64,000 nt of DNA from Futiania mangrovi (lineage in GTDB: Bacteria > Pseudomonadota > Alphaproteobacteria > Futianiales > Futianiaceae): the NCBI RefSeq assembly GCF_024158125.1, contig NZ_JAMZFT010000003.1, positions 310,001-374,000 of the forward strand, given 5' to 3'. How positions within the stretch are numbered: position 1 is the first letter of the stretch; every line of letters begins with the position of its first letter. This document shows, piece after piece, positions 1-64,000 of this stretch. The position numbers and the translations under genes are program-made. The notes below the pieces were generated by a model. It searched no databases. It was not told the origin of the DNA and was given only the letters and a program-made list of their open reading frames with translations.

Positions 1-29
1 ACAGCGACGGCGACATCGTCGATCACTGA
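1..29 (+). CDS. C-terminal end of an upstream gene (partial)
   Basis: The first 29 bases can be read as an open frame ending in SDGDIVDH followed by TGA. This would be the tail of a gene whose body lies outside the window, 23 nt before the glycosylase start. The tail is too short to assign, and the frame could be fortuitous. Confidence 0.25.
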
Positions 30-52
30 GCGGAGGAACGGGCACGGCGGAC

Positions 53-919
53 GTGGACCCCGGACACTCACGAACGAGCGGTGAGGACCTCGCCGATCTG
101 ATCTGGCAGATCGAGATGGGGGCGGACGAGTGCGTCCGGGCCGCACCCTGCGACTGGTTCGCGCTACGGCAGGAGGAACAGGCGCCCGCGCACGGCCGCT
201 CCGCGGCTGCCGGACAGCGCACGGCCCCGCCCCGGTCTACGCGCGCTCCCGCACCCGCCCCTGCGCCGGCCCCACGGCCGCAAGCCCCGATTCTCGGCAC
301 GGAGACCGCGGCCGCGAGCGCGAGCGAAGCCGCGGCGGCCTGCACCACGCTCGACGCATTGCGCAACGCGCTTGCGGCCTTCGAGGGATGCCCGCTCAAG
401 GCGACCGCGCGCAATCTCGTCTTTTCCGATGGGACCCCGGAGGCCCGCGTCATGGTCGTGGGCGAGGCGCCGGGGCTTGAGGAAGACCGCGAGGGCCGAC
501 CCTTCGTCGGACGGTCGGGGCAGCTGCTCGACCGCATCCTCGCGTCCATCGGGCTTTCCCGAGGTGCGGAGGACCCCGCGCACGGCGTCTTCATCTCGAA
601 CGTGATCTTCTGGCGCCCGCCCGGCAACCGCAAGCCGACGGAGGCAGAGACCGCAGCCTGCCTGCCCTTTATCCGGCGCGCCATCGCGCTGGCCGAGCCG
701 GACATCCTCGTGCTTGCGGGCGCGACGCCCGCGCAACAGCTGCTCGGCACAACCGAAGGCATCACGCGGCTGCGCGGCCGGTGGAAAACCTATGACACGG
801 GCACCCGCCATATCCCGTGCCTGCCGACGCTTCACCCGGCGTATCTGCTCCGGACGCCCTCGGCAAAGCGCCTCGTCTGGTCCGACATGCTGTCCCTGAA
901 AGCCAGACTGTCCGCCTGA
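53..919 (+). CDS. uracil-DNA glycosylase, family 4-like
   Basis: Removes uracil from DNA to start base excision repair. Residues 1-110 hold a variable N-terminus with an Ala/Pro-rich stretch (about 59-80). The catalytic domain follows, with the water-activating motif [17 protein letters not shown] at 137-153, the [15 protein letters not shown] segment at 181-195 and the DNA-intercalating motif LHPAYLL at 260-266. Length (288 aa) fits alphaproteobacterial family 4-type enzymes, which carry such an N-terminal extension. The family normally binds a 4Fe-4S cluster through four Cys. Here the first CxxC pair reads GCPLKATA (C113, then K116), so the ligand set looks incomplete. The GTG start at 53 keeps the conserved N-terminal helix; an ATG at 115 would cut into it. 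Confidence 0.88.
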
Positions 920-975
920 CCCCCGTCCCATTTACAGACAACCAGGGTCAAACTTCGTTAACCATAAATAACCGA

Positions 976-1005
976 TTGCGCTATATCGTTCCATTCTGCT
1001 ACATT
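976..1005 (+). promoter_or_regulatory. promoter of the first EF-hand-like gene
   Basis: TTGCGC (976-981), an 18-nt spacer, then TACATT (1000-1005) preceded by TGC as an extended -10, 45 nt before the ATG at 1051, in a locally AT-rich stretch. It aligns with the sequence upstream of the second paralogue at the -35, the spacer (CGTT and CAT blocks) and TGCTACA. That conservation between diverged genes is the main evidence for function. Confidence 0.5.
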
Positions 1006-1050
1006 TCCCTGACATCCGTGGCTGGATCATTGTCAGAGGAGTGCTGGGGT

Positions 1051-1920
1051 ATGGAAAGCCAGATCCTATCGTCCGGAATCGACACAAAGTACCAGGAGAT
1101 TGCCGGGGACGACGGCAAGATGACCTTCTGGGAGTTTGCAGACGCAGTCCGCAACGACGACAAGCTTCTGAAGCAGTTCGACAAGAACGGCGACGGGCGC
1201 CTCGGTTGCTGCGAGACGGTGAAGCTCTATTGGGACGTCATGAAGGGCTGCAAGATCGACGAGGACCGCGTGCGCGAGGTCCTCGGCGAGGCCGGCTACG
1301 GCGAAATGGACGAGGTTGGCGAGCAGTGCTGCCCCCCGTCTCCCTGCTCCTGCAACTGCGCCGGCGAAACGGACGGCGCCGAAGGGGCTGACGGCGCCGA
1401 CGACAGCGACATGACCCTCGGCGGCAATGCCCCGGCGACGGGGACCGGCGCAACCGGTGCAACCGGCGCAACTGGTGCCGACGACGGATGCTGCGCATGC
1501 GATGACGGCACCGAGGGCGCATCTCCCGACCGCGCCGCCGTCCTGGACGACGTGCTCGACCACCTGTCCGACGACGACCAGGTCTCCTTCGCCGAATTCC
1601 AGGGCCTCTACGGCAAGCATGGCGATGGCTCCATGTCCGCCGAAGACCTGCGGGACGCCTACAACGGTCTCGACAGCTTCGATGCGGAAAGCGTGACAGA
1701 TGGCCTGATGCATGCGTTCGGCGCAGGCACGTCCCTGTTGGACGACCTGCTCGATATGCTGGCCTACGACGGGCAGATCACGTTCGCGGAGTTCAAGGCG
1801 CTGATCGCCAAGCATGGCGGGTCGGACATGAGCGATGCGGAGCTGCGCGACCTCTACCGCAACGCCAACAGCTTCGACGCCGCAAGCATGCAGACGGCGG
1901 CCGACAGCGCGCTTGCCTGA
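1051..1920 (+). CDS. EF-hand-like repeat protein with Cys-rich insert (paralogue A)
   Basis: Function unknown; 289 aa, acidic, no signal peptide or membrane segment. Residues 17-55 form an EF-hand pair: a degenerate loop (GDDGKMTFWEF, 19-29), then a canonical loop DKNGDGRLGCCE (44-55) with Asp/Asn at positions 1, 3 and 5 and Glu at 12. It is the only full consensus loop in the cluster. Residues 53-152 carry 11 Cys, including EQCCPPSPCSCNC, and a collagen-like run of G-A-T triplets (about 131-143). Two copies of a module of about 62 residues follow (161-223 and 226-289); each pairs a [D/S]DxQ[V/I][T/S]FAEF loop with a GDGxMS- or GGSDMS-type half. Three paralogues follow. The start has AGAGGAG about 10 nt upstream. 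Calcium binding is inferred from family resemblance only. Confidence 0.8.
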   Translation: MESQILSSGIDTKYQEIAGDDGKMTFWEFADAVRNDDKLLKQFDKNGDGRLGCCETVKLYWDVMKGCKIDEDRVREVLGEAGYGEMDEVGEQCCPPSPCSCNCAGETDGAEGADGADDSDMTLGGNAPATGTGATGATGATGADDGCCACDDGTEGASPDRAAVLDDVLDHLSDDDQVSFAEFQGLYGKHGDGSMSAEDLRDAYNGLDSFDAESVTDGLMHAFGAGTSLLDDLLDMLAYDGQITFAEFKALIAKHGGSDMSDAELRDLYRNANSFDAASMQTAADSALA

Positions 1921-1925
1921 TACCG

Positions 1926-1944
1926 GCGCCCCGGAGAGGGGCGC
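1926..1944 (+). other. hairpin after paralogue A
   Basis: Perfect inverted repeat GCGCCCC / GGGGCGC with a 5-nt loop, directly behind the stop codon. There is no T-tract, so it may stabilise the mRNA 3' end ahead of the true terminator rather than terminate transcription itself. Confidence 0.4.
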
Positions 1945-1961
1945 ATCGCAACCCCGACACC

Positions 1962-1989
1962 AAGGCCGGCGGGCATCCCGCCGGCCTTT
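1962..1989 (+). terminator. rho-independent terminator after paralogue A
   Basis: A 12-bp perfect stem (AAGGCCGGCGGG / CCCGCCGGCCTT, arms 1962-1973 and 1977-1988) with a 3-nt loop and a short T run. It separates paralogue A from B, consistent with B having its own promoter. Confidence 0.8.
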
Positions 1990-2070
1990 CCTGCGCCCAT
2001 GCCCCGATTTCATCGTGTTGCGCGGGGGAACTGCGGCATCGCGTCGATTTGTCATCATTAATTTTTACAG

Positions 2071-2100
2071 TTGCGAGAGTGCGTTTCATAATGCTACAGT
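2071..2100 (+). promoter_or_regulatory. promoter of paralogue B
   Basis: TTGCGA (2071-2076), an 18-nt spacer and TACAGT (2095-2100) with an extended TGC, 47 nt before the ATG at 2148. Spacing and sequence match the paralogue A promoter (TTGCG, CGTT, CAT and TGCTACA shared). Confidence 0.5.
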
Positions 2101-2147
2101 TCTTGTGCATCTAGGCTGGATGTGAGGGCAACCGGAGGGCTGGGGCG

Positions 2148-2594
2148 ATGGCGACGGCTGAACTGAGATCCGATATCATTAGCGCAATGCGCAACGACGG
2201 CGCGGTCGACGCGCAGGAATTTGCCGATATCGTCCGCGGGAATTTCGGCGACGACATCTCCGATGCGGCGATCGACCAGGCGTTCGCAGAAATGTCAGGT
2301 TCCGACCTCAGCACCCCGCTCACCATTCGCGGCGCTGCCGAGCAGGCGGTCACCTATAATGGCGAGACGAGCAATGCCGGCGGCTCGGACGCCGGCCAGG
2401 CGGTTCAGGGCGCCCTGTCCGACGCGATGGAAGACGACGGGCAGCTCACCTTTGCCGAGTTCAAGGCGATCTACGCCACCCATGGCGACGGCACCATGTC
2501 GGACGCCGACCTGCGCGCTGCCTACAAGTCCGGCAGCAGCTTCAGCGCAGACGCCATGGCGGGCGCGCTGGCCGACGTCGGCGTGACGGGCGCG
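2148..2594 (+). repeat. 447-bp near-identical repeat, copy 1
   Basis: The 5' part of paralogue B. It matches 3435-3881 in paralogue C with one mismatch (A at 2219, G at 3506). Synonymous sites have not diverged, so the duplication or gene conversion was recent. Confidence 0.95.
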
Positions 2595-3371
2595 ACGGGC
2601 GGCGGCACATCCGCCAACGGATCCGGCGCAACCGGCGGCGGCACATCCGCCAACGGCTCGGGCGCAACCGGCGGCACCAGTGGCGGCGGCGGCACCGCCG
2701 ACAAGGACGCCGACTATTTCTACCCCTTCGCGGCGGGTGGCATTGCGATGTTCCTGCCCGCAGATGGCGTCTCGACTTTCGACACCTTCAAGCAGGGCGT
2801 CGTCGACACGATCGTCAACGACGGCGGGGACGCGGCTTGGGTTACCGACGCGGTCATCCAGCCCTATTTCGACGGAATCGCCGACAAGTCGGACTTCGAC
2901 CAGATCGTCCAGGCGGGCGCCGAGGCTTCGGCTGCGGCCTATGCCAACGGAACAGGCGCAACCGGCGGCACCAGTGGCGGCACGACAGGCGGCGGCACCA
3001 CGGGCGGCGGCACCACGGGCGGCGATGCGACAGGCGGCGCGACGGGCGGCGGTACGACAGGTGGCACCACGGGCGGCGGCACGTCGACAGGCAGTAACGG
3101 CTTCGTCTCCGCGGGCACCGATGCCCTGGGTCAGGACATCGATAATGACATTGACGGCATCGGCGGCATTGATTCGCTCGAATTCCGGAATGTCGTTGCC
3201 AACGAACTCATCAGACAGGGCTATCCAGGAAACTCGGTATTTTCGGAAGGAGAACTAGTCTCCATCATCCAGGATCAGTTCGAGACCATTGCCGACGGGA
3301 AGAACGGTCCCGAAGTCAGGGCTGCCGCCGAGCAGGCCATCGCCAACGTGATTGCCTCGAACCTGCTGTAA
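2148..3371 (+). CDS. EF-hand-like, Gly/Thr-repeat mosaic protein (paralogue B)
   Basis: Function unknown; 407 aa, no signal peptide or membrane helix. Order: N-terminal helical module with an EF-like loop (MRNDGAVDAQEF, 14-25) and a second half to about 70; a FAEF module (about 83-147); a Gly/Thr/Ser linker with GSGATGGGTSAN repeats (about 148-183); a unique helical module (about 184-268, with a WVTDAVIQPYFDG segment); a second linker rich in GGTTGG units (about 269-315); and a C-terminal EF-like domain (about 320-407). The first 447 nt differ from paralogue C at a single base (2219). The C-terminal part uses fewer GC-rich codons than the rest. Only the Asp-Gly and terminal Glu of each loop are conserved, so calcium binding is plausible but unproven. 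Confidence 0.78.
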   Translation: MATAELRSDIISAMRNDGAVDAQEFADIVRGNFGDDISDAAIDQAFAEMSGSDLSTPLTIRGAAEQAVTYNGETSNAGGSDAGQAVQGALSDAMEDDGQLTFAEFKAIYATHGDGTMSDADLRAAYKSGSSFSADAMAGALADVGVTGATGGGTSANGSGATGGGTSANGSGATGGTSGGGGTADKDADYFYPFAAGGIAMFLPADGVSTFDTFKQGVVDTIVNDGGDAAWVTDAVIQPYFDGIADKSDFDQIVQAGAEASAAAYANGTGATGGTSGGTTGGGTTGGGTTGGDATGGATGGGTTGGTTGGGTSTGSNGFVSAGTDALGQDIDNDIDGIGGIDSLEFRNVVANELIRQGYPGNSVFSEGELVSIIQDQFETIADGKNGPEVRAAAEQAIANVIASNLL

Positions 3372-3434
3372 GAGGCGCCGGGTGGCACCCGGAAATCCTT
3401 GTGGACCTGTGTTGCAGATGAGGAGTCTGGGGCA
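3371..3434 (+). repeat. duplicated 5' leader, copy 1 (before paralogue C)
   Basis: About 63 nt directly before the ATG are nearly identical to 4561-4622 before paralogue D, including the CCGGGT hairpin and the GATGAGGAGTCTGGGGCA ribosome-binding region. Paralogue B shares only the last few bases (CTGGGGC). Confidence 0.9.
3378..3392 (+). other. leader hairpin before paralogue C
   Basis: CCGGGT-ggc-ACCCGG, a perfect 6-bp stem with a 3-nt loop, in the 63-nt gap between B and C. The same hairpin recurs before paralogue D at 4566-4580. There is no T-tract. A role in mRNA processing or translation is possible. Confidence 0.45.
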
Positions 3435-3881
3435 ATGGCGACGGCTGAACTGAGATCCGATATCATTAGCGCAATGCGCAACGACGGCGCGGTCGACGCG
3501 CAGGAGTTTGCCGATATCGTCCGCGGGAATTTCGGCGACGACATCTCCGATGCGGCGATCGACCAGGCGTTCGCAGAAATGTCAGGTTCCGACCTCAGCA
3601 CCCCGCTCACCATTCGCGGCGCTGCCGAGCAGGCGGTCACCTATAATGGCGAGACGAGCAATGCCGGCGGCTCGGACGCCGGCCAGGCGGTTCAGGGCGC
3701 CCTGTCCGACGCGATGGAAGACGACGGGCAGCTCACCTTTGCCGAGTTCAAGGCGATCTACGCCACCCATGGCGACGGCACCATGTCGGACGCCGACCTG
3801 CGCGCTGCCTACAAGTCCGGCAGCAGCTTCAGCGCAGACGCCATGGCGGGCGCGCTGGCCGACGTCGGCGTGACGGGCGCG
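3435..3881 (+). repeat. 447-bp near-identical repeat, copy 2
   Basis: Matches 2148-2594 with one mismatch. A second shared stretch covers the GGTTGG linker and the start of the C-terminal domain (about 2962-3139 in B, 4044-4204 in C, with one 15-nt unit missing in C). Identity stops abruptly after that. Confidence 0.95.
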
Positions 3882-4439
3882 GGCGGCGGCGCCGGAAGCA
3901 CCGGAAGCAGCGGCGCCAACGGCTCGGGTGCGACGGGCGGCGGCACGTCCGCAAATGGCTCCGGCGCGACAGGCGGAGGCACGTCCGCCAACGGCTCGGG
4001 CGCAACCGGCGGCGGCACGTCCGCAAATGGCTCCGGCGCAACGGGCGGCACCAGTGGCGGCACGACAGGCGGCGGCACCACGGGCGGCGATGCGACAGGC
4101 GGCGCGACGGGCGGCGGTACGACAGGTGGCACCACGGGCGGCGGCACGTCGACAGGCAGTAACGGCTTCGTCTCCGCGGGCACCGATGCCCTGGGTCAGG
4201 ACATTGATCGCTTCGCGAACGATCCCGGTGGCATCAGGCATATACATTTCCAGGATGTTGTAGCCGACGAACTCCAAAGACAAGGCTACAACGGCAACCT
4301 TCCGCTTAGCCACGGACCGCTGTTCAACATCATCAAACAAGAATACAGCACCATTGGTGACGAGCAAAATGGCCCGGCAGTAAGGGCGGCTGCCGAACGC
4401 GCGATCGCCGGTATACTTGCCTACACACCGCCCACCTAA
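3435..4439 (+). CDS. EF-hand-like, Gly/Thr-repeat mosaic protein (paralogue C)
   Basis: Function unknown; 334 aa, no signal peptide. Residues 1-148 equal paralogue B. A single long Gly/Thr/Ser linker (about 149-244) with three perfect GSGATGGGTSAN units plus GGTTGG units replaces the linker-module-linker part of B, so the unique middle module of B is absent. The C-terminal domain (about 245-334, containing RFANDPGGIRHIHFQDVV) is homologous to those of B and D but clearly diverged, and richer in A and T. The start is the ATG matching paralogue B, with AGGAG about 12 nt upstream; an earlier GTG (3399) lies in the duplicated leader and is unlikely. Only 63 nt from B, so probably co-transcribed. 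Confidence 0.78.
   Translation: MATAELRSDIISAMRNDGAVDAQEFADIVRGNFGDDISDAAIDQAFAEMSGSDLSTPLTIRGAAEQAVTYNGETSNAGGSDAGQAVQGALSDAMEDDGQLTFAEFKAIYATHGDGTMSDADLRAAYKSGSSFSADAMAGALADVGVTGAGGGAGSTGSSGANGSGATGGGTSANGSGATGGGTSANGSGATGGGTSANGSGATGGTSGGTTGGGTTGGDATGGATGGGTTGGTTGGGTSTGSNGFVSAGTDALGQDIDRFANDPGGIRHIHFQDVVADELQRQGYNGNLPLSHGPLFNIIKQEYSTIGDEQNGPAVRAAAERAIAGILAYTPPT
3921..4040 (+). repeat. 36-bp in-frame tandem repeat (minisatellite)
   Basis: Units begin at 3921, 3957, 3993 and 4029 and each encodes GSGATGGGTSAN. Units 1 and 3, and 2 and 4, resemble each other most (GGCTCGGG versus GGCTCCGG), suggesting a 72-bp higher-order unit. Paralogue B has about 2.3 related units at 2591-2675. Such repeats allow in-frame expansion and contraction. 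Confidence 0.9.
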
Positions 4440-4520
4440 ACCGCAGCGCCACGAACTGCGAAGGCAATCGCGCACATGCGGGCGGCGTCCGAAACAACCA
4501 CAGAGAGAAAAACAGAATCC

Positions 4521-4550
4521 GCTTTCAATCTAGTTTCTCTTTGGTACACT
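4521..4550 (+). promoter_or_regulatory. possible promoter of paralogue D
   Basis: TACACT (4545-4550) preceded by TGG, with a spacer containing GTTTC that aligns partly with the A and B promoters. The -35 (GCTTTC) is poor. It lies in the 183-nt gap between C and D. Confidence 0.25.
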
Positions 4551-4560
4551 TGTATCAAAT

Positions 4561-4622
4561 AGACGCCGGGTGGCACCCGGAAATCGTTGTGAACCTGTGT
4601 TGCAGATGAGGAGTCTGGGGCA
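4561..4622 (+). repeat. duplicated 5' leader, copy 2 (before paralogue D)
   Basis: Second copy of the leader at 3371-3434, with the same CCGGGT-ggc-ACCCGG hairpin (4566-4580) and the same GAGGAGTCTGGGGCA ribosome-binding region. Confidence 0.9.
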
Positions 4623-5543
4623 ATGGCAAGTGCAGAACTGAGAGCCGACATCATCGCGGCGATGCGCAACGACGGTAAGGTCGACCTCGAGGAGTTCACC
4701 GATATCGTCAAGGAGAATTCCGGCGACGACATCTCCGACGAGGCGATCGAGAGGGCGTTCAACGAGATGTCCTCGTCGGACACGAGCACGCCTCTCGCCA
4801 TCCGCGACGCCGTCGGCGCCGCCGAGGAATACGACGCCGAGATGGAGGACGAAGCTTCCGGCTCCGACGTCGACCGCGCAGAGGTTCAAGACGACGTCCT
4901 CGACGCCCTTTCCGACGACGACCAGGTTTCGTTCGCCGAGTTCGAGGCGATCTACAACAAGTACGGCGACGGCTCCATGTCGTCCGACGAACTGCGCGAC
5001 CTTTACGAGAACGCCGACAGCTTCGATGCCGAGAGCATGACCGACGCCCTGATGGAAGCGTTCGGCAGCGGCATGAACGAAGAACTGATGGACGACGTGG
5101 TCGACGCGCTGGCCGACGACGACCAGGTGACGTTCGCCGAATTCCAGGCGCTGGTCGACAAGCACGGTGGCACGGACATGTCCGATGCCGAGCTGCGCGA
5201 CGCCTATTCTGACATCGACACCTTCGATGCCCAGAGCGTGTACGACGGCGTGATGGACGCGACCGGCGGCGGATCGTCGTCCGGCTCTTCGGGCGGGTCT
5301 TCCTCCGTCAGCGACGCGATCGACGACGCCATGGCCGATGGGCGGGTGGACGAGCCGGAGTTCCGTTCGATTGCCCTCGACGCGATCGAGGCGGCCGGCC
5401 TGCCGCGCACGGTCCTCAGCGACTCCGGTATCAATTCGATTTTCGCGGAGATCCAGAGAGAGGGGAACGACACCGACCCCGCCGAGATCCAGAAGGGCAT
5501 CGACCTCGCGGTCAGCATCGCGCGGGACATCGAGGCGCTCTGA
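4623..5543 (+). CDS. EF-hand-like repeat protein without long Gly linker (paralogue D)
   Basis: Function unknown; 306 aa, very acidic, no signal peptide. Order: N-terminal module (1-72) homologous to B and C (MRNDGKVDLEEF, 14-25); two FAEF modules (about 85-148 and 150-213) closest to those of paralogue A; a short Ser/Gly linker (214-228); and a C-terminal EF-like domain (229-306, MADGRVDEPEF). It therefore links the A type to the B/C type. Its N-terminus differs from B/C at many positions, so it is an older duplicate, although its leader is nearly identical to that of C. The gene ends 41 nt before a strong terminator. Confidence 0.8.
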   Translation: MASAELRADIIAAMRNDGKVDLEEFTDIVKENSGDDISDEAIERAFNEMSSSDTSTPLAIRDAVGAAEEYDAEMEDEASGSDVDRAEVQDDVLDALSDDDQVSFAEFEAIYNKYGDGSMSSDELRDLYENADSFDAESMTDALMEAFGSGMNEELMDDVVDALADDDQVTFAEFQALVDKHGGTDMSDAELRDAYSDIDTFDAQSVYDGVMDATGGGSSSGSSGGSSSVSDAIDDAMADGRVDEPEFRSIALDAIEAAGLPRTVLSDSGINSIFAEIQREGNDTDPAEIQKGIDLAVSIARDIEAL

Positions 5544-5584
5544 TCCCGGGCGTACCGCGTTCCGAATACTTGGCGTGCCACCTT

Positions 5585-5623
5585 GGGCCCCGCGGCGATG
5601 TCCGCCGGGGCCCGTTTCCTTTT
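5585..5623 (+). terminator. terminator closing the EF-hand-like cluster
   Basis: GGGCCCC(G)CGGCG pairs with CGCCGGGGCCC (about 5585-5597 and 5603-5613, one bulge), followed by TTTCCTTTT. It marks the downstream edge of the four-gene cluster. Confidence 0.75.
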
Positions 5624-5731
5624 GCCGCGGCCCTGCCGGCCCCTGCCCTCTGGCGTCGCTGAAGGGCGGGCGCTAGACTCCGCTCCGCATCTCTGGCCCA
5701 TCTTTCCCGAACGACAGCGGAGAGCGTTCCC

Positions 5732-6292
5732 ATGTCCGCCAGCCGCATCGACGAAACCCGCCCCTTCGTGCCCGTGAACATCGCGGTCATGACCGTCTCG
5801 GATACCCGCACCTTCGCCGACGACAGGTCCGGCGACACGCTGGTCAAGCGGCTTGAGGAGGCCGGGCACACGCTCGCCGCGCGCGCCATCGTCATCGACG
5901 ACGTGGCGGAGATCGTGAGCCAGCTGCAGGCCTGGATCGCCGATCCCGGTGTGGACGCGGTGATCTCGACCGGCGGCACGGGCCTCACTGGCCGCGACGT
6001 GACCGTGGAGGCTTTCCGGTCGGTCTTCGAGAAGGAGATCGACGGATTCTCGGTCGCCTTCCACATGATCTCCTGGGAGAAGGTCGGCACCTCGACCATC
6101 CAGTCGCGCGCGACCGCGGGCGTGGCGCACGGAACCTATCTCTTCGCGCTGCCGGGCTCTCCCGGCGCCTGCAAGGACGGCTGGGACGGCATCCTGAAGT
6201 ACCAGCTCGACTACCGGCACCGGCCCTGCAACCTGGTCGAGATCATGCCGCGGCTGGAGGAGCACCGGCGCGCGGAGGCCGGCGCCACCTGA
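5732..6292 (+). CDS. moaB: molybdenum cofactor biosynthesis protein MoaB/MogA type
   Basis: Adenylyltransferase-type protein of molybdenum cofactor synthesis, activating molybdopterin before metal insertion. The 186-aa product has the single MoCF-binding fold: VNIAVMTVSDTRTF near the N-terminus, the nucleotide-binding ISTGGTGLTGRD (about 78-89) and LPGSPGACKDGWDGIL near the C-terminus. Length and motifs are standard for MoaB. It follows the terminator of the EF-hand-like cluster, and the 188-nt gap shows no other gene. In related genomes I recall the uracil-DNA glycosylase gene close to moaB, which would make the cluster an insertion. Confidence 0.93.
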   Translation: MSASRIDETRPFVPVNIAVMTVSDTRTFADDRSGDTLVKRLEEAGHTLAARAIVIDDVAEIVSQLQAWIADPGVDAVISTGGTGLTGRDVTVEAFRSVFEKEIDGFSVAFHMISWEKVGTSTIQSRATAGVAHGTYLFALPGSPGACKDGWDGILKYQLDYRHRPCNLVEIMPRLEEHRRAEAGAT

Positions 6293-6463
6293 CCGCGCCC
6301 CCCTCTTGCGCGGCGGCCCGCGATGGCGCATCTCTTTCTCCGCGCATGTGCCGAGACGGCCGACCCCGGGTGCAGGCGCGACCGCAGGGCTGACCGCCGC
6401 TCCCGACGCGGCGTGCCCGCCCCGGCCCATTTCCGGGCGCCGGCTTCCTGAAGGCTTCTGGCC

Positions 6464-6784
6464 ATGACGCTGCTGTTCGCGATCGCGTTCCTCTCGCTCG
6501 CCATCCTGATCTTCTTCGCAACCCTGATCGGTCTGCGTCATCCCGGGCGTCCTGCCTGGACGGACTCGTTCGGCGTCGCCGAGCTTGCCGCCGTCGCCGC
6601 TGCCGTGCTGTTCGGACTGGCTGCCGGCTTCCTGTTCAAGCACGCCCTCACCGCCCCGGGCGTACTGGCACGGGCGGAAGATGCCGCGGTGATCCTGGCC
6701 GGGGCCGGCGCGATCGCGCTGGGCTGGCGCATCGCCAGCCGGCGGATCGCGGCAATGACGGCACCGGCCGGCGCGCACGGCTGA
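6464..6784 (+). CDS. small inner-membrane protein, unknown function
   Basis: 106 aa with three predicted membrane helices by inspection: the N-terminal segment LLFAIAFLSLAILIFFATLI, a second around 40-62 (VAELAAVAAAVLFGLAAGF) and a third around 75-92 (VILAGAGAIALGWRI). No recognisable family motif. GAAGG lies about 10 nt before the ATG. It sits between moaB and the LysE-type exporter, 40 nt upstream of the latter, and may be co-transcribed with it. The 171 nt before it hold no feature I can support. Confidence 0.6.
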   Translation: MTLLFAIAFLSLAILIFFATLIGLRHPGRPAWTDSFGVAELAAVAAAVLFGLAAGFLFKHALTAPGVLARAEDAAVILAGAGAIALGWRIASRRIAAMTAPAGAHG

Positions 6785-6824
6785 CCGGTATCGGGCGCAC
6801 TTGATTGCGCACGTAGGGCGCGGG

Positions 6825-7460
6825 ATGCTGCGCCCCATGTTCGACACGGCCACCCTGCTCGTCTTTTCCGGCGCCTCTCTGGCCCTGGCTGTCACGCCGG
6901 GGCCGGACATGGCGTTCTGCCTCGCCGCAGGGGCGCGTGCGGGCGTCACGGGCGCGGTCGTCGCGGCCCTGGGCCTGGTGGTCGGTCTTGCGATCCATTC
7001 GGCAGCGGCAGCCGCCGGATTGGCGGCGCTGCTTGCGGCGACACCGCTCGGCCTCGACGCCGTGCGATGGGTGGGCGCGGCCTATCTGGTCTGGATCGCG
7101 ATCCACGCATGGAACACGCCGGTGCGGCTCGAACCCGCGCCCGGCGCGCGGCGCGAGTTGGGCTTGCTGTTCGTGCGCGCGCTGCTCACGAACCTGATGA
7201 ACCCGAAGATCATCATGTTCTTCTTGGCCTTCCTGCCGCAGTTCGCGAACCCTGCGAAGGGGCCGGTGTGGCTGCAGATGCTGCTGCTGGGCTTGCTGTT
7301 CGCGGCGATCGGCATCTGGATCAATGTCGCGGTGGGGGCGAGCGCGGGCGCGGTACGCCGCCTGTTTGCGCGCAATCCGAAGGCGGGGCTGCTGCTCGCG
7401 CGCGGAACGTCCGTCATCTTCCTGGGACTTGCGGCGCGTCTGGCGCTCAGCCGGCTCTGA
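6825..7460 (+). CDS. LysE/RhtB-family amino-acid exporter
   Basis: Inner-membrane exporter of amino acids or related metabolites. The family signature TPGPDM lies near the N-terminus, and five to six hydrophobic helices fill the 211 residues, with the conserved LLTNLMNPKIIMFFLAFLPQF segment in two parts (LLTNLMNPK and IIMFFLAFLPQF). The ATG at 6825 has an AGGGCG about 7 nt upstream; an ATG at 6837 and a TTG at 6801 are alternatives. The substrate cannot be read from sequence. It converges with the glycosyltransferase pair, with 12 nt between the stops. Confidence 0.85.
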   Translation: MLRPMFDTATLLVFSGASLALAVTPGPDMAFCLAAGARAGVTGAVVAALGLVVGLAIHSAAAAAGLAALLAATPLGLDAVRWVGAAYLVWIAIHAWNTPVRLEPAPGARRELGLLFVRALLTNLMNPKIIMFFLAFLPQFANPAKGPVWLQMLLLGLLFAAIGIWINVAVGASAGAVRRLFARNPKAGLLLARGTSVIFLGLAARLALSRL

Positions 7461-7472
7461 GCGGACCCGCGT

Positions 7473-8108
7473 TCAGGGAGCGATACGCCCGCCCGCACGG
7501 GTGAATGCCAGCCAGTCCGCCCCCTCGTCGATGTCGGTGAGAACCGGCAGATACGCCGCACGCGCCCCGTCCGGCAGATTGGCGAGCGTGTCGGCAAGCG
7601 CATGCGGCCCCGACCAACGGACGCCTTGGAAGAGCGTGAGCGTCCGCGGCCGGCACCGTTGCCCAACCATCCAGTAGCCGCCGTCTCCGGAGGGACCTAC
7701 CGCGACTTCCGCCCGGCCCAACGCCCGGAACGCCGCCGCAACGTGATGCCGCCGGATGCCGGGAATGTCGGTCCCCACGATCACGACCGGCCCCTGTCCA
7801 GCCAAGGAAAAGGCCCGCTGCATCCGGTGGCCGAGATCGCCCTGGCCCTGCCGCACATGGCGGGCGTCGAGCCCCGGCAGCCCGCGCACCGCCGCGCCGT
7901 CGGGCGTGACCGCAACCAGCGTGCGCCAGCGCCCCGGCGCGCTGAGCCGCTGCACGCTCGCCAGCGTCATCAGGCGCGACAGCATCGCGGCGCGCGCGTA
8001 CCCGACATGGCGGGCGAGGCGCGTCTTGGCGCGCCCGGCCACGGCGGCGCGCGCGAAGATCACCAGCGTTCCGGCACCCGCCTGCCTCACGCCCCGCGCC
8101 TCACGCAT
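7473..8108 (-). CDS. TIGR04282-type glycosyltransferase (CofC-like fold)
   Basis: 211 aa. Resembles the rSAM/selenodomain-associated transferase 1 family (TIGR04282, DUF2064): LVIFARAAVAGRAKTRLA at the N-terminus is the nucleotide-binding P-loop-like segment, VVIVGTDIPGI is the metal-binding region, and GPSGDGGYWMVG is a family hallmark. The family is annotated in arsenosugar synthesis alongside TIGR04283, mainly from gene neighbourhood. Its start overlaps the end of the TIGR04283-type gene by 8 nt, so the two are translationally coupled. No arsenosugar radical SAM enzyme (ArsS) is visible nearby. Confidence 0.83.
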   Translation of the reverse strand: MREARGVRQAGAGTLVIFARAAVAGRAKTRLARHVGYARAAMLSRLMTLASVQRLSAPGRWRTLVAVTPDGAAVRGLPGLDARHVRQGQGDLGHRMQRAFSLAGQGPVVIVGTDIPGIRRHHVAAAFRALGRAEVAVGPSGDGGYWMVGQRCRPRTLTLFQGVRWSGPHALADTLANLPDGARAAYLPVLTDIDEGADWLAFTRAGGRIAP

Positions 8109-8781
8109 AAAGCCGGGCGATGCGCTGCGGCGACATACCCGCGAAATAGAGGCCGAGACACATCAGGTTGCGCGCGGGCCGCTTCAGATAACCGTCGCGG
8201 TCATAGCGCGTTGCACTCGTCACCGCGCGCACCGGCAACATGCTCAGGCGGCCGCGTCCGATCCTGCGGACGAATTCGACATCCTCCATGAGCGGGAGTT
8301 CCGCGAAGCCGCCCAGCCGGTCGTAAAGCCGGCGCGAGACGAGCAGCCCCTGGTCGCCATAAGGCAGGCCGAAGAGCGAGCAGCGCAGCCGCACCATGGC
8401 CTCGAGCGCACGCGGCCGCCACCCCTCGGCATCGAGCGCAAACCGGAACGCCGCGGCACGCTCATGCGCGCCAGGATGCGCCAGGAAGCGGTCGGCCTCC
8501 CCGATCCAGCCGGGGGTGAGCACCGTGTCGGCGTGCAGGAAGAGGAGCCAGTCGCTGCGCGCAACCGCCGCCCCTGCCCTCAGCTGCGGCCCGCGTCCGC
8601 GCGGCGCGGCAATCCACTGGCAGCCGGCGGCGTCCGCGATCTCTTCCGTCCGGTCGGCAGAGCCGCCATCGGCCACGATGACCTCCCGCACCAGCCCTTC
8701 GACCGCGCCCGGCACAAGCGCGGCCAGAACGGGCGCCAGCGTGGCTTCGGCGTTCAGCGTGGGGATGACGATACTGAGCAT
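8101..8781 (-). CDS. TIGR04283-type family 2 glycosyltransferase
   Basis: 226 aa GT-A glycosyltransferase: LSIVIPTLNAEATL at the start, VIVADGGSADRTEEIA as the nucleotide-sugar motif, and LLFLHADTVLTPGW with the DxD-like metal site (HAD). LMEDVEFVRRIGR is the expected acceptor-side acidic motif. Matches rSAM/selenodomain-associated transferase 2 (TIGR04283). First gene of a two-gene minus-strand operon, divergent from the radical SAM gene across a 127-nt region holding an SOS-like box. The true acceptor is unknown. Confidence 0.85.
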   Translation of the reverse strand: MLSIVIPTLNAEATLAPVLAALVPGAVEGLVREVIVADGGSADRTEEIADAAGCQWIAAPRGRGPQLRAGAAVARSDWLLFLHADTVLTPGWIGEADRFLAHPGAHERAAAFRFALDAEGWRPRALEAMVRLRCSLFGLPYGDQGLLVSRRLYDRLGGFAELPLMEDVEFVRRIGRGRLSMLPVRAVTSATRYDRDGYLKRPARNLMCLGLYFAGMSPQRIARLYA

Positions 8782-8850
8782 TGCCCCGCGATCATACGGA
8801 CTTGCATGGGCTTGTCACCTCCCGCCTTCCGCCAGGGCACACCCCAGAAT

Positions 8851-8865
8851 GTTCTTGTCTTGTTC
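8851..8865 (+). promoter_or_regulatory. LexA-type SOS box (GTTC-N7-GTTC)
   Basis: GTTC, seven bases (TTGTCTT), GTTC: the direct-repeat operator known for alphaproteobacterial LexA. It lies in the intergenic region 43 nt before the radical SAM start and 69 nt from the divergent glycosyltransferase start. By chance the pattern is expected about twice per 64 kb on both strands, but rarely inside the small intergenic fraction. Confidence 0.5.
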
Positions 8866-8908
8866 CCATCTGGCGGTTAGCGTCAACCGGCGGAGAGGAG
8901 ACGGCGGA

Positions 8909-10027
8909 ATGACCATCGAGGAGGACACAAGGATAATCGACGGCAGTGTGCGGGTGGGGCAACGGCTGCGCCACGGGCGGGGCGCGCTGTCGAACGCGGC
9001 CAGCCGCTACGAGCCCGGGCGGGTGCGGGTGGACGACGGCTGGGGCGTCGATCCGGACGACGACCTGCCGCCGCTCAAGACAAGCGTCACGGCCGATGCG
9101 AGCCGCACGATCATCACCCGCAACCAGTCGCCCGATATCTCCTTCGACCGGAGCATCAACCCCTATCGCGGGTGCGAGCATGGGTGCGTCTATTGCTTCG
9201 CACGGCCCACGCACGCCTGGCTCGGCCTGTCGCCGGGCCTCGATTTCGAGACGCGGCTTTTCGCCAAGCCCCGCGCGGCGGAGTTGCTGGAGGCGGAATT
9301 GCGTAGCGCCTCCTACGCCCCGCGCGTCATCGCCATCGGCACCAACACCGACCCCTACCAGCCGGTCGAACGGACGCTGCGCGTCACCCGCTCGATCCTC
9401 GAGGTGCTCGACCGCTTCAACCATCCGGTCGGCATCACGACGAAGGGCGCGCGCGTCGTGCGCGACATCGACATCCTGGGGCCGATGGCAGCGCGGCGGC
9501 TGGCCAAGGTCGCGATCTCGGTGACCACGCTCGATGCGAAACTCGCCCGCGCGATGGAGCCGCGCGCACCGGCGCCGGAAAAGCGCCTCGCCGCGATCCG
9601 CGACCTCAGCGCCGCCGGTATCCCGGTCGCCGTGATGGTCGCCCCGCTCATCCCCGGCCTCACCGACCACGAGATCGAGCCGATCCTCGAACGCGCGGCC
9701 GACGCGGGCGCGACGCAGGCGGGATATGTTCTGCTGCGGCTGCCGCTCGAACTGAAGGAGGTGGTGGCGGAGTGGCTGCGCGACCATTGCCCCGACCGCG
9801 CGGACCGGGTGTTGAACCTGCTGCGCGGCATGCGCGGTGGCAAGGAGTACGACGCGCGCTGGGGCCTGCGGCAGACCGGCACCGGCGCCTACGCCCGCTT
9901 CATCGCAGACCGGTTCCGCGTGGCCCGAACGCGCTTTGGCCTCGACCGGCGCTCATGGTCCCATGATATGAGCCTGTTCCGCCCGCCGCCGCGCGCGGGC
10001 GACCAGTTGAGCCTGCTCGATCCCTGA
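8909..10027 (+). CDS. PA0069-family radical SAM protein
   Basis: 372 aa. Radical SAM enzyme with the cluster motif CEHGCVYC (C89, C93, C96) in the RSINPYRGCEHGCVYCFARP context typical of the PA0069 family, which is related to spore photoproduct lyase and often annotated SplB-like. AIGTNTDPYQPVE and GITTKGARVVRDIDIL follow as expected. Substrate is unknown. The ATG at 8909 has GGAGAGGAG upstream (8892-8900); the frame is open further upstream but without family sequence. A LexA-type box just upstream suggests induction by DNA damage, which would fit a repair role. rnhB follows 19 nt downstream. Confidence 0.87.
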   Translation: MTIEEDTRIIDGSVRVGQRLRHGRGALSNAASRYEPGRVRVDDGWGVDPDDDLPPLKTSVTADASRTIITRNQSPDISFDRSINPYRGCEHGCVYCFARPTHAWLGLSPGLDFETRLFAKPRAAELLEAELRSASYAPRVIAIGTNTDPYQPVERTLRVTRSILEVLDRFNHPVGITTKGARVVRDIDILGPMAARRLAKVAISVTTLDAKLARAMEPRAPAPEKRLAAIRDLSAAGIPVAVMVAPLIPGLTDHEIEPILERAADAGATQAGYVLLRLPLELKEVVAEWLRDHCPDRADRVLNLLRGMRGGKEYDARWGLRQTGTGAYARFIADRFRVARTRFGLDRRSWSHDMSLFRPPPRAGDQLSLLDP

Positions 10028-10046
10028 GGCACGAGGACACGCGCCC

Positions 10047-10670
10047 ATGACCGCCGACGCTGCCCCGCCCCGACCCCCGCGCACCGCAGGCCTCGACGAG
10101 GCGGGACGCGGGCCCTGGGCCGGGCCGGTGATCGCGGCGGCGGTGGTCTTTCCCCATGTGGATGTGCGCGACCGCTTGCTCGACGCAGGGCTGACGGATT
10201 CGAAGGCGCTACGGCCCGAAGCGCGGAAGCGGCTCTGTACGCTGATCCTCGCGCACGCCGAGGTGGGCGTCGGCGGCGCGACGGTGGCGGAGATCGACAG
10301 CGTCAACATCCTGCAGGCCAGCCTGCGGGCCATGGCGCGCGCCCTGACGGCGCTGCCGTGTCCGCCCGCGCACGCTCTCGTCGACGGCAACCGCTGCCCC
10401 GATCTGCCCTGCCCGGCGGAGGCCATCGTGAAGGGCGATCTGAGCGTTCCGGAGATCATGGCGGCCTCGGTCGTGGCCAAGGTGACACGGGACCGGATCA
10501 TGGCGCGGGCGGCGAATCGCTACCCCGGTTTCGGCTTCGAAACGAATCAGGGATACGGCACCGCGGCCCACCAGGAGGGGCTCGCCCGCCTCGGCCCCAC
10601 CCCACTCCATAGGCGTTCCTTTGCCCCCGTCCACAAGATATTGATTGAACTTGGCCTCATAACCCTTTGA
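10047..10670 (+). CDS. rnhB: ribonuclease HII
   Basis: Endonuclease that cuts RNA in RNA-DNA hybrids, including single ribonucleotides, in the cytoplasm. 207 aa with the catalytic opening GLDEAGRGPWAGPV (Asp17-Glu18), TDSKAL, the third acid in LVDGNRCPD, and ASVVAKVTRDRIM; all catalytic acids are present. The end TPLHRRSF is family-typical. It follows the radical SAM gene by 19 nt and precedes ccrM, an order I recall from Rhizobiales. Confidence 0.96.
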   Translation: MTADAAPPRPPRTAGLDEAGRGPWAGPVIAAAVVFPHVDVRDRLLDAGLTDSKALRPEARKRLCTLILAHAEVGVGGATVAEIDSVNILQASLRAMARALTALPCPPAHALVDGNRCPDLPCPAEAIVKGDLSVPEIMAASVVAKVTRDRIMARAANRYPGFGFETNQGYGTAAHQEGLARLGPTPLHRRSFAPVHKILIELGLITL

Positions 10671-10713
10671 TTCAGTTAATTTATTGACCTGCACCTAAAG
10701 CGCCGCCCTAATT
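10669..10713 (+). promoter_or_regulatory. putative ccrM promoter with GANTC site
   Basis: TTGACC (10684-10689), an 18-nt spacer and CTAATT (10708-10713), 37 nt before the ccrM ATG. A GATTC site (GANTC, the methyltransferase's own target) lies at 10669-10673, just upstream of the -35 and overlapping the rnhB stop. In Caulobacter, GANTC methylation in the ccrM promoter affects its expression. The -10 is weak. Confidence 0.35.
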
Positions 10714-10726
10714 GCAGCAGGGGTAA

Positions 10727-11866
<1,140 letters not shown>

Positions 11867-11869
11867 GAC

Positions 11870-12976
11870 CTACCCCGCCTCGTCCAGCGCGAGGCGGGCC
11901 ACCTTTCGCATGACGGTCGGGAGGGCGAGTGCGCCGAAGTCCCGGGGATGCGCCCAGAACGCCCCCTCCGGTAGCCGCGCCCCTGCAGCGCAGCGGGGGC
12001 GCGCGACGGCAAGTTCCAATGCGAAATGCGTGAAGACGTGAGCGACGCGGCCGGGCACCAGCACCCAGCCGCCGGCGGCGTCGACCGGCGCGTGAGCGCG
12101 TGCGGCCTGCAGCCCCGGCATCTCGTCGCCCCAGGGCGTCGAGGGAAACTCGACCATGCCGCCGAGCAGCCCCTCGTCGGGCCGGCGGCGGACGAGGACG
12201 GCGCCGTCCGCCCGCGTCACCCAGAAGGCGATCCCGAATCGCCGGGGCTTCGCAGCCTTGGGGGCCTTGCGCGGTAGGTCGGCGGCAATCCCGCGCGCGG
12301 CGGCGGCGCACCCCTCGCGCAAGGGACAGAGGACACAGGCAGGCGCACGCGGCGTGCAGACTGTCGCGCCGAGATCCATGAGCGCCTGCGCGATGTCGCC
12401 CGGGTCCTCGCCTCCCTCGAAGGCGTCGGCGAGACGCGCAAGCTCCGGCTTGGCGGCGGGCAGCGGCGTCTCCACGGCATGAAGCCTGGCCATCACCCGC
12501 TCCACATTGCCGTCCATGGGCACGACCGGCCGGTCGAAGGCGATGGCCGCGACGGCGCGCGCCGTGTAGGGCCCGATGCCGGGCAATGCCTGCAAGCCCT
12601 CGACCGTGTCGGGAAAGCGCCCGCCGTGGTCGCGCGCGACAACCTCGGCACAGGCATGGAGATTACGGGCGCGCGCGTAGTAGCCGAGCCCCGCCCACGC
12701 CGCGAGCACATCGTCGCGGGGTGCTGCCGCCAGCGCCCCGACCGTCGGCCAGCGCGCGGTGAACGTATCGAAATAGCCCTTCACGGCCTGCACGGTCGTC
12801 TGTTGCAGCATGATCTCCGACAGCCAGACGCGGTAGGGATCGGCCCGCACGCCCGCCGCGCGCGCCCCCGGCGAGACCCGCCACGGCAAGTCGCGGGCCT
12901 GCGCACGGTACCATGCGAGCAGCGCCGAACGCCGCTGCGCCGCCGTGTTCTCTCCCCTCCCGCTGCGTCCTGCCAT
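11870..12976 (-). CDS. mutY: A/G-specific adenine glycosylase
   Basis: Removes adenine mispaired with 8-oxoguanine. 368 aa. Catalytic Glu54 in SEIMLQQTTV, helix-hairpin-helix LPGIGPYTARAV (131-142), catalytic Asp155 in VPMDGN, and the 4Fe-4S loop with C-x6-C-x2-C-x5-C spacing (CTPRAPACVLCPLREGC, about 208-224). A C-terminal MutT-like domain recognises 8-oxoG (VLVRRRPDEGLLGGMVEFP). Everything needed is present. The ATG at 12976 gives the family N-terminus; the frame stays open upstream without conserved sequence. Divergent from the DUF721 gene. Confidence 0.95.
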   Translation of the reverse strand: MAGRSGRGENTAAQRRSALLAWYRAQARDLPWRVSPGARAAGVRADPYRVWLSEIMLQQTTVQAVKGYFDTFTARWPTVGALAAAPRDDVLAAWAGLGYYARARNLHACAEVVARDHGGRFPDTVEGLQALPGIGPYTARAVAAIAFDRPVVPMDGNVERVMARLHAVETPLPAAKPELARLADAFEGGEDPGDIAQALMDLGATVCTPRAPACVLCPLREGCAAAARGIAADLPRKAPKAAKPRRFGIAFWVTRADGAVLVRRRPDEGLLGGMVEFPSTPWGDEMPGLQAARAHAPVDAAGGWVLVPGRVAHVFTHFALELAVARPRCAAGARLPEGAFWAHPRDFGALALPTVMRKVARLALDEAG

Positions 12977-13050
12977 TGCGCTGACCCGCTTGCCGCCACA
13001 TTCTCTTGCGAGAGAGATCAGATAGGGCATTGGCAGGCAAACGGGAAACC

Positions 13051-13632
13051 ATGGGCCGGAGGGCACCCGGACAGGCGCAGGGCAAGGGCGGCGCAGGCGG
13101 CAAGGCCGGCGCGCAGGACGATCTCTTTGCCAAGGTTGCGCCCGATGCGGAACGGACCGCCAAGGGCTTCCAGCCGGCTGCACGATCCGGCTCAAAGGTC
13201 GCATCCAAATCATTCAGAAAAAACGGTTTTCTGGAAGCGCGCCTGATCACGCGCTGGGCCGAGATCGTGGGCGAGGACATCGCGCGGGCAACCCTCCCGC
13301 AGCACTTCCGCCGGTCGGACGACGGCGGCACGCTGACCGTGCGGGCGTCGGGAGCGGCCGCCCTCGAACTGCAGCACTACACCCCGCAGATCCTCGACCG
13401 GATCGCCGCCTATTTCGGCTACCGCGCGGTGACGCGGCTGAAACTCGTGCAAGGCCCCCTGCCCCCGCGGCGCCCGCGCGGCCGGGTCCGGCGGGTCATC
13501 CTGCCGCCGGAGGAGGCCGCGAGCCTCGATGCGCTGACGGCGCCCTTGGCCGACGAAAAGCTGCGCGCCGCACTCCAGCACCTCGGCCGCGGCGTCATCG
13601 GGCGGCGTTTATCCACAGAAAAGCGCCGCTGA
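13051..13632 (+). CDS. DUF721 (DciA-like) protein
   Basis: 193 aa. Contains the DUF721 fold (about residues 55-135: RLITRWAEIVGEDIARATLPQ in the first part, then a basic strand-rich part). Family members include DciA, the helicase loader of bacteria lacking DnaC; many alphaproteobacterial copies are longer and uncharacterised. The N-terminus is low-complexity Gly/Ala/Lys, and the C-terminal 60 residues are basic and Pro/Arg-rich, suggesting nucleic-acid contact. The start is chosen at the ATG 13051; a TTG at 13006 would add 15 residues. Between divergent mutY and the dsbA-like gene, as in many Rhizobiales. Confidence 0.82.
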   Translation: MGRRAPGQAQGKGGAGGKAGAQDDLFAKVAPDAERTAKGFQPAARSGSKVASKSFRKNGFLEARLITRWAEIVGEDIARATLPQHFRRSDDGGTLTVRASGAAALELQHYTPQILDRIAAYFGYRAVTRLKLVQGPLPPRRPRGRVRRVILPPEEAASLDALTAPLADEKLRAALQHLGRGVIGRRLSTEKRR

Positions 13633-13695
13633 CCGCGACGGAGCGGCACCTCATCCACAGTTTCAACGCCAAGAAGCATCTAGCAGGAGATCGCC

Positions 13696-14376
13696 ATGCG
13701 TGCCAAACTCCCCACCACATATGGTAGGACCGAAGGGGCCATGACACAGGATCGCCGACAATTCCTGATCCGCATGGGGCTGGGGGCAAGCGCGCTCGCG
13801 GCGGCGGGCACGCTGCTTGCGCATCGCGCGCACGGCGCCTCCGCAATGCTGGACGATCTCGTGCTGGGTCAGGCGGACGCCCCGGTCGAGGTGATCGAGT
13901 ACGCCTCGCTCACCTGCTCGCACTGCGCGAACTTCCACAACACGACCTATGAGGCGTTCAAGGAACGCTATGTGAAGACCGGCAAGGTGCGGTTCGTCTA
14001 CCGCGACTTCCCGTTCGACGCGGGCGGGCTGCGCGCGGCGATGCTCGCGCGCTGCGGCGGGCCAGCGAAGCGGGAAAGCTTCCTCAAGGTCCTGTTCGCC
14101 CAGCAGAAGGTGTGGACGCAAGCCTCGACCATCGCGGAACTCGATGCCAACCTCCTGAAGATCGCACGCCTCGGCGGCATCAGCGAGGCGGAGTTCACGG
14201 CCTGCATGGCCGACAAGATGCTGGAGGAGGCAGTCCTCAAGGAACGCCTCGGCGGCGAGCAGGAGTTCGGCGTGTCCTCCACCCCGACCTTCATCATCGA
14301 CGGCAAGAAGTACGCTGGCGACCGGCCCATCGAGGAGATGGCGAAGCTGATCGACCCGCTGCTGCCGGACAGCTGA
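13696..14376 (+). CDS. DsbA-family thiol oxidoreductase with Tat-like signal
   Basis: Periplasmic thioredoxin-fold protein, probably making or isomerising disulfides. 226 aa. Residues 19-28 (DRRQFLIRMG) form a twin-arginine motif before a hydrophobic stretch (GLGASALAAAGTLLA) and an AHGASA cleavage region. The active site is CSHC (74-77) in EYASLTCSHCANFH, and SSTPTFIIDGKKYAG holds the cis-Pro loop. The ATG at 13696 has AGCAGGAG (13682-13689) ideally placed; an internal ATG at 13741 would still leave the Tat motif at the very N-terminus. smc starts 13 nt after the stop. Confidence 0.88.
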   Translation: MRAKLPTTYGRTEGAMTQDRRQFLIRMGLGASALAAAGTLLAHRAHGASAMLDDLVLGQADAPVEVIEYASLTCSHCANFHNTTYEAFKERYVKTGKVRFVYRDFPFDAGGLRAAMLARCGGPAKRESFLKVLFAQQKVWTQASTIAELDANLLKIARLGGISEAEFTACMADKMLEEAVLKERLGGEQEFGVSSTPTFIIDGKKYAGDRPIEEMAKLIDPLLPDS

Positions 14377-14389
14377 TCGGGGGCGCCGC

Positions 14390-17300
14390 TTGCAGTTCAC
14401 CCGGCTCAGGCTCTCCGGCTTCAAGTCGTTCGTCGATCCCACGGAACTGGTGATCGAGAAGGGGCTGACCGGGGTCGTGGGCCCGAACGGCTGCGGCAAG
14501 TCCAACCTGCTGGAGGCGCTGCGCTGGGTGATGGGCGAGACAAGCCCGAAATCCATGCGCGGCACCGGCATGGAAGACGTGATCTTCGCCGGGACCGACA
14601 GCCGCAATGCCCGCCATTTCGCGGAAGTCACGCTGACCATCGACAATGGCGCGCGCCGGGCGCCCGCCGCCTTCAACGAATTCGAGCTGCTTGAGATCAG
14701 CCGCCGCATCCAGCGCGAGGCCGGCTCCACCTACCGCGTCAACGGCAAGGAAACCCGCGCCCGCGACGTGCAGATCCTGTTCGCCGACACCGGCACGGGC
14801 GCGAACTCCCCCGCCCTCGTCCGGCAGGGCCAGATCGGCCAGCTGATCAACGCCAAGCCCAAGGCGCGCCGCCTGATCCTGGAGGAAGCGGCAGGCATCG
14901 CGGGCCTGCACTCCCGCCGGCACGAGGCGGAGTTGCGGCTGCGCGCGGCGGAGCAGAACCTGACGCGGCTGGAGGACGTCATCGGCACGCTGGAAACCCA
15001 GCGCAACACGCTGAAGCGACAGGCGCGGCAGGCCACCCGCTACAAGGAGATGGCGGCCCGCATCCGCCAGGCGGAGGCGTTGCTGCTGCACCTGCGCCAC
15101 GTCGAGGCGCTGAAGGGGCTGGAGGCTGCACAGGCCGATGTCCGCGCCGCAGACCGCGCGGTGGCGGAGGCGATGACCGCGGCCCAGGCCGCCGCCCGGG
15201 AGGAAGAGACGGCGCGCGACGCCCTGCCCCCCCTGCGCGAGGAGCAGGCGGTCGCCCGCGCGGTGCTGCAGCGGCTGACGATCGCGCGCGAGCAGCTTGG
15301 CGCGGAGGCGCAGGCGCTGGAAGACCGGATCGAGGGCCTTGTGCAACGGGTCGCCGACCTCGACCGCGATCTGGCGCGGGAGCGGGCGCGGATCGAGGAT
15401 GCCGACCGGGCGCTGGCCGAACTGGCCGAGGAGGGCGAGCCCAATCCGGAACCGGATCCGGAGGAGCTGGCGCTGGAGGCCGCTGCCGAAGCCGAGCTGC
15501 AGACGCGCGCGGGCGAGGTGCGCGCGGCCGAACAGGCGGTTGAGGAACTGCGCCGCACCCTGACCGACCTGAAGGCGCGCAATGCCGCGCTGGACGCGGA
15601 AGCACGCGCCGCGGAGGCGCGCCTCGCCAGGGCCGAGGCAGAGGTCGCGCGTGCCGCAGAGGCGCTGTCCCGGGCCGAGGCCGACGGCGGCTCTGCCACG
15701 GCGCTCGACGCCGCGCGCGCCGCCCTCGCGGACACGGCCAGTGCCCGCGACGCGGCCCGCGACGCAGCCGACGCGGCGGACCGCGACCGAACCGAGAAGC
15801 AGCGCCAGGAAGCCGAACTGCGCGACGCGGTGCAGGAGGCAGACCGGGAACTGGGGCGCCTGAAAGCCGAGGCGCGGGCCCTTCGCCCCCTCGTCGCAAC
15901 CCCGGCTGCCGACGGCACGCCCGCGCTCGACACGCTGAAGGTCGAGGCGGGCTATGAGATCGCGCTCGCCGCCGCGCTGGGCGACGACCTTGACGCCCCG
16001 ATCGACCGTGAGGCTGCGCGAAGCTGGCGGACGCTCGCCGCGAACGAGCTGCCGCCGCTGCCCGCGGGGCTCGACTGCCTGGCCGACCATGTGACCGCGC
16101 CCCCCGCTCTGGCCCGCCGCCTGCGTCTGATCGCCGTGGCCGACGACGGTGCGGCGCAGCAGGAGAAGCTGCTGCCGGGACAGCGAATCGTCAGCCGGTC
16201 CGGCGCGCTGTGGCGCTGGGACGGGTTCACGGTGCGCGCTGATGCCCCCTCGCCCGCTGCTGTCCGGCTGGAACAGCGCAATCGCCTCGCTGCATTGGAC
16301 GCCGAGATCGCCCCGCTGGAACCGCGCGCGCAAGCGGCGAAGGAGGCGCACCACGCCGCCCGGGATGCAGCGCGCGCTGCAGCGGAGGCCGATACGCAGG
16401 CCCGTGCCGCGCTCCGCCGCGCTGAAGAGGCCGTGACAGCCGCACAAGGCAGGCTCTCGCGCATCGAGACGGAAGCGGGTGTGCAGGCTGCGCGGCTGGA
16501 GCAGGCGCGCACCGCCCATGCCCAGGCGCAGGCAGAGCGCGACGCCGCCCGGGCAGCCGCTGCCGAGGCAGCGGAGGCCTGTGCGGGCACGCTGAGCCTT
16601 GTACCGCTCGAGGCCGAGATCGCGCGGGCCCGCGACACGCTGGACACCGCGCGCACCAGCCACGATTCGGCACGGGAACGCCGCGACGGGCTCCGCCGGG
16701 CGCGGGAGGACAAGGCGCAACGGGCGGAGCGGCTGGCGCGCGACCTGGCCGCCTGGACGGCCCGGCGCACGCAGGCCTCCGACCAGCTGGGCGAAATCGA
16801 GCGGCGGCATGCTAGGGCGGCGGAAGAACTGGCCGGTCAACGGGCCCTGCCGAACGACATCGAGACACGGCGCGCCACGCTCGAACGCGACATTGCGGTC
16901 GCGGAACGGCGCCGGCACGCCGCCGACGAGGCTTTGGCCACGGCGGAAACGGCGCTGGCGGAGGCAAGCCGCAAAGCCCGTGCCGCCGAACAGGCACTGG
17001 CGGAGACCCGCGAGGGACGCGCCGCCGCCGGCGCCCGGGCCGAGGCCGCAAACGCCCGGCTCGCCGACAGCGCCGACCGCATCCGCGAGGCGCTCGGCTG
17101 CACGCCGGAGCGGCTGGCCGAAGTTGCCGACCTCGACGTTCCGGAGGCTCTGCCAGCTATCGCGGCCACCGAGGGCGAACTCGAACGGCTGAAGCGCGAC
17201 CGCGACGCGCTGGGCGCGGTCAACCTGCGCGCCGACGACGAGTTGCAGGAAATCGCCTCGCAATTCGATGCGCTGGTGAGCGAGCGCGACGACCTGGTTG

Positions 17301-17833
17301 CCGCCATCCACCGCCTGCGGCAGGGAATCGCTGCGCTGAACCGGGAAGGGCGCGAGCGGCTTCTCGCCGCCTTCGACACCGTGAACGCCCATTTCGAGCA
17401 GTTGTTCACCCGCCTGTTCCGCGGCGGTTCGGCCAAGCTCGAACTGATCGAATCCGACGATCCGCTGGAGGCGGGGCTGGAGATCATGGCGCAGCCGCCC
17501 GGCAAGAAGACCCGGGCCCTGTCGCTTCTGTCGGGCGGCGAGCAGGCGCTGACGGCCATGGCCCTGATCTTCGCGGTGTTCCTGACGAATCCCTCGCCGA
17601 TCTGCGTGCTGGACGAGGTCGACGCCCCGCTCGACGACGCCAATGTCGAGCGTTATTGCGCGCTGCTCGAGGAGATGACGAAGCTGACCGACACGCGCTT
17701 TCTCGTCATCACCCACCACGCGCTGACCATGTCGCGCATGGACCGTCTGTTCGGTGTGACCATGGCGGAAAAGGGTGTGAGCCAGCTTGTCTCGGTCGAT
17801 CTTGCGCGCGCCGAGCGGCTGACGGCGGCCTGA
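14390..17833 (+). CDS. smc: chromosome segregation protein SMC
   Basis: Condensin ATPase that organises and segregates chromosomes. 1147 aa in the standard order: Walker A GPNGCGKSN (31-39) in the N-terminal head, two long Ala/Glu/Arg-rich coiled-coil arms, a hinge at roughly 480-590 (region with TLKVEAGYEIALAAALGDDL), then the head completed by the ABC signature LSGGEQ (about 1047) and Walker B CVLDEVDAPLDD (about 1072-1083). The reading frame starts with TTG at 14390 after a GGGGGCG; the next residues, MQFTRLRLSGFKSFVDP, are the family N-terminus, so this rare start is well supported. Probably co-transcribed with the dsbA-like gene. Confidence 0.97.
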   Translation: MQFTRLRLSGFKSFVDPTELVIEKGLTGVVGPNGCGKSNLLEALRWVMGETSPKSMRGTGMEDVIFAGTDSRNARHFAEVTLTIDNGARRAPAAFNEFELLEISRRIQREAGSTYRVNGKETRARDVQILFADTGTGANSPALVRQGQIGQLINAKPKARRLILEEAAGIAGLHSRRHEAELRLRAAEQNLTRLEDVIGTLETQRNTLKRQARQATRYKEMAARIRQAEALLLHLRHVEALKGLEAAQADVRAADRAVAEAMTAAQAAAREEETARDALPPLREEQAVARAVLQRLTIAREQLGAEAQALEDRIEGLVQRVADLDRDLARERARIEDADRALAELAEEGEPNPEPDPEELALEAAAEAELQTRAGEVRAAEQAVEELRRTLTDLKARNAALDAEARAAEARLARAEAEVARAAEALSRAEADGGSATALDAARAALADTASARDAARDAADAADRDRTEKQRQEAELRDAVQEADRELGRLKAEARALRPLVATPAADGTPALDTLKVEAGYEIALAAALGDDLDAPIDREAARSWRTLAANELPPLPAGLDCLADHVTAPPALARRLRLIAVADDGAAQQEKLLPGQRIVSRSGALWRWDGFTVRADAPSPAAVRLEQRNRLAALDAEIAPLEPRAQAAKEAHHAARDAARAAAEADTQARAALRRAEEAVTAAQGRLSRIETEAGVQAARLEQARTAHAQAQAERDAARAAAAEAAEACAGTLSLVPLEAEIARARDTLDTARTSHDSARERRDGLRRAREDKAQRAERLARDLAAWTARRTQASDQLGEIERRHARAAEELAGQRALPNDIETRRATLERDIAVAERRRHAADEALATAETALAEASRKARAAEQALAETREGRAAAGARAEAANARLADSADRIREALGCTPERLAEVADLDVPEALPAIAATEGELERLKRDRDALGAVNLRADDELQEIASQFDALVSERDDLVAAIHRLRQGIAALNREGRERLLAAFDTVNAHFEQLFTRLFRGGSAKLELIESDDPLEAGLEIMAQPPGKKTRALSLLSGGEQALTAMALIFAVFLTNPSPICVLDEVDAPLDDANVERYCALLEEMTKLTDTRFLVITHHALTMSRMDRLFGVTMAEKGVSQLVSVDLARAERLTAA

Positions 17834-17893
17834 GGCGGCTCTCGCAATTTTTTCTCGTTTTTTTTCAATGTCTTGTGCCGCACCCCCAGTCGC

Positions 17894-17922
17894 TTGACAG
17901 GGGGGGAGGGCTTCAATATGGT
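17894..17922 (+). promoter_or_regulatory. promoter of the atp F0 operon
   Basis: TTGACA (17894-17899), exactly 17 nt, then TATGGT (17917-17922): the most consensus-like sigma-70 promoter in the window, with a G-rich spacer. It gives a leader of about 130 nt before atpI. Poly-T runs upstream (17849-17871) follow smc without a clear hairpin. Confidence 0.65.
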
Positions 17923-17948
17923 GCGCGCGGTTTTCAGGCGGGGGCCGG

Positions 17949-17966
17949 ACCGGTTTCGGAACCGGT
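17949..17966 (+). other. hairpin in the atp operon leader
   Basis: ACCGGTT-tcgg-AACCGGT, a 7-bp perfect stem with a 4-nt loop, about 25 nt downstream of the -10 element and so within the predicted 5' leader. Possible mRNA stabiliser or start of a longer leader structure. Confidence 0.4.
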
Positions 17967-18062
17967 CTTCGTGCTTCTCAGGACGTTTCGTTTCCGGGGC
18001 GTCCGTATCCGCGCGGCAGCGGGCCGGGGGCTGTGACGTCGGGACCACGAAAGGCGGTCGGC

Positions 18063-18410
18063 ATGGCGCAGTCGGGCAAGCCGCAGAAGGGCGGAAACGG
18101 ACCGGACGATCTGGATGCTCTCGGGCGCCGGATCGGTGAGGCGAGATCGCGTCGGGCGGACACGGGCGCGCGGGCGCGCGGGCCGTCGACGAACCTGGGG
18201 CTGGCGTTTCGCCTGTCGACGGAGATCGTTGCGGCCGTGGGTGTCGGCACGGCCATGGGATTGGGTATCGACTGGGTATTGGGCACCCGCCCGCTGTTCA
18301 TGCTGATTTTCATTTTCCTCGGCATGGCGGCGGCGTATGTGAACATGACCCGCGTGCTGAAGCAGTTCGACCGGAACATGCGCGGCGCGCAAGACCGGGG
18401 ACAGGCGTGA
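18063..18410 (+). CDS. atpI: ATP synthase protein I
   Basis: Small membrane protein encoded first in atp operons; assists c-ring assembly or Mg2+ supply, not part of the final enzyme. 115 aa: a hydrophilic basic N-terminus (1-50), then two membrane helices with STEIVAAVGVGTAMGLGIDW and TRPLFMLIFIFLGMAAAYVN, typical of the AtpI/AtpZ group. The ATG at 18063 is preferred over a GTG at 18033. It lies between the operon promoter and atpB, 33 nt before the latter. Confidence 0.9.
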   Translation: MAQSGKPQKGGNGPDDLDALGRRIGEARSRRADTGARARGPSTNLGLAFRLSTEIVAAVGVGTAMGLGIDWVLGTRPLFMLIFIFLGMAAAYVNMTRVLKQFDRNMRGAQDRGQA

Positions 18411-18443
18411 CCAGGAACGGTACGCGGTAGGGGAACGGGACAC

Positions 18444-19199
18444 GTGGCAGCGCAAGCAGAAGCCGGGGCCAAGGCGGACCCCATGCACCAGTTCGAGATC
18501 GTCCGGCTCATCGAGATGAAGTTCGGGACGCTCGACGTTTCCTTCACGAATTCGAGCCTGTGGATGGTGATCGCCGTCCTGGCGGTCTCGGCGCTGACGA
18601 TCCTGTCCATGTCCGGCCGCGCGATGGTGCCGGGGCGGATGCAGTCGATCGCGGAAATGTCCTACGAGTTCGTGGCCGGCATGGTGCGCGACGTGACGGG
18701 GCCCGAGGGGATGCGCTACTTCCCCTTCGTCTTCACGCTCTTCATGTTCATCCTGGCCTGCAACCTGCTGGGCATGATCCCCTACTCGTTCACCGTGACC
18801 AGCCACATCATCGTGACCTTTGCGCTGGCGGCGGTGGTGTTCGTGGGCGTGACCGTCTTGGGGTTCGTGAAGAACGGTGCGGGCTACCTGCGCATGTTCG
18901 TTCCCGGCGGCCTGCCCGTATGGCTGCTGCCGCTGATGGTGGTGATCGAGCTGATCTCCTACCTCTCGCGCCCCGTGACCCTGGCGCTGCGTCTCTTCGC
19001 CAACATGATGGCGGGCCACACGATGCTGAAGGTGATGGCGGGCTTCGTCATCGCGCTCGGCTGGGTCGGCGGCTGGGCGCCCATGGCGGCCATGGTCGGC
19101 ATCACCGCACTGGAGTTCCTGATCGCCTTCCTGCAGGCCTATGTCTTCGCGATCCTGACCTGCATCTACCTCAACGACGCGCTTCACATGCACCACTGA
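18444..19199 (+). CDS. atpB: ATP synthase F0 subunit a
   Basis: Membrane stator that forms the proton half-channels beside the c-ring. 251 aa, five to six helices. The helix [18 protein letters not shown] holds the essential Arg, and the last helices ([20 protein letters not shown]) contain the conserved Glu/Gln face. GTG start at 18444 with a GGGGAACGGGA upstream; an ATG at 18483 (MHQFEIV) is an alternative. Second gene of atpI-B-E-F'-F. Confidence 0.96.
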
Positions 19200-19287
19200 C
19201 CGGGCACCGCTGAGCGGATACGACTCAGCGGGCGCACGGCCTTCACTCCATCTTCTCGACAGCCACACATCGAAAGGAGCTTGTATC

Positions 19288-19521
19288 ATGGAAGGTAACA
19301 TCGCCGATCTCGGCAAGTTCATCGGCGCCGGTCTGGCCTGCCTCGCGCTCGGCGGCGCCGGCGTCGGCATCGGCATCATCTTCGGCAACTACCTGAACGC
19401 CGCGCTGCGCAACCCGGCGGCTGCCGACGGCCAGCGCACCAACCTGCTGCTCGGCTTCGCGCTGGCGGAAGCGACCGGCCTGTTCGGCTTCGTCATCGCG
19501 ATGCTCATCCTGTTCAGCTAA
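19288..19521 (+). CDS. atpE: ATP synthase F0 subunit c
   Basis: Proton-carrying ring subunit. 77 aa hairpin of two helices: [21 protein letters not shown] in the first (split [12 protein letters not shown] and NYLNAALRN) and [20 protein letters not shown] in the second, with the ion-binding Glu61. The polar loop is RNPAAADGQ. No sodium-type ligand set is seen, so protons are expected. AAAGGAG precedes the ATG. Confidence 0.97.
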
Positions 19522-19620
19522 GGCTGGACGGTACGGCACGAGAGGCCGGCGGGTGGCTTCCACCCGCCTGCGGATTCAGGCCCCTGAGGCATCAGGGACC
19601 GCCATTCCGAGGCGAGGCCC

Positions 19621-20178
19621 ATGGCGACCGAACCGAAGACCCAAGACGGCACCATCGCAACCACCCTGGTTGAGGCGGAGCACGCGAAGGGCACCCTGCC
19701 CCAGTTCAAGCCTGAGGACTTCGCGCCCCAGCTTGTCTGGCTCGTCCTGACATTCGTCGCGCTTTACCTCCTCATGTCGCGCGTGGCCCTGCCGCGCATC
19801 GGCGGCGTGCTGGAGCAGCGGCGCAACGCGATCGACTACGACCTCGACCGGGCGAAAGATCTGCGCGACGAGGCGGAGACGGCGCTCAAGGAATACGAGG
19901 AAGAACTCGCGGCAGCGCGTGCGAAGGCCCAGGCCATCGCCGCCGACACCCGCGAGAAGGTGGCGGCCCGCGCTGCCGAGGCCGAGGCCAAGGCGGAAGA
20001 AAAGATGTCCGCCAAGCTGGCCGAGGCAGAGGAGCGGATCGCCAAGACCCGCGACGCGGCCATGGCCAACATCTCCGCGGTCGCGGTCGACACGGCCGAG
20101 GCCATCGTGGCCGAATTGCTCGGCAAGGCCGATCCCGACCGGATCAAGGCCGCTGTCGACGCAGAGACGAAGGCCTGA
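19621..20178 (+). CDS. ATP synthase F0 subunit b'
   Basis: Peripheral-stalk subunit. 185 aa: about 33 hydrophilic residues, one membrane helix (LVWLVLTFVALYLLMSRVAL), then a long charged coiled coil rich in Ala, Glu, Lys and Arg. A separate b' beside b is typical of alphaproteobacteria and phototrophs, where b and b' form a heterodimer. The N-terminal hydrophilic part is a b' feature. 10 nt separate it from atpF. Confidence 0.93.
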   Translation: MATEPKTQDGTIATTLVEAEHAKGTLPQFKPEDFAPQLVWLVLTFVALYLLMSRVALPRIGGVLEQRRNAIDYDLDRAKDLRDEAETALKEYEEELAAARAKAQAIAADTREKVAARAAEAEAKAEEKMSAKLAEAEERIAKTRDAAMANISAVAVDTAEAIVAELLGKADPDRIKAAVDAETKA

Positions 20179-20188
20179 GGAGCGCACC

Positions 20189-20671
20189 ATGTTCGATGAA
20201 ACTTTCTGGGTTGCCGTCTCCTTCGTCCTGTTCTTCGCGATCGTCTTCTATCTGAAGGTGCCCTCGAAGATCGTGGCGGGACTCGATGCGCGCGCCAGCC
20301 GCATCCGCAACGAGCTTGATGAGGCCCGCCGCCTGCGCGAAGAGGCGCAGGGGCTGCTCGCCACTTATCAGCGCAAGCGCCAGGACGCCGAGAAGGAAGC
20401 GCAGGACATCGTCACCCAGGCCAAGAGCGAGGCCGAGGCTGCGTCCAAGCGGGCCCAGGAGGCGCTCGAGGCGCGTATCGAGCGCCGCCTGAAGTCGGTG
20501 GAAGAGAAGATCGCCCAAGCCGAGGCCGATGCGATCCGCGACGTGCGCAACTCTGCCGCGACACTCGCCGTCAATGCCGCCCGCCGGGTCATCTCCGAGG
20601 AACTGGACGACAAGGCGCGCGGCAAGCTCGTGACGGATGCGATTTCCGGGCTGAAGGGACGCTTCCACTAG
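20189..20671 (+). CDS. atpF: ATP synthase F0 subunit b
   Basis: Second peripheral-stalk subunit, 160 aa. A short N-terminus leads straight into the membrane helix (FWVAVSFVLFFAIVFYLKVP), then a coiled coil through RRLREEAQGLLATYQRKRQ to the C-terminus. The ATG at 20189 has GAGGAG 8-13 nt upstream; the frame is open further upstream but overlaps b'. Last gene of this F0 operon, followed by a strong terminator; the F1 genes must lie elsewhere. Confidence 0.95.
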   Translation: MFDETFWVAVSFVLFFAIVFYLKVPSKIVAGLDARASRIRNELDEARRLREEAQGLLATYQRKRQDAEKEAQDIVTQAKSEAEAASKRAQEALEARIERRLKSVEEKIAQAEADAIRDVRNSAATLAVNAARRVISEELDDKARGKLVTDAISGLKGRFH

Positions 20672-20717
20672 GCCCGACACCGGATGACGTGCGGGGGATC
20701 AACCCCGCCGTACCTCG

Positions 20718-20743
20718 CCCCGGCCCCGCGGCCGGGGTTTTTT
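20718..20743 (+). terminator. rho-independent terminator of the atp F0 operon
   Basis: CCCCGGCC / GGCCGGGG stem (20718-20725, 20730-20737) with a 4-nt loop and TTTTTT. Textbook form, 47 nt after the atpF stop. Confidence 0.92.
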
Positions 20744-20780
20744 CTTGTGCGGGGCCCTGCCGGCGGAGAGTGCCACAATG

Positions 20781-20805
20781 CGAAAGGGCGGCCGAAGCCG
20801 CCCTT
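20781..20805 (-). terminator. terminator of the gcvTHP operon
   Basis: On the minus strand AAGGGCGGC-TTCG-GCCGCCCTT, a 9-bp stem with a UUCG-type loop followed by TCGC, 58 nt beyond the gcvP stop. With the atp terminator it insulates the two convergent operons; the T-tract is short. Confidence 0.6.
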
Positions 20806-20862
20806 GCCTGATGCCTTGCCCGGGTGCGGGGCGTAGCGTGCCGCCCCAGCTACTCTCCCCAC

Positions 20863-23772
20863 CTACTCCGCGGCGGCTCCCAACCCTTCCTCATAGGCCG
20901 ACAGCGGCGGGCAGGTGCAGACGAGATTGCGGTCGCCATAGGCGTTGTCGATGCGCGCGACCGGCGGCCAGTACTTGCCCTCCACGCCCGCCTTGCCGGC
21001 CGGGAAGGCACCGCGGTGGCGCGGATAGGCGCGCTTCCAGTCAGGCGCGAGCAATGTCTCGGCCGTGTGCGGAGCGTGTGCGAGCGCGCTGTCGGCATGC
21101 GCGATGCGGCCCGCCTCGATCTCCGCCACTTCCCCTGCAATCGCGATCATGGCGTCGCAGAAACGGTCGAGTTCGGCCAGCGGCTCCGATTCCGTCGGCT
21201 CGATCATCAGCGTGCCCGGCACTGGCCACGACATGGTCGGCGCGTGGAAGCCGAAGTCGATCAGACGCTTGGCGATGTCGTCAACGGTCACGCCCGCCCG
21301 GTCCTTGGCGACGCGGGTGTCGAGGATGCATTCGTGCGCCACGAACCCGCCGCGGCCCGCGTAGAGCACCGGGAATGCGTCCTTCAGGCGATGCGCGATG
21401 TAGTTGGCCGAGAGGATCGCGACGCGCGATGCATCCGTCAGGCCGCGCGCGCCCATCAGCCGAATGAAGGCGTAGGAGATGGAGAGGATCCCCGCCGACC
21501 CGAAGGGCGCCGCCGACACGGCGGGACCCGTCCTGCGATGCCGCTCCGGCGCGTCGGCGAGCGCGGGGTGCCCCGGCAGATAGGGCGCGAGGTGGGCACG
21601 CACGCCGATCGGCCCGACGCCGGGACCGCCGCCCCCGTGCGGGATGCAGAAGGTCTTGTGCAGATTGAGGTGCGAGACGTCCGCGCCATAGTGGCCGGGC
21701 GCCGCGAGGCCAAGCTGGGCGTTCAGGTTCGCCCCGTCGAGATAGACCTGCCCGCCCGCGTCGTGGATCAGCGCGCAGATCTCGCGGATCTGCTCCTCGA
21801 ACACACCGTGGGTCGAGGGATAGGTGACCATCAGCGCAGCGAGGTTCGCACGGTTCTGATCGACCTTGGCCTTCAGGTCGGCGACATCGACATTGCCGTT
21901 CTCGTCGCAGGCGACGACGACGACCCGCATGCCGGCAAGCTGCGCCGAGGCCGGGTTCGTGCCGTGCGCCGACGACGGGATGAGGCAGACGTCGCGGTGC
22001 CCCTGCCCGTTCGCCGCGTGATAACCGCGAATGGCGAGCAGCCCCGCATATTCGCCCTGCGCGCCGGAATTGGGCTGGAGAGAGACGGCGTCATAGCCCG
22101 TGATCTCGGCCAGCCAGTCCTCCAGCCGCGCGATCAGCTCGAGATACCCCTCCGCCTGGTCGAGCGGCGCGAAGGGATGCACATTGGCGAACCCGCCCCA
22201 GGTGACGGGCAGCATCTCGGCCGCCGCGTTGAGCTTCATGGTGCAGGAGCCGAGCGGGATCATCGCCCGGTCGAGCGCGATGTCCTTGTCCGCGAGGCGG
22301 CGGACATAGCGCATCATCTCCGTCTCCGACCGGTAGAGGTGGAAGACGGGATGGGTCAGGATCGCACCCGCGCGTGCGAGGTCCTGCGGCAGCGCCTCGC
22401 CCGCCTCCCGCGCGACGTCGCGGTAGCGCAGCGCGTGCCCGAAGGCGGCCCAGACGGCCTCCACCGTCTCCGGCGAGGTCGTCTCGTCCGTCGCGATGCC
22501 GATGCGGCCCACGCCCATGTCGCGCAGGTTGATCCCCGACGCGCGCGCGGCCTCGATGATCTGGCGCGCGCGTGGCCCCGCGTCGACCGCGATCGTGTCG
22601 AAGAACCTCTGCGTCGGCACCGTCTCGCCTGCCTGGGCAAGCCCCGCCGCAAGCGTCGCGGCGCGCGCGTGGGTGCGGCGCGCGATGCGGGATAGCCCCT
22701 CCGGCCCGTGATAGACGGCGTAGAAGCCCGCGATGACCGCCAGCAGCACCTGCGCGGTGCAGATGTTGCTCGTCGCCTTCTCGCGGCGGATGTGCTGTTC
22801 GCGCGCCTGCAGCGCGAGGCGGTAGGCAGGCCGCCCGTCTGCGTCGACCGAGACCCCGACGAGACGGCCGGGCATCGACCGCTTGAAGGCGTCGCGCGTG
22901 GCGAAGAAGGCCGCGTGCGGGCCGCCGAAGAACATCGGCACGCCGAACCGCTGGGCCGAGCCCACGGCAACGTCGGCGCCGAGCGCGCCCGGCGCCTCCA
23001 GCAGCGTCAGCGCCAGCAGGTCGCAGGCAATGACGGCCAGCGCGCCGGCCTCGTGCAGCGCGGCGATGGCCGCGCGCGGGTCGCGCACCTCCCCGTCCGT
23101 GCCGGGATACTGGAAGAGCGCGCCGAAGACCGCACCTGCGTCGAGGTCGCTCGCCTCGTCGCCCACGACGATCTCGATGCCGAGCGGTTCGGCACGCGCC
23201 TCGACGACCGCGATGGTCTGCGGGTGGCAATGGCGCGAGACGAAGAAGCGGTCGGATTTCGCCTTCGCCTGCCGGTGGCAGAGGGTCATTGCCTCGGCCG
23301 CCGCCGTGCCCTCGTCGAGCAACGAGGCATTGGCGATGTCGAGGCCGGTGAGATCGGTCACGAGCGTCTGGAAATTGATCAGCGCCTCCAGACGGCCCTG
23401 GCTGATCTCCGGCTGATAGGGCGTGTAGGCGGTGTACCAGGCCGGGTTCTCCAGCACGCAGCGCTGGATGACGGGCGGCGTCACCGTGCCGTGATAGCCC
23501 TGCCCGATCAGCGAGATCATGCGCCGGTTGCGGTCGGCAAGACCGCGCAACTCGTCCAGAACCTCCGCTTCCGTCAGCGGGCGGTCGAGCGCCATCGCCC
23601 CTTCGCGCCGGATCGCCGGGGGCACGACCGTGCCGATCAGCGCGTCGAGACTGTCGACGCCCAGCGCCTTCAGCATCTTCGCCTGATCCTCCGGCCCCGG
23701 CCCGATGTGCCGGCGGATGAAGATGTCGCGTCCCTCGAGATCGTGCATCGCGGTGTCGTGCTGGCCCGTCAT
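20863..23772 (-). CDS. gcvP: glycine dehydrogenase (decarboxylating), P protein
   Basis: PLP enzyme of the glycine cleavage system; decarboxylates glycine and passes the aminomethyl group to the lipoyl arm of GcvH. 969 aa, the single-chain form with two homologous halves. The PLP Lys is residue 706 in [19 protein letters not shown]. The N-terminus (FIRRHIGP) and [15 protein letters not shown] are family signatures. AGAGGG precedes the ATG. Third gene of the riboswitch-controlled operon gcvT-gcvH-gcvP, 32 nt after gcvH. Confidence 0.97.
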
Positions 23773-23804
23773 GGCGCCCTCTTGTCCTCGGTCCTGTCCT
23801 GGTC

Positions 23805-24176
23805 TCAGCCGGCGTGCGCGGCGTAGGCGGCCTCGTCCATCAGGCCGTCAAGCTCGCCCGCGTCCGCGAGGCGGATCTTCACGAACCAGCCCTCGCCCAT
23901 CGGGTCGCGGTTGACCAGCGCCGGATCGTCGACGATGGCCGCATTCGTCTCGACGATCTCGCCGGAGACAGGCGCGTAAAGCTCGCTCGCCGCCTTGACC
24001 GATTCGATCACGCCCGCTTCGTCCTTCTGCGCAAAGGTCCGGCCCACGTCGGGAAGCTCGATGAAGACGATGTCGCCCAGCTGCTCCTGCGCGTGGGTGG
24101 TGATGCCGACGGTCGCGATGTCGCCGTCGACGCGGACCCACTCGTGATCCTCGGTGTAGCGGATGGTGGCTGCCAT
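23805..24176 (-). CDS. gcvH: glycine cleavage system H protein
   Basis: Lipoyl carrier that shuttles the aminomethyl intermediate between P, T and L proteins. 123 aa; lipoylated Lys61 in [28 protein letters not shown] opens the fold and [10 protein letters not shown] lies near the end, as usual. 15 nt after gcvT. Confidence 0.97.
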
Positions 24177-24191
24177 GATGCGAAGCTCTCC

Positions 24192-25316
24192 TCAGCGGTG
24201 ATAGCGATGGGGAACGAAGGGAAGGTCGACGACGCGCGCAGGCTCTGCCCGGCCGCGCAGGTCGAGGGACACGGCGGTGCCCGCAGCAGCGTGCGCGGGG
24301 GGCACATAGGCGATGGCGATGGGTCCGCCGACGCTCGGCCCGAAGCCGCCGGAGGTGACGGCGCCGATGCGCTCCTCCCCCGCCAGAACCGGCGTGCCGG
24401 TGCGCGCGATGGCACGGCCGTCGGGGCGCAGGCCGACTCGGGTGCGGGCCGTGCCCTGCTCCAGTTCCCTCAGGATGCGGTCTGCGCCGGGGAAGCCGCC
24501 CTCGGCGCGGCGGCGCTTCTGGATCGACCAGGCGAGACCCGCCTCCACGGGGCTCGTCGTCTCGTCGATGTCCTGTCCGTAGAGGCAGAGCCCCGCCTCC
24601 ATGCGCAGCGAATCGCGCGCGCCGAGGCCGATGGGCGCAACCTCGGGCTCGGCCAGCAACAGGCGCGCGATGCCTTCCGCCTCGTCGGCGGGAACCGCGA
24701 ACTCGAACCCGTCCTCACCCGTGTAGCCGGAGCGCGAGATGCGCGCGGCCACGCCCGCAATGTCCATCTCGGCGGTCTGCATGAAGGAGAGGCCCTCCAC
24801 GCCGCCCGCGTGGCGCGCCAGCACCTCCGCGGCTGAAGGCCCCTGCAGCGCGAGCAGGGCGAGGCTGTCCAGCACCTCGATCCGCACGGCCCCGGGCAGC
24901 CGCCCCTTCAGATGCGCGAGGTCGACGTCGAAGCGCGCCGCGTTGACCACGAGGACGAGATCCTCGCCCAGCCGCGTGACCATCAGGTCGTCGATGATGC
25001 CGCCCGATTCGGTCGTGAACTGGGTGTAGCGGGTGCGCCCGTCCTTCAGTGCCCGGATGTCGGCGGGAACCAGCGCCTCGAGCGCGGCGTCCGCGCCCTC
25101 GCCCGACAGCCGGATCTGCCCCATGTGCGAGACGTCGAAGAGACCCGCGCCGCACGGCCCCTCGCCCGCGCCGCGGACATGGGCATGCTCGGCCAGGATG
25201 CCGGCGAACTGGATCGGCATGTCCCAGCCCGCGAAGCCGACCATGCGGGCGCCAAGCTCCACATGCAGGGCGTGAAGGGCTGTGCGGCGGAGATCGCCCA
25301 TCGGATGCTGTGCCAT
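24192..25316 (-). CDS. gcvT: glycine cleavage system T protein (aminomethyltransferase)
   Basis: Transfers the one-carbon unit to tetrahydrofolate and releases ammonia. 374 aa with the folate-binding GcvT fold: VGFAGWDMPIQF near the N-terminus, GLFDVSHMGQIRL with the catalytic Asp, GYTGEDGFEFAVP, and the C-terminal barrel (TSGGFGPSVGGPIAIAYV). First gene of the operon; its ATG follows the glycine riboswitch by 82 nt. Confidence 0.96.
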   Translation of the reverse strand: MAQHPMGDLRRTALHALHVELGARMVGFAGWDMPIQFAGILAEHAHVRGAGEGPCGAGLFDVSHMGQIRLSGEGADAALEALVPADIRALKDGRTRYTQFTTESGGIIDDLMVTRLGEDLVLVVNAARFDVDLAHLKGRLPGAVRIEVLDSLALLALQGPSAAEVLARHAGGVEGLSFMQTAEMDIAGVAARISRSGYTGEDGFEFAVPADEAEGIARLLLAEPEVAPIGLGARDSLRMEAGLCLYGQDIDETTSPVEAGLAWSIQKRRRAEGGFPGADRILRELEQGTARTRVGLRPDGRAIARTGTPVLAGEERIGAVTSGGFGPSVGGPIAIAYVPPAHAAAGTAVSLDLRGRAEPARVVDLPFVPHRYHR

Positions 25317-25398
25317 GGATGCCCCTCGCGCCTTTCCCGAGACCCGTGTTTAAGGAACCGAACCGCGCGGGGCGGAGTCCCGCCGTCTGCGCGTTTCG

Positions 25399-25600
25399 CC
25401 CCCTCTGTCCGGGAACCTGAGAGATTCGGCGGCGGCCATCGGACCTGCCTGCCTTACTCCTTCGGTGGGGTGCCGGCGGTCACACGATGCCGCACCCGCT
25501 TTCCAGAGCGCATTGCCCCCCAGCGGTCCTTTTGCCTGAGAGTTTCCGGGGCGGTTGCTCCTTCGGCGCCGGCGCGGGGCCGGTCTCTCCCGCTGGGAAG
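25399..25600 (-). ncRNA. tandem glycine riboswitch
   Basis: On the minus strand there are two aptamers in a row. The first starts at about 25600 with GGGAGAG and has CGCCGAAGGAGCAA and ACTCTCAGGCAAAAGGACCG. The second has CCACCGAAGGAGTAAGGC and AATCTCTCAGG, and closes with GGACAGAGGGG near 25399. These are the conserved cores of the gcvT-type glycine element, placed directly upstream of gcvT. Tandem aptamers bind glycine and in proteobacteria usually switch the gcv operon on. This fills the 330-nt gap between gcvT and the lipoprotein gene. Confidence 0.93.
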
Positions 25601-25646
25601 ATCGTCCGATAATGGCTGACCGGGCGCGCCAGTCAAGCCGCGCCTG

Positions 25647-26186
25647 TCAGTTTGCGAACCTTTCGCGCAGATAAGCGACCTGCGCCTCGTCGAGCTGAAA
25701 GCCCGTGTAGATCGTATAGGCGGCCGGATTGGCACCCTCGGCGAGGGGAATGGTCACGGTGCCGACCTCTTCCACGAACTCGATCGCGCCGCTTGCGTCG
25801 AAGCCCTTCTGCATCTCGTAGACGCCCTTGGTCAGCATGCGCCCGTCGGGGCCGAGGACCGCGACGAAGAAGGGCATGGTGGCAACCTCGCCGCTGGCGG
25901 CGGGCCCGAGCGCAGCGCGCACGTCGACGCCGAGGGCGGTCCGCACCGCACCCTGTTCGTGCTCGCAGGCCGACCGCACATAGGTCATCTCGGCCGCCAC
26001 CGCGACATTCTCGCGCGCGGGCGAAGTCGGGTCGGAGAAGCGGACATAGCGCGAGGCATCGCCCAGGATCACCGCCTTGGGGCACGCCTTGAGCGTGGCC
26101 GTGGCCGCCTCCTCCTCCTTGGAAGGTCCGGAACAGGCCGCCAGCAGGCTTGCTGCCCCCAGCGCAATGAGCATGCGGAACGTCAT
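25647..26186 (-). CDS. putative lipoprotein, unknown function
   Basis: 179 aa. The N-terminus MTFRMLIALGAASLLAACSG is a lipoprotein signal with the lipobox LAAC, so a lipidated Cys at position 18 and membrane anchoring are expected. The mature part contains ACPKAVILGDASRYVRF and AEMTYVRSACEHEQG, and ends in a beta-rich domain with TIPLAEGANPAAYTIYTGFQL; such proteins are common in Rhizobiales without assigned function. The ATG at 26186 has AGAGAGG upstream. The frame remains open far upstream, where it only mirrors ispH. Confidence 0.75.
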   Translation of the reverse strand: MTFRMLIALGAASLLAACSGPSKEEEAATATLKACPKAVILGDASRYVRFSDPTSPARENVAVAAEMTYVRSACEHEQGAVRTALGVDVRAALGPAASGEVATMPFFVAVLGPDGRMLTKGVYEMQKGFDASGAIEFVEEVGTVTIPLAEGANPAAYTIYTGFQLDEAQVAYLRERFAN

Positions 26187-26381
26187 GGGCAACGGACCTC
26201 TCTTCCAGCGGCAGGCGCGCGGCTTCCTTGACAGGGAGACGGCGGCTCGTATCTCTATGGCGCGCGGGCCCGGATCGGCCAGGGCGGCGCCCTTTCGGCG
26301 TGCCGGGACTTTACGGGCAGCACGCGGGCGCGACAAGGTCCGGCGGGGAGTTCGCCGGGCGTGCAACGGGACCGAGGCGCA

Positions 26382-27371
26382 ATGGCAGATCCGAAAACCG
26401 AAACCGCAGGCGGCCCCGGTCCGCTCGATATCCTGCTGGCCGCGCCGCGCGGCTTCTGTGCGGGCGTCGATCGCGCGATCCAGATCGTGGACCGGGCGCT
26501 GGAGCGCTATGGCCGCCCCGTCTACGTCCGCCACGAGATCGTGCACAACCGCTATGTCGTGGAAAGCCTTCAGGCACGCGGCGCGGTCTTCGTCGATACG
26601 CTGGAGGAGGTGCCGGACGGCGTGCCGGTCGTCTTCTCCGCCCATGGCGTGCCGAAATCGGTCCCGGCGGAGGCGGAGGCGCGCGGGCTCTTCTACCTCG
26701 ACGCAACCTGCCCCCTCGTCTCCAAGGTGCACGTCGACGCCGACCGGCACCACGGGGCGGGCCGCCATGTCATCCTGATCGGCCACCGCGGCCATCCGGA
26801 GGTGATCGGCACCATGGGCCAGTTGCCGGACGGGTCGATCAGCCTGGTGGAGACGGTGGAGGACGTGGCCACGCTGCCGGGCAAGGACGACCGGGGTGCG
26901 GGTCTCGCCTATGTCACGCAGACCACGCTGTCGGTCGACGACACCGCCGCCATCGTGGAAGCATTGAAAGCGCGCTTCCCGGAGATCGCAAGCCCGCACA
27001 AGGAAGACATCTGCTACGCCACGACGAACCGCCAGGAAGCGGTGAAGATCCTCGCCGAACGGGTCGAGGCGATGCTGGTGATCGGCGCGCCGAACTCCTC
27101 GAACTCCATGCGGCTCGTCGAAGTGGCCGAACGCGCGGGCTGCGCGCGCGCGCAACTGGTGCAGCGCGCCGCCGACCTCGACTGCACCGCGTTCGACGAT
27201 GTGCGCACGCTCGGCATCACGGCAGGCGCTTCGGCGCCGGAGATCCTGGTCGAGGAAGTGATCGAGGCGTTCCGCGCGCATCGCGGCGTGCGGGTCGAGG
27301 AGGTGCGGGTGCGCGAGGAGAACGTGAGCTTCAAGCTGCCGCGTGCGCTGACCGCGTCCGAGCCCGCCTGA
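26382..27371 (+). CDS. ispH: 4-hydroxy-3-methylbut-2-enyl diphosphate reductase
   Basis: Last enzyme of the MEP isoprenoid pathway; a 4Fe-4S enzyme that makes IPP and DMAPP. 329 aa. The three cluster Cys are C26 ([13 protein letters not shown]), C110 (DATCPLV) and a third in [11 protein letters not shown]. Substrate His residues are in [12 protein letters not shown] and SAHGVPKSV, the catalytic Glu region in TQTTLSVDD, and the [15 protein letters not shown] Ser/Asn motif is intact. The ATG at 26382 is preferred over a GTG at 26361. It leads ispH-thrB-rnhA. Confidence 0.97.
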
Positions 27372-27376
27372 CGCCC

Positions 27377-28345
27377 ATGGCCGTCTACACCGACGTCACG
27401 GACGAGGAACTGGAAGCCTTCCTGGCCGAGTATCCGCTGGGCGAGGCGCTGTCGATCAAGGGCATCGCGGAGGGGGTCGAGAACACCAACTATCTCCTGC
27501 ACACGGAGACGGGGTTCTACATCCTGACGCTCTACGAGAAGCGGGTGAACGCGGGCGACCTGCCGTTCTTCATCGGGCTGATGGAGCACCTGGCCGCGCG
27601 CGGCCTGAAGTGCCCGGTCCCGGTCAAGGGCCGCGACGGCCAGGCGCTGAGGACGCTCGCAGGACGGCCGGCGTGCATCGTCACCTTCCTCGACGGCGTC
27701 TGGGTGCGCCGCCCGGGCGTCACCCATTGCGCCGAGCTTGGCCGCGGCCTCGCCCGCCTGCACCACGCGGGCGCAGATTTCCCGATGGATCGCCCGAACG
27801 ACCTGTCGGTCGGCGGATGGCGGCCGCTCTACGACCGCTTCCGGGGCCGCGCCGACGGGATCGAACAAGGGCTGGAGGATCTGATCGCAGGCGCGCTCGA
27901 CCGGCTGGAGGCCGGATGGCCGCAAGGTCTTCCCACGGGCGTGATCCATGCCGACCTTTTCCCCGACAACGTCTTCTTCGTGAAGGAAAAGCTGTCGGGC
28001 TTCATCGACTTCTATTTCGCCTGCACCGACGCCTTCGCCTATGACATCGCGATCTGCCTCAACGCCTGGTGCTTCGAGGCCGACGGCAGCTACAACGTGA
28101 CCAAGGGGCGCGCGCTGCTCGCGGCCTACGATGCCGAGCGCAAGCTTAGCGCGGCGGAGATCGCGGCGCTGCCCGTGCTGGCGCGGGGCGCGGCGCTGCG
28201 CTTCCTGCTGACGCGGGCGCACGACCTGATCCACCACGACCCGGCGGCCTTCGTGCGGCCCAAGGATCCGCGCGAATATGCGCGCAAGCTGCGTTTCCAC
28301 CTGGGCGTCGAGAGCGCCGCCGCCTATGGGCTGGAGCACGCCTGA
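27377..28345 (+). CDS. thrB: homoserine kinase (APH-fold type)
   Basis: Phosphorylates homoserine in threonine synthesis. 322 aa of the rhizobial/pseudomonad type with a kinase fold like aminoglycoside phosphotransferases. The N-terminal lobe has [18 protein letters not shown]; the catalytic loop [13 protein letters not shown] (H-x-D-L-x-x-x-N) is followed by the metal-binding [16 protein letters not shown]. It starts 5 nt after ispH and its TGA overlaps the rnhA ATG by one base. The next pathway enzyme, thrC, is encoded on the minus strand about 7 kb away. Confidence 0.94.
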
Positions 28346-28788
28346 TGGACCGGGTGACGATCTACACGGACGGGGCCTGCTCGGGCAATCCCGGCCCCGG
28401 CGGCTGGGGCGCGCTGCTGGTCCACAACAAGGGCGAGCGGGAACTCACGGGCGGCGAGGCGCAGACGACCAACAACCGGATGGAGATGACGGCGGCGATC
28501 GAGGCGCTCAAGGCGCTCAAGCGGCCCTGCCGTGTCGACCTGTGGACCGATTCCGCCTATCTGCGCGACGGCATCACCAAGTGGCTCCGGCGCTGGAAGG
28601 CGAACGGCTGGAAGACGGCGGAGAAGAAGCCGGTGAAGAATGCCGACCTCTGGCAGGCCCTGGAGACAGAGGCCGCGCGCCACGACGTCCACTGGCACTG
28701 GGTAAAGGGCCACGCGGGCCATGAGGGGAACGAGCGGGCCGACGCGCTCGCGAACGCCGGCCTCGCCCCGTTCCGGAAGGCGTCCTGA
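28345..28788 (+). CDS. rnhA: ribonuclease HI
   Basis: Cuts RNA in RNA-DNA hybrids. 147 aa with the four catalytic acids D9 ([15 protein letters not shown]), E47 ([12 protein letters not shown]), D69 ([11 protein letters not shown]) and D133 ([12 protein letters not shown]), plus His123 in the KGHAG handle. Overlaps thrB by one base (TGATG), so translation is coupled. With rnhB at 10 kb the genome has both RNase H types in this window. Confidence 0.96.
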
Positions 28789-28792
28789 GCGG

Positions 28793-29275
28793 TCAGAGGG
28801 CGCCCAGCACCGATTCCGCCGAGGAGACCTTGAACTCGCCCGGCTCCTCGACCGCGAGGTGCGTGACCTTGCCGTCCTTCACGACCATGGCGTAACGCTT
28901 GGAGCGCGTGCCCATGCCGAATCCGGAGCCGTCCATTTCCAGGCCAACGGCCTTGGTGAAGTCGGCATTGCCGTCGCCCAGCATCATGACCTTGTCGCCG
29001 GTGCCCTGGTCCTTGGCCCATGCCCCCATGACGAAGGCGTCGTTGACCGAAAGGCAGGCGACGGTGTCGACGCCCTTGGCCTTGATCGCGTCGTACTGTT
29101 GGACGAAGCCCGGCACGTGCTTGGCCGAGCAGGTGGGCGTGAAGGCGCCCGGCAGCGCGAACAGGACCACGGTCTTGCCCTTGGTCAGCTCGTCCGTCGT
29201 GATGGTCTTCGGACCCTCGCTGCTCATGTAGAAGAACTTCGCTTCGGGAAGCGTGTCGCCGACCTTGATCGTCAT
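28793..29275 (-). CDS. peroxiredoxin, Prx5-like
   Basis: Thiol peroxidase that reduces peroxides in the cytoplasm. 160 aa with the peroxidatic Cys49 in LPGAFTPTCSAKHVPGF and a further Cys74 (VACLSVND). The domain corresponds to the Prx5/redoxin group, close to glutaredoxin-dependent forms. The ATG at 29275 gives MTIKVGDTLPEA, the family start. It converges with rnhA, leaving 4 nt. The 118 nt between it and the DsbD-like gene contain no gene. Confidence 0.92.
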   Translation of the reverse strand: MTIKVGDTLPEAKFFYMSSEGPKTITTDELTKGKTVVLFALPGAFTPTCSAKHVPGFVQQYDAIKAKGVDTVACLSVNDAFVMGAWAKDQGTGDKVMMLGDGNADFTKAVGLEMDGSGFGMGTRSKRYAMVVKDGKVTHLAVEEPGEFKVSSAESVLGAL

Positions 29276-29393
29276 GAGATGCCTCTTGTTGTCTTGCGGA
29301 TGATCTCGGACGCACGCAGGCAGGCTATCCCCCGAACCCGCGCCGTGCCTCACCATGTAGCGCGCCACACCCTCGGGAAAAAGACCTCGCGGG

Positions 29394-30257
29394 TCAGGAT
29401 TGCGGGCCGACGGTGACCTCCAGCACATGGCCGCCACGCTGCCCTTCGGGTGCGGCGAGCGTGAAGCGCAGCGGCGTCCCCGGCACCGGCGGGCCGCCGG
29501 TCCGGACCGGCACGCGCCAGACGCTTTCGCCCGGCATGGCGGAAAGGCGCAGCGGCACACCGTAGACGCGGTCCCCTTTTCCCTCGACGAAAAGGTCGGA
29601 GACGTCCTCGGCCCCCGGCCCGGCGACCGTCACGTGGAGGCCGCCGTCCGCGGGCACCGCCGTGGCCGAAAGCCCGGCCGCCGCCCCGTCGCGCGGCACC
29701 GCGGTCTCGGCGAGGAGAAGCGCGGTCCAGTGCGCCGACGGCGTGTCGCGGCCCGGCGGCACGGTCAGCGCGGCGGACGCCTCCTCCAGCAGGCAGAGGT
29801 CCGAACAGACGCCGAATGCCGCCGCCAATTTCAACTCGACCGGCTTGCGCGGGTCGGCAGCGGTGACGCGGACGGGCACGATGACGTCGCCCGCATAGCC
29901 CATGGACGGCAGCCCGGCAGTGTCGAACCGCTGCGGCACGGGCCAGAGCACCTCCACGCGCCCGACATTCGCCGAGGCCGACCAGTCGAACTCCGGCGCA
30001 ATGCCTGCCGCCCCCGGATCGCGCCAATAGGTCTTCCAGCCAGGCGCCAGGCGAACCTCGATCCCGGCCATGACCGCACCGTCCTCGCCGAGGCCTGCGT
30101 CCGCAGCGATCAGGCGCAGACCGGCGTGCACGCCGTCCGACCAGGCACCGGAAACCGGCCCCTCCTGCGCGGATGCTGCGCCGAAGCAGAGGGCGGCGGC
30201 ACACAAGGCAAGGGATGCCCCGCGCCGTAAACCCGCGAGGAAGGACTGCGCCCGCAT
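29394..30257 (-). CDS. periplasmic DsbD N-terminal-domain-like protein
   Basis: 287 aa, probably exported: the N-terminal SLALCAAALCFGAASAQEG is a Sec signal. The mature part matches the N-terminal domain of the thiol-disulfide interchange protein DsbD (Pfam DsbD_N type), with APGWKTYWRDPGAAGIAPEF and a FGVCSDLCLLEEA segment whose CxxxC pair corresponds to the redox Cys of that domain. The membrane and thioredoxin domains of DsbD are missing, so this is a stand-alone N-domain as found in Rhizobiales. The ATG at 30257 is used; the frame is open to 30305. Divergent from yqgE with 59 nt between. Confidence 0.8.
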   Translation of the reverse strand: MRAQSFLAGLRRGASLALCAAALCFGAASAQEGPVSGAWSDGVHAGLRLIAADAGLGEDGAVMAGIEVRLAPGWKTYWRDPGAAGIAPEFDWSASANVGRVEVLWPVPQRFDTAGLPSMGYAGDVIVPVRVTAADPRKPVELKLAAAFGVCSDLCLLEEASAALTVPPGRDTPSAHWTALLLAETAVPRDGAAAGLSATAVPADGGLHVTVAGPGAEDVSDLFVEGKGDRVYGVPLRLSAMPGESVWRVPVRTGGPPVPGTPLRFTLAAPEGQRGGHVLEVTVGPQS

Positions 30258-30316
30258 GATGGCCCCTGGCGGCCCGGGCGGGATTTCTTGTTGTCCCGTC
30301 AGCATGGCCTAAGTTT

Positions 30317-30952
30317 ATGTGCATGACGCACGAGGAACAGCAAGCGCGAGGGAACGACGTCCGCATGAAGACCGGCACGATGACCCTGGGCCAGGACGGC
30401 TACATCGAGGGCCAGATGCTCGTGGCGACGCCCGGCATGCCGGATCCGCGCTTCGAGAAATCGGTGATCTACATGTGCGCCCATTCCGAGCAGGGCGCGA
30501 TGGGCCTGATGGTCAACAAGGTGGTCGAACACATCACCTTCACGGAACTTCTGGAGCAGCTGGAGATCGCACCCGGCGGGGATGCGAACGCGATCCGCGT
30601 GCATTTCGGCGGCCCGGTCGAGACGGGCCGCGGCTTCGTGCTGCACAGCGACGATTACGTGGGGCCGGAGTCGAACATGAACAACGAGGCCGGGATCGGC
30701 CTGACCGCGACCGTGGACATTCTGCGCGCCATGGCGAGCGGACGGGGACCGCGCCGGTCGCTGGTCGCATTGGGCTATGCGGGCTGGATGCCGGGGCAAC
30801 TGGAACAGGAATTGCGCTCCGACGGTTGGCTGGTCTGCCCGCCGGACCCGGATATCCTGTTTGCGGGCGACGACGCCGCGAAGTGGGAAACCGCGCTGCG
30901 CCGGATCGGAATCGATCCCGCGCTTCTCTCAGGCACGCAGGGCAGCGCCTGA
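30317..30952 (+). CDS. YqgE/AlgH family protein (DUF179)
   Basis: 211 aa. Family members are soluble cytoplasmic proteins of unclear function. Family features: MLVATPGMPDPRFEKSVIYM, the HSEQGAMGLMVNKVVE loop, FGGPVETGRGFVLHS, and ALGYAGWMPGQLEQELRSDG (GYAGWxPGQLE is the hallmark). The start is uncertain: ATGs at 30317, 30323 and 30365 are all in frame, and the last gives the length closest to the family norm (195 aa). Ends 6 nt before the convergent EAL gene. Confidence 0.92.
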   Translation: MCMTHEEQQARGNDVRMKTGTMTLGQDGYIEGQMLVATPGMPDPRFEKSVIYMCAHSEQGAMGLMVNKVVEHITFTELLEQLEIAPGGDANAIRVHFGGPVETGRGFVLHSDDYVGPESNMNNEAGIGLTATVDILRAMASGRGPRRSLVALGYAGWMPGQLEQELRSDGWLVCPPDPDILFAGDDAAKWETALRRIGIDPALLSGTQGSA

Positions 30953-30958
30953 CCCCGC

Positions 30959-33457
30959 TCAGGCCAGCGCGCGGCGCGGGTCGGCAGTGAGGAAGCGCTC
31001 CGCCTCGTGCGCGGGAACGGGCCGGCCGACGGCGTATCCCTGAACGTAGTCGCAGCCATAGTCGCGCAGCATCCGCGCACTTTCCGCGTCCTCCGCCCCC
31101 TCGGCAACGACGGCGAGGTTCAGGTCGTGCGCCAGGTCGACCACCGCACGAACGATGGCACGGGCCGAATCCTCGCCCTTGGCGAGACCAGCGACGAAGC
31201 TTCGGTCGATCTTCACCGTGTCGAACGGCAGCCGCTTCAGCGTCGCGAGCGAGGCGTAGCCCGTTCCGAAATCGTCGAGCGCGAGACCGGCGCCGAGGTT
31301 GCGGATCTCCTCCAGCAGGCGGGCAGCCCCGTGCGGGTCGGTCAGCACCTGGCTCTCGGTCAGTTCGAGCTTCAGCGTCCCGGGTTCGAGGGCATGCCGG
31401 CGCAGTGCATCGCGCACGTCCGTGACGAGGCCGCGGCCCAGAAGCTGAAGACTGGACACGTTCACGCTGACGAACAGGGGCTCGTCGCTGCCGATGCCTT
31501 TGCGCCCCTGCCAGGCGGCAAGCTGGCGCGCCGCCTCGAACAGGACATAGCGGCCGATGTCGCCGATGAGCCCCGTTTCTTCCGCAAGCGTGATGAAGGA
31601 GCCGGGCGACATGAGGCCCCGCTCCGGATGACGCCAGCGCAGAAGCGATTCGAAGCCCGCGAGCGTGCCGTCGGCGGCACGGAAGATCGGCTGGTAATGC
31701 AATTCGAGCTCGTCACGCTCCAGCGCGCGGCGCAGGTTCTGGTCCGGACGCCCCGCGTCCGCCGCAGGCGCCGCGTCGGCGCGGCGCTCCACGACGATGG
31801 CGCCGGGCCCGGACAGCTTGCCGCGCAGCAGCACGGTCTCGAGATCCGCCATAAGGTCGGCAACGTCGCCCGGCGCACGGCCCACGATCAGAGCGGAGAT
31901 GCCCGCCGTGACAGATATCTCGCGCCGGCCGATCGCATAGGGCCGGGCGATCGCGGCAGAGATCGCCTCGGCGAGGCCCTGCACTTCCCCCTCGTGGCGG
32001 ATGTCGGGCATCAGCGCCACGATGCGGTCGTCGCCATAGCGGGCACATAGCGCGCCCCCGCCCAGGATGTCCTCCATGCGCGCGGCGACCCCTGCCAGGA
32101 CAGCGTCGCCGCCCTCCGGCCCCAGGCTGTCGTTGAGCGCGTGGAACCGGTCGATGTCGAGCAGGAGGACGGTGAAGGCCGCGGCCGCCTCGCCCGCGGG
32201 CGTATCCTCGACCCGCTCCGTCAGGCGCTGGAGCCGCTGCAGGAACACCGCACGGCTCGAAAGGCCGGTGACGGGATCGCGCACGAGGTCGCGGATGCGC
32301 CGTTCCTCCGCCTGCTTCTCCAGCGTCACGTCTTCCACCGTGGCGACGCAGCGCGCCGCTTCCCGGTCCGGGCCGATGAAGGTCCGCCCCTCGAAGCGCA
32401 GCCAGCGCCAGCCCCGCCCGCCCTCGTCGGCGATGCGGAAATCGAGGCTGAAAACCTCCCGCCGGCGGGCGCGCGCGTTCTCGATGGCGGCGACCACAAG
32501 CTCCCTGTCGGCGGGGTGCAGCCGCTCGAACCAGCTTCCGGTCCCCTCCTCCGTGGTCTGTTCCGCAAGGCTCGGCTCCAGGCCGAGAAGCTGGCGGGCC
32601 CCCTTCGAATAGGTGATGCGGTCGCCGCGCATGTCCCAGGAGAGGGTCGCCGTCTCCGACCGGTCCGACGCGAGGTCCGACACCCTGCCCTGCGACCCCA
32701 TGCGCAGCGCCGCGCCGCTGTCGATGCGCACGAGCAGCGTGTAATAGAGAAGGCCGAAGATCAGGCCGCCGTCGGCGAGCGCCGCGACGAGCAGGCCCGA
32801 ACCGCTGGCAGCGCCCCCGGTGCTCTGCGCAAACAGCGCACCGCCGACGACCGGCAGCCAGGCCACGAGCACGAGTTCCGCGCGCCGGACACCGCGCACG
32901 GCCAGCGCCGCCAGCACGACGAAGCCGAGCCCCGAGACGCCGAGCCAGATCGCGAGCAGGACCGGCGCCGCCAGTTCCGGCACCACGATGGCCGCGACGG
33001 CGCCCGCAGCACCCAGGATCGCCTCGACCCCGCGCAGGGCCGCATTGAGGCGCGGCCGCAGACGTTCGAGCCGCATGTAGCGCCGCGCGAAGAAGATCGC
33101 CGAAACGGGAACGAGCACGCCCACGAAGAGCGAAAGCCGTCCGAGATGGGCGAAGTCCGGGATCTTCAGCAGCGCGATCTGGTCCTGCGCGGCCATGTCG
33201 AACGCGAGGACGGTCCCGAGCAGGCCCAGCAGCGACATCGCGCCCGCATCGCGCACCAGCGTCCAGCGGGCCAGCAGGTAGGCCGCGACCGCGCCGACCA
33301 GACCGATGCGCACGCCGAGAAGCCAGCCGCGCGCCTCAAGCATCTCAGGCGGCAGAAGCGCCGTGAGCGAGAAGGCAAACGCCGGCCATGACGCGCCGAT
33401 GGCGGCCAGCACGGCCGCGCCCAGGGCAAGATGCCTCGCTGCCGCCCCCGCCCTCAC
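30959..33457 (-). CDS. membrane PAS-GGDEF-EAL protein (c-di-GMP phosphodiesterase likely)
   Basis: 832 aa. About eight hydrophobic segments fill residues 1-240, followed by a PAS-like sensor (about 260-370, SWDMRGDRITYSKGARQLLG), a GGDEF domain (about 385-545) and an EAL domain (about 570-830). The GGDEF signature is decayed to RYGDDRIVALMP, so cyclase activity is unlikely. The EAL domain keeps FESLLRWRHP, SVNVSSLQL, LELTESQVL, DDFGTGYASL and KIDRSFV, so phosphodiesterase activity is plausible, perhaps with GTP sensing by the dead GGDEF. GTG start at 33457 overlaps the GNAT stop (GTGA). Last gene of the long minus-strand run. Confidence 0.88.
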   Translation of the reverse strand: MRAGAAARHLALGAAVLAAIGASWPAFAFSLTALLPPEMLEARGWLLGVRIGLVGAVAAYLLARWTLVRDAGAMSLLGLLGTVLAFDMAAQDQIALLKIPDFAHLGRLSLFVGVLVPVSAIFFARRYMRLERLRPRLNAALRGVEAILGAAGAVAAIVVPELAAPVLLAIWLGVSGLGFVVLAALAVRGVRRAELVLVAWLPVVGGALFAQSTGGAASGSGLLVAALADGGLIFGLLYYTLLVRIDSGAALRMGSQGRVSDLASDRSETATLSWDMRGDRITYSKGARQLLGLEPSLAEQTTEEGTGSWFERLHPADRELVVAAIENARARRREVFSLDFRIADEGGRGWRWLRFEGRTFIGPDREAARCVATVEDVTLEKQAEERRIRDLVRDPVTGLSSRAVFLQRLQRLTERVEDTPAGEAAAAFTVLLLDIDRFHALNDSLGPEGGDAVLAGVAARMEDILGGGALCARYGDDRIVALMPDIRHEGEVQGLAEAISAAIARPYAIGRREISVTAGISALIVGRAPGDVADLMADLETVLLRGKLSGPGAIVVERRADAAPAADAGRPDQNLRRALERDELELHYQPIFRAADGTLAGFESLLRWRHPERGLMSPGSFITLAEETGLIGDIGRYVLFEAARQLAAWQGRKGIGSDEPLFVSVNVSSLQLLGRGLVTDVRDALRRHALEPGTLKLELTESQVLTDPHGAARLLEEIRNLGAGLALDDFGTGYASLATLKRLPFDTVKIDRSFVAGLAKGEDSARAIVRAVVDLAHDLNLAVVAEGAEDAESARMLRDYGCDYVQGYAVGRPVPAHEAERFLTADPRRALA

Positions 33458-34056
33458 GCCGTCCCCCGCGGGTCGTCGGAGGCGAGACGCGCGAACAGGT
33501 GATGGTCGCGCCATTCGCCCGCGATCTTGAGATACTGGCGGGCGTGGCCTTCCCAGGTGAAGCCGCGGCGCAGCAGCAGCATGCGCGACACCTCGTTCGC
33601 CGGAAGGCAGGCCGCCTCCACCCGGTGGAGGTCGAGGTCGGCGAAGGCGAAGGCGAGCACGGCGTCCACCGCCTCCCCCATGTAGCCCTGCCCCGCGTGC
33701 CGCTCCCCCATCCAGTAGCCGAGAGATCCCGACTGGGCCACGCCGCGGCGGATGTTCCCCAGCGTGATCCCGCCCAGCACATCGCCGGTGCGCCCGGTCC
33801 GCAGAAAGAGCAGGAAGGTGAAGGCCGTGCCCTCGCGCTGGTCCTTCTGGATGCGCTTCAGGCGGCGGCGGTAGCCCATGCGGGTGAGGTCGTCGACGGG
33901 CCAGAGCGGTTCCCAGGGCTGGAGAAAGGCGCGGCTCTCCCGCCGGATGGCAGCCCACGAGGCGTAATCCGCTGCTTCCGGCGGGCGCAGGGCCAGCCGG
34001 TCGGTTTCGAGCACGGGCTCGACATCCGTGCGGCCGAAGCCGCGCAGCAGCGCCAT
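33454..34056 (-). CDS. GNAT-family N-acetyltransferase (RimJ-like)
   Basis: 200 aa. RimJ/RimL-type fold: LETDRLALRPPEAADYASWA at the N-terminus, GGITLGNIRRGVAQSGSLGYW in the core (two parts), the acetyl-CoA loop WMGERHAGQGYMGEAV (Q/R-x-x-G-x-G/A type), and the typical VEAACLPANEVSRMLLLRRGF near the end. The substrate may be a ribosomal-protein N-terminus, as for RimJ, but is not shown. The ATG at 34056 is preferred; the frame is open to 34110. Its TGA overlaps the GTG of the EAL protein. Confidence 0.88.
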   Translation of the reverse strand: MALLRGFGRTDVEPVLETDRLALRPPEAADYASWAAIRRESRAFLQPWEPLWPVDDLTRMGYRRRLKRIQKDQREGTAFTFLLFLRTGRTGDVLGGITLGNIRRGVAQSGSLGYWMGERHAGQGYMGEAVDAVLAFAFADLDLHRVEAACLPANEVSRMLLLRRGFTWEGHARQYLKIAGEWRDHHLFARLASDDPRGTA

Positions 34057-34136
34057 GGTCCCCGGGTCCCCGCCCTCCCCATTGCACGCAACCCGGCCGA
34101 AACCGCCCACCCCTCCCCCGCCGGGGCGATGCCGAG

Positions 34137-35396
34137 TCAGCCGAACCGCGCCTTGAGTGTAGCGTACTTTTCGAGCGATTGAACGGGGCCGAGCGCGGCG
34201 AGCGCGGGCGGGCCGCCATGCATCAGCCGCGCGGCGAAACGGCGCACGGCGTCTGCGTCGACCGCGTCGATGGCGGCGGCCACCTCGTCCACGCCCATCA
34301 CGCGGCCCCAGACAGACAGCTGGCGGGCGATCTGCTCTGCGCGGACGGCGGGGCTCTCGTAGCTCATCAGCAGCCCCGCCTTGATCTGGGCGCGGGCGCG
34401 GGCCACCTCCTCCTCCGTCGCGTCGCCGGCAAGCTTTTCAAGCTCGTCCACCACGACCGCGAGCAGATGCGCCGCCTCCGACGCGCCGGTGCCCGCATAG
34501 ACGCCGACCATGCCGCCGTCGGCCAGCGAGGAGGCGAAGGAGAAGACGGTGTAGGCAAGGCCGCGCTCCTCCCGCACCGACTGGAACAGGCGCGAGGACA
34601 TGCCCCCGCCATAGACGACGGAAAAGACCTGCGAGGTGAAATAGTCGGGATCGCCATATCCCACGCCGTCGAGGCCGAGCGCGATGTGCGCCTGTTCGAG
34701 CTTGCGCCGCCGGCGCACCTCCCCGCCGGCAAAGCGCAAGGGCGCGCCTTGCGGACGCGCGCCGGGCGCCATGTCGCCGAACGCCGCCTCGGCGAGCGCC
34801 ACCACCTCCCCGTGGACCACACGGCCCGAAGCGACGAGCGTCATCGCCGCCGCGCCGTAGTGGCGGGCAAGGAAGTCCCGGATCGCGTCCCGCGTCAGGC
34901 CGCCCACGCTGTCGCGCGTGCCGAGGATCGGACGGCCCGCCGCCTGCTCCGGATAGGCGATTTCCTGCAGCAGGTCGAAGATCAGGTCATCGGGCGTGTC
35001 CTCGACCTCGCCGATTTCCTGCAGGATCACGGCACGCTCGCGTTCGAGTTCCACCGGCGCGAAGGTCGAGTTGCGCAGGATGTCGGCCAGGATGTCGACG
35101 CCGAGGGGCACGTCCTCGGCCAGCACGCGGGCGTGATAGGCGGTCTGGTCGCGGCTCGTGTAGGCGTTGAGATGGCCGCCGACGGCCTCGATCTCCTCCG
35201 CGATACCGCGGGCGCTGCGCCGCGCGGTGCCCTTGAACGCCATATGCTCCAGCATGTGGGAGAGGCCGTGCTCGTCGCCGCGCTCGTGCCGGGCGCCAAC
35301 CTCGACCCAGACGCCGAGTGCGGCGGACGCAAGCGACGGCATCGGGTCGGTGACGACCGTCAACCCGTTGGGAAGCTGCGTGATCTCGACGCTCAT
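34137..35396 (-). CDS. M16-family zinc metallopeptidase (processing-peptidase-like)
   Basis: 419 aa, one full M16B subunit related to mitochondrial processing peptidase beta. The inverted zinc motif HMLEH is at 47-51 (GLSHMLEHMAFKGT) with the downstream Glu region EIGEVEDTPDD. The Gly-rich VYGGGMSSRLFQSVREERGLAY is the conserved second-domain element. No signal peptide. Its ATG overlaps the thrC TGA (ATGA), an arrangement also seen in related alphaproteobacteria. Confidence 0.94.
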   Translation of the reverse strand: MSVEITQLPNGLTVVTDPMPSLASAALGVWVEVGARHERGDEHGLSHMLEHMAFKGTARRSARGIAEEIEAVGGHLNAYTSRDQTAYHARVLAEDVPLGVDILADILRNSTFAPVELERERAVILQEIGEVEDTPDDLIFDLLQEIAYPEQAAGRPILGTRDSVGGLTRDAIRDFLARHYGAAAMTLVASGRVVHGEVVALAEAAFGDMAPGARPQGAPLRFAGGEVRRRRKLEQAHIALGLDGVGYGDPDYFTSQVFSVVYGGGMSSRLFQSVREERGLAYTVFSFASSLADGGMVGVYAGTGASEAAHLLAVVVDELEKLAGDATEEEVARARAQIKAGLLMSYESPAVRAEQIARQLSVWGRVMGVDEVAAAIDAVDADAVRRFAARLMHGGPPALAALGPVQSLEKYATLKARFG

Positions 35397-36793
35397 GCGG
35401 TGCTTGCGACCTTCTCCCCGATCGCCTGCTTTATCGCGGCGAGGTCGTTCGGCAGCACGCTCATCCGCTCCGGCCGGTCGAACAGGTCGGCGAGATGCGG
35501 CGGCAGGCCGGGACGCGCCTTGGTTGCCTTCTCGACCGCGTCGGGGAACTTGGCCGGGTGCGCGCAGGCAAGGTGGATCATCGGCGTCAGCGGATCGCGG
35601 CGCACGCCCACCGCCGCCGCCACGCCCACCGCGGTGTGCGGGTCGATGGTCAGGCCCGTCTCGGCATGGACCCGGCGGATCGTCGCGAGGATGCGGTCGT
35701 CGTCGACGCTGCCCGCGTCGAAGGTGCGCCGCACCTCCTCCAGAGCCGGTCCGGGCAGGGTGAAGGCGCGCGACTGCTGCAGGCCGTCCATCAGCCCCTG
35801 GACGGCGGCGCCGTCGCGTCCCATGACCTCGAACAGCAGCCGCTCGAAGTTCGACGAGACCTGGATGTCCATGGAAGGCGACAGGGTCTTCACCACCTCG
35901 CCCATGGAATAGGTCCCGGTCTCGATCGTCCGGGCGAGGATGTCGTTGGCGTTGGTGGCGATCACAAGCTGCTCGACCGGCAGCCCCATGCGGGTCGCCA
36001 CATAGCCCGCAAAGATGTCGCCGAAATTGCCCGTCGGCACGGAGAAGGAGACGCAGCGCGAGGGCGCGCCCAGCGCGGTCGCGGCGGTGAAGTAATAGAC
36101 CGCCTGCGCCATGACGCGGGCCCAGTTGATCGAGTTGACCGCGCCGAGCCGCATCCCGTCGCGGAAGGCGTGGTCGTTGAACATCGCCTTCACGAGCGAC
36201 TGGCAATCGTCGAACGTGCCCTCGACCGCGATGGCGTGCACATTGGGCGCGTCGACCGTGGTCATCTGGCGGCGCTGCACCTCCGACACGCGGCCGTGCG
36301 GGAAGAGGATGAAGACGTCGGCCGCCGCACGGTCGCGGAACGCCTCGATGGCTGCCGAGCCCGTGTCGCCCGAAGTCGCGCCGACGATGGTCACCCGCTC
36401 CCCCCGCTTCGTCAGCACATGGTCGAACAGCCGCCCGATGAGTTGCATCGCCACGTCCTTGAAGGCGAGCGTGGGGCCATGAAACAGCTCCATCAGCCAG
36501 TCGGACGCGCCCGTCTGGACGAGCGGCACGACCGCCTTGTGCCGGAATGTCGCGTAGGCGTCGGCGACGATGGCTGCGAGGTCGTCCTTGCCGATCGCGT
36601 CGCCGACATAGGGCGCGAGGATGCGCACCGCGACGTCCTCGTAAGACCGGCCTGCCAAGTCGGAGATCTCGTCCAGCGAGAACAGCGGCCAGCTTTCCGG
36701 CACATAGAGGCCGCCGTCGCGGGCGAGCCCGGCCAGCAGAACCTCCTCGAACCCCAGGACGGGCGCGCGTCCGCGCGTACTCACATAGCGCAT
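35393..36793 (-). CDS. thrC: threonine synthase
   Basis: PLP enzyme that turns O-phosphohomoserine into threonine. 466 aa, the long class: MRYVSTRGRAPVLGFEEVLL at the N-terminus, PLP Lys112 in FHGPTLAFKDVAMQ, the phosphate-binding GATSGDTGSAAIEAF and VPTGNFGDIFAGY. Completes the step after thrB (27.4 kb). Overlaps the M16 peptidase gene by 4 nt and follows SURF1 by 57 nt. Confidence 0.96.
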   Translation of the reverse strand: MRYVSTRGRAPVLGFEEVLLAGLARDGGLYVPESWPLFSLDEISDLAGRSYEDVAVRILAPYVGDAIGKDDLAAIVADAYATFRHKAVVPLVQTGASDWLMELFHGPTLAFKDVAMQLIGRLFDHVLTKRGERVTIVGATSGDTGSAAIEAFRDRAAADVFILFPHGRVSEVQRRQMTTVDAPNVHAIAVEGTFDDCQSLVKAMFNDHAFRDGMRLGAVNSINWARVMAQAVYYFTAATALGAPSRCVSFSVPTGNFGDIFAGYVATRMGLPVEQLVIATNANDILARTIETGTYSMGEVVKTLSPSMDIQVSSNFERLLFEVMGRDGAAVQGLMDGLQQSRAFTLPGPALEEVRRTFDAGSVDDDRILATIRRVHAETGLTIDPHTAVGVAAAVGVRRDPLTPMIHLACAHPAKFPDAVEKATKARPGLPPHLADLFDRPERMSVLPNDLAAIKQAIGEKVASTA

Positions 36794-36850
36794 GCCTTGG
36801 CTCCTTGCCGTCTCACGCCGGGCTTTCCTTGCGCGCCTGAGGCGTCCGCG

Positions 36851-37579
36851 TCAAGCGGCGCGGCCAAGCCGCCCCTCCCGGATGTGCCACGCGACATAGA
36901 CGCCCGCAAGCACCAGGGCGAGGCTGAACCAGGTCGCGGCGTAGCTCAGGTGGTTGTTGGGGATGCTGGCGACAATGGTGGCGGGGTCCCGTCCCCTGGG
37001 CAAACCGCCGGGCACGGGGCTCTCGTCGGCCTCCACGAACCAGTCGGTACGCACGGAAACCTCGCCGAGGCCCGCGAGCACCTCCAGGTCGATGGCGTAG
37101 GCCGTGCGCGTGCGTTCCTGCGGGTCGGGAACGAAGAGGCCGCTGCTCTCCCCCGGCCGGAGGATGCCCGTCACGGTGGCGGGGGCCGGCACCTGTCCCT
37201 CCTGCCGGACCTCCGGGTTGCGCAATGGCTCCGGCACGAAGCCGCGGTTGACCAGAATCACCGGCTGCCCCTCCTCCTGGCCGTCCGGCACGAAGGGGGT
37301 GAAGACCAGCACGCCCGGCACCCGGTCGCGCGAGGTGAAGACATAACGCTCCTCCCCGTGCAGGAAGCGGCCCTGCAGCCGGACATGGGCATAGGCGGGG
37401 TCGGGCGCACGCAGCGCCTGCGCAAGCGGTACGGGCGCCGCCTCGACGGCCTGGCCCACCCGGTCGAGCAGCGCACCCTTCCACTCCGCCCGCTGAAGCT
37501 GCCACACGCCGAGCGAACAGAGGATGGAGAGGCCGAGGGCGGCGAGCACGCTCGGCCACAGCATGGGACGGAAGCTCAT
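36851..37579 (-). CDS. SURF1-family cytochrome oxidase assembly protein
   Basis: Inner-membrane protein that helps heme a insertion into oxidase subunit I. 242 aa: membrane helix near the N-terminus (SVLAALGLSILCSLGVWQL), the periplasmic domain with LLDRVGQAVEAAPVPLAQAL and GVLVFTPFV, and a second helix near the C-terminus (WFSLALVLAGVYVAWHIRE). NNHLSYAATWFSLA is the family signature. In the oxidase operon after the DUF983 gene. Confidence 0.93.
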   Translation of the reverse strand: MSFRPMLWPSVLAALGLSILCSLGVWQLQRAEWKGALLDRVGQAVEAAPVPLAQALRAPDPAYAHVRLQGRFLHGEERYVFTSRDRVPGVLVFTPFVPDGQEEGQPVILVNRGFVPEPLRNPEVRQEGQVPAPATVTGILRPGESSGLFVPDPQERTRTAYAIDLEVLAGLGEVSVRTDWFVEADESPVPGGLPRGRDPATIVASIPNNHLSYAATWFSLALVLAGVYVAWHIREGRLGRAA

Positions 37580-37598
37580 GGCAGGGCGCGGCCCGCGA

Positions 37599-37961
37599 TC
37601 ATTCGTCGAGCCGCCCCTCGGCCGCGTTGTGGCGGTATTGCAGCGCGATCATCACACCCTTGAAGGGCCGCAGCAGCAGGAGCGGCAGACCGATCCCCAG
37701 CACAGCCGCCACCACGGCGTGCACCCAATAGGCCGGCTGCCAGGTGAATTCGAGATAGAGGATGGCCGCGCCCACGATGGCACCCACGATCAGGATGATG
37801 AAGATCGCAGGCCCGTCCCCGGAATCGGCGCGGGAGAGGTCGAGGCCGCAGACCTCGCACCTCTCCCGCACGGTGAGATACCCCTTGAACAGGCGCCCCT
37901 CGCCGCAGCGGGGGCACTTGCACGCAAGCCCGGTCGAGACGGGTGACGGATGATCGCTCAT
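37599..37961 (-). CDS. DUF983 zinc-ribbon membrane protein
   Basis: 120 aa. Two CxxC pairs form a zinc ribbon at the N-terminus (CKCPRCGEGRLF and CEVCGLDLS), followed by two membrane helices (FIILIVGAIVGAAILYLEF and VVAAVLGIGLPLLLLRPF). DUF983 proteins sit in cytochrome oxidase operons in many alphaproteobacteria, with no proven function. The ATG at 37961 gives MSDHPSPVSTG; it lies between ctaE and SURF1. Confidence 0.9.
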   Translation of the reverse strand: MSDHPSPVSTGLACKCPRCGEGRLFKGYLTVRERCEVCGLDLSRADSGDGPAIFIILIVGAIVGAAILYLEFTWQPAYWVHAVVAAVLGIGLPLLLLRPFKGVMIALQYRHNAAEGRLDE

Positions 37962-37996
37962 CAGGCTCCCTTCGGCCGGCCAGGCCCGCCGCGCGG

Positions 37997-38818
37997 TCAG
38001 GCCCCCCAGACGTAGATCGAGGCGAACAGGAACAGCCAGACCACGTCGACGAAGTGCCAATACCAGGCTGCCGCCTCGAACCCGAAGTGGTGATCGGGCT
38101 TGAAATGACCCTTGAGCGCCCGCGCCAGGCAGACGATCAGGAAGATGGTGCCGACGATGACGTGGAAGCCATGGAAGCCCGTCGCCAGGTAGAAGGTCGC
38201 GCCGTAGATGTGGCCCGAGAAGGCGAAGGCTGCGTGGCTGTACTCATAGGCCTGCACGCAGGTGAACAGAAGACCCAGCGCCACCGTACAGATCAGGCCG
38301 TTGACGAGGCCCTTGCGGTCGCCGTGCAGCAGCGCATGGTGCGCCCACGTCACGGTCGTCCCCGAAAGCAGCAGGATCAGCGTGTTGATGAGCGGCAGGT
38401 GCCAGGGGTCGAACGTCTCTATCCCCTGCGGCGGCCAGACGCCGCCCGTCAGGTCGGCCCGCGCAAGCTGCCGCGCGTCGCCCGGGAACAGCGAGGCGTC
38501 GAAATAGGCCCAGAACCAGGCGACGAAGAACATCACTTCGGAGGCGATGAACAGCACCATCCCATAGCGCATGTGAAGCTGCACCACGGGGGTGTGGTCG
38601 CCCTTGTGCTCCGCCTCGTTCACGACGTCGCGCCACCAGCCGTACATCGTGTAGAGGATGCCGAGCAGACCGGCGATCGCGACATAGGGGCCGATCATGT
38701 CGTGCAGGTAGAACACCGTGCCGACCGCCATGACGAACGCGCTGACCGAGGCGATGATCGGCCACGGGCTCGGATCAACAAGATGATAGTCGTGACCTTT
38801 GGCGTGCGTGTCGGCCAT
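37997..38818 (-). CDS. ctaE: cytochrome c oxidase subunit III
   Basis: Seven-helix subunit of the aa3 oxidase. 273 aa, with [15 protein letters not shown] at the N-terminus and helices through [20 protein letters not shown] and [37 protein letters not shown] carries the conserved Glu-region equivalent, here with Asp, and helix III. Follows ctaG by 85 nt. Confidence 0.96.
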
Positions 38819-38903
38819 GTTCGTCCCCGTCCCTCAAAGACACCCCTGAAGCCCTGGGCGGAAACGGCCGGCCGGCCCTTCCCCTCGCCCCTGGCGATCT
38901 CGT

Positions 38904-39518
38904 TTAATTCAACTCCCCGCCCCCTTCAACCGCGCCGTTCGCGCCAGCGTGCGCGGTCTGCGGCGGATCGGCCGGGTACATGGTGTAGGAAAGCGTGATC
39001 TGCGTGACATCGTCCAGGTTCGGATCGTCCATGATCGCCGGGTCGATGAAGAAGGTGACCGGCATGTCGACGCTCTCACCGGGCTCCAGCCGCTGCTCGG
39101 TAAAGCAGAAACACTCGATCTTCGAGAAATAGAGCCCGGCTTTGTGCGGCGTCACGTTAAAGGTCGCCGTGCCGGTGATGGCGTGATCGGTGCGGTTCTC
39201 GGCCCTGTAGAAGGCGAGTTTCTCCTCCCCGATCTTCAGGTCGATCGACCGCTGCTCCGGCTTGAAGTGCCAGCCGAGCCCGCGCGCGGTGTTGGCGTCG
39301 AACTGCACGCGAATCACACGCTCGCCCGCCACTCCCGGCGCCTCGAGCGCGGCCTGCGTCGTGCCGCCATAACCCGTCACGCGGCAGAAGAGGTCGTAGA
39401 GCGGGACAGCCGCATAGGCGAGGCCGGCCATGCCTGCCGCGATGCCGACGAGTACCACGACAGTGTTGCGCATCCGCGCCTGCATGCGCGTGCGATCTTT
39501 CTCTCCGGCTGCGTTCAT
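38904..39518 (-). CDS. ctaG: cytochrome c oxidase assembly protein CtaG/Cox11
   Basis: Copper chaperone that supplies Cu_B of subunit I. 204 aa: an N-terminal membrane helix (TVVVLVGIAAGMAGLAYAAV), then a periplasmic immunoglobulin-like domain with the copper-binding ECFCFTEQRLEPGE and LYDLFCRVTGYGGTTQ. The ATG at 39518 gives MNAAGEKDRTRM. It lies between the small membrane protein gene and ctaE. Confidence 0.95.
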   Translation of the reverse strand: MNAAGEKDRTRMQARMRNTVVVLVGIAAGMAGLAYAAVPLYDLFCRVTGYGGTTQAALEAPGVAGERVIRVQFDANTARGLGWHFKPEQRSIDLKIGEEKLAFYRAENRTDHAITGTATFNVTPHKAGLYFSKIECFCFTEQRLEPGESVDMPVTFFIDPAIMDDPNLDDVTQITLSYTMYPADPPQTAHAGANGAVEGGGELN

Positions 39519-39537
39519 CGGTCTCTCTCCCCGGTCC

Positions 39538-39675
39538 CTAGAGCGGGCGATCCAAGATCTGCACCCCAACCTTCACAACCGTGATGAGGAAGAACAGGAC
39601 GACCAGCGCGCCAAGAACGAGGGCCACCGCGATGTTGCGGCCCTTGCGGCGCTTGTGCTCACGGTGCAGCGGCAT
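39538..39675 (-). CDS. 45-residue single-helix protein of the oxidase operon (CoxF-like)
   Basis: A short frame from ATG 39675 to TAG 39538. The product starts MPLHREHKRRKGRN (basic, cytoplasmic), has one membrane helix (IAVALVLGALVVLFFLITVV) and ends KVGVQILDRPL. Related alphaproteobacterial operons carry a similar tiny gene between ctaB and ctaG, sometimes called coxF. The 10-nt gap to ctaB and the 19-nt gap to ctaG, the positive-inside topology and the otherwise empty interval support it. No function is established. Confidence 0.75.
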   Translation of the reverse strand: MPLHREHKRRKGRNIAVALVLGALVVLFFLITVVKVGVQILDRPL

Positions 39676-39685
39676 CCGGTGTTCC

Positions 39686-40609
39686 TCAGCCCAACGACGG
39701 CGTCATGCCCTCGACGAGCAGGAGCGCATAGAGAATAAACAGGTAAAGGATCGAAAAGGCGAAGAGACGCTTCGCCGCAGGCTCCTCGCCCGCGTCGCCG
39801 CCGCGCCACAGCTTCGCCGCGAGCCCGATGAAGATCGCATTGAGAACGAGCGCGGGAACGCCATAGACCGGTCCCGCGAAACCCAGCCCCCACGGCAACA
39901 GCGTGACCGGCGCCATCACGAGGCTGTAGAGCAGGATCTGCCGGCGCGTCGCGGCCTTGCCTGCCACGACCGGGAGCATCGGCACGCCGACACCCGCGTA
40001 CTCCTCCGCCTTGTAAAGCGAGAGCGCCCAGAAATGCGGCGGCGTCCACAGGAAGATGATGGCGAAAAGCACCACCGGCTCGACCGTCACGGTTCCGGTC
40101 ACGGCCGCCCAGCCGATCATCGGCGGCAGCGCACCCGCCGCGCCGCCGATCACGATGTTCTGCGGCGTCCAGCGCTTCAGCCACATCGTGTAGATCACGG
40201 CATAGAAGAAGATCGTGAAGGCCAGCAGCCCGGCAGCGAGCCAGTTGACCGCAAGCCCGAGCAGAAGCACCGAGGCGCCAGACAGCGCGATCCCGAGCGC
40301 CAGCGCCTCCCGCGCCGTCACGGCCCCGCGCGGGATCGGCCGCGTTTGCGTGCGGCGCATGACCGCGTCGATGTCGGCGTCGTACCACATGTTGAGTGCG
40401 CCCGATGCGCCAGCGCCCACCGCGATGCAAAGCAGCGCCGTGAAGCCCAGGATCGGATGCAGATCGCCCGGCGCCAGCACGATGCCCACCAGCGCCGTGA
40501 ACACCACGAGCGACATGACGCGCGGCTTCAGAAGCTGGAACAGATCCGACGCGCTGGAAAAGCCGTCGTGTGCCTGCTCGCTGCCAATGTCGAGGGCGGT
40601 GTCGCTCAT
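39686..40609 (-). CDS. ctaB: protoheme IX farnesyltransferase (heme O synthase)
   Basis: Polyprenyl transferase that makes heme O, precursor of heme a for the oxidase. 307 aa with eight to nine helices. The first Asp motif is in [19 protein letters not shown] and the second region is [36 protein letters not shown] opens the family. The ATG at 40609 gives [12 protein letters not shown]. Lies between ctaD and the small membrane protein gene. Confidence 0.95.
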
Positions 40610-40737
40610 GTCACCTCGTCTGGTTTCCCTGGCGTCCGTGTCACGTTGCGGGCTGTATGCCCGGATTGCTTCGCCTGTCATGGCACGGGGCCAGGCAAGC
40701 CGCCCGGCCCCGTATCCTTCGTTCCGGTCGCGCGCGC

Positions 40738-42351
<1,614 letters not shown>

Positions 42352-42411
42352 TTACCTGTTCTGCGGCGGGCGGCCCGAACCGGAGCCTGCCCGCAAACCC
42401 TGTCCCGCGCG

Positions 42412-43278
42412 TCAGTCTGCCTTCCCTGCAGCCGCAACCTTCTGCGGCTGGGCAGCCTCAAGCTCCGCCAGGAGCTTGTTCGCCGCCTCCAGATCGTCCT
42501 GCGCGGCGGCGGCCCACTTCTCGAAGTTCTCCTTCGAGACGACCTTCACCATGATCGGCATGAAGGCGTGATTCACGCCGCACAGCTCCGAGCACTGGCC
42601 GTAGAAGGTGCCTTCGCGCTGCGCCTTGAACCAGGTCTCGTTCAGGCGGCCGGGAACCGCGTCCATCTTGATCCCGAACGCCGGCATCGCCCAGTTGTGA
42701 ATCACGTCGGCGGCCGTCACCTGCAGCTTCACGACCGTGTCGACCGGAACGACGACCTGCGTGTCGGTCGCGAGCTTGCGCGGCAGACCCTTTTCCACCG
42801 CCTCGTCGTCCGTCAGCATGATCGACAGGAAGTCGAAGCCGCCGTTGTCCGGATACTCATACCCCCAGTACCACTGGTAGCCCGTGGTCTTGATCGTCAG
42901 TTCCGGCTCCGGAATGACGTCCTGGAAATAGAGCAGCCGCAGCGACGGAACCGCGATCACGACGAGGATCAGGATCGGCACGACCGTCCAGATCACCTCG
43001 ATCGCCGTGTTGTGGCTGGTCCGCGACGGCGTCGGGTTGGCGCGGCTGTTGAAGCGCACCATCACGTAGATCAGCAGCCCCAGGACGAGGATGCACACCA
43101 CCGTGATGATCGGCAGAAGGAGGTTGTGCAGGGCGTCGATGTGCTCCATCACCGGCGTCGCGGCGTCCTGAAACCCGAGCTGCCAGTCCTTCGGCTCTGC
43201 CGCGGAGGCGGCCCCCGCCGCCAGCGCCGACGCGCCCGCAAGGAACCCCGCGAAAAGTCGCCTACCAAACCGATCCAT
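42412..43278 (-). CDS. ctaC: cytochrome c oxidase subunit II
   Basis: Carries the Cu_A centre that accepts electrons from cytochrome c. 288 aa: a signal sequence (LFAGFLAGASALAAGAASAA), two membrane helices, then the cupredoxin domain with Cu_A ligands in GQCSELCGVNHAFMPIMV (Cys, Cys, His, Met) and the aromatic YQWYWGYEYP. No heme c motif (CxxCH), so it is not the caa3 type. The ATG at 43278 is preferred; the frame is open to 43332. First gene of the minus-strand oxidase run. Confidence 0.97.
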   Translation of the reverse strand: MDRFGRRLFAGFLAGASALAAGAASAAEPKDWQLGFQDAATPVMEHIDALHNLLLPIITVVCILVLGLLIYVMVRFNSRANPTPSRTSHNTAIEVIWTVVPILILVVIAVPSLRLLYFQDVIPEPELTIKTTGYQWYWGYEYPDNGGFDFLSIMLTDDEAVEKGLPRKLATDTQVVVPVDTVVKLQVTAADVIHNWAMPAFGIKMDAVPGRLNETWFKAQREGTFYGQCSELCGVNHAFMPIMVKVVSKENFEKWAAAAQDDLEAANKLLAELEAAQPQKVAAAGKAD

Positions 43279-43582
43279 CAGACCCGTCCTTGTCGTCCCT
43301 GAGTCGCGGGCCCCGCAAGACCCGCCATTCAATCCTGCCGCCGGCCGCGCCGGAGACGCCCCTTATTTACATATCGCCGCGGTATAATAGCCCGCGCCTG
43401 ATCAGAAACCACAAATGGCGAACGCCCGCAAGCGCCACACGCCCGCCGCCCCTGTTTCGGACACACTGTCGCAATGCCTTCCGGTCATGGCGAACCAGAC
43501 CGTGACAAGCGCCTTTTAACGCACAATATGCCCAACGAGGATAAGTTTGACGATGCGACACAACGACGGAGGCGCGCGCGAC
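43279..43582. other. divergent intergenic region between ctaC and tldD
   Basis: 304 nt with no gene I can support. It must hold the promoters of both the oxidase operon and tldD. A TATAAT at 43383-43388 lies in an AT-rich patch but has no good -35 at normal spacing on the plus strand. On the minus strand TGTGGT and TATTAT are 18 nt apart, a weak candidate for ctaC. Confidence 0.35.
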
Positions 43583-45016
43583 ATGACCCACACCCCCGAT
43601 CACCTGTTCTTCGAGCGTACGGGGATGGACCGCGCCCGCGTGCAGCGGACGGTCGACGAGGCGCTGAAGGGTGCCGACGACGGCGAACTGTTCCTCGAAT
43701 ACACCCAGTCCGAGGTGCTGGGCTTCGACGACGGGCGCCTGAAGACCGCGAACTTCGACGTGGGCCAGGGCTTCGGGCTGCGCGCGGTCGCGGACGAGGC
43801 GACGGGCTATGCCCACGCGTCCGAGCTGTCGGAAGCCGCCATCGGCCGCGCCGCGGAGGCCGTGCAGGCCGTCAAGTCGGGCCATGCCGGCAAGGTCGCC
43901 GACGGGCCGACAGGCACCAATTTGCGCCTCTACGAGGACTTCAATCCGCTGGGCGAGCATGACTTCGCGCAGAAGCTGAAGGTCCTGCAGCAGATCGACG
44001 CCTACGCCCGCGGGGCCGATTCGCGGGTGCGGCAGGTCTCCGCCTCGCTCGCGGGCACCTGGCAGGCGGTCGAGATCGTGCGCGCCGGCGGGCAGATCGT
44101 GCGCGACATCCGGCCGCTCGTCCGCCTCAACGTCTCCGTCATGGTCGGCGAGGGCGACCGGCAGGAAACCGGCAGCTACGGGACCGGCGGGCGCACGGGC
44201 TTCGGGGAGTTCCTGAAGGAGGAAACGTGGCGCGGCGCGGTCGACGAGGCGATCCGGCAGGCGCTGGTGAACCTCGAAGCCGTGCCTGCGCCCGCGGGCG
44301 AGATGACCGTGGTTCTCGGCCCCGGCTGGCCCGGCATCCTGCTGCACGAGGCGGTGGGGCACGGCCTCGAGGGCGACTTCAACCGGAAGCAGACATCGGC
44401 CTTCGCCGGACTGATGGGCGAGCGGGTAGCCGCCCCCGGCGTCACCGTCGTGGACGACGGGACGATTCCCGGCCGCCGCGGCTCCCTGACGGTGGACGAC
44501 GAGGGCACGCCGTCGTCGCGCACCGTGCTGATCGAGGACGGCATCCTGCGCGGCTACATGCAGGACCGGCTCAACGCCCGCCTCATGGGCATGACGCCCA
44601 CCGGCAACGGACGGCGCGAATCCTTCGCGCACATGCCGATGCCGCGCATGACAAACACCTACATGCTGGGCGGCCAGCATGACCCGGCGGAGATCCTGGC
44701 GAGCGTGAAGAAGGGCCTCTACGCGGTCAATTTCGGCGGCGGGCAGGTCGACATCACGTCTGGCAAGTTCGTCTTCTCCTGCACCGAGGCGTACATGGTT
44801 GAGGAAGGGAAGATCACCGCGCCGGTGAAGGGTGCGACGCTGATCGGCTCCGGCCCGGAAAGCCTCAAGCACATCTCGATGATCGGCAACGACATGGCGC
44901 TCGACCCCGGCATCGGGACTTGCGGCAAGGCGGGTCAGGGCGTGCCCGTCGGCGTCGGCCAGCCGACCATCAAGCTCGACGGCATGACCGTCGGCGGCAC
45001 GGCGGAAGCGGCGTAG
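43583..45016 (+). CDS. tldD: metalloprotease TldD
   Basis: Catalytic half of the TldD/TldE protease, which trims unfolded or ribosomally made peptides. 477 aa with the zinc motif HEAVGHGLEGDFNRK (HExxxH, 255-260) and the C-terminal GTCGKAGQGVPVGVGQP. The ATG at 43583 has GGAGG about 10 nt upstream and gives a standard length; earlier starts (TTG 43547, ATG 43553) would add an unconserved tail. Its probable partner PmbA/TldE is encoded at 57.2 kb, also on the plus strand. Confidence 0.93.
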   Translation: MTHTPDHLFFERTGMDRARVQRTVDEALKGADDGELFLEYTQSEVLGFDDGRLKTANFDVGQGFGLRAVADEATGYAHASELSEAAIGRAAEAVQAVKSGHAGKVADGPTGTNLRLYEDFNPLGEHDFAQKLKVLQQIDAYARGADSRVRQVSASLAGTWQAVEIVRAGGQIVRDIRPLVRLNVSVMVGEGDRQETGSYGTGGRTGFGEFLKEETWRGAVDEAIRQALVNLEAVPAPAGEMTVVLGPGWPGILLHEAVGHGLEGDFNRKQTSAFAGLMGERVAAPGVTVVDDGTIPGRRGSLTVDDEGTPSSRTVLIEDGILRGYMQDRLNARLMGMTPTGNGRRESFAHMPMPRMTNTYMLGGQHDPAEILASVKKGLYAVNFGGGQVDITSGKFVFSCTEAYMVEEGKITAPVKGATLIGSGPESLKHISMIGNDMALDPGIGTCGKAGQGVPVGVGQPTIKLDGMTVGGTAEAA

Positions 45017-45050
45017 ACACCGCCCCGCATCACGCCAAGGCTCCGCGCAT

Positions 45051-45172
45051 GGGTCCCCGGCACAAAGGCCGGGGACGACACAGCCAAAAGACCGTCATCC
45101 CCGGGCTTGTCCCGGGGATCCATGAACATTGACGGACGCGTGCAGAAGGGAAGCGGTGGCAACCGCCTCCAT
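45051..45172 (+). repeat. palindromic mosaic repeat, copy 1
   Basis: Two hairpins in series: GTCCCCGGC / GCCGGGGAC (45052-45060, 45067-45075) and ATCCCCGGG / CCCGGGGAT (45096-45104, 45110-45118), followed by a tail with GGAAGCGGTGGCAACCGCC. The same order occurs at 47951-48068. A dispersed intergenic repeat of the kind common in high-GC alphaproteobacteria. Confidence 0.85.
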
Positions 45173-45196
45173 CAAGGCATGCATGCCCGCGCATGG

Positions 45197-45220
45197 GTCC
45201 CCGGCACGGGGGCCGGGGAC
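45197..45220 (+). repeat. palindromic repeat hairpin, extra copy
   Basis: A third GTCCCCGGC / GCCGGGGAC hairpin (45197-45205, 45212-45220), preceded by CGCGCATGG as in the other copies. It ends 54 nt before the small Lrp-type gene and could affect its expression. Confidence 0.8.
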
Positions 45221-45274
45221 GACGGGCAACAGGCGCTTGACGGGCGCGCCTCTCGCGCGCAACGCTCTCGCCCC

Positions 45275-45517
45275 ATGAAACCGGTATTCGTTCAGATCAA
45301 GTGCGAGCTGGGGCGGGCCTATGCCGTCGCCGACCAGCTCGTCCAGGAGGTGGAGCAGACCAGCGAGGTCTATTCCACGTCCGGCCATTATGACCTTCTG
45401 GCCAAGTTCTACCTCGGCGCGGACGAGGATATCGGCCGCTTCGTGAACGAGAAGGTGCATCCGATTCCGGGTGTGCGGGACACCTTCACCATCATCACCT
45501 TCAAGGCCTTCGCCTGA
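45275..45517 (+). CDS. stand-alone Lrp/AsnC ligand-binding (RAM) domain protein
   Basis: 80 aa equal to the C-terminal effector domain of Lrp/AsnC regulators without the DNA-binding helix-turn-helix: VFVQIKCELGRAYAVADQL at the start, YSTSGHYDLLAKFYLGADED in the middle and GVRDTFTIITFKAF at the end. Such single-domain proteins form dimers or decamers and bind amino acids; their role is generally unknown. The ATG at 45275 lacks a clear ribosome-binding site. It lies between mosaic repeats and converges with gshA. Confidence 0.85.
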   Translation: MKPVFVQIKCELGRAYAVADQLVQEVEQTSEVYSTSGHYDLLAKFYLGADEDIGRFVNEKVHPIPGVRDTFTIITFKAFA

Positions 45518-45525
45518 ACTTTCAG

Positions 45526-45559
45526 GGTCGCCCTCGGGCTCGTCCCGAGGGCCCATGCG
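45526..45559 (+). repeat. palindromic repeat, inverted relative to 48092-48126
   Basis: CCCTCGGG-ctcgt-CCCGAGGG (45531-45538, 45544-45551). With its flanks (GGGTCG before, CCATGC after) it is the reverse complement of 48092-48126 apart from two loop bases. The following GGAGGCGGTTGCCGCCGCC is the inverted form of the tail in copy 1. Confidence 0.8.
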
Positions 45560-45603
45560 CGGGGCGATCTTGTCCCGATGGAGGCGGTTGCCGCCGCCCC
45601 GCC

Positions 45604-46968
45604 TCAGTAGGCGTATTCGCGGAACGCGCGCGAGGCGTCGCCGCCCCATTCTCCATGGTACTTCTCCAGCATCTCGTCGGCGAGCGTGCGCCCCTCCTCA
45701 ACCATCTCGTGGAGCGTGTTGAGGAAGTGCGTCTCGTTCTCCCCGAAGGCGGAGAGCTTCGCGCGCGCCTTCAGGCCACCGTGCGCGATGGCCAGCGCGT
45801 CCGCCGCGACATCGCGCAGGGAACGACCGCGCACGCTCGCCTCCAGCGCCTTCGCAGGCACCTGGTCGCGCAAGGATTGCCGGTCCTCTGCCGTCCAGTC
45901 CTTCGTCAGGTCGAGGGCGGCGTCGAGGGCCGCGTCGTCGTAGAGCAGCCCCACCCAGAACGCCGGGAGCGCGCAAAGCCTGCGCCACGGCCCGCCGTCC
46001 GCCCCGCGCATCTCGATGTAGCGCTTGAGCCGCACCTCAGGGAACACGGTCGTCAGGTGATCGGCCCAGTCCGACATGGTCGGCCGCTCGCCCGGCAGGG
46101 CGGGGAGTTTCCCGTCGAGGAAGGCGCGGAACGACTGGCCCGCCGCGTCGATGTACTTGCCGTCGCGGTAGACGAAGTACATCGGCACGTCGAGGACATA
46201 GTCCACATAGCGTTCGAACCCGAAACCCTCCTCGAACACGAAGGGGATCATGCCGGAGCGCGCGGGGTCGGTGTCGCGCCAGCACTCCGACCGGAAGGAC
46301 TTGAAGCCGTTGGGCTTGCCCTCGCGGAACGGCGAATTGGCGAAGAGAGCCGTCGCCAGCGGCTGCAGCGCGATCGAGGCGCGCATCTTGCGCACCATGT
46401 CGGCCTCGTCCGCGAAATCCAAGTTCACCTGCACGGTGCAGGTGCGGAACATCATGTCGAGGCCGTACTGGCCGACCGTGGGCATGTACCGCTTCATGAT
46501 GCGGTAGCGGCCCTTGGGCATCATGGGCGTCTCGTCCATGGTCCATGTCGGCTGGTAGCCCATGCCGAGGAAGCCCACGCCGATCTCGTCGCCGACCTCG
46601 CGCACCTGGGCGAGGTGGGTGTTCACCTCCGCGCATGTCTGGTGGAGATGTTCGAGCGGTGCGCCCGACAGCTCGAACTGGCCGCCTGGCTCCAGCGTGA
46701 CGGACGCGCCCGTGCCGTCGGTCAGCGCGATCAGCGTCTCGCCCTCGTAGACCGGCTGCCAGCCGAAGCGGGTCAGCCCCTCCAGCATGGCGCGCACGGA
46801 GCAATCGCCCTCATAGGGCAGCGGGGTCAGCCGCTCCCGGCAGAAGCCGAACTTCTCGTGCTCGGTCCCGATGCGCCAGTCGGCGCGCGGCTTGGCGCCC
46901 GCGGCCAGATAGGCAATGAGATCGGTCTTGTCGCCGATTTCCCCGGCCGCCGATTGTGGTCCCGACAT
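45604..46968 (-). CDS. gshA: glutamate-cysteine ligase (plant/alphaproteobacterial type)
   Basis: First enzyme of glutathione synthesis. 454 aa of the plant-like class: [15 protein letters not shown] near the N-terminus, [61 protein letters not shown] near the C-terminal third (two parts). The ATG at 46968 has GAGGGAT upstream; the frame is open to 47034. On the minus strand after rsmE, 132 nt apart. Confidence 0.94.
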
Positions 46969-47100
46969 GTATCCCTCGCGCGAAAGCGTTTCCGTTGGCG
47001 GAATATCGGGGCTCGACCTCATCCGGCAAGTCACAAATCCGGCAAAGCTGCCCAGTGACTGTTTCCTGCGGCGACATGACAGCCGTGCGACGGCGCGCGC

Positions 47101-47856
47101 TCAGCCCTCCCAGTCGCCGAGAACCGCCTGCCAGACGCCCAGCGCGGCGATGGCCGCCGTGTCGGCCCGCATGATCCGGGGGCCGAGCGTCACGGGCACG
47201 ACGAAGGGCAGGGCGCGCAGCCGCGCCGCCTCCGCCGGGTCGAAGCCGCCCTCCGGCCCGATCAGGATGGCCCACGGCTCCCCGCGCGGGCGGCCCGCAA
47301 GTGCCGTGAGGATGGGCGCGGCCCCCTGCCCCGCCTCGTCGCAGAACAGGAGCTTGCGGGAGGCATCCCAGCCGTCCAGCAGGCGGTCGAGCGTTTCCGG
47401 CTCCCGCACCTGCGGCAGAGCCGTGAGGCCGCATTGCTCCGCCGCCTCGACCGTGTTGGCGGCGAGCCGGTCGAGCTTCAGCCGGTCGGCGATGGTGCGC
47501 TTCGTCATCACGGGCTGGATGAGCCCCGCGCCCATCTCCGTCGCCTTCTGTGCGACGAAGTCCGTGCGCGCCTTCTTCAGCGGCGCGAACAGCAGCCACA
47601 CGTCGGGCGGCGCGCGGTGGGGCCCCGTCTGCGCGAGGAGGCGCACCGTACCGCCCTTCCGGGTGAGGGTGGCGATCTCCGCCGACCACTCGCCGTCCGC
47701 TCCGTTGAACACGCCGACCGTGTCGCCCGGCTTCTGCCGCATCACATTGGCGAGATAATGCGCCTGCTCGGGCGCGAGCGGCACCTCTGCACCCGGCGCA
47801 TAGGGCGCGGGCACGTACAGGCGGATCTTCGCGCGGGGCGTCGTGGGAGTGCTCAT
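47101..47856 (-). CDS. rsmE: 16S rRNA (uracil-1498-N3) methyltransferase
   Basis: Methylates U1498 of 16S rRNA. 251 aa: an N-terminal PUA-like domain (HYLANVMRQKPGDTVGVFNG), then a SPOUT domain whose trefoil knot contains LIGPEGGFDPAEAARLR and TLGPRIMRADTAAIAAL. The AQKATEMGAGLIQPVMTKRT segment is characteristic. The ATG at 47856 gives MSTPTTPRAKIRLYVP. Divergent from ubiA. Confidence 0.95.
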   Translation of the reverse strand: MSTPTTPRAKIRLYVPAPYAPGAEVPLAPEQAHYLANVMRQKPGDTVGVFNGADGEWSAEIATLTRKGGTVRLLAQTGPHRAPPDVWLLFAPLKKARTDFVAQKATEMGAGLIQPVMTKRTIADRLKLDRLAANTVEAAEQCGLTALPQVREPETLDRLLDGWDASRKLLFCDEAGQGAAPILTALAGRPRGEPWAILIGPEGGFDPAEAARLRALPFVVPVTLGPRIMRADTAAIAALGVWQAVLGDWEG

Positions 47857-47950
47857 GGGGTGCTTATAGCGCGCTCCCTCCCCGCCGCGCGAGGGGGGAG
47901 AGGGCGTGTTTGCAGGGCCTTCGACAAACCCGCCACCGCCCCGCGCATGG

Positions 47951-48068
47951 GTCCCCGGCACGGGGGCCGGGGACGACGCCCCATGAGAAACCGTCATCCC
48001 CGGGGCTTGCCCCGGGGATCCATGAACACTGCCGTCTGCGTGCCAAAGCGAAGCGGCGGCCACCGCCC
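47951..48068 (+). repeat. palindromic mosaic repeat, copy 2
   Basis: Same order as 45051-45172: GTCCCCGGC / GCCGGGGAC (47951-47959, 47966-47974), then ATCCCCGGGG / CCCCGGGGAT (47996-48005, 48010-48019), then a tail with CGAAGCGGCGGCCACCGCC. Same orientation as copy 1. Confidence 0.85.
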
Positions 48069-48091
48069 TGCCCCTGTTGCACAGACCCCGG

Positions 48092-48126
48092 GCATGGGCC
48101 CTCGGGACAGGCCCGAGGGCGACCCG
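48092..48126 (+). repeat. palindromic repeat, inverted copy
   Basis: GCCCTCGGG-acagg-CCCGAGGGC (48098-48106, 48112-48120) with flanks. It is the inverted match of 45526-45559, so the pair brackets gshA and rsmE. Confidence 0.8.
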
Positions 48127-48193
48127 TAGCGGCCAGAATCGCCCGCGCGAGGGAATCCACAAGACGCCCGCGACGTGCTACCCCTCGCGGGCC

Positions 48194-49099
48194 ATGACAG
48201 ACCGCACGCACATCGCCGACGCCGTGAAGGGCAACTGGGTCGACCATCGCGCGCCCGCGTGGTCGCGGCCATGGCTGCGTCTCGCCCGGATCGAGCGTCC
48301 CATCGGCACCTGGCTGCTGCTGCTGCCGTGCTGGTGGGGCCTGGCGCTGGCGGGCGCGATGCCGTGGGAGCGGCCCGGTCTCTACATCCTGTTCGCCGTG
48401 GGCAGCGTGGTGATGCGGGCGGCGGGCTGCGTCTTCAACGACATCGTCGACCGCAACATCGACGGGCGCGTCGCGCGCACGGCCAAGCGCCCGATCCCGT
48501 CGGGCGACGTGAGCGTGACGGGCGCGGCGGCGTTCATGGCGGGCTTGTGCCTGATCGGCCTCGCGGTCCTGCTGCAGCTCAACTGGGCGGCAGTGTGGAC
48601 GGGAATCGCGTCGCTGGGCCTCGTCGCGATCTATCCGTTCATGAAGCGCGTGACCTACTGGCCGCAGATTTTCCTCGGCCTCGCGTTCAACTGGGGGGCG
48701 CTGGTGGGCTGGGTCGCGGTGACGCGCGCGCTGGAGGCGCCGGCGGTCCTGCTCTACGTGGCGGGGATCTTCTGGACGCTCGGCTACGACACGATCTACG
48801 CCCACCAGGACAAGGAGGACGACGTGCTCGTCGGCGTGAAGTCCTCCGCGCTGAAACTCGGCAACGCGACGCCCGCGGCCATCGCGGTGTTTTACGCCGC
48901 TACCCTGGCCCTCGTGGCGGCGGCCATGATCGCAAGCGCGGGCGCGGCCTGGACGCCGTTGCTGCTCGCGCCCGCGGCCGCGCATTTCACGTGGCAGCAG
49001 CGCACGCTCGACATCGACGACGGCGACAATTGCCTCGCCCGCTTCCGCGCGAACCGCGATGCGGGCCTGCTGATCGCGGCGGCGCTTCTGATCGCTTGA
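48194..49099 (+). CDS. ubiA: 4-hydroxybenzoate polyprenyltransferase
   Basis: Attaches the polyprenyl tail to 4-hydroxybenzoate in ubiquinone synthesis. 301 aa, about eight membrane helices. The first Asp-rich motif is NDIVDRNIDGRVART and the second is HQDKEDDVLVG; both bind Mg-diphosphate. RLARIERPIGTWLLLLPCWW is the family N-terminus. The ATG at 48194 follows GCGGGCC. Complements ubiD at 54.2 kb. Confidence 0.96.
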   Translation: MTDRTHIADAVKGNWVDHRAPAWSRPWLRLARIERPIGTWLLLLPCWWGLALAGAMPWERPGLYILFAVGSVVMRAAGCVFNDIVDRNIDGRVARTAKRPIPSGDVSVTGAAAFMAGLCLIGLAVLLQLNWAAVWTGIASLGLVAIYPFMKRVTYWPQIFLGLAFNWGALVGWVAVTRALEAPAVLLYVAGIFWTLGYDTIYAHQDKEDDVLVGVKSSALKLGNATPAAIAVFYAATLALVAAAMIASAGAAWTPLLLAPAAAHFTWQQRTLDIDDGDNCLARFRANRDAGLLIAAALLIA

Positions 49100-49105
49100 A
49101 ATGGG

Positions 49106-49120
49106 TTGACGCAAGCGTCA
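49106..49120 (+). promoter_or_regulatory. palindromic operator-like site before the desaturase
   Basis: TTGACGCAAGCGTCA contains the perfect palindrome TGACGC-aa-GCGTCA (49107-49120), 11 nt before the desaturase ATG and 6 nt after the ubiA stop. It resembles operators of MerR- or TetR-type regulators of lipid or acyl-CoA metabolism, by memory only. Confidence 0.4.
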
Positions 49121-49131
49121 CCTTAGAGGGC

Positions 49132-50073
49132 ATGACAACGGGCCGCGACATCCTGCCGAAACCGCTGGTGCGGGCGCTTTCCGAACGCTCTGACGCGCGC
49201 GGGGCCTGGCTCGTCCTTCACGCCTGGGCTGTGATCGCGGGCGCGGCGGCGGTCGCGGCGATCTGGCCGAATCCGGTGACTGTCGTGCTCGCCATCATGG
49301 TGATCGGCTCGCGCCAGATGGGGCTCGCCATCCTGATGCACGACGCGGCCCACGGCGCGCTGTTCCGGACCAAGGCGCTGAACGAGACGGTGGGGACCTG
49401 GGCCTGCGCCTACCCCGTGTTCGCGGACATGGCCGCCTACCGCCATTACCATCTGAAGCACCACCGCTACACGCAGCAGCCAGAAGACCCCGACCTCGTG
49501 CTGTCGAAGCCCTTCCCCGTGACGCGGACCAGCTTCTGGCGCAAGGCGGTCCGCGACCTGACCGGACAGACCGCCTTCAAGCAGCGCGCCGCGCAGGTGC
49601 GCATGACGCTCGACGCGCAGAAGAACGCCGACGAGACAACCGGCGCGGTTCAGGCGTTCGGCACGCCGTCGCTGTGGGGACCGCTCGCCGTCAACGCGGG
49701 GCTGTTCGCCGCCCTCGCGCTCAGCGGTTACTGGTGGGTCTATCTCGCCTTCTGGATCGTGCCGCTTGCGACCTGGTACCAGTTCGTGCTGCGTATCCGG
49801 AACATCGCCGAACATGCCATGGTGCCGGACGACGACGACCCCTTCCGCAACGCCCGCACGACCCACGCGAACCTGCTGGAGCGCGTGTTCTTCGCGCCCT
49901 ATTGGGTGAACTATCACGTGGACCACCACCTCTACATGTACGTGCCGTGCTGGCAGCTTCCGAGGCTGCACAAGGCGCTGGGCGAGGCGGGCATGCATGC
50001 AAGGATGGAGACGAAGCCGGGCTATCTCGCGGTCTTGCGCATGGCGACGTCGCGCGCCACCGCCCCCGCCTGA
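49132..50073 (+). CDS. membrane fatty acid desaturase
   Basis: Di-iron, O2-dependent acyl desaturase in the inner membrane. 313 aa. The three His boxes are HDAAH (70-74), HYHLKHH (105-111) and HVDHH (262-266), all complete. Helices around 33-66 and 182-210 flank the boxes. It belongs to the FADS group (Pfam FA_desaturase); position specificity is unknown. The ATG at 49132 lies just behind AGAGGG, unusually close spacing. 32 nt after ubiA, with a palindromic site between. Confidence 0.9.
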   Translation: MTTGRDILPKPLVRALSERSDARGAWLVLHAWAVIAGAAAVAAIWPNPVTVVLAIMVIGSRQMGLAILMHDAAHGALFRTKALNETVGTWACAYPVFADMAAYRHYHLKHHRYTQQPEDPDLVLSKPFPVTRTSFWRKAVRDLTGQTAFKQRAAQVRMTLDAQKNADETTGAVQAFGTPSLWGPLAVNAGLFAALALSGYWWVYLAFWIVPLATWYQFVLRIRNIAEHAMVPDDDDPFRNARTTHANLLERVFFAPYWVNYHVDHHLYMYVPCWQLPRLHKALGEAGMHARMETKPGYLAVLRMATSRATAPA

Positions 50074-50081
50074 GGACGGCG

Positions 50082-50762
50082 ATGGAGCCCGCCCCGCTCG
50101 CCTCCGCCGCACGCGATCCCGAAACCTTCGTCCGCACCCAGACGCAGATCCTGACGCCGCCGCTCATCCCGGAGGTTCGGCTGCACCTGGCGAGCGAGGT
50201 CATCGCCCTCTGGCAGATGACGGAAGCCGAGCTTGAAGAGACCGGTCTGCCGCCGCCCTACTGGGCCTTCGCCTGGGCGGGGGGACAGGGGCTCGCGCGT
50301 CACATCCTCGATGAGCCGGAGACGGTCAGGGGCAAGCGCGTGCTCGACTTCGGCGCGGGCTCCGGCCTCGTCGCCATCGCAGCGATGATGGCCGGCGCGG
50401 GCGAGGCGACAGCCGCCGACATCGACCCCTTCGCGGCGGCCGCCATGCGCCTCAATGCGCGCCTGAACGGCGTGGAGATCGCCGTGACGACGCAAGACCT
50501 GATCGGCACGGACGGCGGCTGGGACGTGGTGCTGTGCGGCGACGTCTGCTACGAGAAGCCGCTCGCCGACCGCCTGCTCGCGTGGCTGACGGACCTTGCG
50601 CACCGCGGCGCGGACGTGCTGGTGGGCGATCCGGGCCGGACCTACCTGCCGCGCGCGCACCTGGCGGAGGTGGCGGCCTATGCGGTGCAAACCTCGCGCG
50701 AACTGGAGGACACCGACGTTCGCAACGCCCGCGTCTACCGGCTTGCCCCCGCATCCGCCTGA
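50082..50762 (+). CDS. class I SAM methyltransferase (ETFB-lysine methyltransferase-like)
   Basis: 226 aa. Rossmann-fold methyltransferase with the SAM loop VLDFGAGSGLVAIAAMMAGA and the acidic motif ATAADIDPFA; LIGTDGGWDVVLCGDVCYEKPLA is the motif IV region and matches the METTL20/ETFBKMT and ribosomal L11 methylase-like group (PPYWAFAWAGGQGLARHIL is also typical). The likely target is a protein lysine, perhaps electron transfer flavoprotein beta, by homology only. It starts 8 nt after the desaturase and overlaps the convergent membrane-protein gene by 28 nt. Confidence 0.82.
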   Translation: MEPAPLASAARDPETFVRTQTQILTPPLIPEVRLHLASEVIALWQMTEAELEETGLPPPYWAFAWAGGQGLARHILDEPETVRGKRVLDFGAGSGLVAIAAMMAGAGEATAADIDPFAAAAMRLNARLNGVEIAVTTQDLIGTDGGWDVVLCGDVCYEKPLADRLLAWLTDLAHRGADVLVGDPGRTYLPRAHLAEVAAYAVQTSRELEDTDVRNARVYRLAPASA

Positions 50763-51337
50763 CCGCCGGGCAGAAGCTCGGCCTTGAGGAAGCGCTCAGC
50801 CCAGCCGAGCTGGCGCGGACCGGCAAGCCCGGAGGGCACGTAGATCGCGGCCCCCTCCCCCTCGATCATCAGCGCCTCGCCAGGCGCGCCCGGCACCGCT
50901 GCCCGGCGCACGCGGCGCACCTCGGCACGCGAAAGTTCCGCGACCGGCGGCAGGAAACCTTTCCGCGCAACCGGCAGGATGGACGCCGCACGCGCACCCA
51001 CCCGTGCAACCGGCTGGTCGAGGCACACCCCATCGGCCGTCAGCAGGAGCCCGCGCCGCCCGCTCAGGCGCAGCACCAGGCCAAGCACAGCCACCAGCGC
51101 GGCCAGGATCAGCGAGAGCGTCAGCACGGGCCGCCAGAGATCGGGCGCGAGCCACAGGCCGGAGCCGAGCACCGCCAGCGGCAGCGCCGCGGCAAGCCCG
51201 ATCACGCCGCCCGCGCGCCGCCCCGAAAGCCCGATGGCGAGACGTATGGACCCGTCCTCCGCAACGCGCTCGACCCGCACACCCGAAGGCAGCGGGCCGA
51301 GGTTCGCAGACAAGGATGCAGCGCCGGAATCAGCCAT
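50735..51337 (-). CDS. membrane protein of unknown function (PH-like)
   Basis: 200 aa. Two adjacent membrane helices (about 45-65, VIGLAAALPLAVLGSGLWL, and 70-90, LTLSLILAALVAVLGLVLRL) separate a short N-terminal part from a soluble C-terminal domain of beta strands (GLLLTADGVCLDQPVARVG and similar) that looks like bacterial PH-type domains. No motif assigns a function. Third gene of a minus-strand operon with the two vWA proteins, 13 nt behind them. Confidence 0.6.
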   Translation of the reverse strand: MADSGAASLSANLGPLPSGVRVERVAEDGSIRLAIGLSGRRAGGVIGLAAALPLAVLGSGLWLAPDLWRPVLTLSLILAALVAVLGLVLRLSGRRGLLLTADGVCLDQPVARVGARAASILPVARKGFLPPVAELSRAEVRRVRRAAVPGAPGEALMIEGEGAAIYVPSGLAGPRQLGWAERFLKAELLPGGQADAGASR

Positions 51338-51350
51338 CGTGCATTGAAGA

Positions 51351-52664
51351 CTACTCGACCAGACGCGGTCCGGAACCGCCGCTCAACGACAGCTTCATGC
51401 TGGAGAAGGCGTCGGTCAGCGACTGCATGTTGTCCGCGGAATACATCGTGTTCTCGTCGCTCGCACAGGCCTTGTAGTAATCTTTGCCGCGCGCCTCCCC
51501 GTTGACATAGAAAACATGGATCTCGACCCCATCGCCCTTCATGCGCTTGCAGATTTCCTGAAAGTGCTTCATTGCATAGGCGGTTGGGGAGTTGTTGACG
51601 TACTTCTCTCCCGCGGGCGGATTTCCTTTGCTCCCGCCCATTTCCCAATAATAGCCCTCGCTTCGGCCATCGACGATCAGCCCCACGACCTTGCGCTTCT
51701 CGCCCTTGGCCGCCGGGAAATTGGCCATGCCCCATTGGCCTGCCCAGTCCGGCGACAGCATCCGCCAGGCCCAAAGAAGCCCTTGTTCGGCGCGCCCCGT
51801 CCCGCCCTTCTTGATCTTCTGGAAAGCGGTTCGCAGGTCCTTGACATCGGTGGTGGGACCGACGATCGGGCTGTCGAGGCAGCCTGCGGTTGCCCAATTC
51901 CATCCGCGCACGGTTCTGAAGATACCGAAATTCTTCGGGGTCGTCGGCGTAAATACGATGTCCGAGGGAGAAGCCGCGCTCTCCATGTGCGGAAAATCGA
52001 TTTCCGATTCCACGCGCGGCTCCAGACATCCCTGAAAATCCTTGGGAGCCTTTCCCGTAATCCAGTTCTCGGCCCGTGCCACGCCGACGTTCACGCGGTC
52101 GGAGAAAGGCACGAGGCCCATGATGACGTCGTCACCATCCTCCGCAGCCTTCTTGATCTCGTCGAGCATCTTGTCCATTTCGGTGCGGGCCTTTTCCCAG
52201 GCACCGTTGAAGCCCATGGATTCGGTGATGTCGATGACGAAGACGATCTCGACCGGGTCGACGCCGGCGTTGCCCGCGACGGCACGCGCCGAAACCGACA
52301 TTTCGTTGATGCCGAGCAGCTTGCTGAGCGTCGTCGGCACGGCCACGCTCGCCTCGACCTCGACCTGGCTCCCTGTCGGCACGATTTTCGGGTTTGATGG
52401 CGTCAGTTCGAAGGGGATGCCCGCGACATTGGTGCCGAAGCTGTCCTTCACGATCTTCTTGATCTGCCCCTCCGGCTCCTTGATCGCGGCTGCGCCGGCC
52501 AGTGCCGCGCTGTCGACCGTCGCCTGGAGATAGCGCTGCACGTCGCGCGCGGTGGCATAGTCCACGGCAACCCCCGCAAGCCCCATCACGGGCAGCAGGG
52601 CCACACCGAACAGCAAGGCGACTGCGGCATTGCTATCCGAAAGAAAGCTGCGGACCGATTTCAT
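51351..52664 (-). CDS. TadG-like von Willebrand A protein, second paralogue
   Basis: 437 aa. N-terminal TadE/G-type membrane anchor: AAVALLFGVALLPVMGLAGVAVDYATARDVQ with a prepilin-like region (two parts). A Flp-pilus assembly TadG domain follows (LQATVDSAALAGAAAI), then a vWA domain from about 135 with the MIDAS-like DITESMGF (Thr instead of the first Ser of DxSxS). Extra Cys are in FQGCLEPRVESE, TAGCLDSPIVG, EICKRM and YKACASDEN. It probably acts in the periplasm or on the cell surface. It follows its paralogue by 46 nt. No tad secretion genes lie nearby. Confidence 0.82.
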   Translation of the reverse strand: MKSVRSFLSDSNAAVALLFGVALLPVMGLAGVAVDYATARDVQRYLQATVDSAALAGAAAIKEPEGQIKKIVKDSFGTNVAGIPFELTPSNPKIVPTGSQVEVEASVAVPTTLSKLLGINEMSVSARAVAGNAGVDPVEIVFVIDITESMGFNGAWEKARTEMDKMLDEIKKAAEDGDDVIMGLVPFSDRVNVGVARAENWITGKAPKDFQGCLEPRVESEIDFPHMESAASPSDIVFTPTTPKNFGIFRTVRGWNWATAGCLDSPIVGPTTDVKDLRTAFQKIKKGGTGRAEQGLLWAWRMLSPDWAGQWGMANFPAAKGEKRKVVGLIVDGRSEGYYWEMGGSKGNPPAGEKYVNNSPTAYAMKHFQEICKRMKGDGVEIHVFYVNGEARGKDYYKACASDENTMYSADNMQSLTDAFSSMKLSLSGGSGPRLVE

Positions 52665-52710
52665 GTCTCAACTCCACGGATGGGAAGTGCGGCGGACCCG
52701 CAGCCTCCGG

Positions 52711-54021
52711 TTAACGGACGAGGCGGGGCCCCCCCTGCGCGACAAGCGAGCTCCCGATATCTTGGAATGCCTGCTCCAACCCGCTGGTATCGCTCACCGA
52801 ATACATTGCGTTCGGATCGCTGGCGCAGGCCTGCATGTAGGGACGCGCCCGCTCGGTCCCGTTCAGGTAGAGAACGAAGATCTCGATCCCGTCGGCCTTC
52901 ATGCGGCTGCAGAGTTCCTGCATGTGCTCCAGCGCAAGAAAGGTGGGGACATTGCCAAGATAGGGTTCGCCGGCGGGCGGATTGCCGTTCGTTCCGCCCA
53001 TTTCATAGTAGTAACCGTGGGAATGTCCGTCGCCGATCAGCACGGCGATCTTGCGCCGCTCGCCGGTGTTGGCGGGATATCCGGAGCGCCCCCACTCCCC
53101 CCGCCATGCGGGCGACAGCATCCGCCACGCCCAGACGATGCCCTGGTCGATCCGGCCGGTGCCATCCTTCTGGATGCTGTTCATGGCCGTGCGCAGGTCG
53201 TTTATGCTGGTGGTCGGACCAATGATCGCCGTCTTGCACCCGCGCGTATGCATTTCCTGCGGGATGCCCGCGGCACGCAGGATGCTGAACTGTCCCGGCG
53301 TGGGAACAAAGCCCAGTTCGGACGGCGCGCGCGCGGATTCCATGAAGGGATACCCCGTCTCCGCCTCGACACGCGGCTCGACGCAGCCTTGCCAGTTGCC
53401 GGGGGCCGGGGCGCTAAGCCAGGCAGCCCCCCGCGCCGTGCCGACATTGATCCGGTCCGACATGGGGATGAAGGACATGACGATGTCGTCCCCGCCGGCC
53501 ATGCGGGCCTGCAGGCCGTCGAGCATGTTGCCGATTTCGGTTCGCGCGGTGTCGAACGAGCCGTTCCAGCCCATGGACTGGGTAACGTCGACGACGAACA
53601 CGATCTCCAGTGGCTGGCCGGAGACCGTGGACGCGATCGCATCGGCGGCGACGTTCATCTGCGAGATGCCGAGGATGCCCGACAGGCTCGTCGGAACGTC
53701 GACCGCGGCAGAGACCTCGACGCGATCGGATCTCACCTCGACCTTGGGCGTCTTGATCTCGCCGGCATAGGGAAAGGCCGACATGTTCGTGGAGAAGGAG
53801 TCTTCGGCCGTCTTCTTGACCTGGCCGGCCGGTGCGCCGAGGCGGGCCGCGCCGGCAAGGGCTGCGGCATCGACGGCGGCCTGGAGATGGCGCTGGGCCG
53901 ACCGCGCCGTCGCGTAATCCAGCGCAATGCCTGCCACGCCCGCCACGGGCACGAGCGAAAGCGCAAAGATCACCGCAACTGCGGCACCGCGATCCTGAAG
54001 GAACGCACCGACATTGGGCAT
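52711..54021 (-). CDS. TadG-like von Willebrand A protein, first paralogue
   Basis: 436 aa and collinear with the downstream paralogue: membrane anchor (AAVAVIFALSLVPVAGVAGI), TadG region (LQAAVDAAALAGAARL), vWA with DVTQSMGW, and conserved Cys in WQGCVEPRVEAE, TRGCKTAIIG, ELCSRM and MQACASDPN. Both share WAWRMLSP and GNPPAGE blocks, so they arose by tandem duplication followed by substantial divergence. The ATG at 54021 has GAGGCGAG upstream. Leads a three-gene minus-strand operon; the 160 nt to ubiD hold the divergent promoters. Confidence 0.82.
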   Translation of the reverse strand: MPNVGAFLQDRGAAVAVIFALSLVPVAGVAGIALDYATARSAQRHLQAAVDAAALAGAARLGAPAGQVKKTAEDSFSTNMSAFPYAGEIKTPKVEVRSDRVEVSAAVDVPTSLSGILGISQMNVAADAIASTVSGQPLEIVFVVDVTQSMGWNGSFDTARTEIGNMLDGLQARMAGGDDIVMSFIPMSDRINVGTARGAAWLSAPAPGNWQGCVEPRVEAETGYPFMESARAPSELGFVPTPGQFSILRAAGIPQEMHTRGCKTAIIGPTTSINDLRTAMNSIQKDGTGRIDQGIVWAWRMLSPAWRGEWGRSGYPANTGERRKIAVLIGDGHSHGYYYEMGGTNGNPPAGEPYLGNVPTFLALEHMQELCSRMKADGIEIFVLYLNGTERARPYMQACASDPNAMYSVSDTSGLEQAFQDIGSSLVAQGGPRLVR

Positions 54022-54125
54022 GATTGAACTCGCCTCACACAACTCACCGCATCTCAGAAACATCATCGCCGCCTAAGAACCCGTTAACGTCTCCAGGAAT
54101 GATTGCCGTGCGGGCGAACGGCGGC

Positions 54126-54153
54126 TTGACCGGCGGGCGGGGGCGCTTACCTT
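54126..54153 (+). promoter_or_regulatory. putative ubiD promoter
   Basis: TTGACC (54126-54131), a 16-nt G-rich spacer and TACCTT (54148-54153), 28 nt before the ubiD ATG. The -35 is good, the -10 moderate. Confidence 0.4.
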
Positions 54154-54181
54154 CGCGGGGCGCCGAACGGGGGAAAGCGTC

Positions 54182-55711
54182 ATGGCCTATGCGAGCTTGC
54201 GGGAGTTCCTGAGGATCCTCGAGGACCAGGGGCTGCTCGTCCGCGTGACGGAGCCCGTCTCGACCCACTTGGAAATGACGGAGATCCAGACCCGGCTGCT
54301 CGCGGAGGGCGGGCCTGCGGTCCTGTTCGAGCATCCGCTGAACCCCGACGGATCCCGCGCGGAGATGCCGGTGCTGGTCAATCTCTTCGGCACGGTGGAG
54401 CGGGTCGCCCTCGGCGTCACCATGGGCGGGACCGAGCGGCGCACCGGCGAGGCGCTGCGCGAGGTGGGCGAGACGCTGGCCTTCCTGCGCCAGCCGGAAC
54501 CGCCGCGCGGCCTACGCCAGGCGCTCGATCTGCTGCCGCTCGCCCGCACCGTCATGGCGATGCGGCCCGCGACCGTGCGCCGCGCGCCCGTGCACGAAGT
54601 CGTGCTGACCGGCGACGACATCGACCTGTCGCGCCTTCCGGTGCAGGGCTGCTGGCCGGGGGAGCCCGCACCCCTCATCACCTGGCCGCTCGTGGTCACG
54701 AAGGGGCCGTCGGAGGCGAAGGAGGACGACTTCAACCTCGGCATCTACCGGATGCAGGTGACAGGCCGCGACACGACGCTGATGCGCTGGCTTAAGCACC
54801 GCGGCGGGGCGCAGCACTGGCAGCGCTGGAAGAAGGAACGGCCCGAACCGCTGCCCGCCGCCGCGGTTCTGGGCGCCGATCCGGGCACCATTCTCGCCGC
54901 CGTGACGCCCGTGCCGGACACGCTGAGCGAGTACCAGTTCGCAGGGCTCCTGCGCGGCCGCAAGGTGGAGCTTGTCGACTGCAAGACCGTGCCGCTGAAG
55001 GTCCCGGCGGAGGCCGAGATCGTGATCGAGGGGCACGTCATGCTCGACGAGTATGGCGACGAGGGACCCTATGGCGACCACACGGGCTACTACAATTCCG
55101 TGGAGCCGTTCCCGGTCTTCCGCGTCTCGGCGATCACGATGCGGAAGGCCCCGATCTATCTCTCGACCTTCACCGGCCGTCCGCCGGACGAGCCGTCGGT
55201 GCTGGGCGAGGCGCTGAACGAGGTGTTCATCCCCCTGCTGCGCCAGCAGTTCCCGGAGATCGTTGATTTCTGGCTGCCGCCGGAGGGCTGCTCCTACCGG
55301 ATCGCCGTCGTCTCCATGAAGAAGGCCTATCCCGGTCACGCCAAGCGCGTGATGATGGCCGTGTGGTCCTTCCTGCGGCAATTCATGTACACGAAATTCG
55401 TCATCGTGGTGGACGACGACATCGACGCGCGCGACTGGAAGGACGTGATGTGGGCACTCTCGACCCGCATGGACCCCGCGCGCGACATCACGGTCGTGGA
55501 GGGCACGCCCATCGACTATCTCGACTTCGCCTCGCCGGAGTCGGGGCTCGGCGGCAAGATCGGTCTCGACGCCACCAACAAGTTGCCGCCCGAGACGCAT
55601 CGGGAGTGGGGCAAGAAACTCGCCATGGACGAGGCCGTGGTCGAAAAGGTCGACGCCATGTGGGACCGTCTCGGCCTGCCCGGATCGGGCAAGTCGATCT
55701 GGCGAAAATGA
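54182..55711 (+). CDS. ubiD: UbiD-family decarboxylase (3-polyprenyl-4-hydroxybenzoate)
   Basis: Prenylated-FMN-dependent decarboxylase of ubiquinone synthesis. 509 aa. [18 protein letters not shown] at the N-terminus, [23 protein letters not shown] (in two parts) with the metal/prFMN Asn region, and [17 protein letters not shown], the core UbiD signature with the catalytic Glu/Arg network. [20 protein letters not shown] is also typical. The partner prenyltransferase UbiX is not in this window. Works after UbiA. Confidence 0.95.
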
Positions 55712-55771
55712 CAGGCGAGGGCTCTCCCTTCGGTTGCGCTTTTTTTGCGATTGCGCGCTAGAGTGCCGCCG

Positions 55772-57124
55772 ATGAGCGAGACGACAAGCCCCACCCCAGC
55801 CACCGCCCCCGCAGAAACGATCGCGGGCACGCCTGCGCGGGACCGGCCCGCGCCGCCGCCCTCGGCGACGGTTTCCTGGATCAATTTCACCGGGCTCGCC
55901 GGCTTTGCGCTCGCGCTCTGGGCCGTCAATACCTGGCGGCCGCAGCCCGAATGGGCGCTGCTGCTCACATTCGCCGGGATTGCCGTTCCCATCGTGGTGC
56001 TGGAATGGGCGACCGGCGTCATGCGCATCCCCTTCCGCCCGGTCGACCCACCGGTGAACGCGGTGCGCGTCGGCGACCGCACGGCGCGCGTGGGGCTGAA
56101 GCTTCTGGGCCTCGGCGCAACGCTTGCCGCCGTGCTTGCCGTCTATTGGGCGTTTCCCGTCTACCGCGACGGTCAGGCCGCGCTCCTCTTGCGGCTGGTG
56201 GAGCTTCTCTGGCTGCCCTTCCTGCTGATCGCGCCACTCTATGTCTGGGTGACCGATGCGCGGATGCAGCGGCCGGAGGACGGCTACCTGCACACAGGGC
56301 TTCTGGTCACGGGCCGATGGGCGGATACGGACGGCGACGTGCTGCGCCAGCATGCGCTCGGCTGGCTCGTGAAGGGCTTCTTCCTGCCTCTCATGTTGTC
56401 CTTCTATGCCAATGACCTGCAATGGTTTCTGGACGTCTGGTGGAGCCGCGACGTGTTCGCCCTGTTCCAGCCGGGCGCGGGCGCGGCGGAGTGGATGGCG
56501 TTCTATGAATGGCTCTACCGGTCGATGTTCATGGTCGACGTCGCGTTTGCGACCGTTGGCTATCTGCTGACGCTGCGCCTGTTCGACGCGCAGATCCGCT
56601 CCACCGAGCCGACACTGCTCGGCTGGCTCGTGTGCCTCGTCTGCTACCCGCCTTTCTGGGGTGTCGTGTCGGGGCAATACCTTGCCTACGACGCCGACAA
56701 TCTCGCCTGGGGCGCCTGGTTCTGGAACCATGAGTGGATCCGGTTCGCCTGGTCTCTGATGATCCTCGCCTGCGTGGGCATCTACGCCTGGGCGACCGTG
56801 CAGTTCGGCATCCGCTTCTCGAACCTGACGCACCGGGGCGTCCTCACCAACGGCCCGTTCCGCTGGACGAAGCACCCGGCCTACATCTCCAAGAACATTT
56901 CCTGGTGGCTGCTGGCGGTGCCGTTCCTTTCGGCGGAGGGACCGGCGGAAGCGCTGCGCCTGTCGCTTCTCCTTGCCGGGGTCAACCTGATCTATTACCT
57001 CCGTGCCAGGACGGAGGAGCGGCACCTGCGGCGCGACCCGGTCTATGTCGCCTATGCGGACTGGATCGCCGAGCATGGGGCGCTCGCCCGCCTGCGCCGG
57101 CTCGTCCGGCCCCGCCGACCCTGA
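55772..57124 (+). CDS. large membrane protein with C-terminal isoprenylcysteine methyltransferase-like domain
   Basis: 450 aa, about nine to ten membrane helices. The last 130 residues match the ICMT/PEMT methyltransferase fold: LTNGPFRWTKHPAYISKNIS (His-Pro-x-Y, SAM site), then EERHLRRDPVYVAYADWIAE (RAxxEE-like acceptor motif). The first 300 residues form a separate multi-helix region without a family I recognise. The N-terminus is a Pro/Ala-rich cytoplasmic tail (MSETTSPTPATAP). Between ubiD and pmbA, 60 nt after ubiD. A lipid or quinone substrate is conceivable but not shown. Confidence 0.72.
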   Translation: MSETTSPTPATAPAETIAGTPARDRPAPPPSATVSWINFTGLAGFALALWAVNTWRPQPEWALLLTFAGIAVPIVVLEWATGVMRIPFRPVDPPVNAVRVGDRTARVGLKLLGLGATLAAVLAVYWAFPVYRDGQAALLLRLVELLWLPFLLIAPLYVWVTDARMQRPEDGYLHTGLLVTGRWADTDGDVLRQHALGWLVKGFFLPLMLSFYANDLQWFLDVWWSRDVFALFQPGAGAAEWMAFYEWLYRSMFMVDVAFATVGYLLTLRLFDAQIRSTEPTLLGWLVCLVCYPPFWGVVSGQYLAYDADNLAWGAWFWNHEWIRFAWSLMILACVGIYAWATVQFGIRFSNLTHRGVLTNGPFRWTKHPAYISKNISWWLLAVPFLSAEGPAEALRLSLLLAGVNLIYYLRARTEERHLRRDPVYVAYADWIAEHGALARLRRLVRPRRP

Positions 57125-57170
57125 CCGGCCCGGTGCATCGGGCCAGGACCACGAGAGGACCCGATTGCCC

Positions 57171-58529
57171 ATGACAGACCTCGCCGCCGACGCGATGAGC
57201 CCGTTCCTCGACCTCGGCGCCGACCTGGTGGCGCGGGCGAAGGCCGCCGGCGCCGACGCCGCGGAGGCCGTGGTGATCGAAAGCCGCGCGCTGGGGGCCT
57301 CCGTCCGCCTCGGCAAGGTCGAGGACATCGAGCGGGAAGAAAGCCGCGACATGGGCCTGCGCGTCTTCATCGGCCAGCAGCAGGCGACCGTGTCGACGAC
57401 CGACTTCACGTCCGGCAGCTTCGGCGAGCTGGTGGACCGCGCCGTCGCGATGGCGCGTGCCGCCCCGCCCGACCCTTACACCGGACTTGCCGACCCGGAC
57501 CGGCTCGCGACCTCCTGGCCCGATCTCGACCTGTTCGACCCGGTGGAGCCAGCGCCCGAGACGCTGATCGAGGCTGCGCGTGCAGCCGAGGACGCCGGCC
57601 GCGCGGTCGAGGGCGTCACCAACAGCGACGGCGCGGGCGCGAGCTTCACGCTGGGCGGCATGGCGCTCGTCACCTCCGGAGGCTTCGCAGGCGCCTACCG
57701 TGCGACGGGACACGCGCTGCACGCCTCGCTCGTCGCCGGCAAGGGCACGGGCATGGAGCGGGACTACGACGTCAGCCGCGCCCGCCACGCGGGCGACCTG
57801 CGCAGCCCGGAGGAAGTCGGGAGAGAGGCCGCCATGCGGGCCGTGCGCCGCCTCAACCCGCGCAAGGCGAAGTCGGCCCGCGTACCCGTCGTCTACGACC
57901 CGCGCGTGGCGAGCAGCCTGGTAGGCCACCTCGCGGGCGCGGTCAACGGCACGTCGGTCGCCCGCAAGACCAGCTTCCTGCGTGCCCGCCTCGGCCAGAA
58001 GATCTTCCGCGACGGCATCCGCATTACCGACAATCCGCACCGCGTGCGCGGCCTCGGCGCCCATCCCTTCGACAGCGAGGGCGTGGTGACCGGCCCGCTC
58101 GACCTTGTGGCCGACGGCGTGCTGGAGACATGGCTTCTGGACACCGCGAGCGCGCGCCAGCTCGGGCTCGCGACCAACGGGCGCGCCCGGCGCGGCGTGG
58201 GCAGCCCGCCCTCGCCCGGCGCGAGCGAGCTTTACCTGCACCCCGGCGCCGTCACGCCGAAGGAGCTGATGTCCGGTATCGCCTCCGGTCTCTATGTCAC
58301 GGAACTCATCGGCATGGGCGTCAATGGGGTCACCGGCGACTACAGCCGCGGGGCGGCGGGCTTCTGGATCGAGAACGGCGAGATCGCATACCCTGTCAGC
58401 GAGATTACCGTGGCCGGAAACCTGGTCGACATGTTCGCCAGCCTGACGCCTGCGGACGACCTCGTGTTCCGCAACGCGACCAACGCACCGACCCTGGCGA
58501 TCGAGGGAATGACGGTCGCGGGCGCCTGA
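57171..58529 (+). CDS. pmbA: TldE/PmbA, partner of TldD
   Basis: Non-catalytic subunit of the TldD/TldE metalloprotease. 452 aa; the domain plan matches TldD but the HExxxH motif is absent, as in TldE. VVYDPRVASSLVGHLAGAVNG, GVGSPPSPGASELYLHPG and GVNGVTGDYSRGAAGFWIENG are family segments (each read in short parts). The ATG at 57171 lies 46 nt after the ICMT-like gene. TldD itself is encoded at 43.6 kb. Confidence 0.93.
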   Translation: MTDLAADAMSPFLDLGADLVARAKAAGADAAEAVVIESRALGASVRLGKVEDIEREESRDMGLRVFIGQQQATVSTTDFTSGSFGELVDRAVAMARAAPPDPYTGLADPDRLATSWPDLDLFDPVEPAPETLIEAARAAEDAGRAVEGVTNSDGAGASFTLGGMALVTSGGFAGAYRATGHALHASLVAGKGTGMERDYDVSRARHAGDLRSPEEVGREAAMRAVRRLNPRKAKSARVPVVYDPRVASSLVGHLAGAVNGTSVARKTSFLRARLGQKIFRDGIRITDNPHRVRGLGAHPFDSEGVVTGPLDLVADGVLETWLLDTASARQLGLATNGRARRGVGSPPSPGASELYLHPGAVTPKELMSGIASGLYVTELIGMGVNGVTGDYSRGAAGFWIENGEIAYPVSEITVAGNLVDMFASLTPADDLVFRNATNAPTLAIEGMTVAGA

Positions 58530-58683
58530 GCCCCCGCACCCCTTGTGCGGTTTGCCATCTCGCGGGTGTTGACAGGGAGCGGCGCTTGGGCGCTTCTCCC
58601 CAGCGTCACCGTGTTCCGGTACTCTTTGGCGGCGTGCGGGCTCCTCCGGCCCGGCCGCCCTGTCAGCGGGAGTTGAGAGCATC

Positions 58684-58926
58684 ATGGCCCAAAGCGGACT
58701 GCACCTCGTGTTCGGCGGCGAACTGAAATCGCTCGACGGGACCGACTTCGTGAATCCCGACGAGATCGAGGTCGTGGGCATCTATTCGAGCTATGCCAAG
58801 GCGCTGTCGGCCTGGCGTGCGGCTGCGCAGGCGACAGTCGACAACGCGATGGTGCGCTATTTCGTTGCCGACCTGACGCGCCTGCGCACGGCCGACGACC
58901 CGGCCAAGACACCGGAGAGCGCGTGA
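58684..58926 (+). CDS. DUF4170 protein
   Basis: 80 aa: GLHLVFGGELKSLDGTDF, then VVGIYSSYAKALSAWRAAAQ and DNAMVRYFVADL. The family is small, cytoplasmic, and found in alphaproteobacteria next to lipid A genes; no function is known. An upstream TTGACA (58569-58574) may be a -35, though no good -10 follows. Its TGA overlaps the ABC exporter GTG (GTGA), so it leads the five-gene lipid A operon. Confidence 0.88.
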   Translation: MAQSGLHLVFGGELKSLDGTDFVNPDEIEVVGIYSSYAKALSAWRAAAQATVDNAMVRYFVADLTRLRTADDPAKTPESA

Positions 58927-60743
58927 CCGGCACCCCGACCGAACGTCCCCGCACCGGCCGGGAGCTTGTCGCCCGGCTCGCGCGCGAGGAACTGAGACCC
59001 GCCTGGCGCGTCCTGGCGGTGGCGATCACGTGCATGGTGGTGGTCGCGCTGACCACGGGCGCGACGGCCTGGCTGCTCGACCCGGCGATCAAGAGCATCT
59101 TCCTCGACCGCGATCCGGACATGCTGATCCTGATCCCGGCGGCGGTCATCGTCGTGTCGATGGTCAAGGCGGTGGCGTCCTACGGCCAGGCGATGCTGAT
59201 GTCCTCGCTCGGCCAGCGGATCGTCTCGAACCTGCAGATCCGCATGTTCGAGGCGATCATGCGCGCCGACCTCGCCTGGCTGAACGCCAATCACTCGGGC
59301 CGGGTCGTGTCCAGCTTCGTCAACGACGCGATCCACGTGCGGGACGCCGCCTCCCGCATCATCGCCGGACTGGTGAAGGAGGCGTTGACGGTCGTCGTGC
59401 TGGCGGGCGTCATGTTCTACCAGGACTGGCAGCTTGCCTGCATCGCGCTCTTCGTGCTGGTGCCGGCAGTCGGCATGGTCAAGCGGCTGTCGCGGCGCAC
59501 CCGCAAGGCCTCCCAGCGCACGTTCGAGGAGACGGGCACGCTCTCGACGCTCGTGTCGGAGGCGCTGACCGGCATGCGCATCGTCCGCGCCTACGGGCAG
59601 GAGGCGCACGAGACGGAGAAGGCGACCGCCTCGATCGAACGGCGCCTCGCCCACCTCGTCAAGGCGATCCGCGCGCGCACGGCCAGCACGCCCTTTACCG
59701 AGGCACTGACCGGCATCGGCATCGCGGCGGCCATCGCCTATGCGGGCTGGAAGGGCCAGTCGGGCGCGATGGAACTGAACGAGTTCGTTTCCTTCATCGC
59801 CGCCATGATGATGGCCTATCAGCCGGTGCGCGCGCTCGCCGGTCTTCAGACGCAGCTTCAGGAAGGCCTTGCAGCAGCCGAACGTCTCTATGCGATCATC
59901 GACCTCGCGCCGACCATCAAGGACGCACCGGATGCCAGTCCGCTGGAGGCCGTGCAGGGGCAGATCCGGTTCGACGGCGTCTCCTTCTCCTATGGCGGGG
60001 AGGGACCGCCTGCGCTGGCCGAGGTGACGCTCGACATCCCCGCGGGCACGACGGCGGCGCTCGTCGGCCCGTCCGGCGCGGGCAAGAGCACGGTGCTGAA
60101 CCTCGTCCCCCGCTTCTACGACGCGACGGCGGGCGCGGTGCGGATCGACGGCACCGACGTGCGCGCGGCGACGCTTGCCTCCCTGCGCGGGGCCATCGCG
60201 CTGGTCGCGCAGGAGCCGTTCCTGTTCGACGACACGATCCGCGCCAACATTGCCTATGGCCGCCCCGGCGCCAGCGAGGCGGAGATCGTGCAAGCCGCCC
60301 GCGACGCCGCCGCTCACGACTTCATCGAGGGCCTGCCGCAGGGCTATGACACCCGCGTGGGCGAGGCGGGGCTGAAGCTCTCCGGCGGACAGCGCCAGCG
60401 CATCGCGATCGCGCGCGCCATGCTGAAGAACGCGCCGATCCTGTTGCTCGACGAGGCGACGAGCGCGCTCGACACCGAATCCGAACGCCAGGTGCAGGCC
60501 GCCCTGCGCCGCCTGATGCGCGGGCGCACGACGCTCGTCATCGCGCACCGCCTCTCCACCGTGATCGACGCCGACCGGATCTTCGTGCTCGACGGCGGCC
60601 GGGTGGCCGAACAGGGTACGCACGCTGAGCTTCTGGCTCTCGACGGCCTATACGCGCGCCTTTACCAGACGCAATTGTCGGACGACACCGACACGGCCGG
60701 GACGCCCGCACCGGAGGAGCCCCGTGCAGCCGCGCGCGGATGA
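58923..60743 (+). CDS. MsbA-like lipid exporter (ABC half-transporter)
   Basis: 606 aa homodimeric exporter: six membrane helices in 1-310, then the nucleotide-binding domain with Walker A GPSGAGKST, Q-loop VAQEPFLFDD, signature LSGGQRQRIAIARAML, Walker B PILLLDEATSALD and H-loop IAHRLSTVIDADRI. Its place inside an acyltransferase-waaA-lpxK operon points to flipping lipid A or a related lipid, as MsbA does. Starts with GTG at 58923, overlapping DUF4170, and overlaps the acyltransferase gene by 20 nt. Confidence 0.92.
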   Translation: MTGTPTERPRTGRELVARLAREELRPAWRVLAVAITCMVVVALTTGATAWLLDPAIKSIFLDRDPDMLILIPAAVIVVSMVKAVASYGQAMLMSSLGQRIVSNLQIRMFEAIMRADLAWLNANHSGRVVSSFVNDAIHVRDAASRIIAGLVKEALTVVVLAGVMFYQDWQLACIALFVLVPAVGMVKRLSRRTRKASQRTFEETGTLSTLVSEALTGMRIVRAYGQEAHETEKATASIERRLAHLVKAIRARTASTPFTEALTGIGIAAAIAYAGWKGQSGAMELNEFVSFIAAMMMAYQPVRALAGLQTQLQEGLAAAERLYAIIDLAPTIKDAPDASPLEAVQGQIRFDGVSFSYGGEGPPALAEVTLDIPAGTTAALVGPSGAGKSTVLNLVPRFYDATAGAVRIDGTDVRAATLASLRGAIALVAQEPFLFDDTIRANIAYGRPGASEAEIVQAARDAAAHDFIEGLPQGYDTRVGEAGLKLSGGQRQRIAIARAMLKNAPILLLDEATSALDTESERQVQAALRRLMRGRTTLVIAHRLSTVIDADRIFVLDGGRVAEQGTHAELLALDGLYARLYQTQLSDDTDTAGTPAPEEPRAAARG

Positions 60744-61497
60744 TCGGCCCGGCACCGCTGCGGCGGAGGCACAGCCGTTGCCGGTGGCGCCGCGCCCGCT
60801 CGGACCGGGCTGGCGGCTGCTCACCTGGGCAGCGCGGCAGTACATCCGCCTGACCGGCTGGGCGGTACGCTGGGAGCGGCGCATCCACCCGGAGGCACAG
60901 GCCCTGATCGCGGCGGGAAAGCCCTTCATAATTCCCTTCTGGCACGGGCGGATCATGATGCTGGTGCACTGCCGCCCGCATCCCTTCCCCGTCGAGGTCA
61001 TGATCTCCAACAATCTCGACGGCAGCCTGATCGCCGAGACGGTCGCCCCTCTCAACATCGGCGCGATCCGCGGCTCCTCGCGCGATCCGCGCAAGCCCCA
61101 GAAGCACAAGGGCGGGCGCGAGGCGCTGAAAACGATGCTGGCGCGGCTCGAACGGGGTGCGGTCGTCGCGATCACGCCGGACGGTCCCCGCGGACCGCGC
61201 CAGCGCGCGCAGGACGGGGTCGTCACGCTCGCCCGCATGTCGGGCGCACCCATCGTTCCGGTCACCGGCGCCGTCCGGCGCGGCATCAGGTTCGGAAGCT
61301 GGGACCGCTTCGTGATGCCACTGCCCTTCGGACGCGGGCTGATCCTTTGGGACGCGCCGATCGTCCTTCCGCGCGACGGCGACCCGGAGGAGATGCGCCT
61401 GCTCGTCGAGACGAGGCTCAATGCGCTCTCCGAAGCCGCCGACCGGGAGATGGGCCGCGCGCCCATCCCACCCGCGGCGCCGCGTGACCGGCCATGA
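60724..61497 (+). CDS. DUF374 lysophospholipid acyltransferase-like protein
   Basis: 257 aa of the DUF374 branch of the LPLAT superfamily. IPFWHGRIMML supplies the HxxxxD-like His motif (His in WHGR), SNNLDGSLIAETV and RGSSRDPRKPQKHKGGREAL are family segments, and TPDGPRGPRQRAQDGVVTLA is the hallmark PDGPRGP block. It probably acylates a lipid A or ornithine-lipid precursor; unproven. GTG start at 60724 inside the exporter gene; its end overlaps waaA by 4 nt. Confidence 0.88.
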   Translation: MQPRADDRPGTAAAEAQPLPVAPRPLGPGWRLLTWAARQYIRLTGWAVRWERRIHPEAQALIAAGKPFIIPFWHGRIMMLVHCRPHPFPVEVMISNNLDGSLIAETVAPLNIGAIRGSSRDPRKPQKHKGGREALKTMLARLERGAVVAITPDGPRGPRQRAQDGVVTLARMSGAPIVPVTGAVRRGIRFGSWDRFVMPLPFGRGLILWDAPIVLPRDGDPEEMRLLVETRLNALSEAADREMGRAPIPPAAPRDRP

Positions 61498-62810
61498 GCA
61501 GGCGACCCGAAAGCGCAAGCGCCCTGCCCGGAACGGCGCTGCTGCCGCTCTACCGGCTGGCGACGCGGGCCGCGCTGCCCTTCCTGCCCGGGCTGCTGGA
61601 GCGGCGCGCCGCCCGCGGCAAGGAAGACCGCGCGCGCATGGGCGAGAAGCTCGGCCGCTACACGCAGGCCCGCCCTGCGGGACCGCTCGTCTGGCTGCAT
61701 GGCGCGAGCGTGGGCGAGGCGGTGAGCGCGCTGCCCCTGATCGAGGCGCTGCTCGCCCGCGATCCGCGCCTGCACGTGCTGCTGACGACGGGAACGCGCA
61801 CGTCCGCCGAGATGATGGCCCGCCGCTTGCCGCCGCGCGCGCTGCACCAGTTTGCGCCGCTCGACGCGCCAGCCCCCGTGGCGCGTTTCCTCGGTCATTG
61901 GCGGCCCGATGCGGGGCTGCTGCTCGAATCGGAGCTTTGGCCGAACCTGATCGCCATGGCACGGGCGCGGGGTGTGCCGCTCGCGCTCGTCAATGCGCGG
62001 CTGTCGGCCCGGTCCGCCGCCCGCTGGACATGGCCCGGCGCGCCGCGCGGGCTCTTCGCCGCCTTTTCCCGCATCCTCGCCCAGGACGCGACGACTGCCG
62101 AACGGCTGCGGGCGCTCGGTGCACGCGACGTCGCCGTACCGGGCAACCTGAAGTACGCCGCCCCGCCCCTGCCTGCCGACGCGGAAGAGGTGGCCGCCCT
62201 CGACATCCAGCTTGGAAGCCGGCCGCGCTGGGTGGCGGCCAGCACGCACCCGGGCGAGGAGACGCAAGTGCTCGGCGCCCACGCGCACCTGCGCAGGACT
62301 GCGCCGGACGCGCTGCTGATCCTCGTGCCCCGGCACCCCGAACGGGGGGCGGAGGTCGCGGCACTCGCGCGCGGCCAGGGCCTCGCCGTGACGCTGCGGT
62401 CGGCGGGCGAGGCGATCGGCCCCGCAACTGCCGTCCATGTCGCCGACACGCTGGGCGAGCTTGGGCTTTTCTACCGCACGGCGGCACTCGCCTTCCTGGG
62501 CGGCTCGCTGGTGCCGCACGGCGGGCAGAACGCGCTGGAGGCAGCGCGCCTCGGCTGTGCCATCCTGCACGGCCCCCACGTCGGCAATTTCGCCGAGATC
62601 TACGCCCGTCTCGATGAAGCGGGCGGGGCCGCGACGGTGGCGGACGCCGATGCGCTCGCGACACGGATCGCGGAGTTCGCCGCAGCGCCCGACATCTTGG
62701 CGCGCATGGGCGACGCGGCCCGCGCGCTGGCCGTCGACGAAAGCAGCGTCGTGGACCGGATCGTTTCGGCGCTGGCTCCGCTCCTGCCCGCACCGGAACC
62801 GGGCCCATGA
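61494..62810 (+). CDS. waaA: Kdo transferase (3-deoxy-D-manno-octulosonic-acid transferase)
   Basis: Adds Kdo to lipid IVA, the first inner-core step of LPS. 438 aa GT-B enzyme, family 30: VWLHGASVGEAVSALPLIEAL near the N-terminus with the catalytic Glu, LLESELWPNLIAMARARGVP, and the C-terminal donor site GSLVPHGGQNALEAARLGCA. Overlaps the acyltransferase gene (ATGA) and lpxK (ATGA). Confidence 0.95.
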   Translation: MSRRPESASALPGTALLPLYRLATRAALPFLPGLLERRAARGKEDRARMGEKLGRYTQARPAGPLVWLHGASVGEAVSALPLIEALLARDPRLHVLLTTGTRTSAEMMARRLPPRALHQFAPLDAPAPVARFLGHWRPDAGLLLESELWPNLIAMARARGVPLALVNARLSARSAARWTWPGAPRGLFAAFSRILAQDATTAERLRALGARDVAVPGNLKYAAPPLPADAEEVAALDIQLGSRPRWVAASTHPGEETQVLGAHAHLRRTAPDALLILVPRHPERGAEVAALARGQGLAVTLRSAGEAIGPATAVHVADTLGELGLFYRTAALAFLGGSLVPHGGQNALEAARLGCAILHGPHVGNFAEIYARLDEAGGAATVADADALATRIAEFAAAPDILARMGDAARALAVDESSVVDRIVSALAPLLPAPEPGP

Positions 62811-63808
62811 AGGCCCCGGGCTTCTGGTATCCGCCGGAGGAAGCCGGCATGCCGCTGGCCGCGCGGCTGCTGGCGCCTGTCTCGGCGCTCTGGTCGCTCG
62901 CGGGCAGGCTCCGGTTCCGTGGTGCAGGCGGATACGAGGGCCGCGCGCCTGTCGTCTGCATCGGCAATGCGGTCGCGGGCGGCGCTGGCAAGACGCCCAC
63001 GGCCATCGCCATCGGCCGCCGGCTGATGGAGCGCGGGCACGCCGTGCATTTCCTCTCCCGCGGGCATGGCGGCTCGGAAACGGGACCGCTGCAGGTCGAC
63101 CCCATCGCGCACACCGCCGCAGAGGTGGGCGACGAACCGCTGCTGCTCGCCGCCTACGCCCCCACCTGGATCGCGAAGGACAGGGTCGCGGGCGCGAAGG
63201 CCGCCGATGCAGCCGGGGCAGACGTCATCGTCATGGACGACGGGCTGCAGAACCATCCGAGCCTGCGCCGCGACCTCGCGATCCTCGTGGTGGACGCGGC
63301 CCAGGGCTTCGGAAATGGCCGCGTGATGCCGTCGGGGCCCTTGCGGGAACCGGCCGCCGCCGCGCTCGCCAAGGCGCACGGGATCGTGCTGATCGGCGCT
63401 GGGCATGTGCCGCCCCCGCTCGATCCGCGCGACCCGCGCCTCATGCGTGGGCGCCTCGCCCCGCTCGCCCAGGGCATGTCGTTGACAGGCGTGTCCGTCC
63501 TCGCCTTCGCCGGGATCGGGCGGCCGGAGAAGTTCTTCGCGACGCTGAAGGCGATGGGCGCGCGCCTTGTCCGCACGATCCCCTTCCCCGACCACCATCC
63601 CTACAGCCGCCTGATCGTGGAACGCCTGGTGCGCGAGGCCCAGGACCTGGGCGCCATGCCGGTGACGACGGAGAAGGACATGGTCCGCATCCCTGCGCAC
63701 CTGCGCGGCGAAGTGCGGATCGTGACGGTGGAGCTGCGCTTCGACAGCGACGACCAGGTCGAGGCGCTGCTCGACATGCTGCCCGCCCGGCACCGGACGG
63801 GCGCGTAG
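62807..63808 (+). CDS. lpxK: tetraacyldisaccharide 4'-kinase
   Basis: Phosphorylates the 4' position of the lipid A precursor. 333 aa with the P-loop GNAVAGGAGKTPTAIAIGRR (G-x-x-x-x-GKT), the catalytic Asp region DVIVMDDGLQNHPSL, and PFPDHHPYSRLIVERL near the C-terminus. A membrane-associated N-terminal helix (APVSALWSLAGRLRF) is normal. Ends 12 nt before the convergent DUF2093 gene. With waaA it places late lipid A and core steps in one operon. Confidence 0.95.
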   Translation: MKAPGFWYPPEEAGMPLAARLLAPVSALWSLAGRLRFRGAGGYEGRAPVVCIGNAVAGGAGKTPTAIAIGRRLMERGHAVHFLSRGHGGSETGPLQVDPIAHTAAEVGDEPLLLAAYAPTWIAKDRVAGAKAADAAGADVIVMDDGLQNHPSLRRDLAILVVDAAQGFGNGRVMPSGPLREPAAAALAKAHGIVLIGAGHVPPPLDPRDPRLMRGRLAPLAQGMSLTGVSVLAFAGIGRPEKFFATLKAMGARLVRTIPFPDHHPYSRLIVERLVREAQDLGAMPVTTEKDMVRIPAHLRGEVRIVTVELRFDSDDQVEALLDMLPARHRTGA

Positions 63809-63820
63809 GCCCAGGCCGCT

Positions 63821-64000
63821 TCAGCCCTCGCGCTTGCGCGCCGCCGAAAGCTCCTGCATGCGCTTCAGACCGATCGCCGCCGTGGCATAGGGCTCCTGCC
63901 GCTCCACGCTCCAGTATTTCAGCTCGGTCAGCGAGATGGGCCGCCCTGTGACGGCGCACAACACATGCGTTCCCGCCGTGCGCACATGGAATTGCCCGTC
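63821..64000 (-). CDS. DUF2093 protein (partial, N-terminus outside the window)
   Basis: The last 59 residues of a minus-strand gene running off the right edge: DGQFHVRTAGTHVLCAVTG, then RPISLTELKYWSVERQEPYA and a charged tail KRMQELSAARKREG. CAVTGxxI.L.ELxYWSVxRQExYA is the DUF2093 signature, a small alphaproteobacterial family of unknown function often next to lpxK. The start is not visible. Confidence 0.88.
   Translation of the reverse strand, partial: DGQFHVRTAGTHVLCAVTGRPISLTELKYWSVERQEPYATAAIGLKRMQELSAARKREG

What the first reader, a model, noticed from the sequence alone, without database searches (positions are those of the whole stretch)
1051..5543. Four-gene cluster of EF-hand-like modular proteins of unknown function
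Four tandem genes (1051-1920, 2148-3371, 3435-4439, 4623-5543) encode acidic proteins built from the same parts: a FAEF module of about 62 residues with two helix-loop-helix halves, an N-terminal module in B, C and D, a C-terminal module in B, C and D, and low-complexity linkers. Loops mostly keep only the second half of an EF-hand ([D/N]Gx[I/V/L]xxxEF). None has a signal peptide or membrane helix. I recognise no described family with this plan. Candidate roles are calcium buffering, a cytoplasmic scaffold or a non-classically secreted matrix protein; the sequence does not decide among them.
Basis: partly seen in the sequence, partly recalled or inferred. Interest (0 to 1): 0.85.

Follow-up and report, generated by a model that had tools for sequence, protein, structure and literature searches.

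The report
Four orphan EF-hand-like modular protein genes
A bacterium of the alphaproteobacterial type carries four neighbouring genes for acidic proteins built from repeated, mostly worn-down versions of the calcium-binding EF-hand fold; the genes were found in no other genome searched, so this is an odd new branch of a familiar fold whose job is not yet known.

Summary
Four intact tandem genes (1051-1920, 2148-3371, 3435-4439, 4623-5543) encode acidic proteins (pI about 4.1) without hydrophobic signal or membrane stretches. Their N-terminal, FAEF, C-terminal and middle modules look like diverged copies of one ancestral module. Pfam recognises EF-hand domains above cut-off in A and D. AlphaFold gives four-helix modules whose nearest solved structures are almost all calmodulin-type EF-hand pairs (2.3-2.8 A over 63-70 residues for the best single modules; no significant Foldseek E-value). 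So the fold is probably known. Unusual features: only 1 of 15 half-loops has the first calcium ligand Asp, and a single further loop, in A, keeps all ligands. Gene C is a mosaic, with D's leader and B's body. No homologue was found in 84,980 species genomes, several hundred genomes of the class and phylum, phages, plasmids or viral contigs. The cluster is a 4.8 kb islet beside a conserved ETF-QO/uracil-DNA glycosylase pair. Best reading: an orphan, recombining family of mostly calcium-insensitive EF-hand-pair scaffold proteins, possibly exported; calsymin is the closest functional precedent, and the genome has type I and type III secretion genes. The mechanism is inferred. It is a new variant of a known kind.

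The parts
1051..1920 (+). gene A, 289 aa: N-module with one complete EF-hand ligand set, Cys-rich disordered linker, two FAEF modules
1081..1296 (+). A N-terminal module (residues 11-82)
   Evidence: shuffle z 4.0-5.2 to B-N, B-F and D-N modules, 3.4 to D-F1
1180..1215 (+). the only EF-hand loop with full ligand set, DKNGDGRLGCCE (A 44-55); misses strict PROSITE PS00018 only at the residue after the loop
   Evidence: Pfam EF-hand_6 at residues 39-52
1528..1722 (+). A FAEF module 1
1729..1917 (+). A FAEF module 2
2148..3371 (+). gene B, 407 aa: N, FAEF, GT-rich linker, middle module, GT-rich linker, C-terminal module
2148..2357 (+). B N-terminal module
2391..2582 (+). B FAEF module
2706..2951 (+). 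B middle module, most diverged copy; membership weakest
   Evidence: shuffle z 4.0 to B-C and 3.0 to D-C only; no Pfam match
3114..3368 (+). B C-terminal module
3435..4439 (+). gene C, 334 aa: N, FAEF, GT-rich linker, C-terminal module
3420..3890 (+). stretch of C 98.5% identical to B 2135-2606 (N and FAEF modules): recent duplication or gene conversion
4179..4436 (+). C C-terminal module, 54% identical in protein to B's despite the near-identical 5' half
4623..5543 (+). gene D, 306 aa: four modules N, FAEF, FAEF, C
4623..4832 (+). D N-terminal module
   Evidence: own-genome profile E = 2.2e-4
4872..5066 (+). D FAEF module 1
5073..5267 (+). D FAEF module 2 (best structural match, calpain-3 EF-hand pair, Z 7.6, 2.3 A over 64)
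5298..5540 (+). D C-terminal module; loop DAMADGRVDEPE keeps ligands at positions 1, 5 and 12
3370..3434 (+). leader of gene C with GC hairpin CCGGGTGGCACCCGG, 94% identical to D's leader; no other significant copy in the genome
4558..4622 (+). leader of gene D, homologous to that of C; fold not stronger than shuffles (z -1.07)
976..1004 (+). candidate promoter of A, TTGCGC-17-CTACAT
   Evidence: pattern found only upstream of A and B in about 180 kb
2071..2099 (+). candidate promoter of B, TTGCGA-17-CTACAG

Best explanation
The four genes are a tandem, recombining family of paralogues restricted (so far) to this lineage. Each protein is a string of EF-hand-pair modules that descend from one module, separated in A-C by flexible Gly/Thr/Ser- or Cys-rich linkers. 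Shown: above-chance similarity among the modules, EF-hand sequence signature in A and D, predicted four-helix modules, loss of the first calcium ligand in nearly all loops, mosaic gene C. Inferred: the modules fold as apo-like EF-hand pairs that dock helical peptides of a partner without needing calcium, as myosin light chains do. A, with one intact loop, may add a calcium-dependent step, and the varied C-terminal modules of B, C and D may bind different partners. Also inferred, with lower confidence: B-D work outside the cytoplasm, exported by a route without signal peptide.
For: Pfam EF-hand_7 40.9 and 32.0 bits in A and D (cut-off 30), weaker in B and C. The FAEF profile lists calmodulins in the PDB sequence set. 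Four-helix modules in both AlphaFold models, FAEF modules pLDDT about 70-90. VIA-align rows almost all EF-hand proteins, many of them apo-calmodulin or myosin light chains, best single modules 2.3-2.8 A over 63-70 residues. Module homology by shuffling. Loop ligands. dN below dS in all eight module pairs, e.g. 0.19/0.73 for A-F1/D-F1 and 0.27/0.93 for B-N/D-N. Mosaic C gene. No Cys in 1,047 residues of B-D, against 0.74% in 98 other genes of the genome.
Against: Foldseek gave no match below E = 0.001, and Z below 8 can reflect a common helical arrangement. The alignments behind the models hold only four sequences. No partner protein is known. Cys-free genes are not very rare here (6 of 65 genes of 300 aa or more), and A has 11 Cys. 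No export signal was demonstrated. Acidic residues crowd the loops (DDDQ), so weak calcium binding is not excluded.
Confidence: 0.4

Rival explanations
1. Calsymin-like secreted calcium-binding proteins: repeated EF-hand pairs exported without a signal peptide (type I or another route), acting outside the cell as matrix or host-interaction proteins through calcium.
For: [quoted passage not shown] PMC9860679). The genome encodes a PrtD-type type I transporter above cut-off (719.7 bits) near an RTX-like protein. B-D are Cys-free.
Against: Calsymin binds calcium, while most loops here lack ligands. The transporter is on another contig.
Confidence: 0.22
2. Substrates of the genome's non-flagellar type III secretion system, delivered into a eukaryotic partner where EF-hand-like modules bind host proteins.
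For: SctV, SctT, SctR, SctQ and SctJ above NCBIfam cut-offs, with SctU, SctN and the N-terminal part of SctC below cut-off, at C2:713-725 kb. No signal peptide. A has a weak match to XopAW, an EF-hand type III effector family (E 0.0076, 16 bits).
Against: The XopAW score is far below the cut-off of 120 bits. The cluster is on another contig, and its A/B promoter pattern does not occur in the type III region. No chaperone gene beside it was recognised.
Confidence: 0.12
3. Cytoplasmic calcium or metal buffer, the acidic loops and A's Cys clusters binding metal ions.
For: Very acidic proteins, DDD clusters, one full loop in A, Cys clusters CCPPSPCSCNC and CCAC in A.
Against: Position-1 Asp lost in 14 of 15 half-loops. 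Known bacterial EF-hand buffers keep canonical loops (own knowledge: calerythrin, CabB). Gly/Thr linkers and module reshuffling serve no obvious purpose in a buffer.
Confidence: 0.14
4. TerB-like helical stress-response modules that resemble EF-hands by convergence (half-loop A-x-x-x-DG-x-V-x-x-x-E).
For: The half-loop pattern resembles that of TerB/DUF533 proteins (from memory); D has a very weak DUF533 match (E 0.22).
Against: No TerB match in Pfam or NCBIfam, and structural neighbours are EF-hand pairs.
Confidence: 0.06

Closest known systems
Calsymin (CasA) of Rhizobium etli
   Same: Several EF-hand-motif domains in one protein; secreted (PMC10574481, PMC9860679); no signal peptide (from memory)
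   Different: Calsymin binds calcium; here most loops are degenerate, there are four paralogues with GT-rich linkers in two of them, and no sequence link could be tested
Calmodulin superfamily EF-hand pairs (calmodulin, troponin C, myosin light chains, calpain penta-EF-hand domain)
   Same: Predicted module fold, best single modules 2.3-2.8 A over 63-70 residues; FAEF profile matches calmodulin sequences
   Different: About 8-18% identity, position-1 ligand missing, and the GDG motif lies in the link between the two predicted hands in one reading
XopAW family type III effectors (NF041410)
   Same: EF-hand motifs, no signal peptide
   Different: 16 bits against a cut-off of 120
Small bacterial EF-hand proteins such as Caulobacter CaBP or Pseudomonas EfhP
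   Same: Bacterial EF-hand proteins; this genome has a small one too at C1:1181138
   Different: Those have a signal peptide or membrane segment (PMC13171946, PMC4053335); A-D have neither and carry more modules

Membership tests
EF-hand superfamily | Sequence match to a curated EF-hand profile | tested here: met
   A 40.9 and D 32.0 bits to PF13499 (cut-off 30); A and D also over PF00036, A over PF13405. B and C stay below cut-off on their own but share homologous modules
EF-hand superfamily | Paired helix-loop-helix fold | tested here: inconclusive
   Four-helix modules predicted and EF-hand pairs top the structure lists with Z up to 7.6, but Z is under 8 and Foldseek E-values are not significant
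Canonical calcium-binding EF-hand (PROSITE PS00018) | 12-residue loop with ligands at positions 1, 3, 5, 12 | tested here: not met
   No PS00018 match in any of the four; only A 44-55 has all ligands, and it fails at the residue after the loop
Calsymin (CasA) | Several EF-hand domains in one protein without signal peptide | tested here: met
   3-4 modules per protein, no hydrophobic N-terminus; no dedicated signal-peptide predictor was available
Calsymin (CasA) | Sequence homology to CasA | not testable with these tools
   The original paper is not held and no CasA record was at hand to compare
Calsymin (CasA) | Calcium binding and secretion | not testable with these tools
   Needs experiment; loop ligands argue against strong binding
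XopAW (NF041410) | Score above the curated cut-off | tested here: not met
   A 16.1 bits, cut-off 120; no match for B, C, D
TerB / DUF533 | Match to the family profile | tested here: not met
   DUF533 11.5 bits against 29.6 in D; no TerB match

The most novel reading that the evidence does not exclude
A lineage-specific exported protein family in which a decayed EF-hand pair was turned into a general binding module and is being reshuffled by recombination: constant N-terminal and FAEF modules, a flexible linker and a diverged or swapped C-terminal module, giving a small repertoire of binding proteins in one bacterium.
Probability: 0.2. Interest if true: 0.65.

Novelty: new variant of a known kind. 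Interest (0 to 1): 0.42.

Why it matters
Few bacterial EF-hand proteins have a tested function, and arrays of several modules are less usual still (own knowledge). This is an orphan cluster with mostly non-canonical loops, visible module duplication and a gene that is a mosaic of two neighbours, so it is a compact case of a eukaryote-like binding module expanding in a bacterium. It would matter more if the proteins prove to be exported or calcium-independent binders; at present it is mainly a well-defined target for a structure and a localisation experiment.

Tried and rejected
Homologues: P0004 in 58 relatives; FAEF profile in 385 genomes of the class and 398 of the phylum, overlapping sets. 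The two weak class hits lie in an arginyltransferase-like and a TrpD-like protein (names from my reading of the sequences) and were judged chance. Two degenerate-pattern scans of 84,980 species genomes, two of viral contigs (18, 34), phages and plasmids: nothing. Phage origin: no PHROGs match of note and no significant viral fold match. RNA element: no Rfam match (72), and the leader of D folds no better than shuffles (71). Mobile element borders: no repeats within either flank (the two flanks were searched apart, not against each other). A sigma-54 reading of the leader failed by spacing (by eye), and no terminator-like site was found on the coding strand. Long antisense ORFs opposite A-D were put down to high GC.
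Full report
Observation. They look like real coding sequences: third-position GC is 0.76-0.87 in a window of 69% GC, start sites carry purine-rich ribosome-binding sites, and dN is below dS in all eight module pairs compared (for example A-F1/D-F1 0.19 and 0.73; B-N/D-N 0.27 and 0.93). All are acidic with pI about 4.05-4.10, and none has a hydrophobic stretch that could serve as signal peptide or membrane helix.

Architecture. Twelve modules were cut out and compared with 300 shuffles each. The FAEF copies (B's and C's being near-identical) are clearly one family. The N-terminal modules of B/C and D are 66% identical to each other and align to the FAEF profile by profile comparison (E 1.9e-7). 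The N-module of D is found by the FAEF profile in a search of the whole genome (E 2.2e-4). C-terminal modules of B and D, the middle module of B and A's N-terminal part join with weaker but above-chance scores (z 3-5); C's C-terminal module joins through B's. The simplest reading is one ancestral module, duplicated and diverged. D is N-F-F-C, B is N-F-M-C, C is N-F-C, A is N'-F-F. Linkers in B and C are runs of Gly, Thr, Ala and Ser; A's linker has low predicted confidence and holds CCPPSPCSCNC and CCAC.

Fold. Pfam finds EF-hand_7 above its gathering score in A and D and below it in B and C. The FAEF profile against PDB sequences lists calmodulins. AlphaFold on shallow alignments gives four helices per module (D mean pLDDT 74.8, pTM 0.34; A's FAEF modules mostly 70-90, its N-part about 38-60). 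Foldseek gives no significant E-value, but VIA-align lists almost only EF-hand proteins: calpain-3, calmodulin, myosin light chains, troponin C, sorcin, with 2.3-2.8 A over 63-70 residues for the best single modules. I take the EF-hand-pair fold as likely, carried mainly by the sequence profiles.

Calcium. A canonical loop needs side-chain ligands at positions 1, 3, 5 and 12. In all fifteen half-loops position 5 is Asp and position 12 Glu or Asp, but position 1 is Ala, Ile, His, Met, Gly or Asn in fourteen; Asp is there only in D's C-terminal module. The one loop with all ligands, DKNGDGRLGCCE in A (44-55), is separate from that set. No loop meets PROSITE PS00018. Strong calcium binding by most modules is therefore unlikely; this is inference from sequence.

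Evolution. B 2135-2606 and C 3420-3890 are 98.5% identical and the linkers 94%, yet their C-terminal modules are only 54% identical in protein. The leader of C is instead 94% identical to D's leader, with no other significant copy in the genome. Gene C thus combines D's leader with B's body and its own end, which points to gene conversion or unequal recombination in the array. A and B share a promoter-like pattern found nowhere else in the roughly 180 kb scanned.

Context. Upstream lies uracil-DNA glycosylase, with ETF-quinone oxidoreductase divergent from it (named from its sequence); downstream moaB. In other genomes of the class the ETF-QO gene lies beside UDG in 19 of 29 loci examined, and in two of them moaB lies beside UDG within the short flank examined. 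The 4.8 kb cluster therefore looks like an insertion into this neighbourhood, slightly poorer in GC than its surroundings. No genome of the same order appeared among the relatives, so its age cannot be told.

Distribution. Nothing related was found in the genome, viral, phage or plasmid collections. Sensitivity limits are given under tried and rejected.

Mechanism. Degenerate EF-hand pairs in other systems bind helical peptides without calcium (own knowledge: myosin light chains). Repeated modules on flexible linkers suit a multivalent scaffold. Absence of Cys in B-D (about 7.7 expected at the frequency of 98 other genes) hints at an extracytoplasmic place but is not independent evidence for three related genes. 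The genome offers two signal-less export routes: a PrtD-type type I transporter near an RTX-like protein, and a non-flagellar type III system. Nothing links either to this cluster, so export stays a hypothesis. Calsymin of Rhizobium etli is the nearest functional precedent (PMC10574481, PMC9860679).

Verdict. The feature is real, its fold is probably known, its architecture and orphan status are unusual, and its function is unproven: a new variant of a known kind, of moderate interest.

Noticed in passing
G000 C2:713-725 kb (L029, L030): A non-flagellar type III secretion system: SctV, SctT, SctR, SctQ, SctJ above NCBIfam cut-offs, SctU and SctN below cut-off, and a short protein matching only the N-terminal part of the SctC secretin, directly beside a flagellar cluster.
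   Followed up: partly
G000 C1:1212350-1213966 (L031): PrtD-type type I transporter (719.7 bits) near a 1486 aa Cys-free protein with RTX-like C-terminal repeats.
   Followed up: partly
G000 C1:1181138 (L018): A separate small EF-hand protein with signal peptide-like N-terminus and canonical-looking loops, unrelated to the cluster.
   Followed up: no
window 958-973: TTAACCATAAATAACC upstream of gene A holds the CtrA half-site TTAACCAT, the only one in the 64 kb window.
   Followed up: no
window 1207-1500: Gene A has 11 Cys in clusters CCPPSPCSCNC, CCAC and a CC pair inside its EF-hand loop, whereas B, C and D have none.
   Followed up: no
window 2583-2705, 3870-4178: GT-rich linkers differ in repeat number between B and C (units such as GGGTSANGSGAT), as expected of slippage in tandem repeats.
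   Followed up: partly
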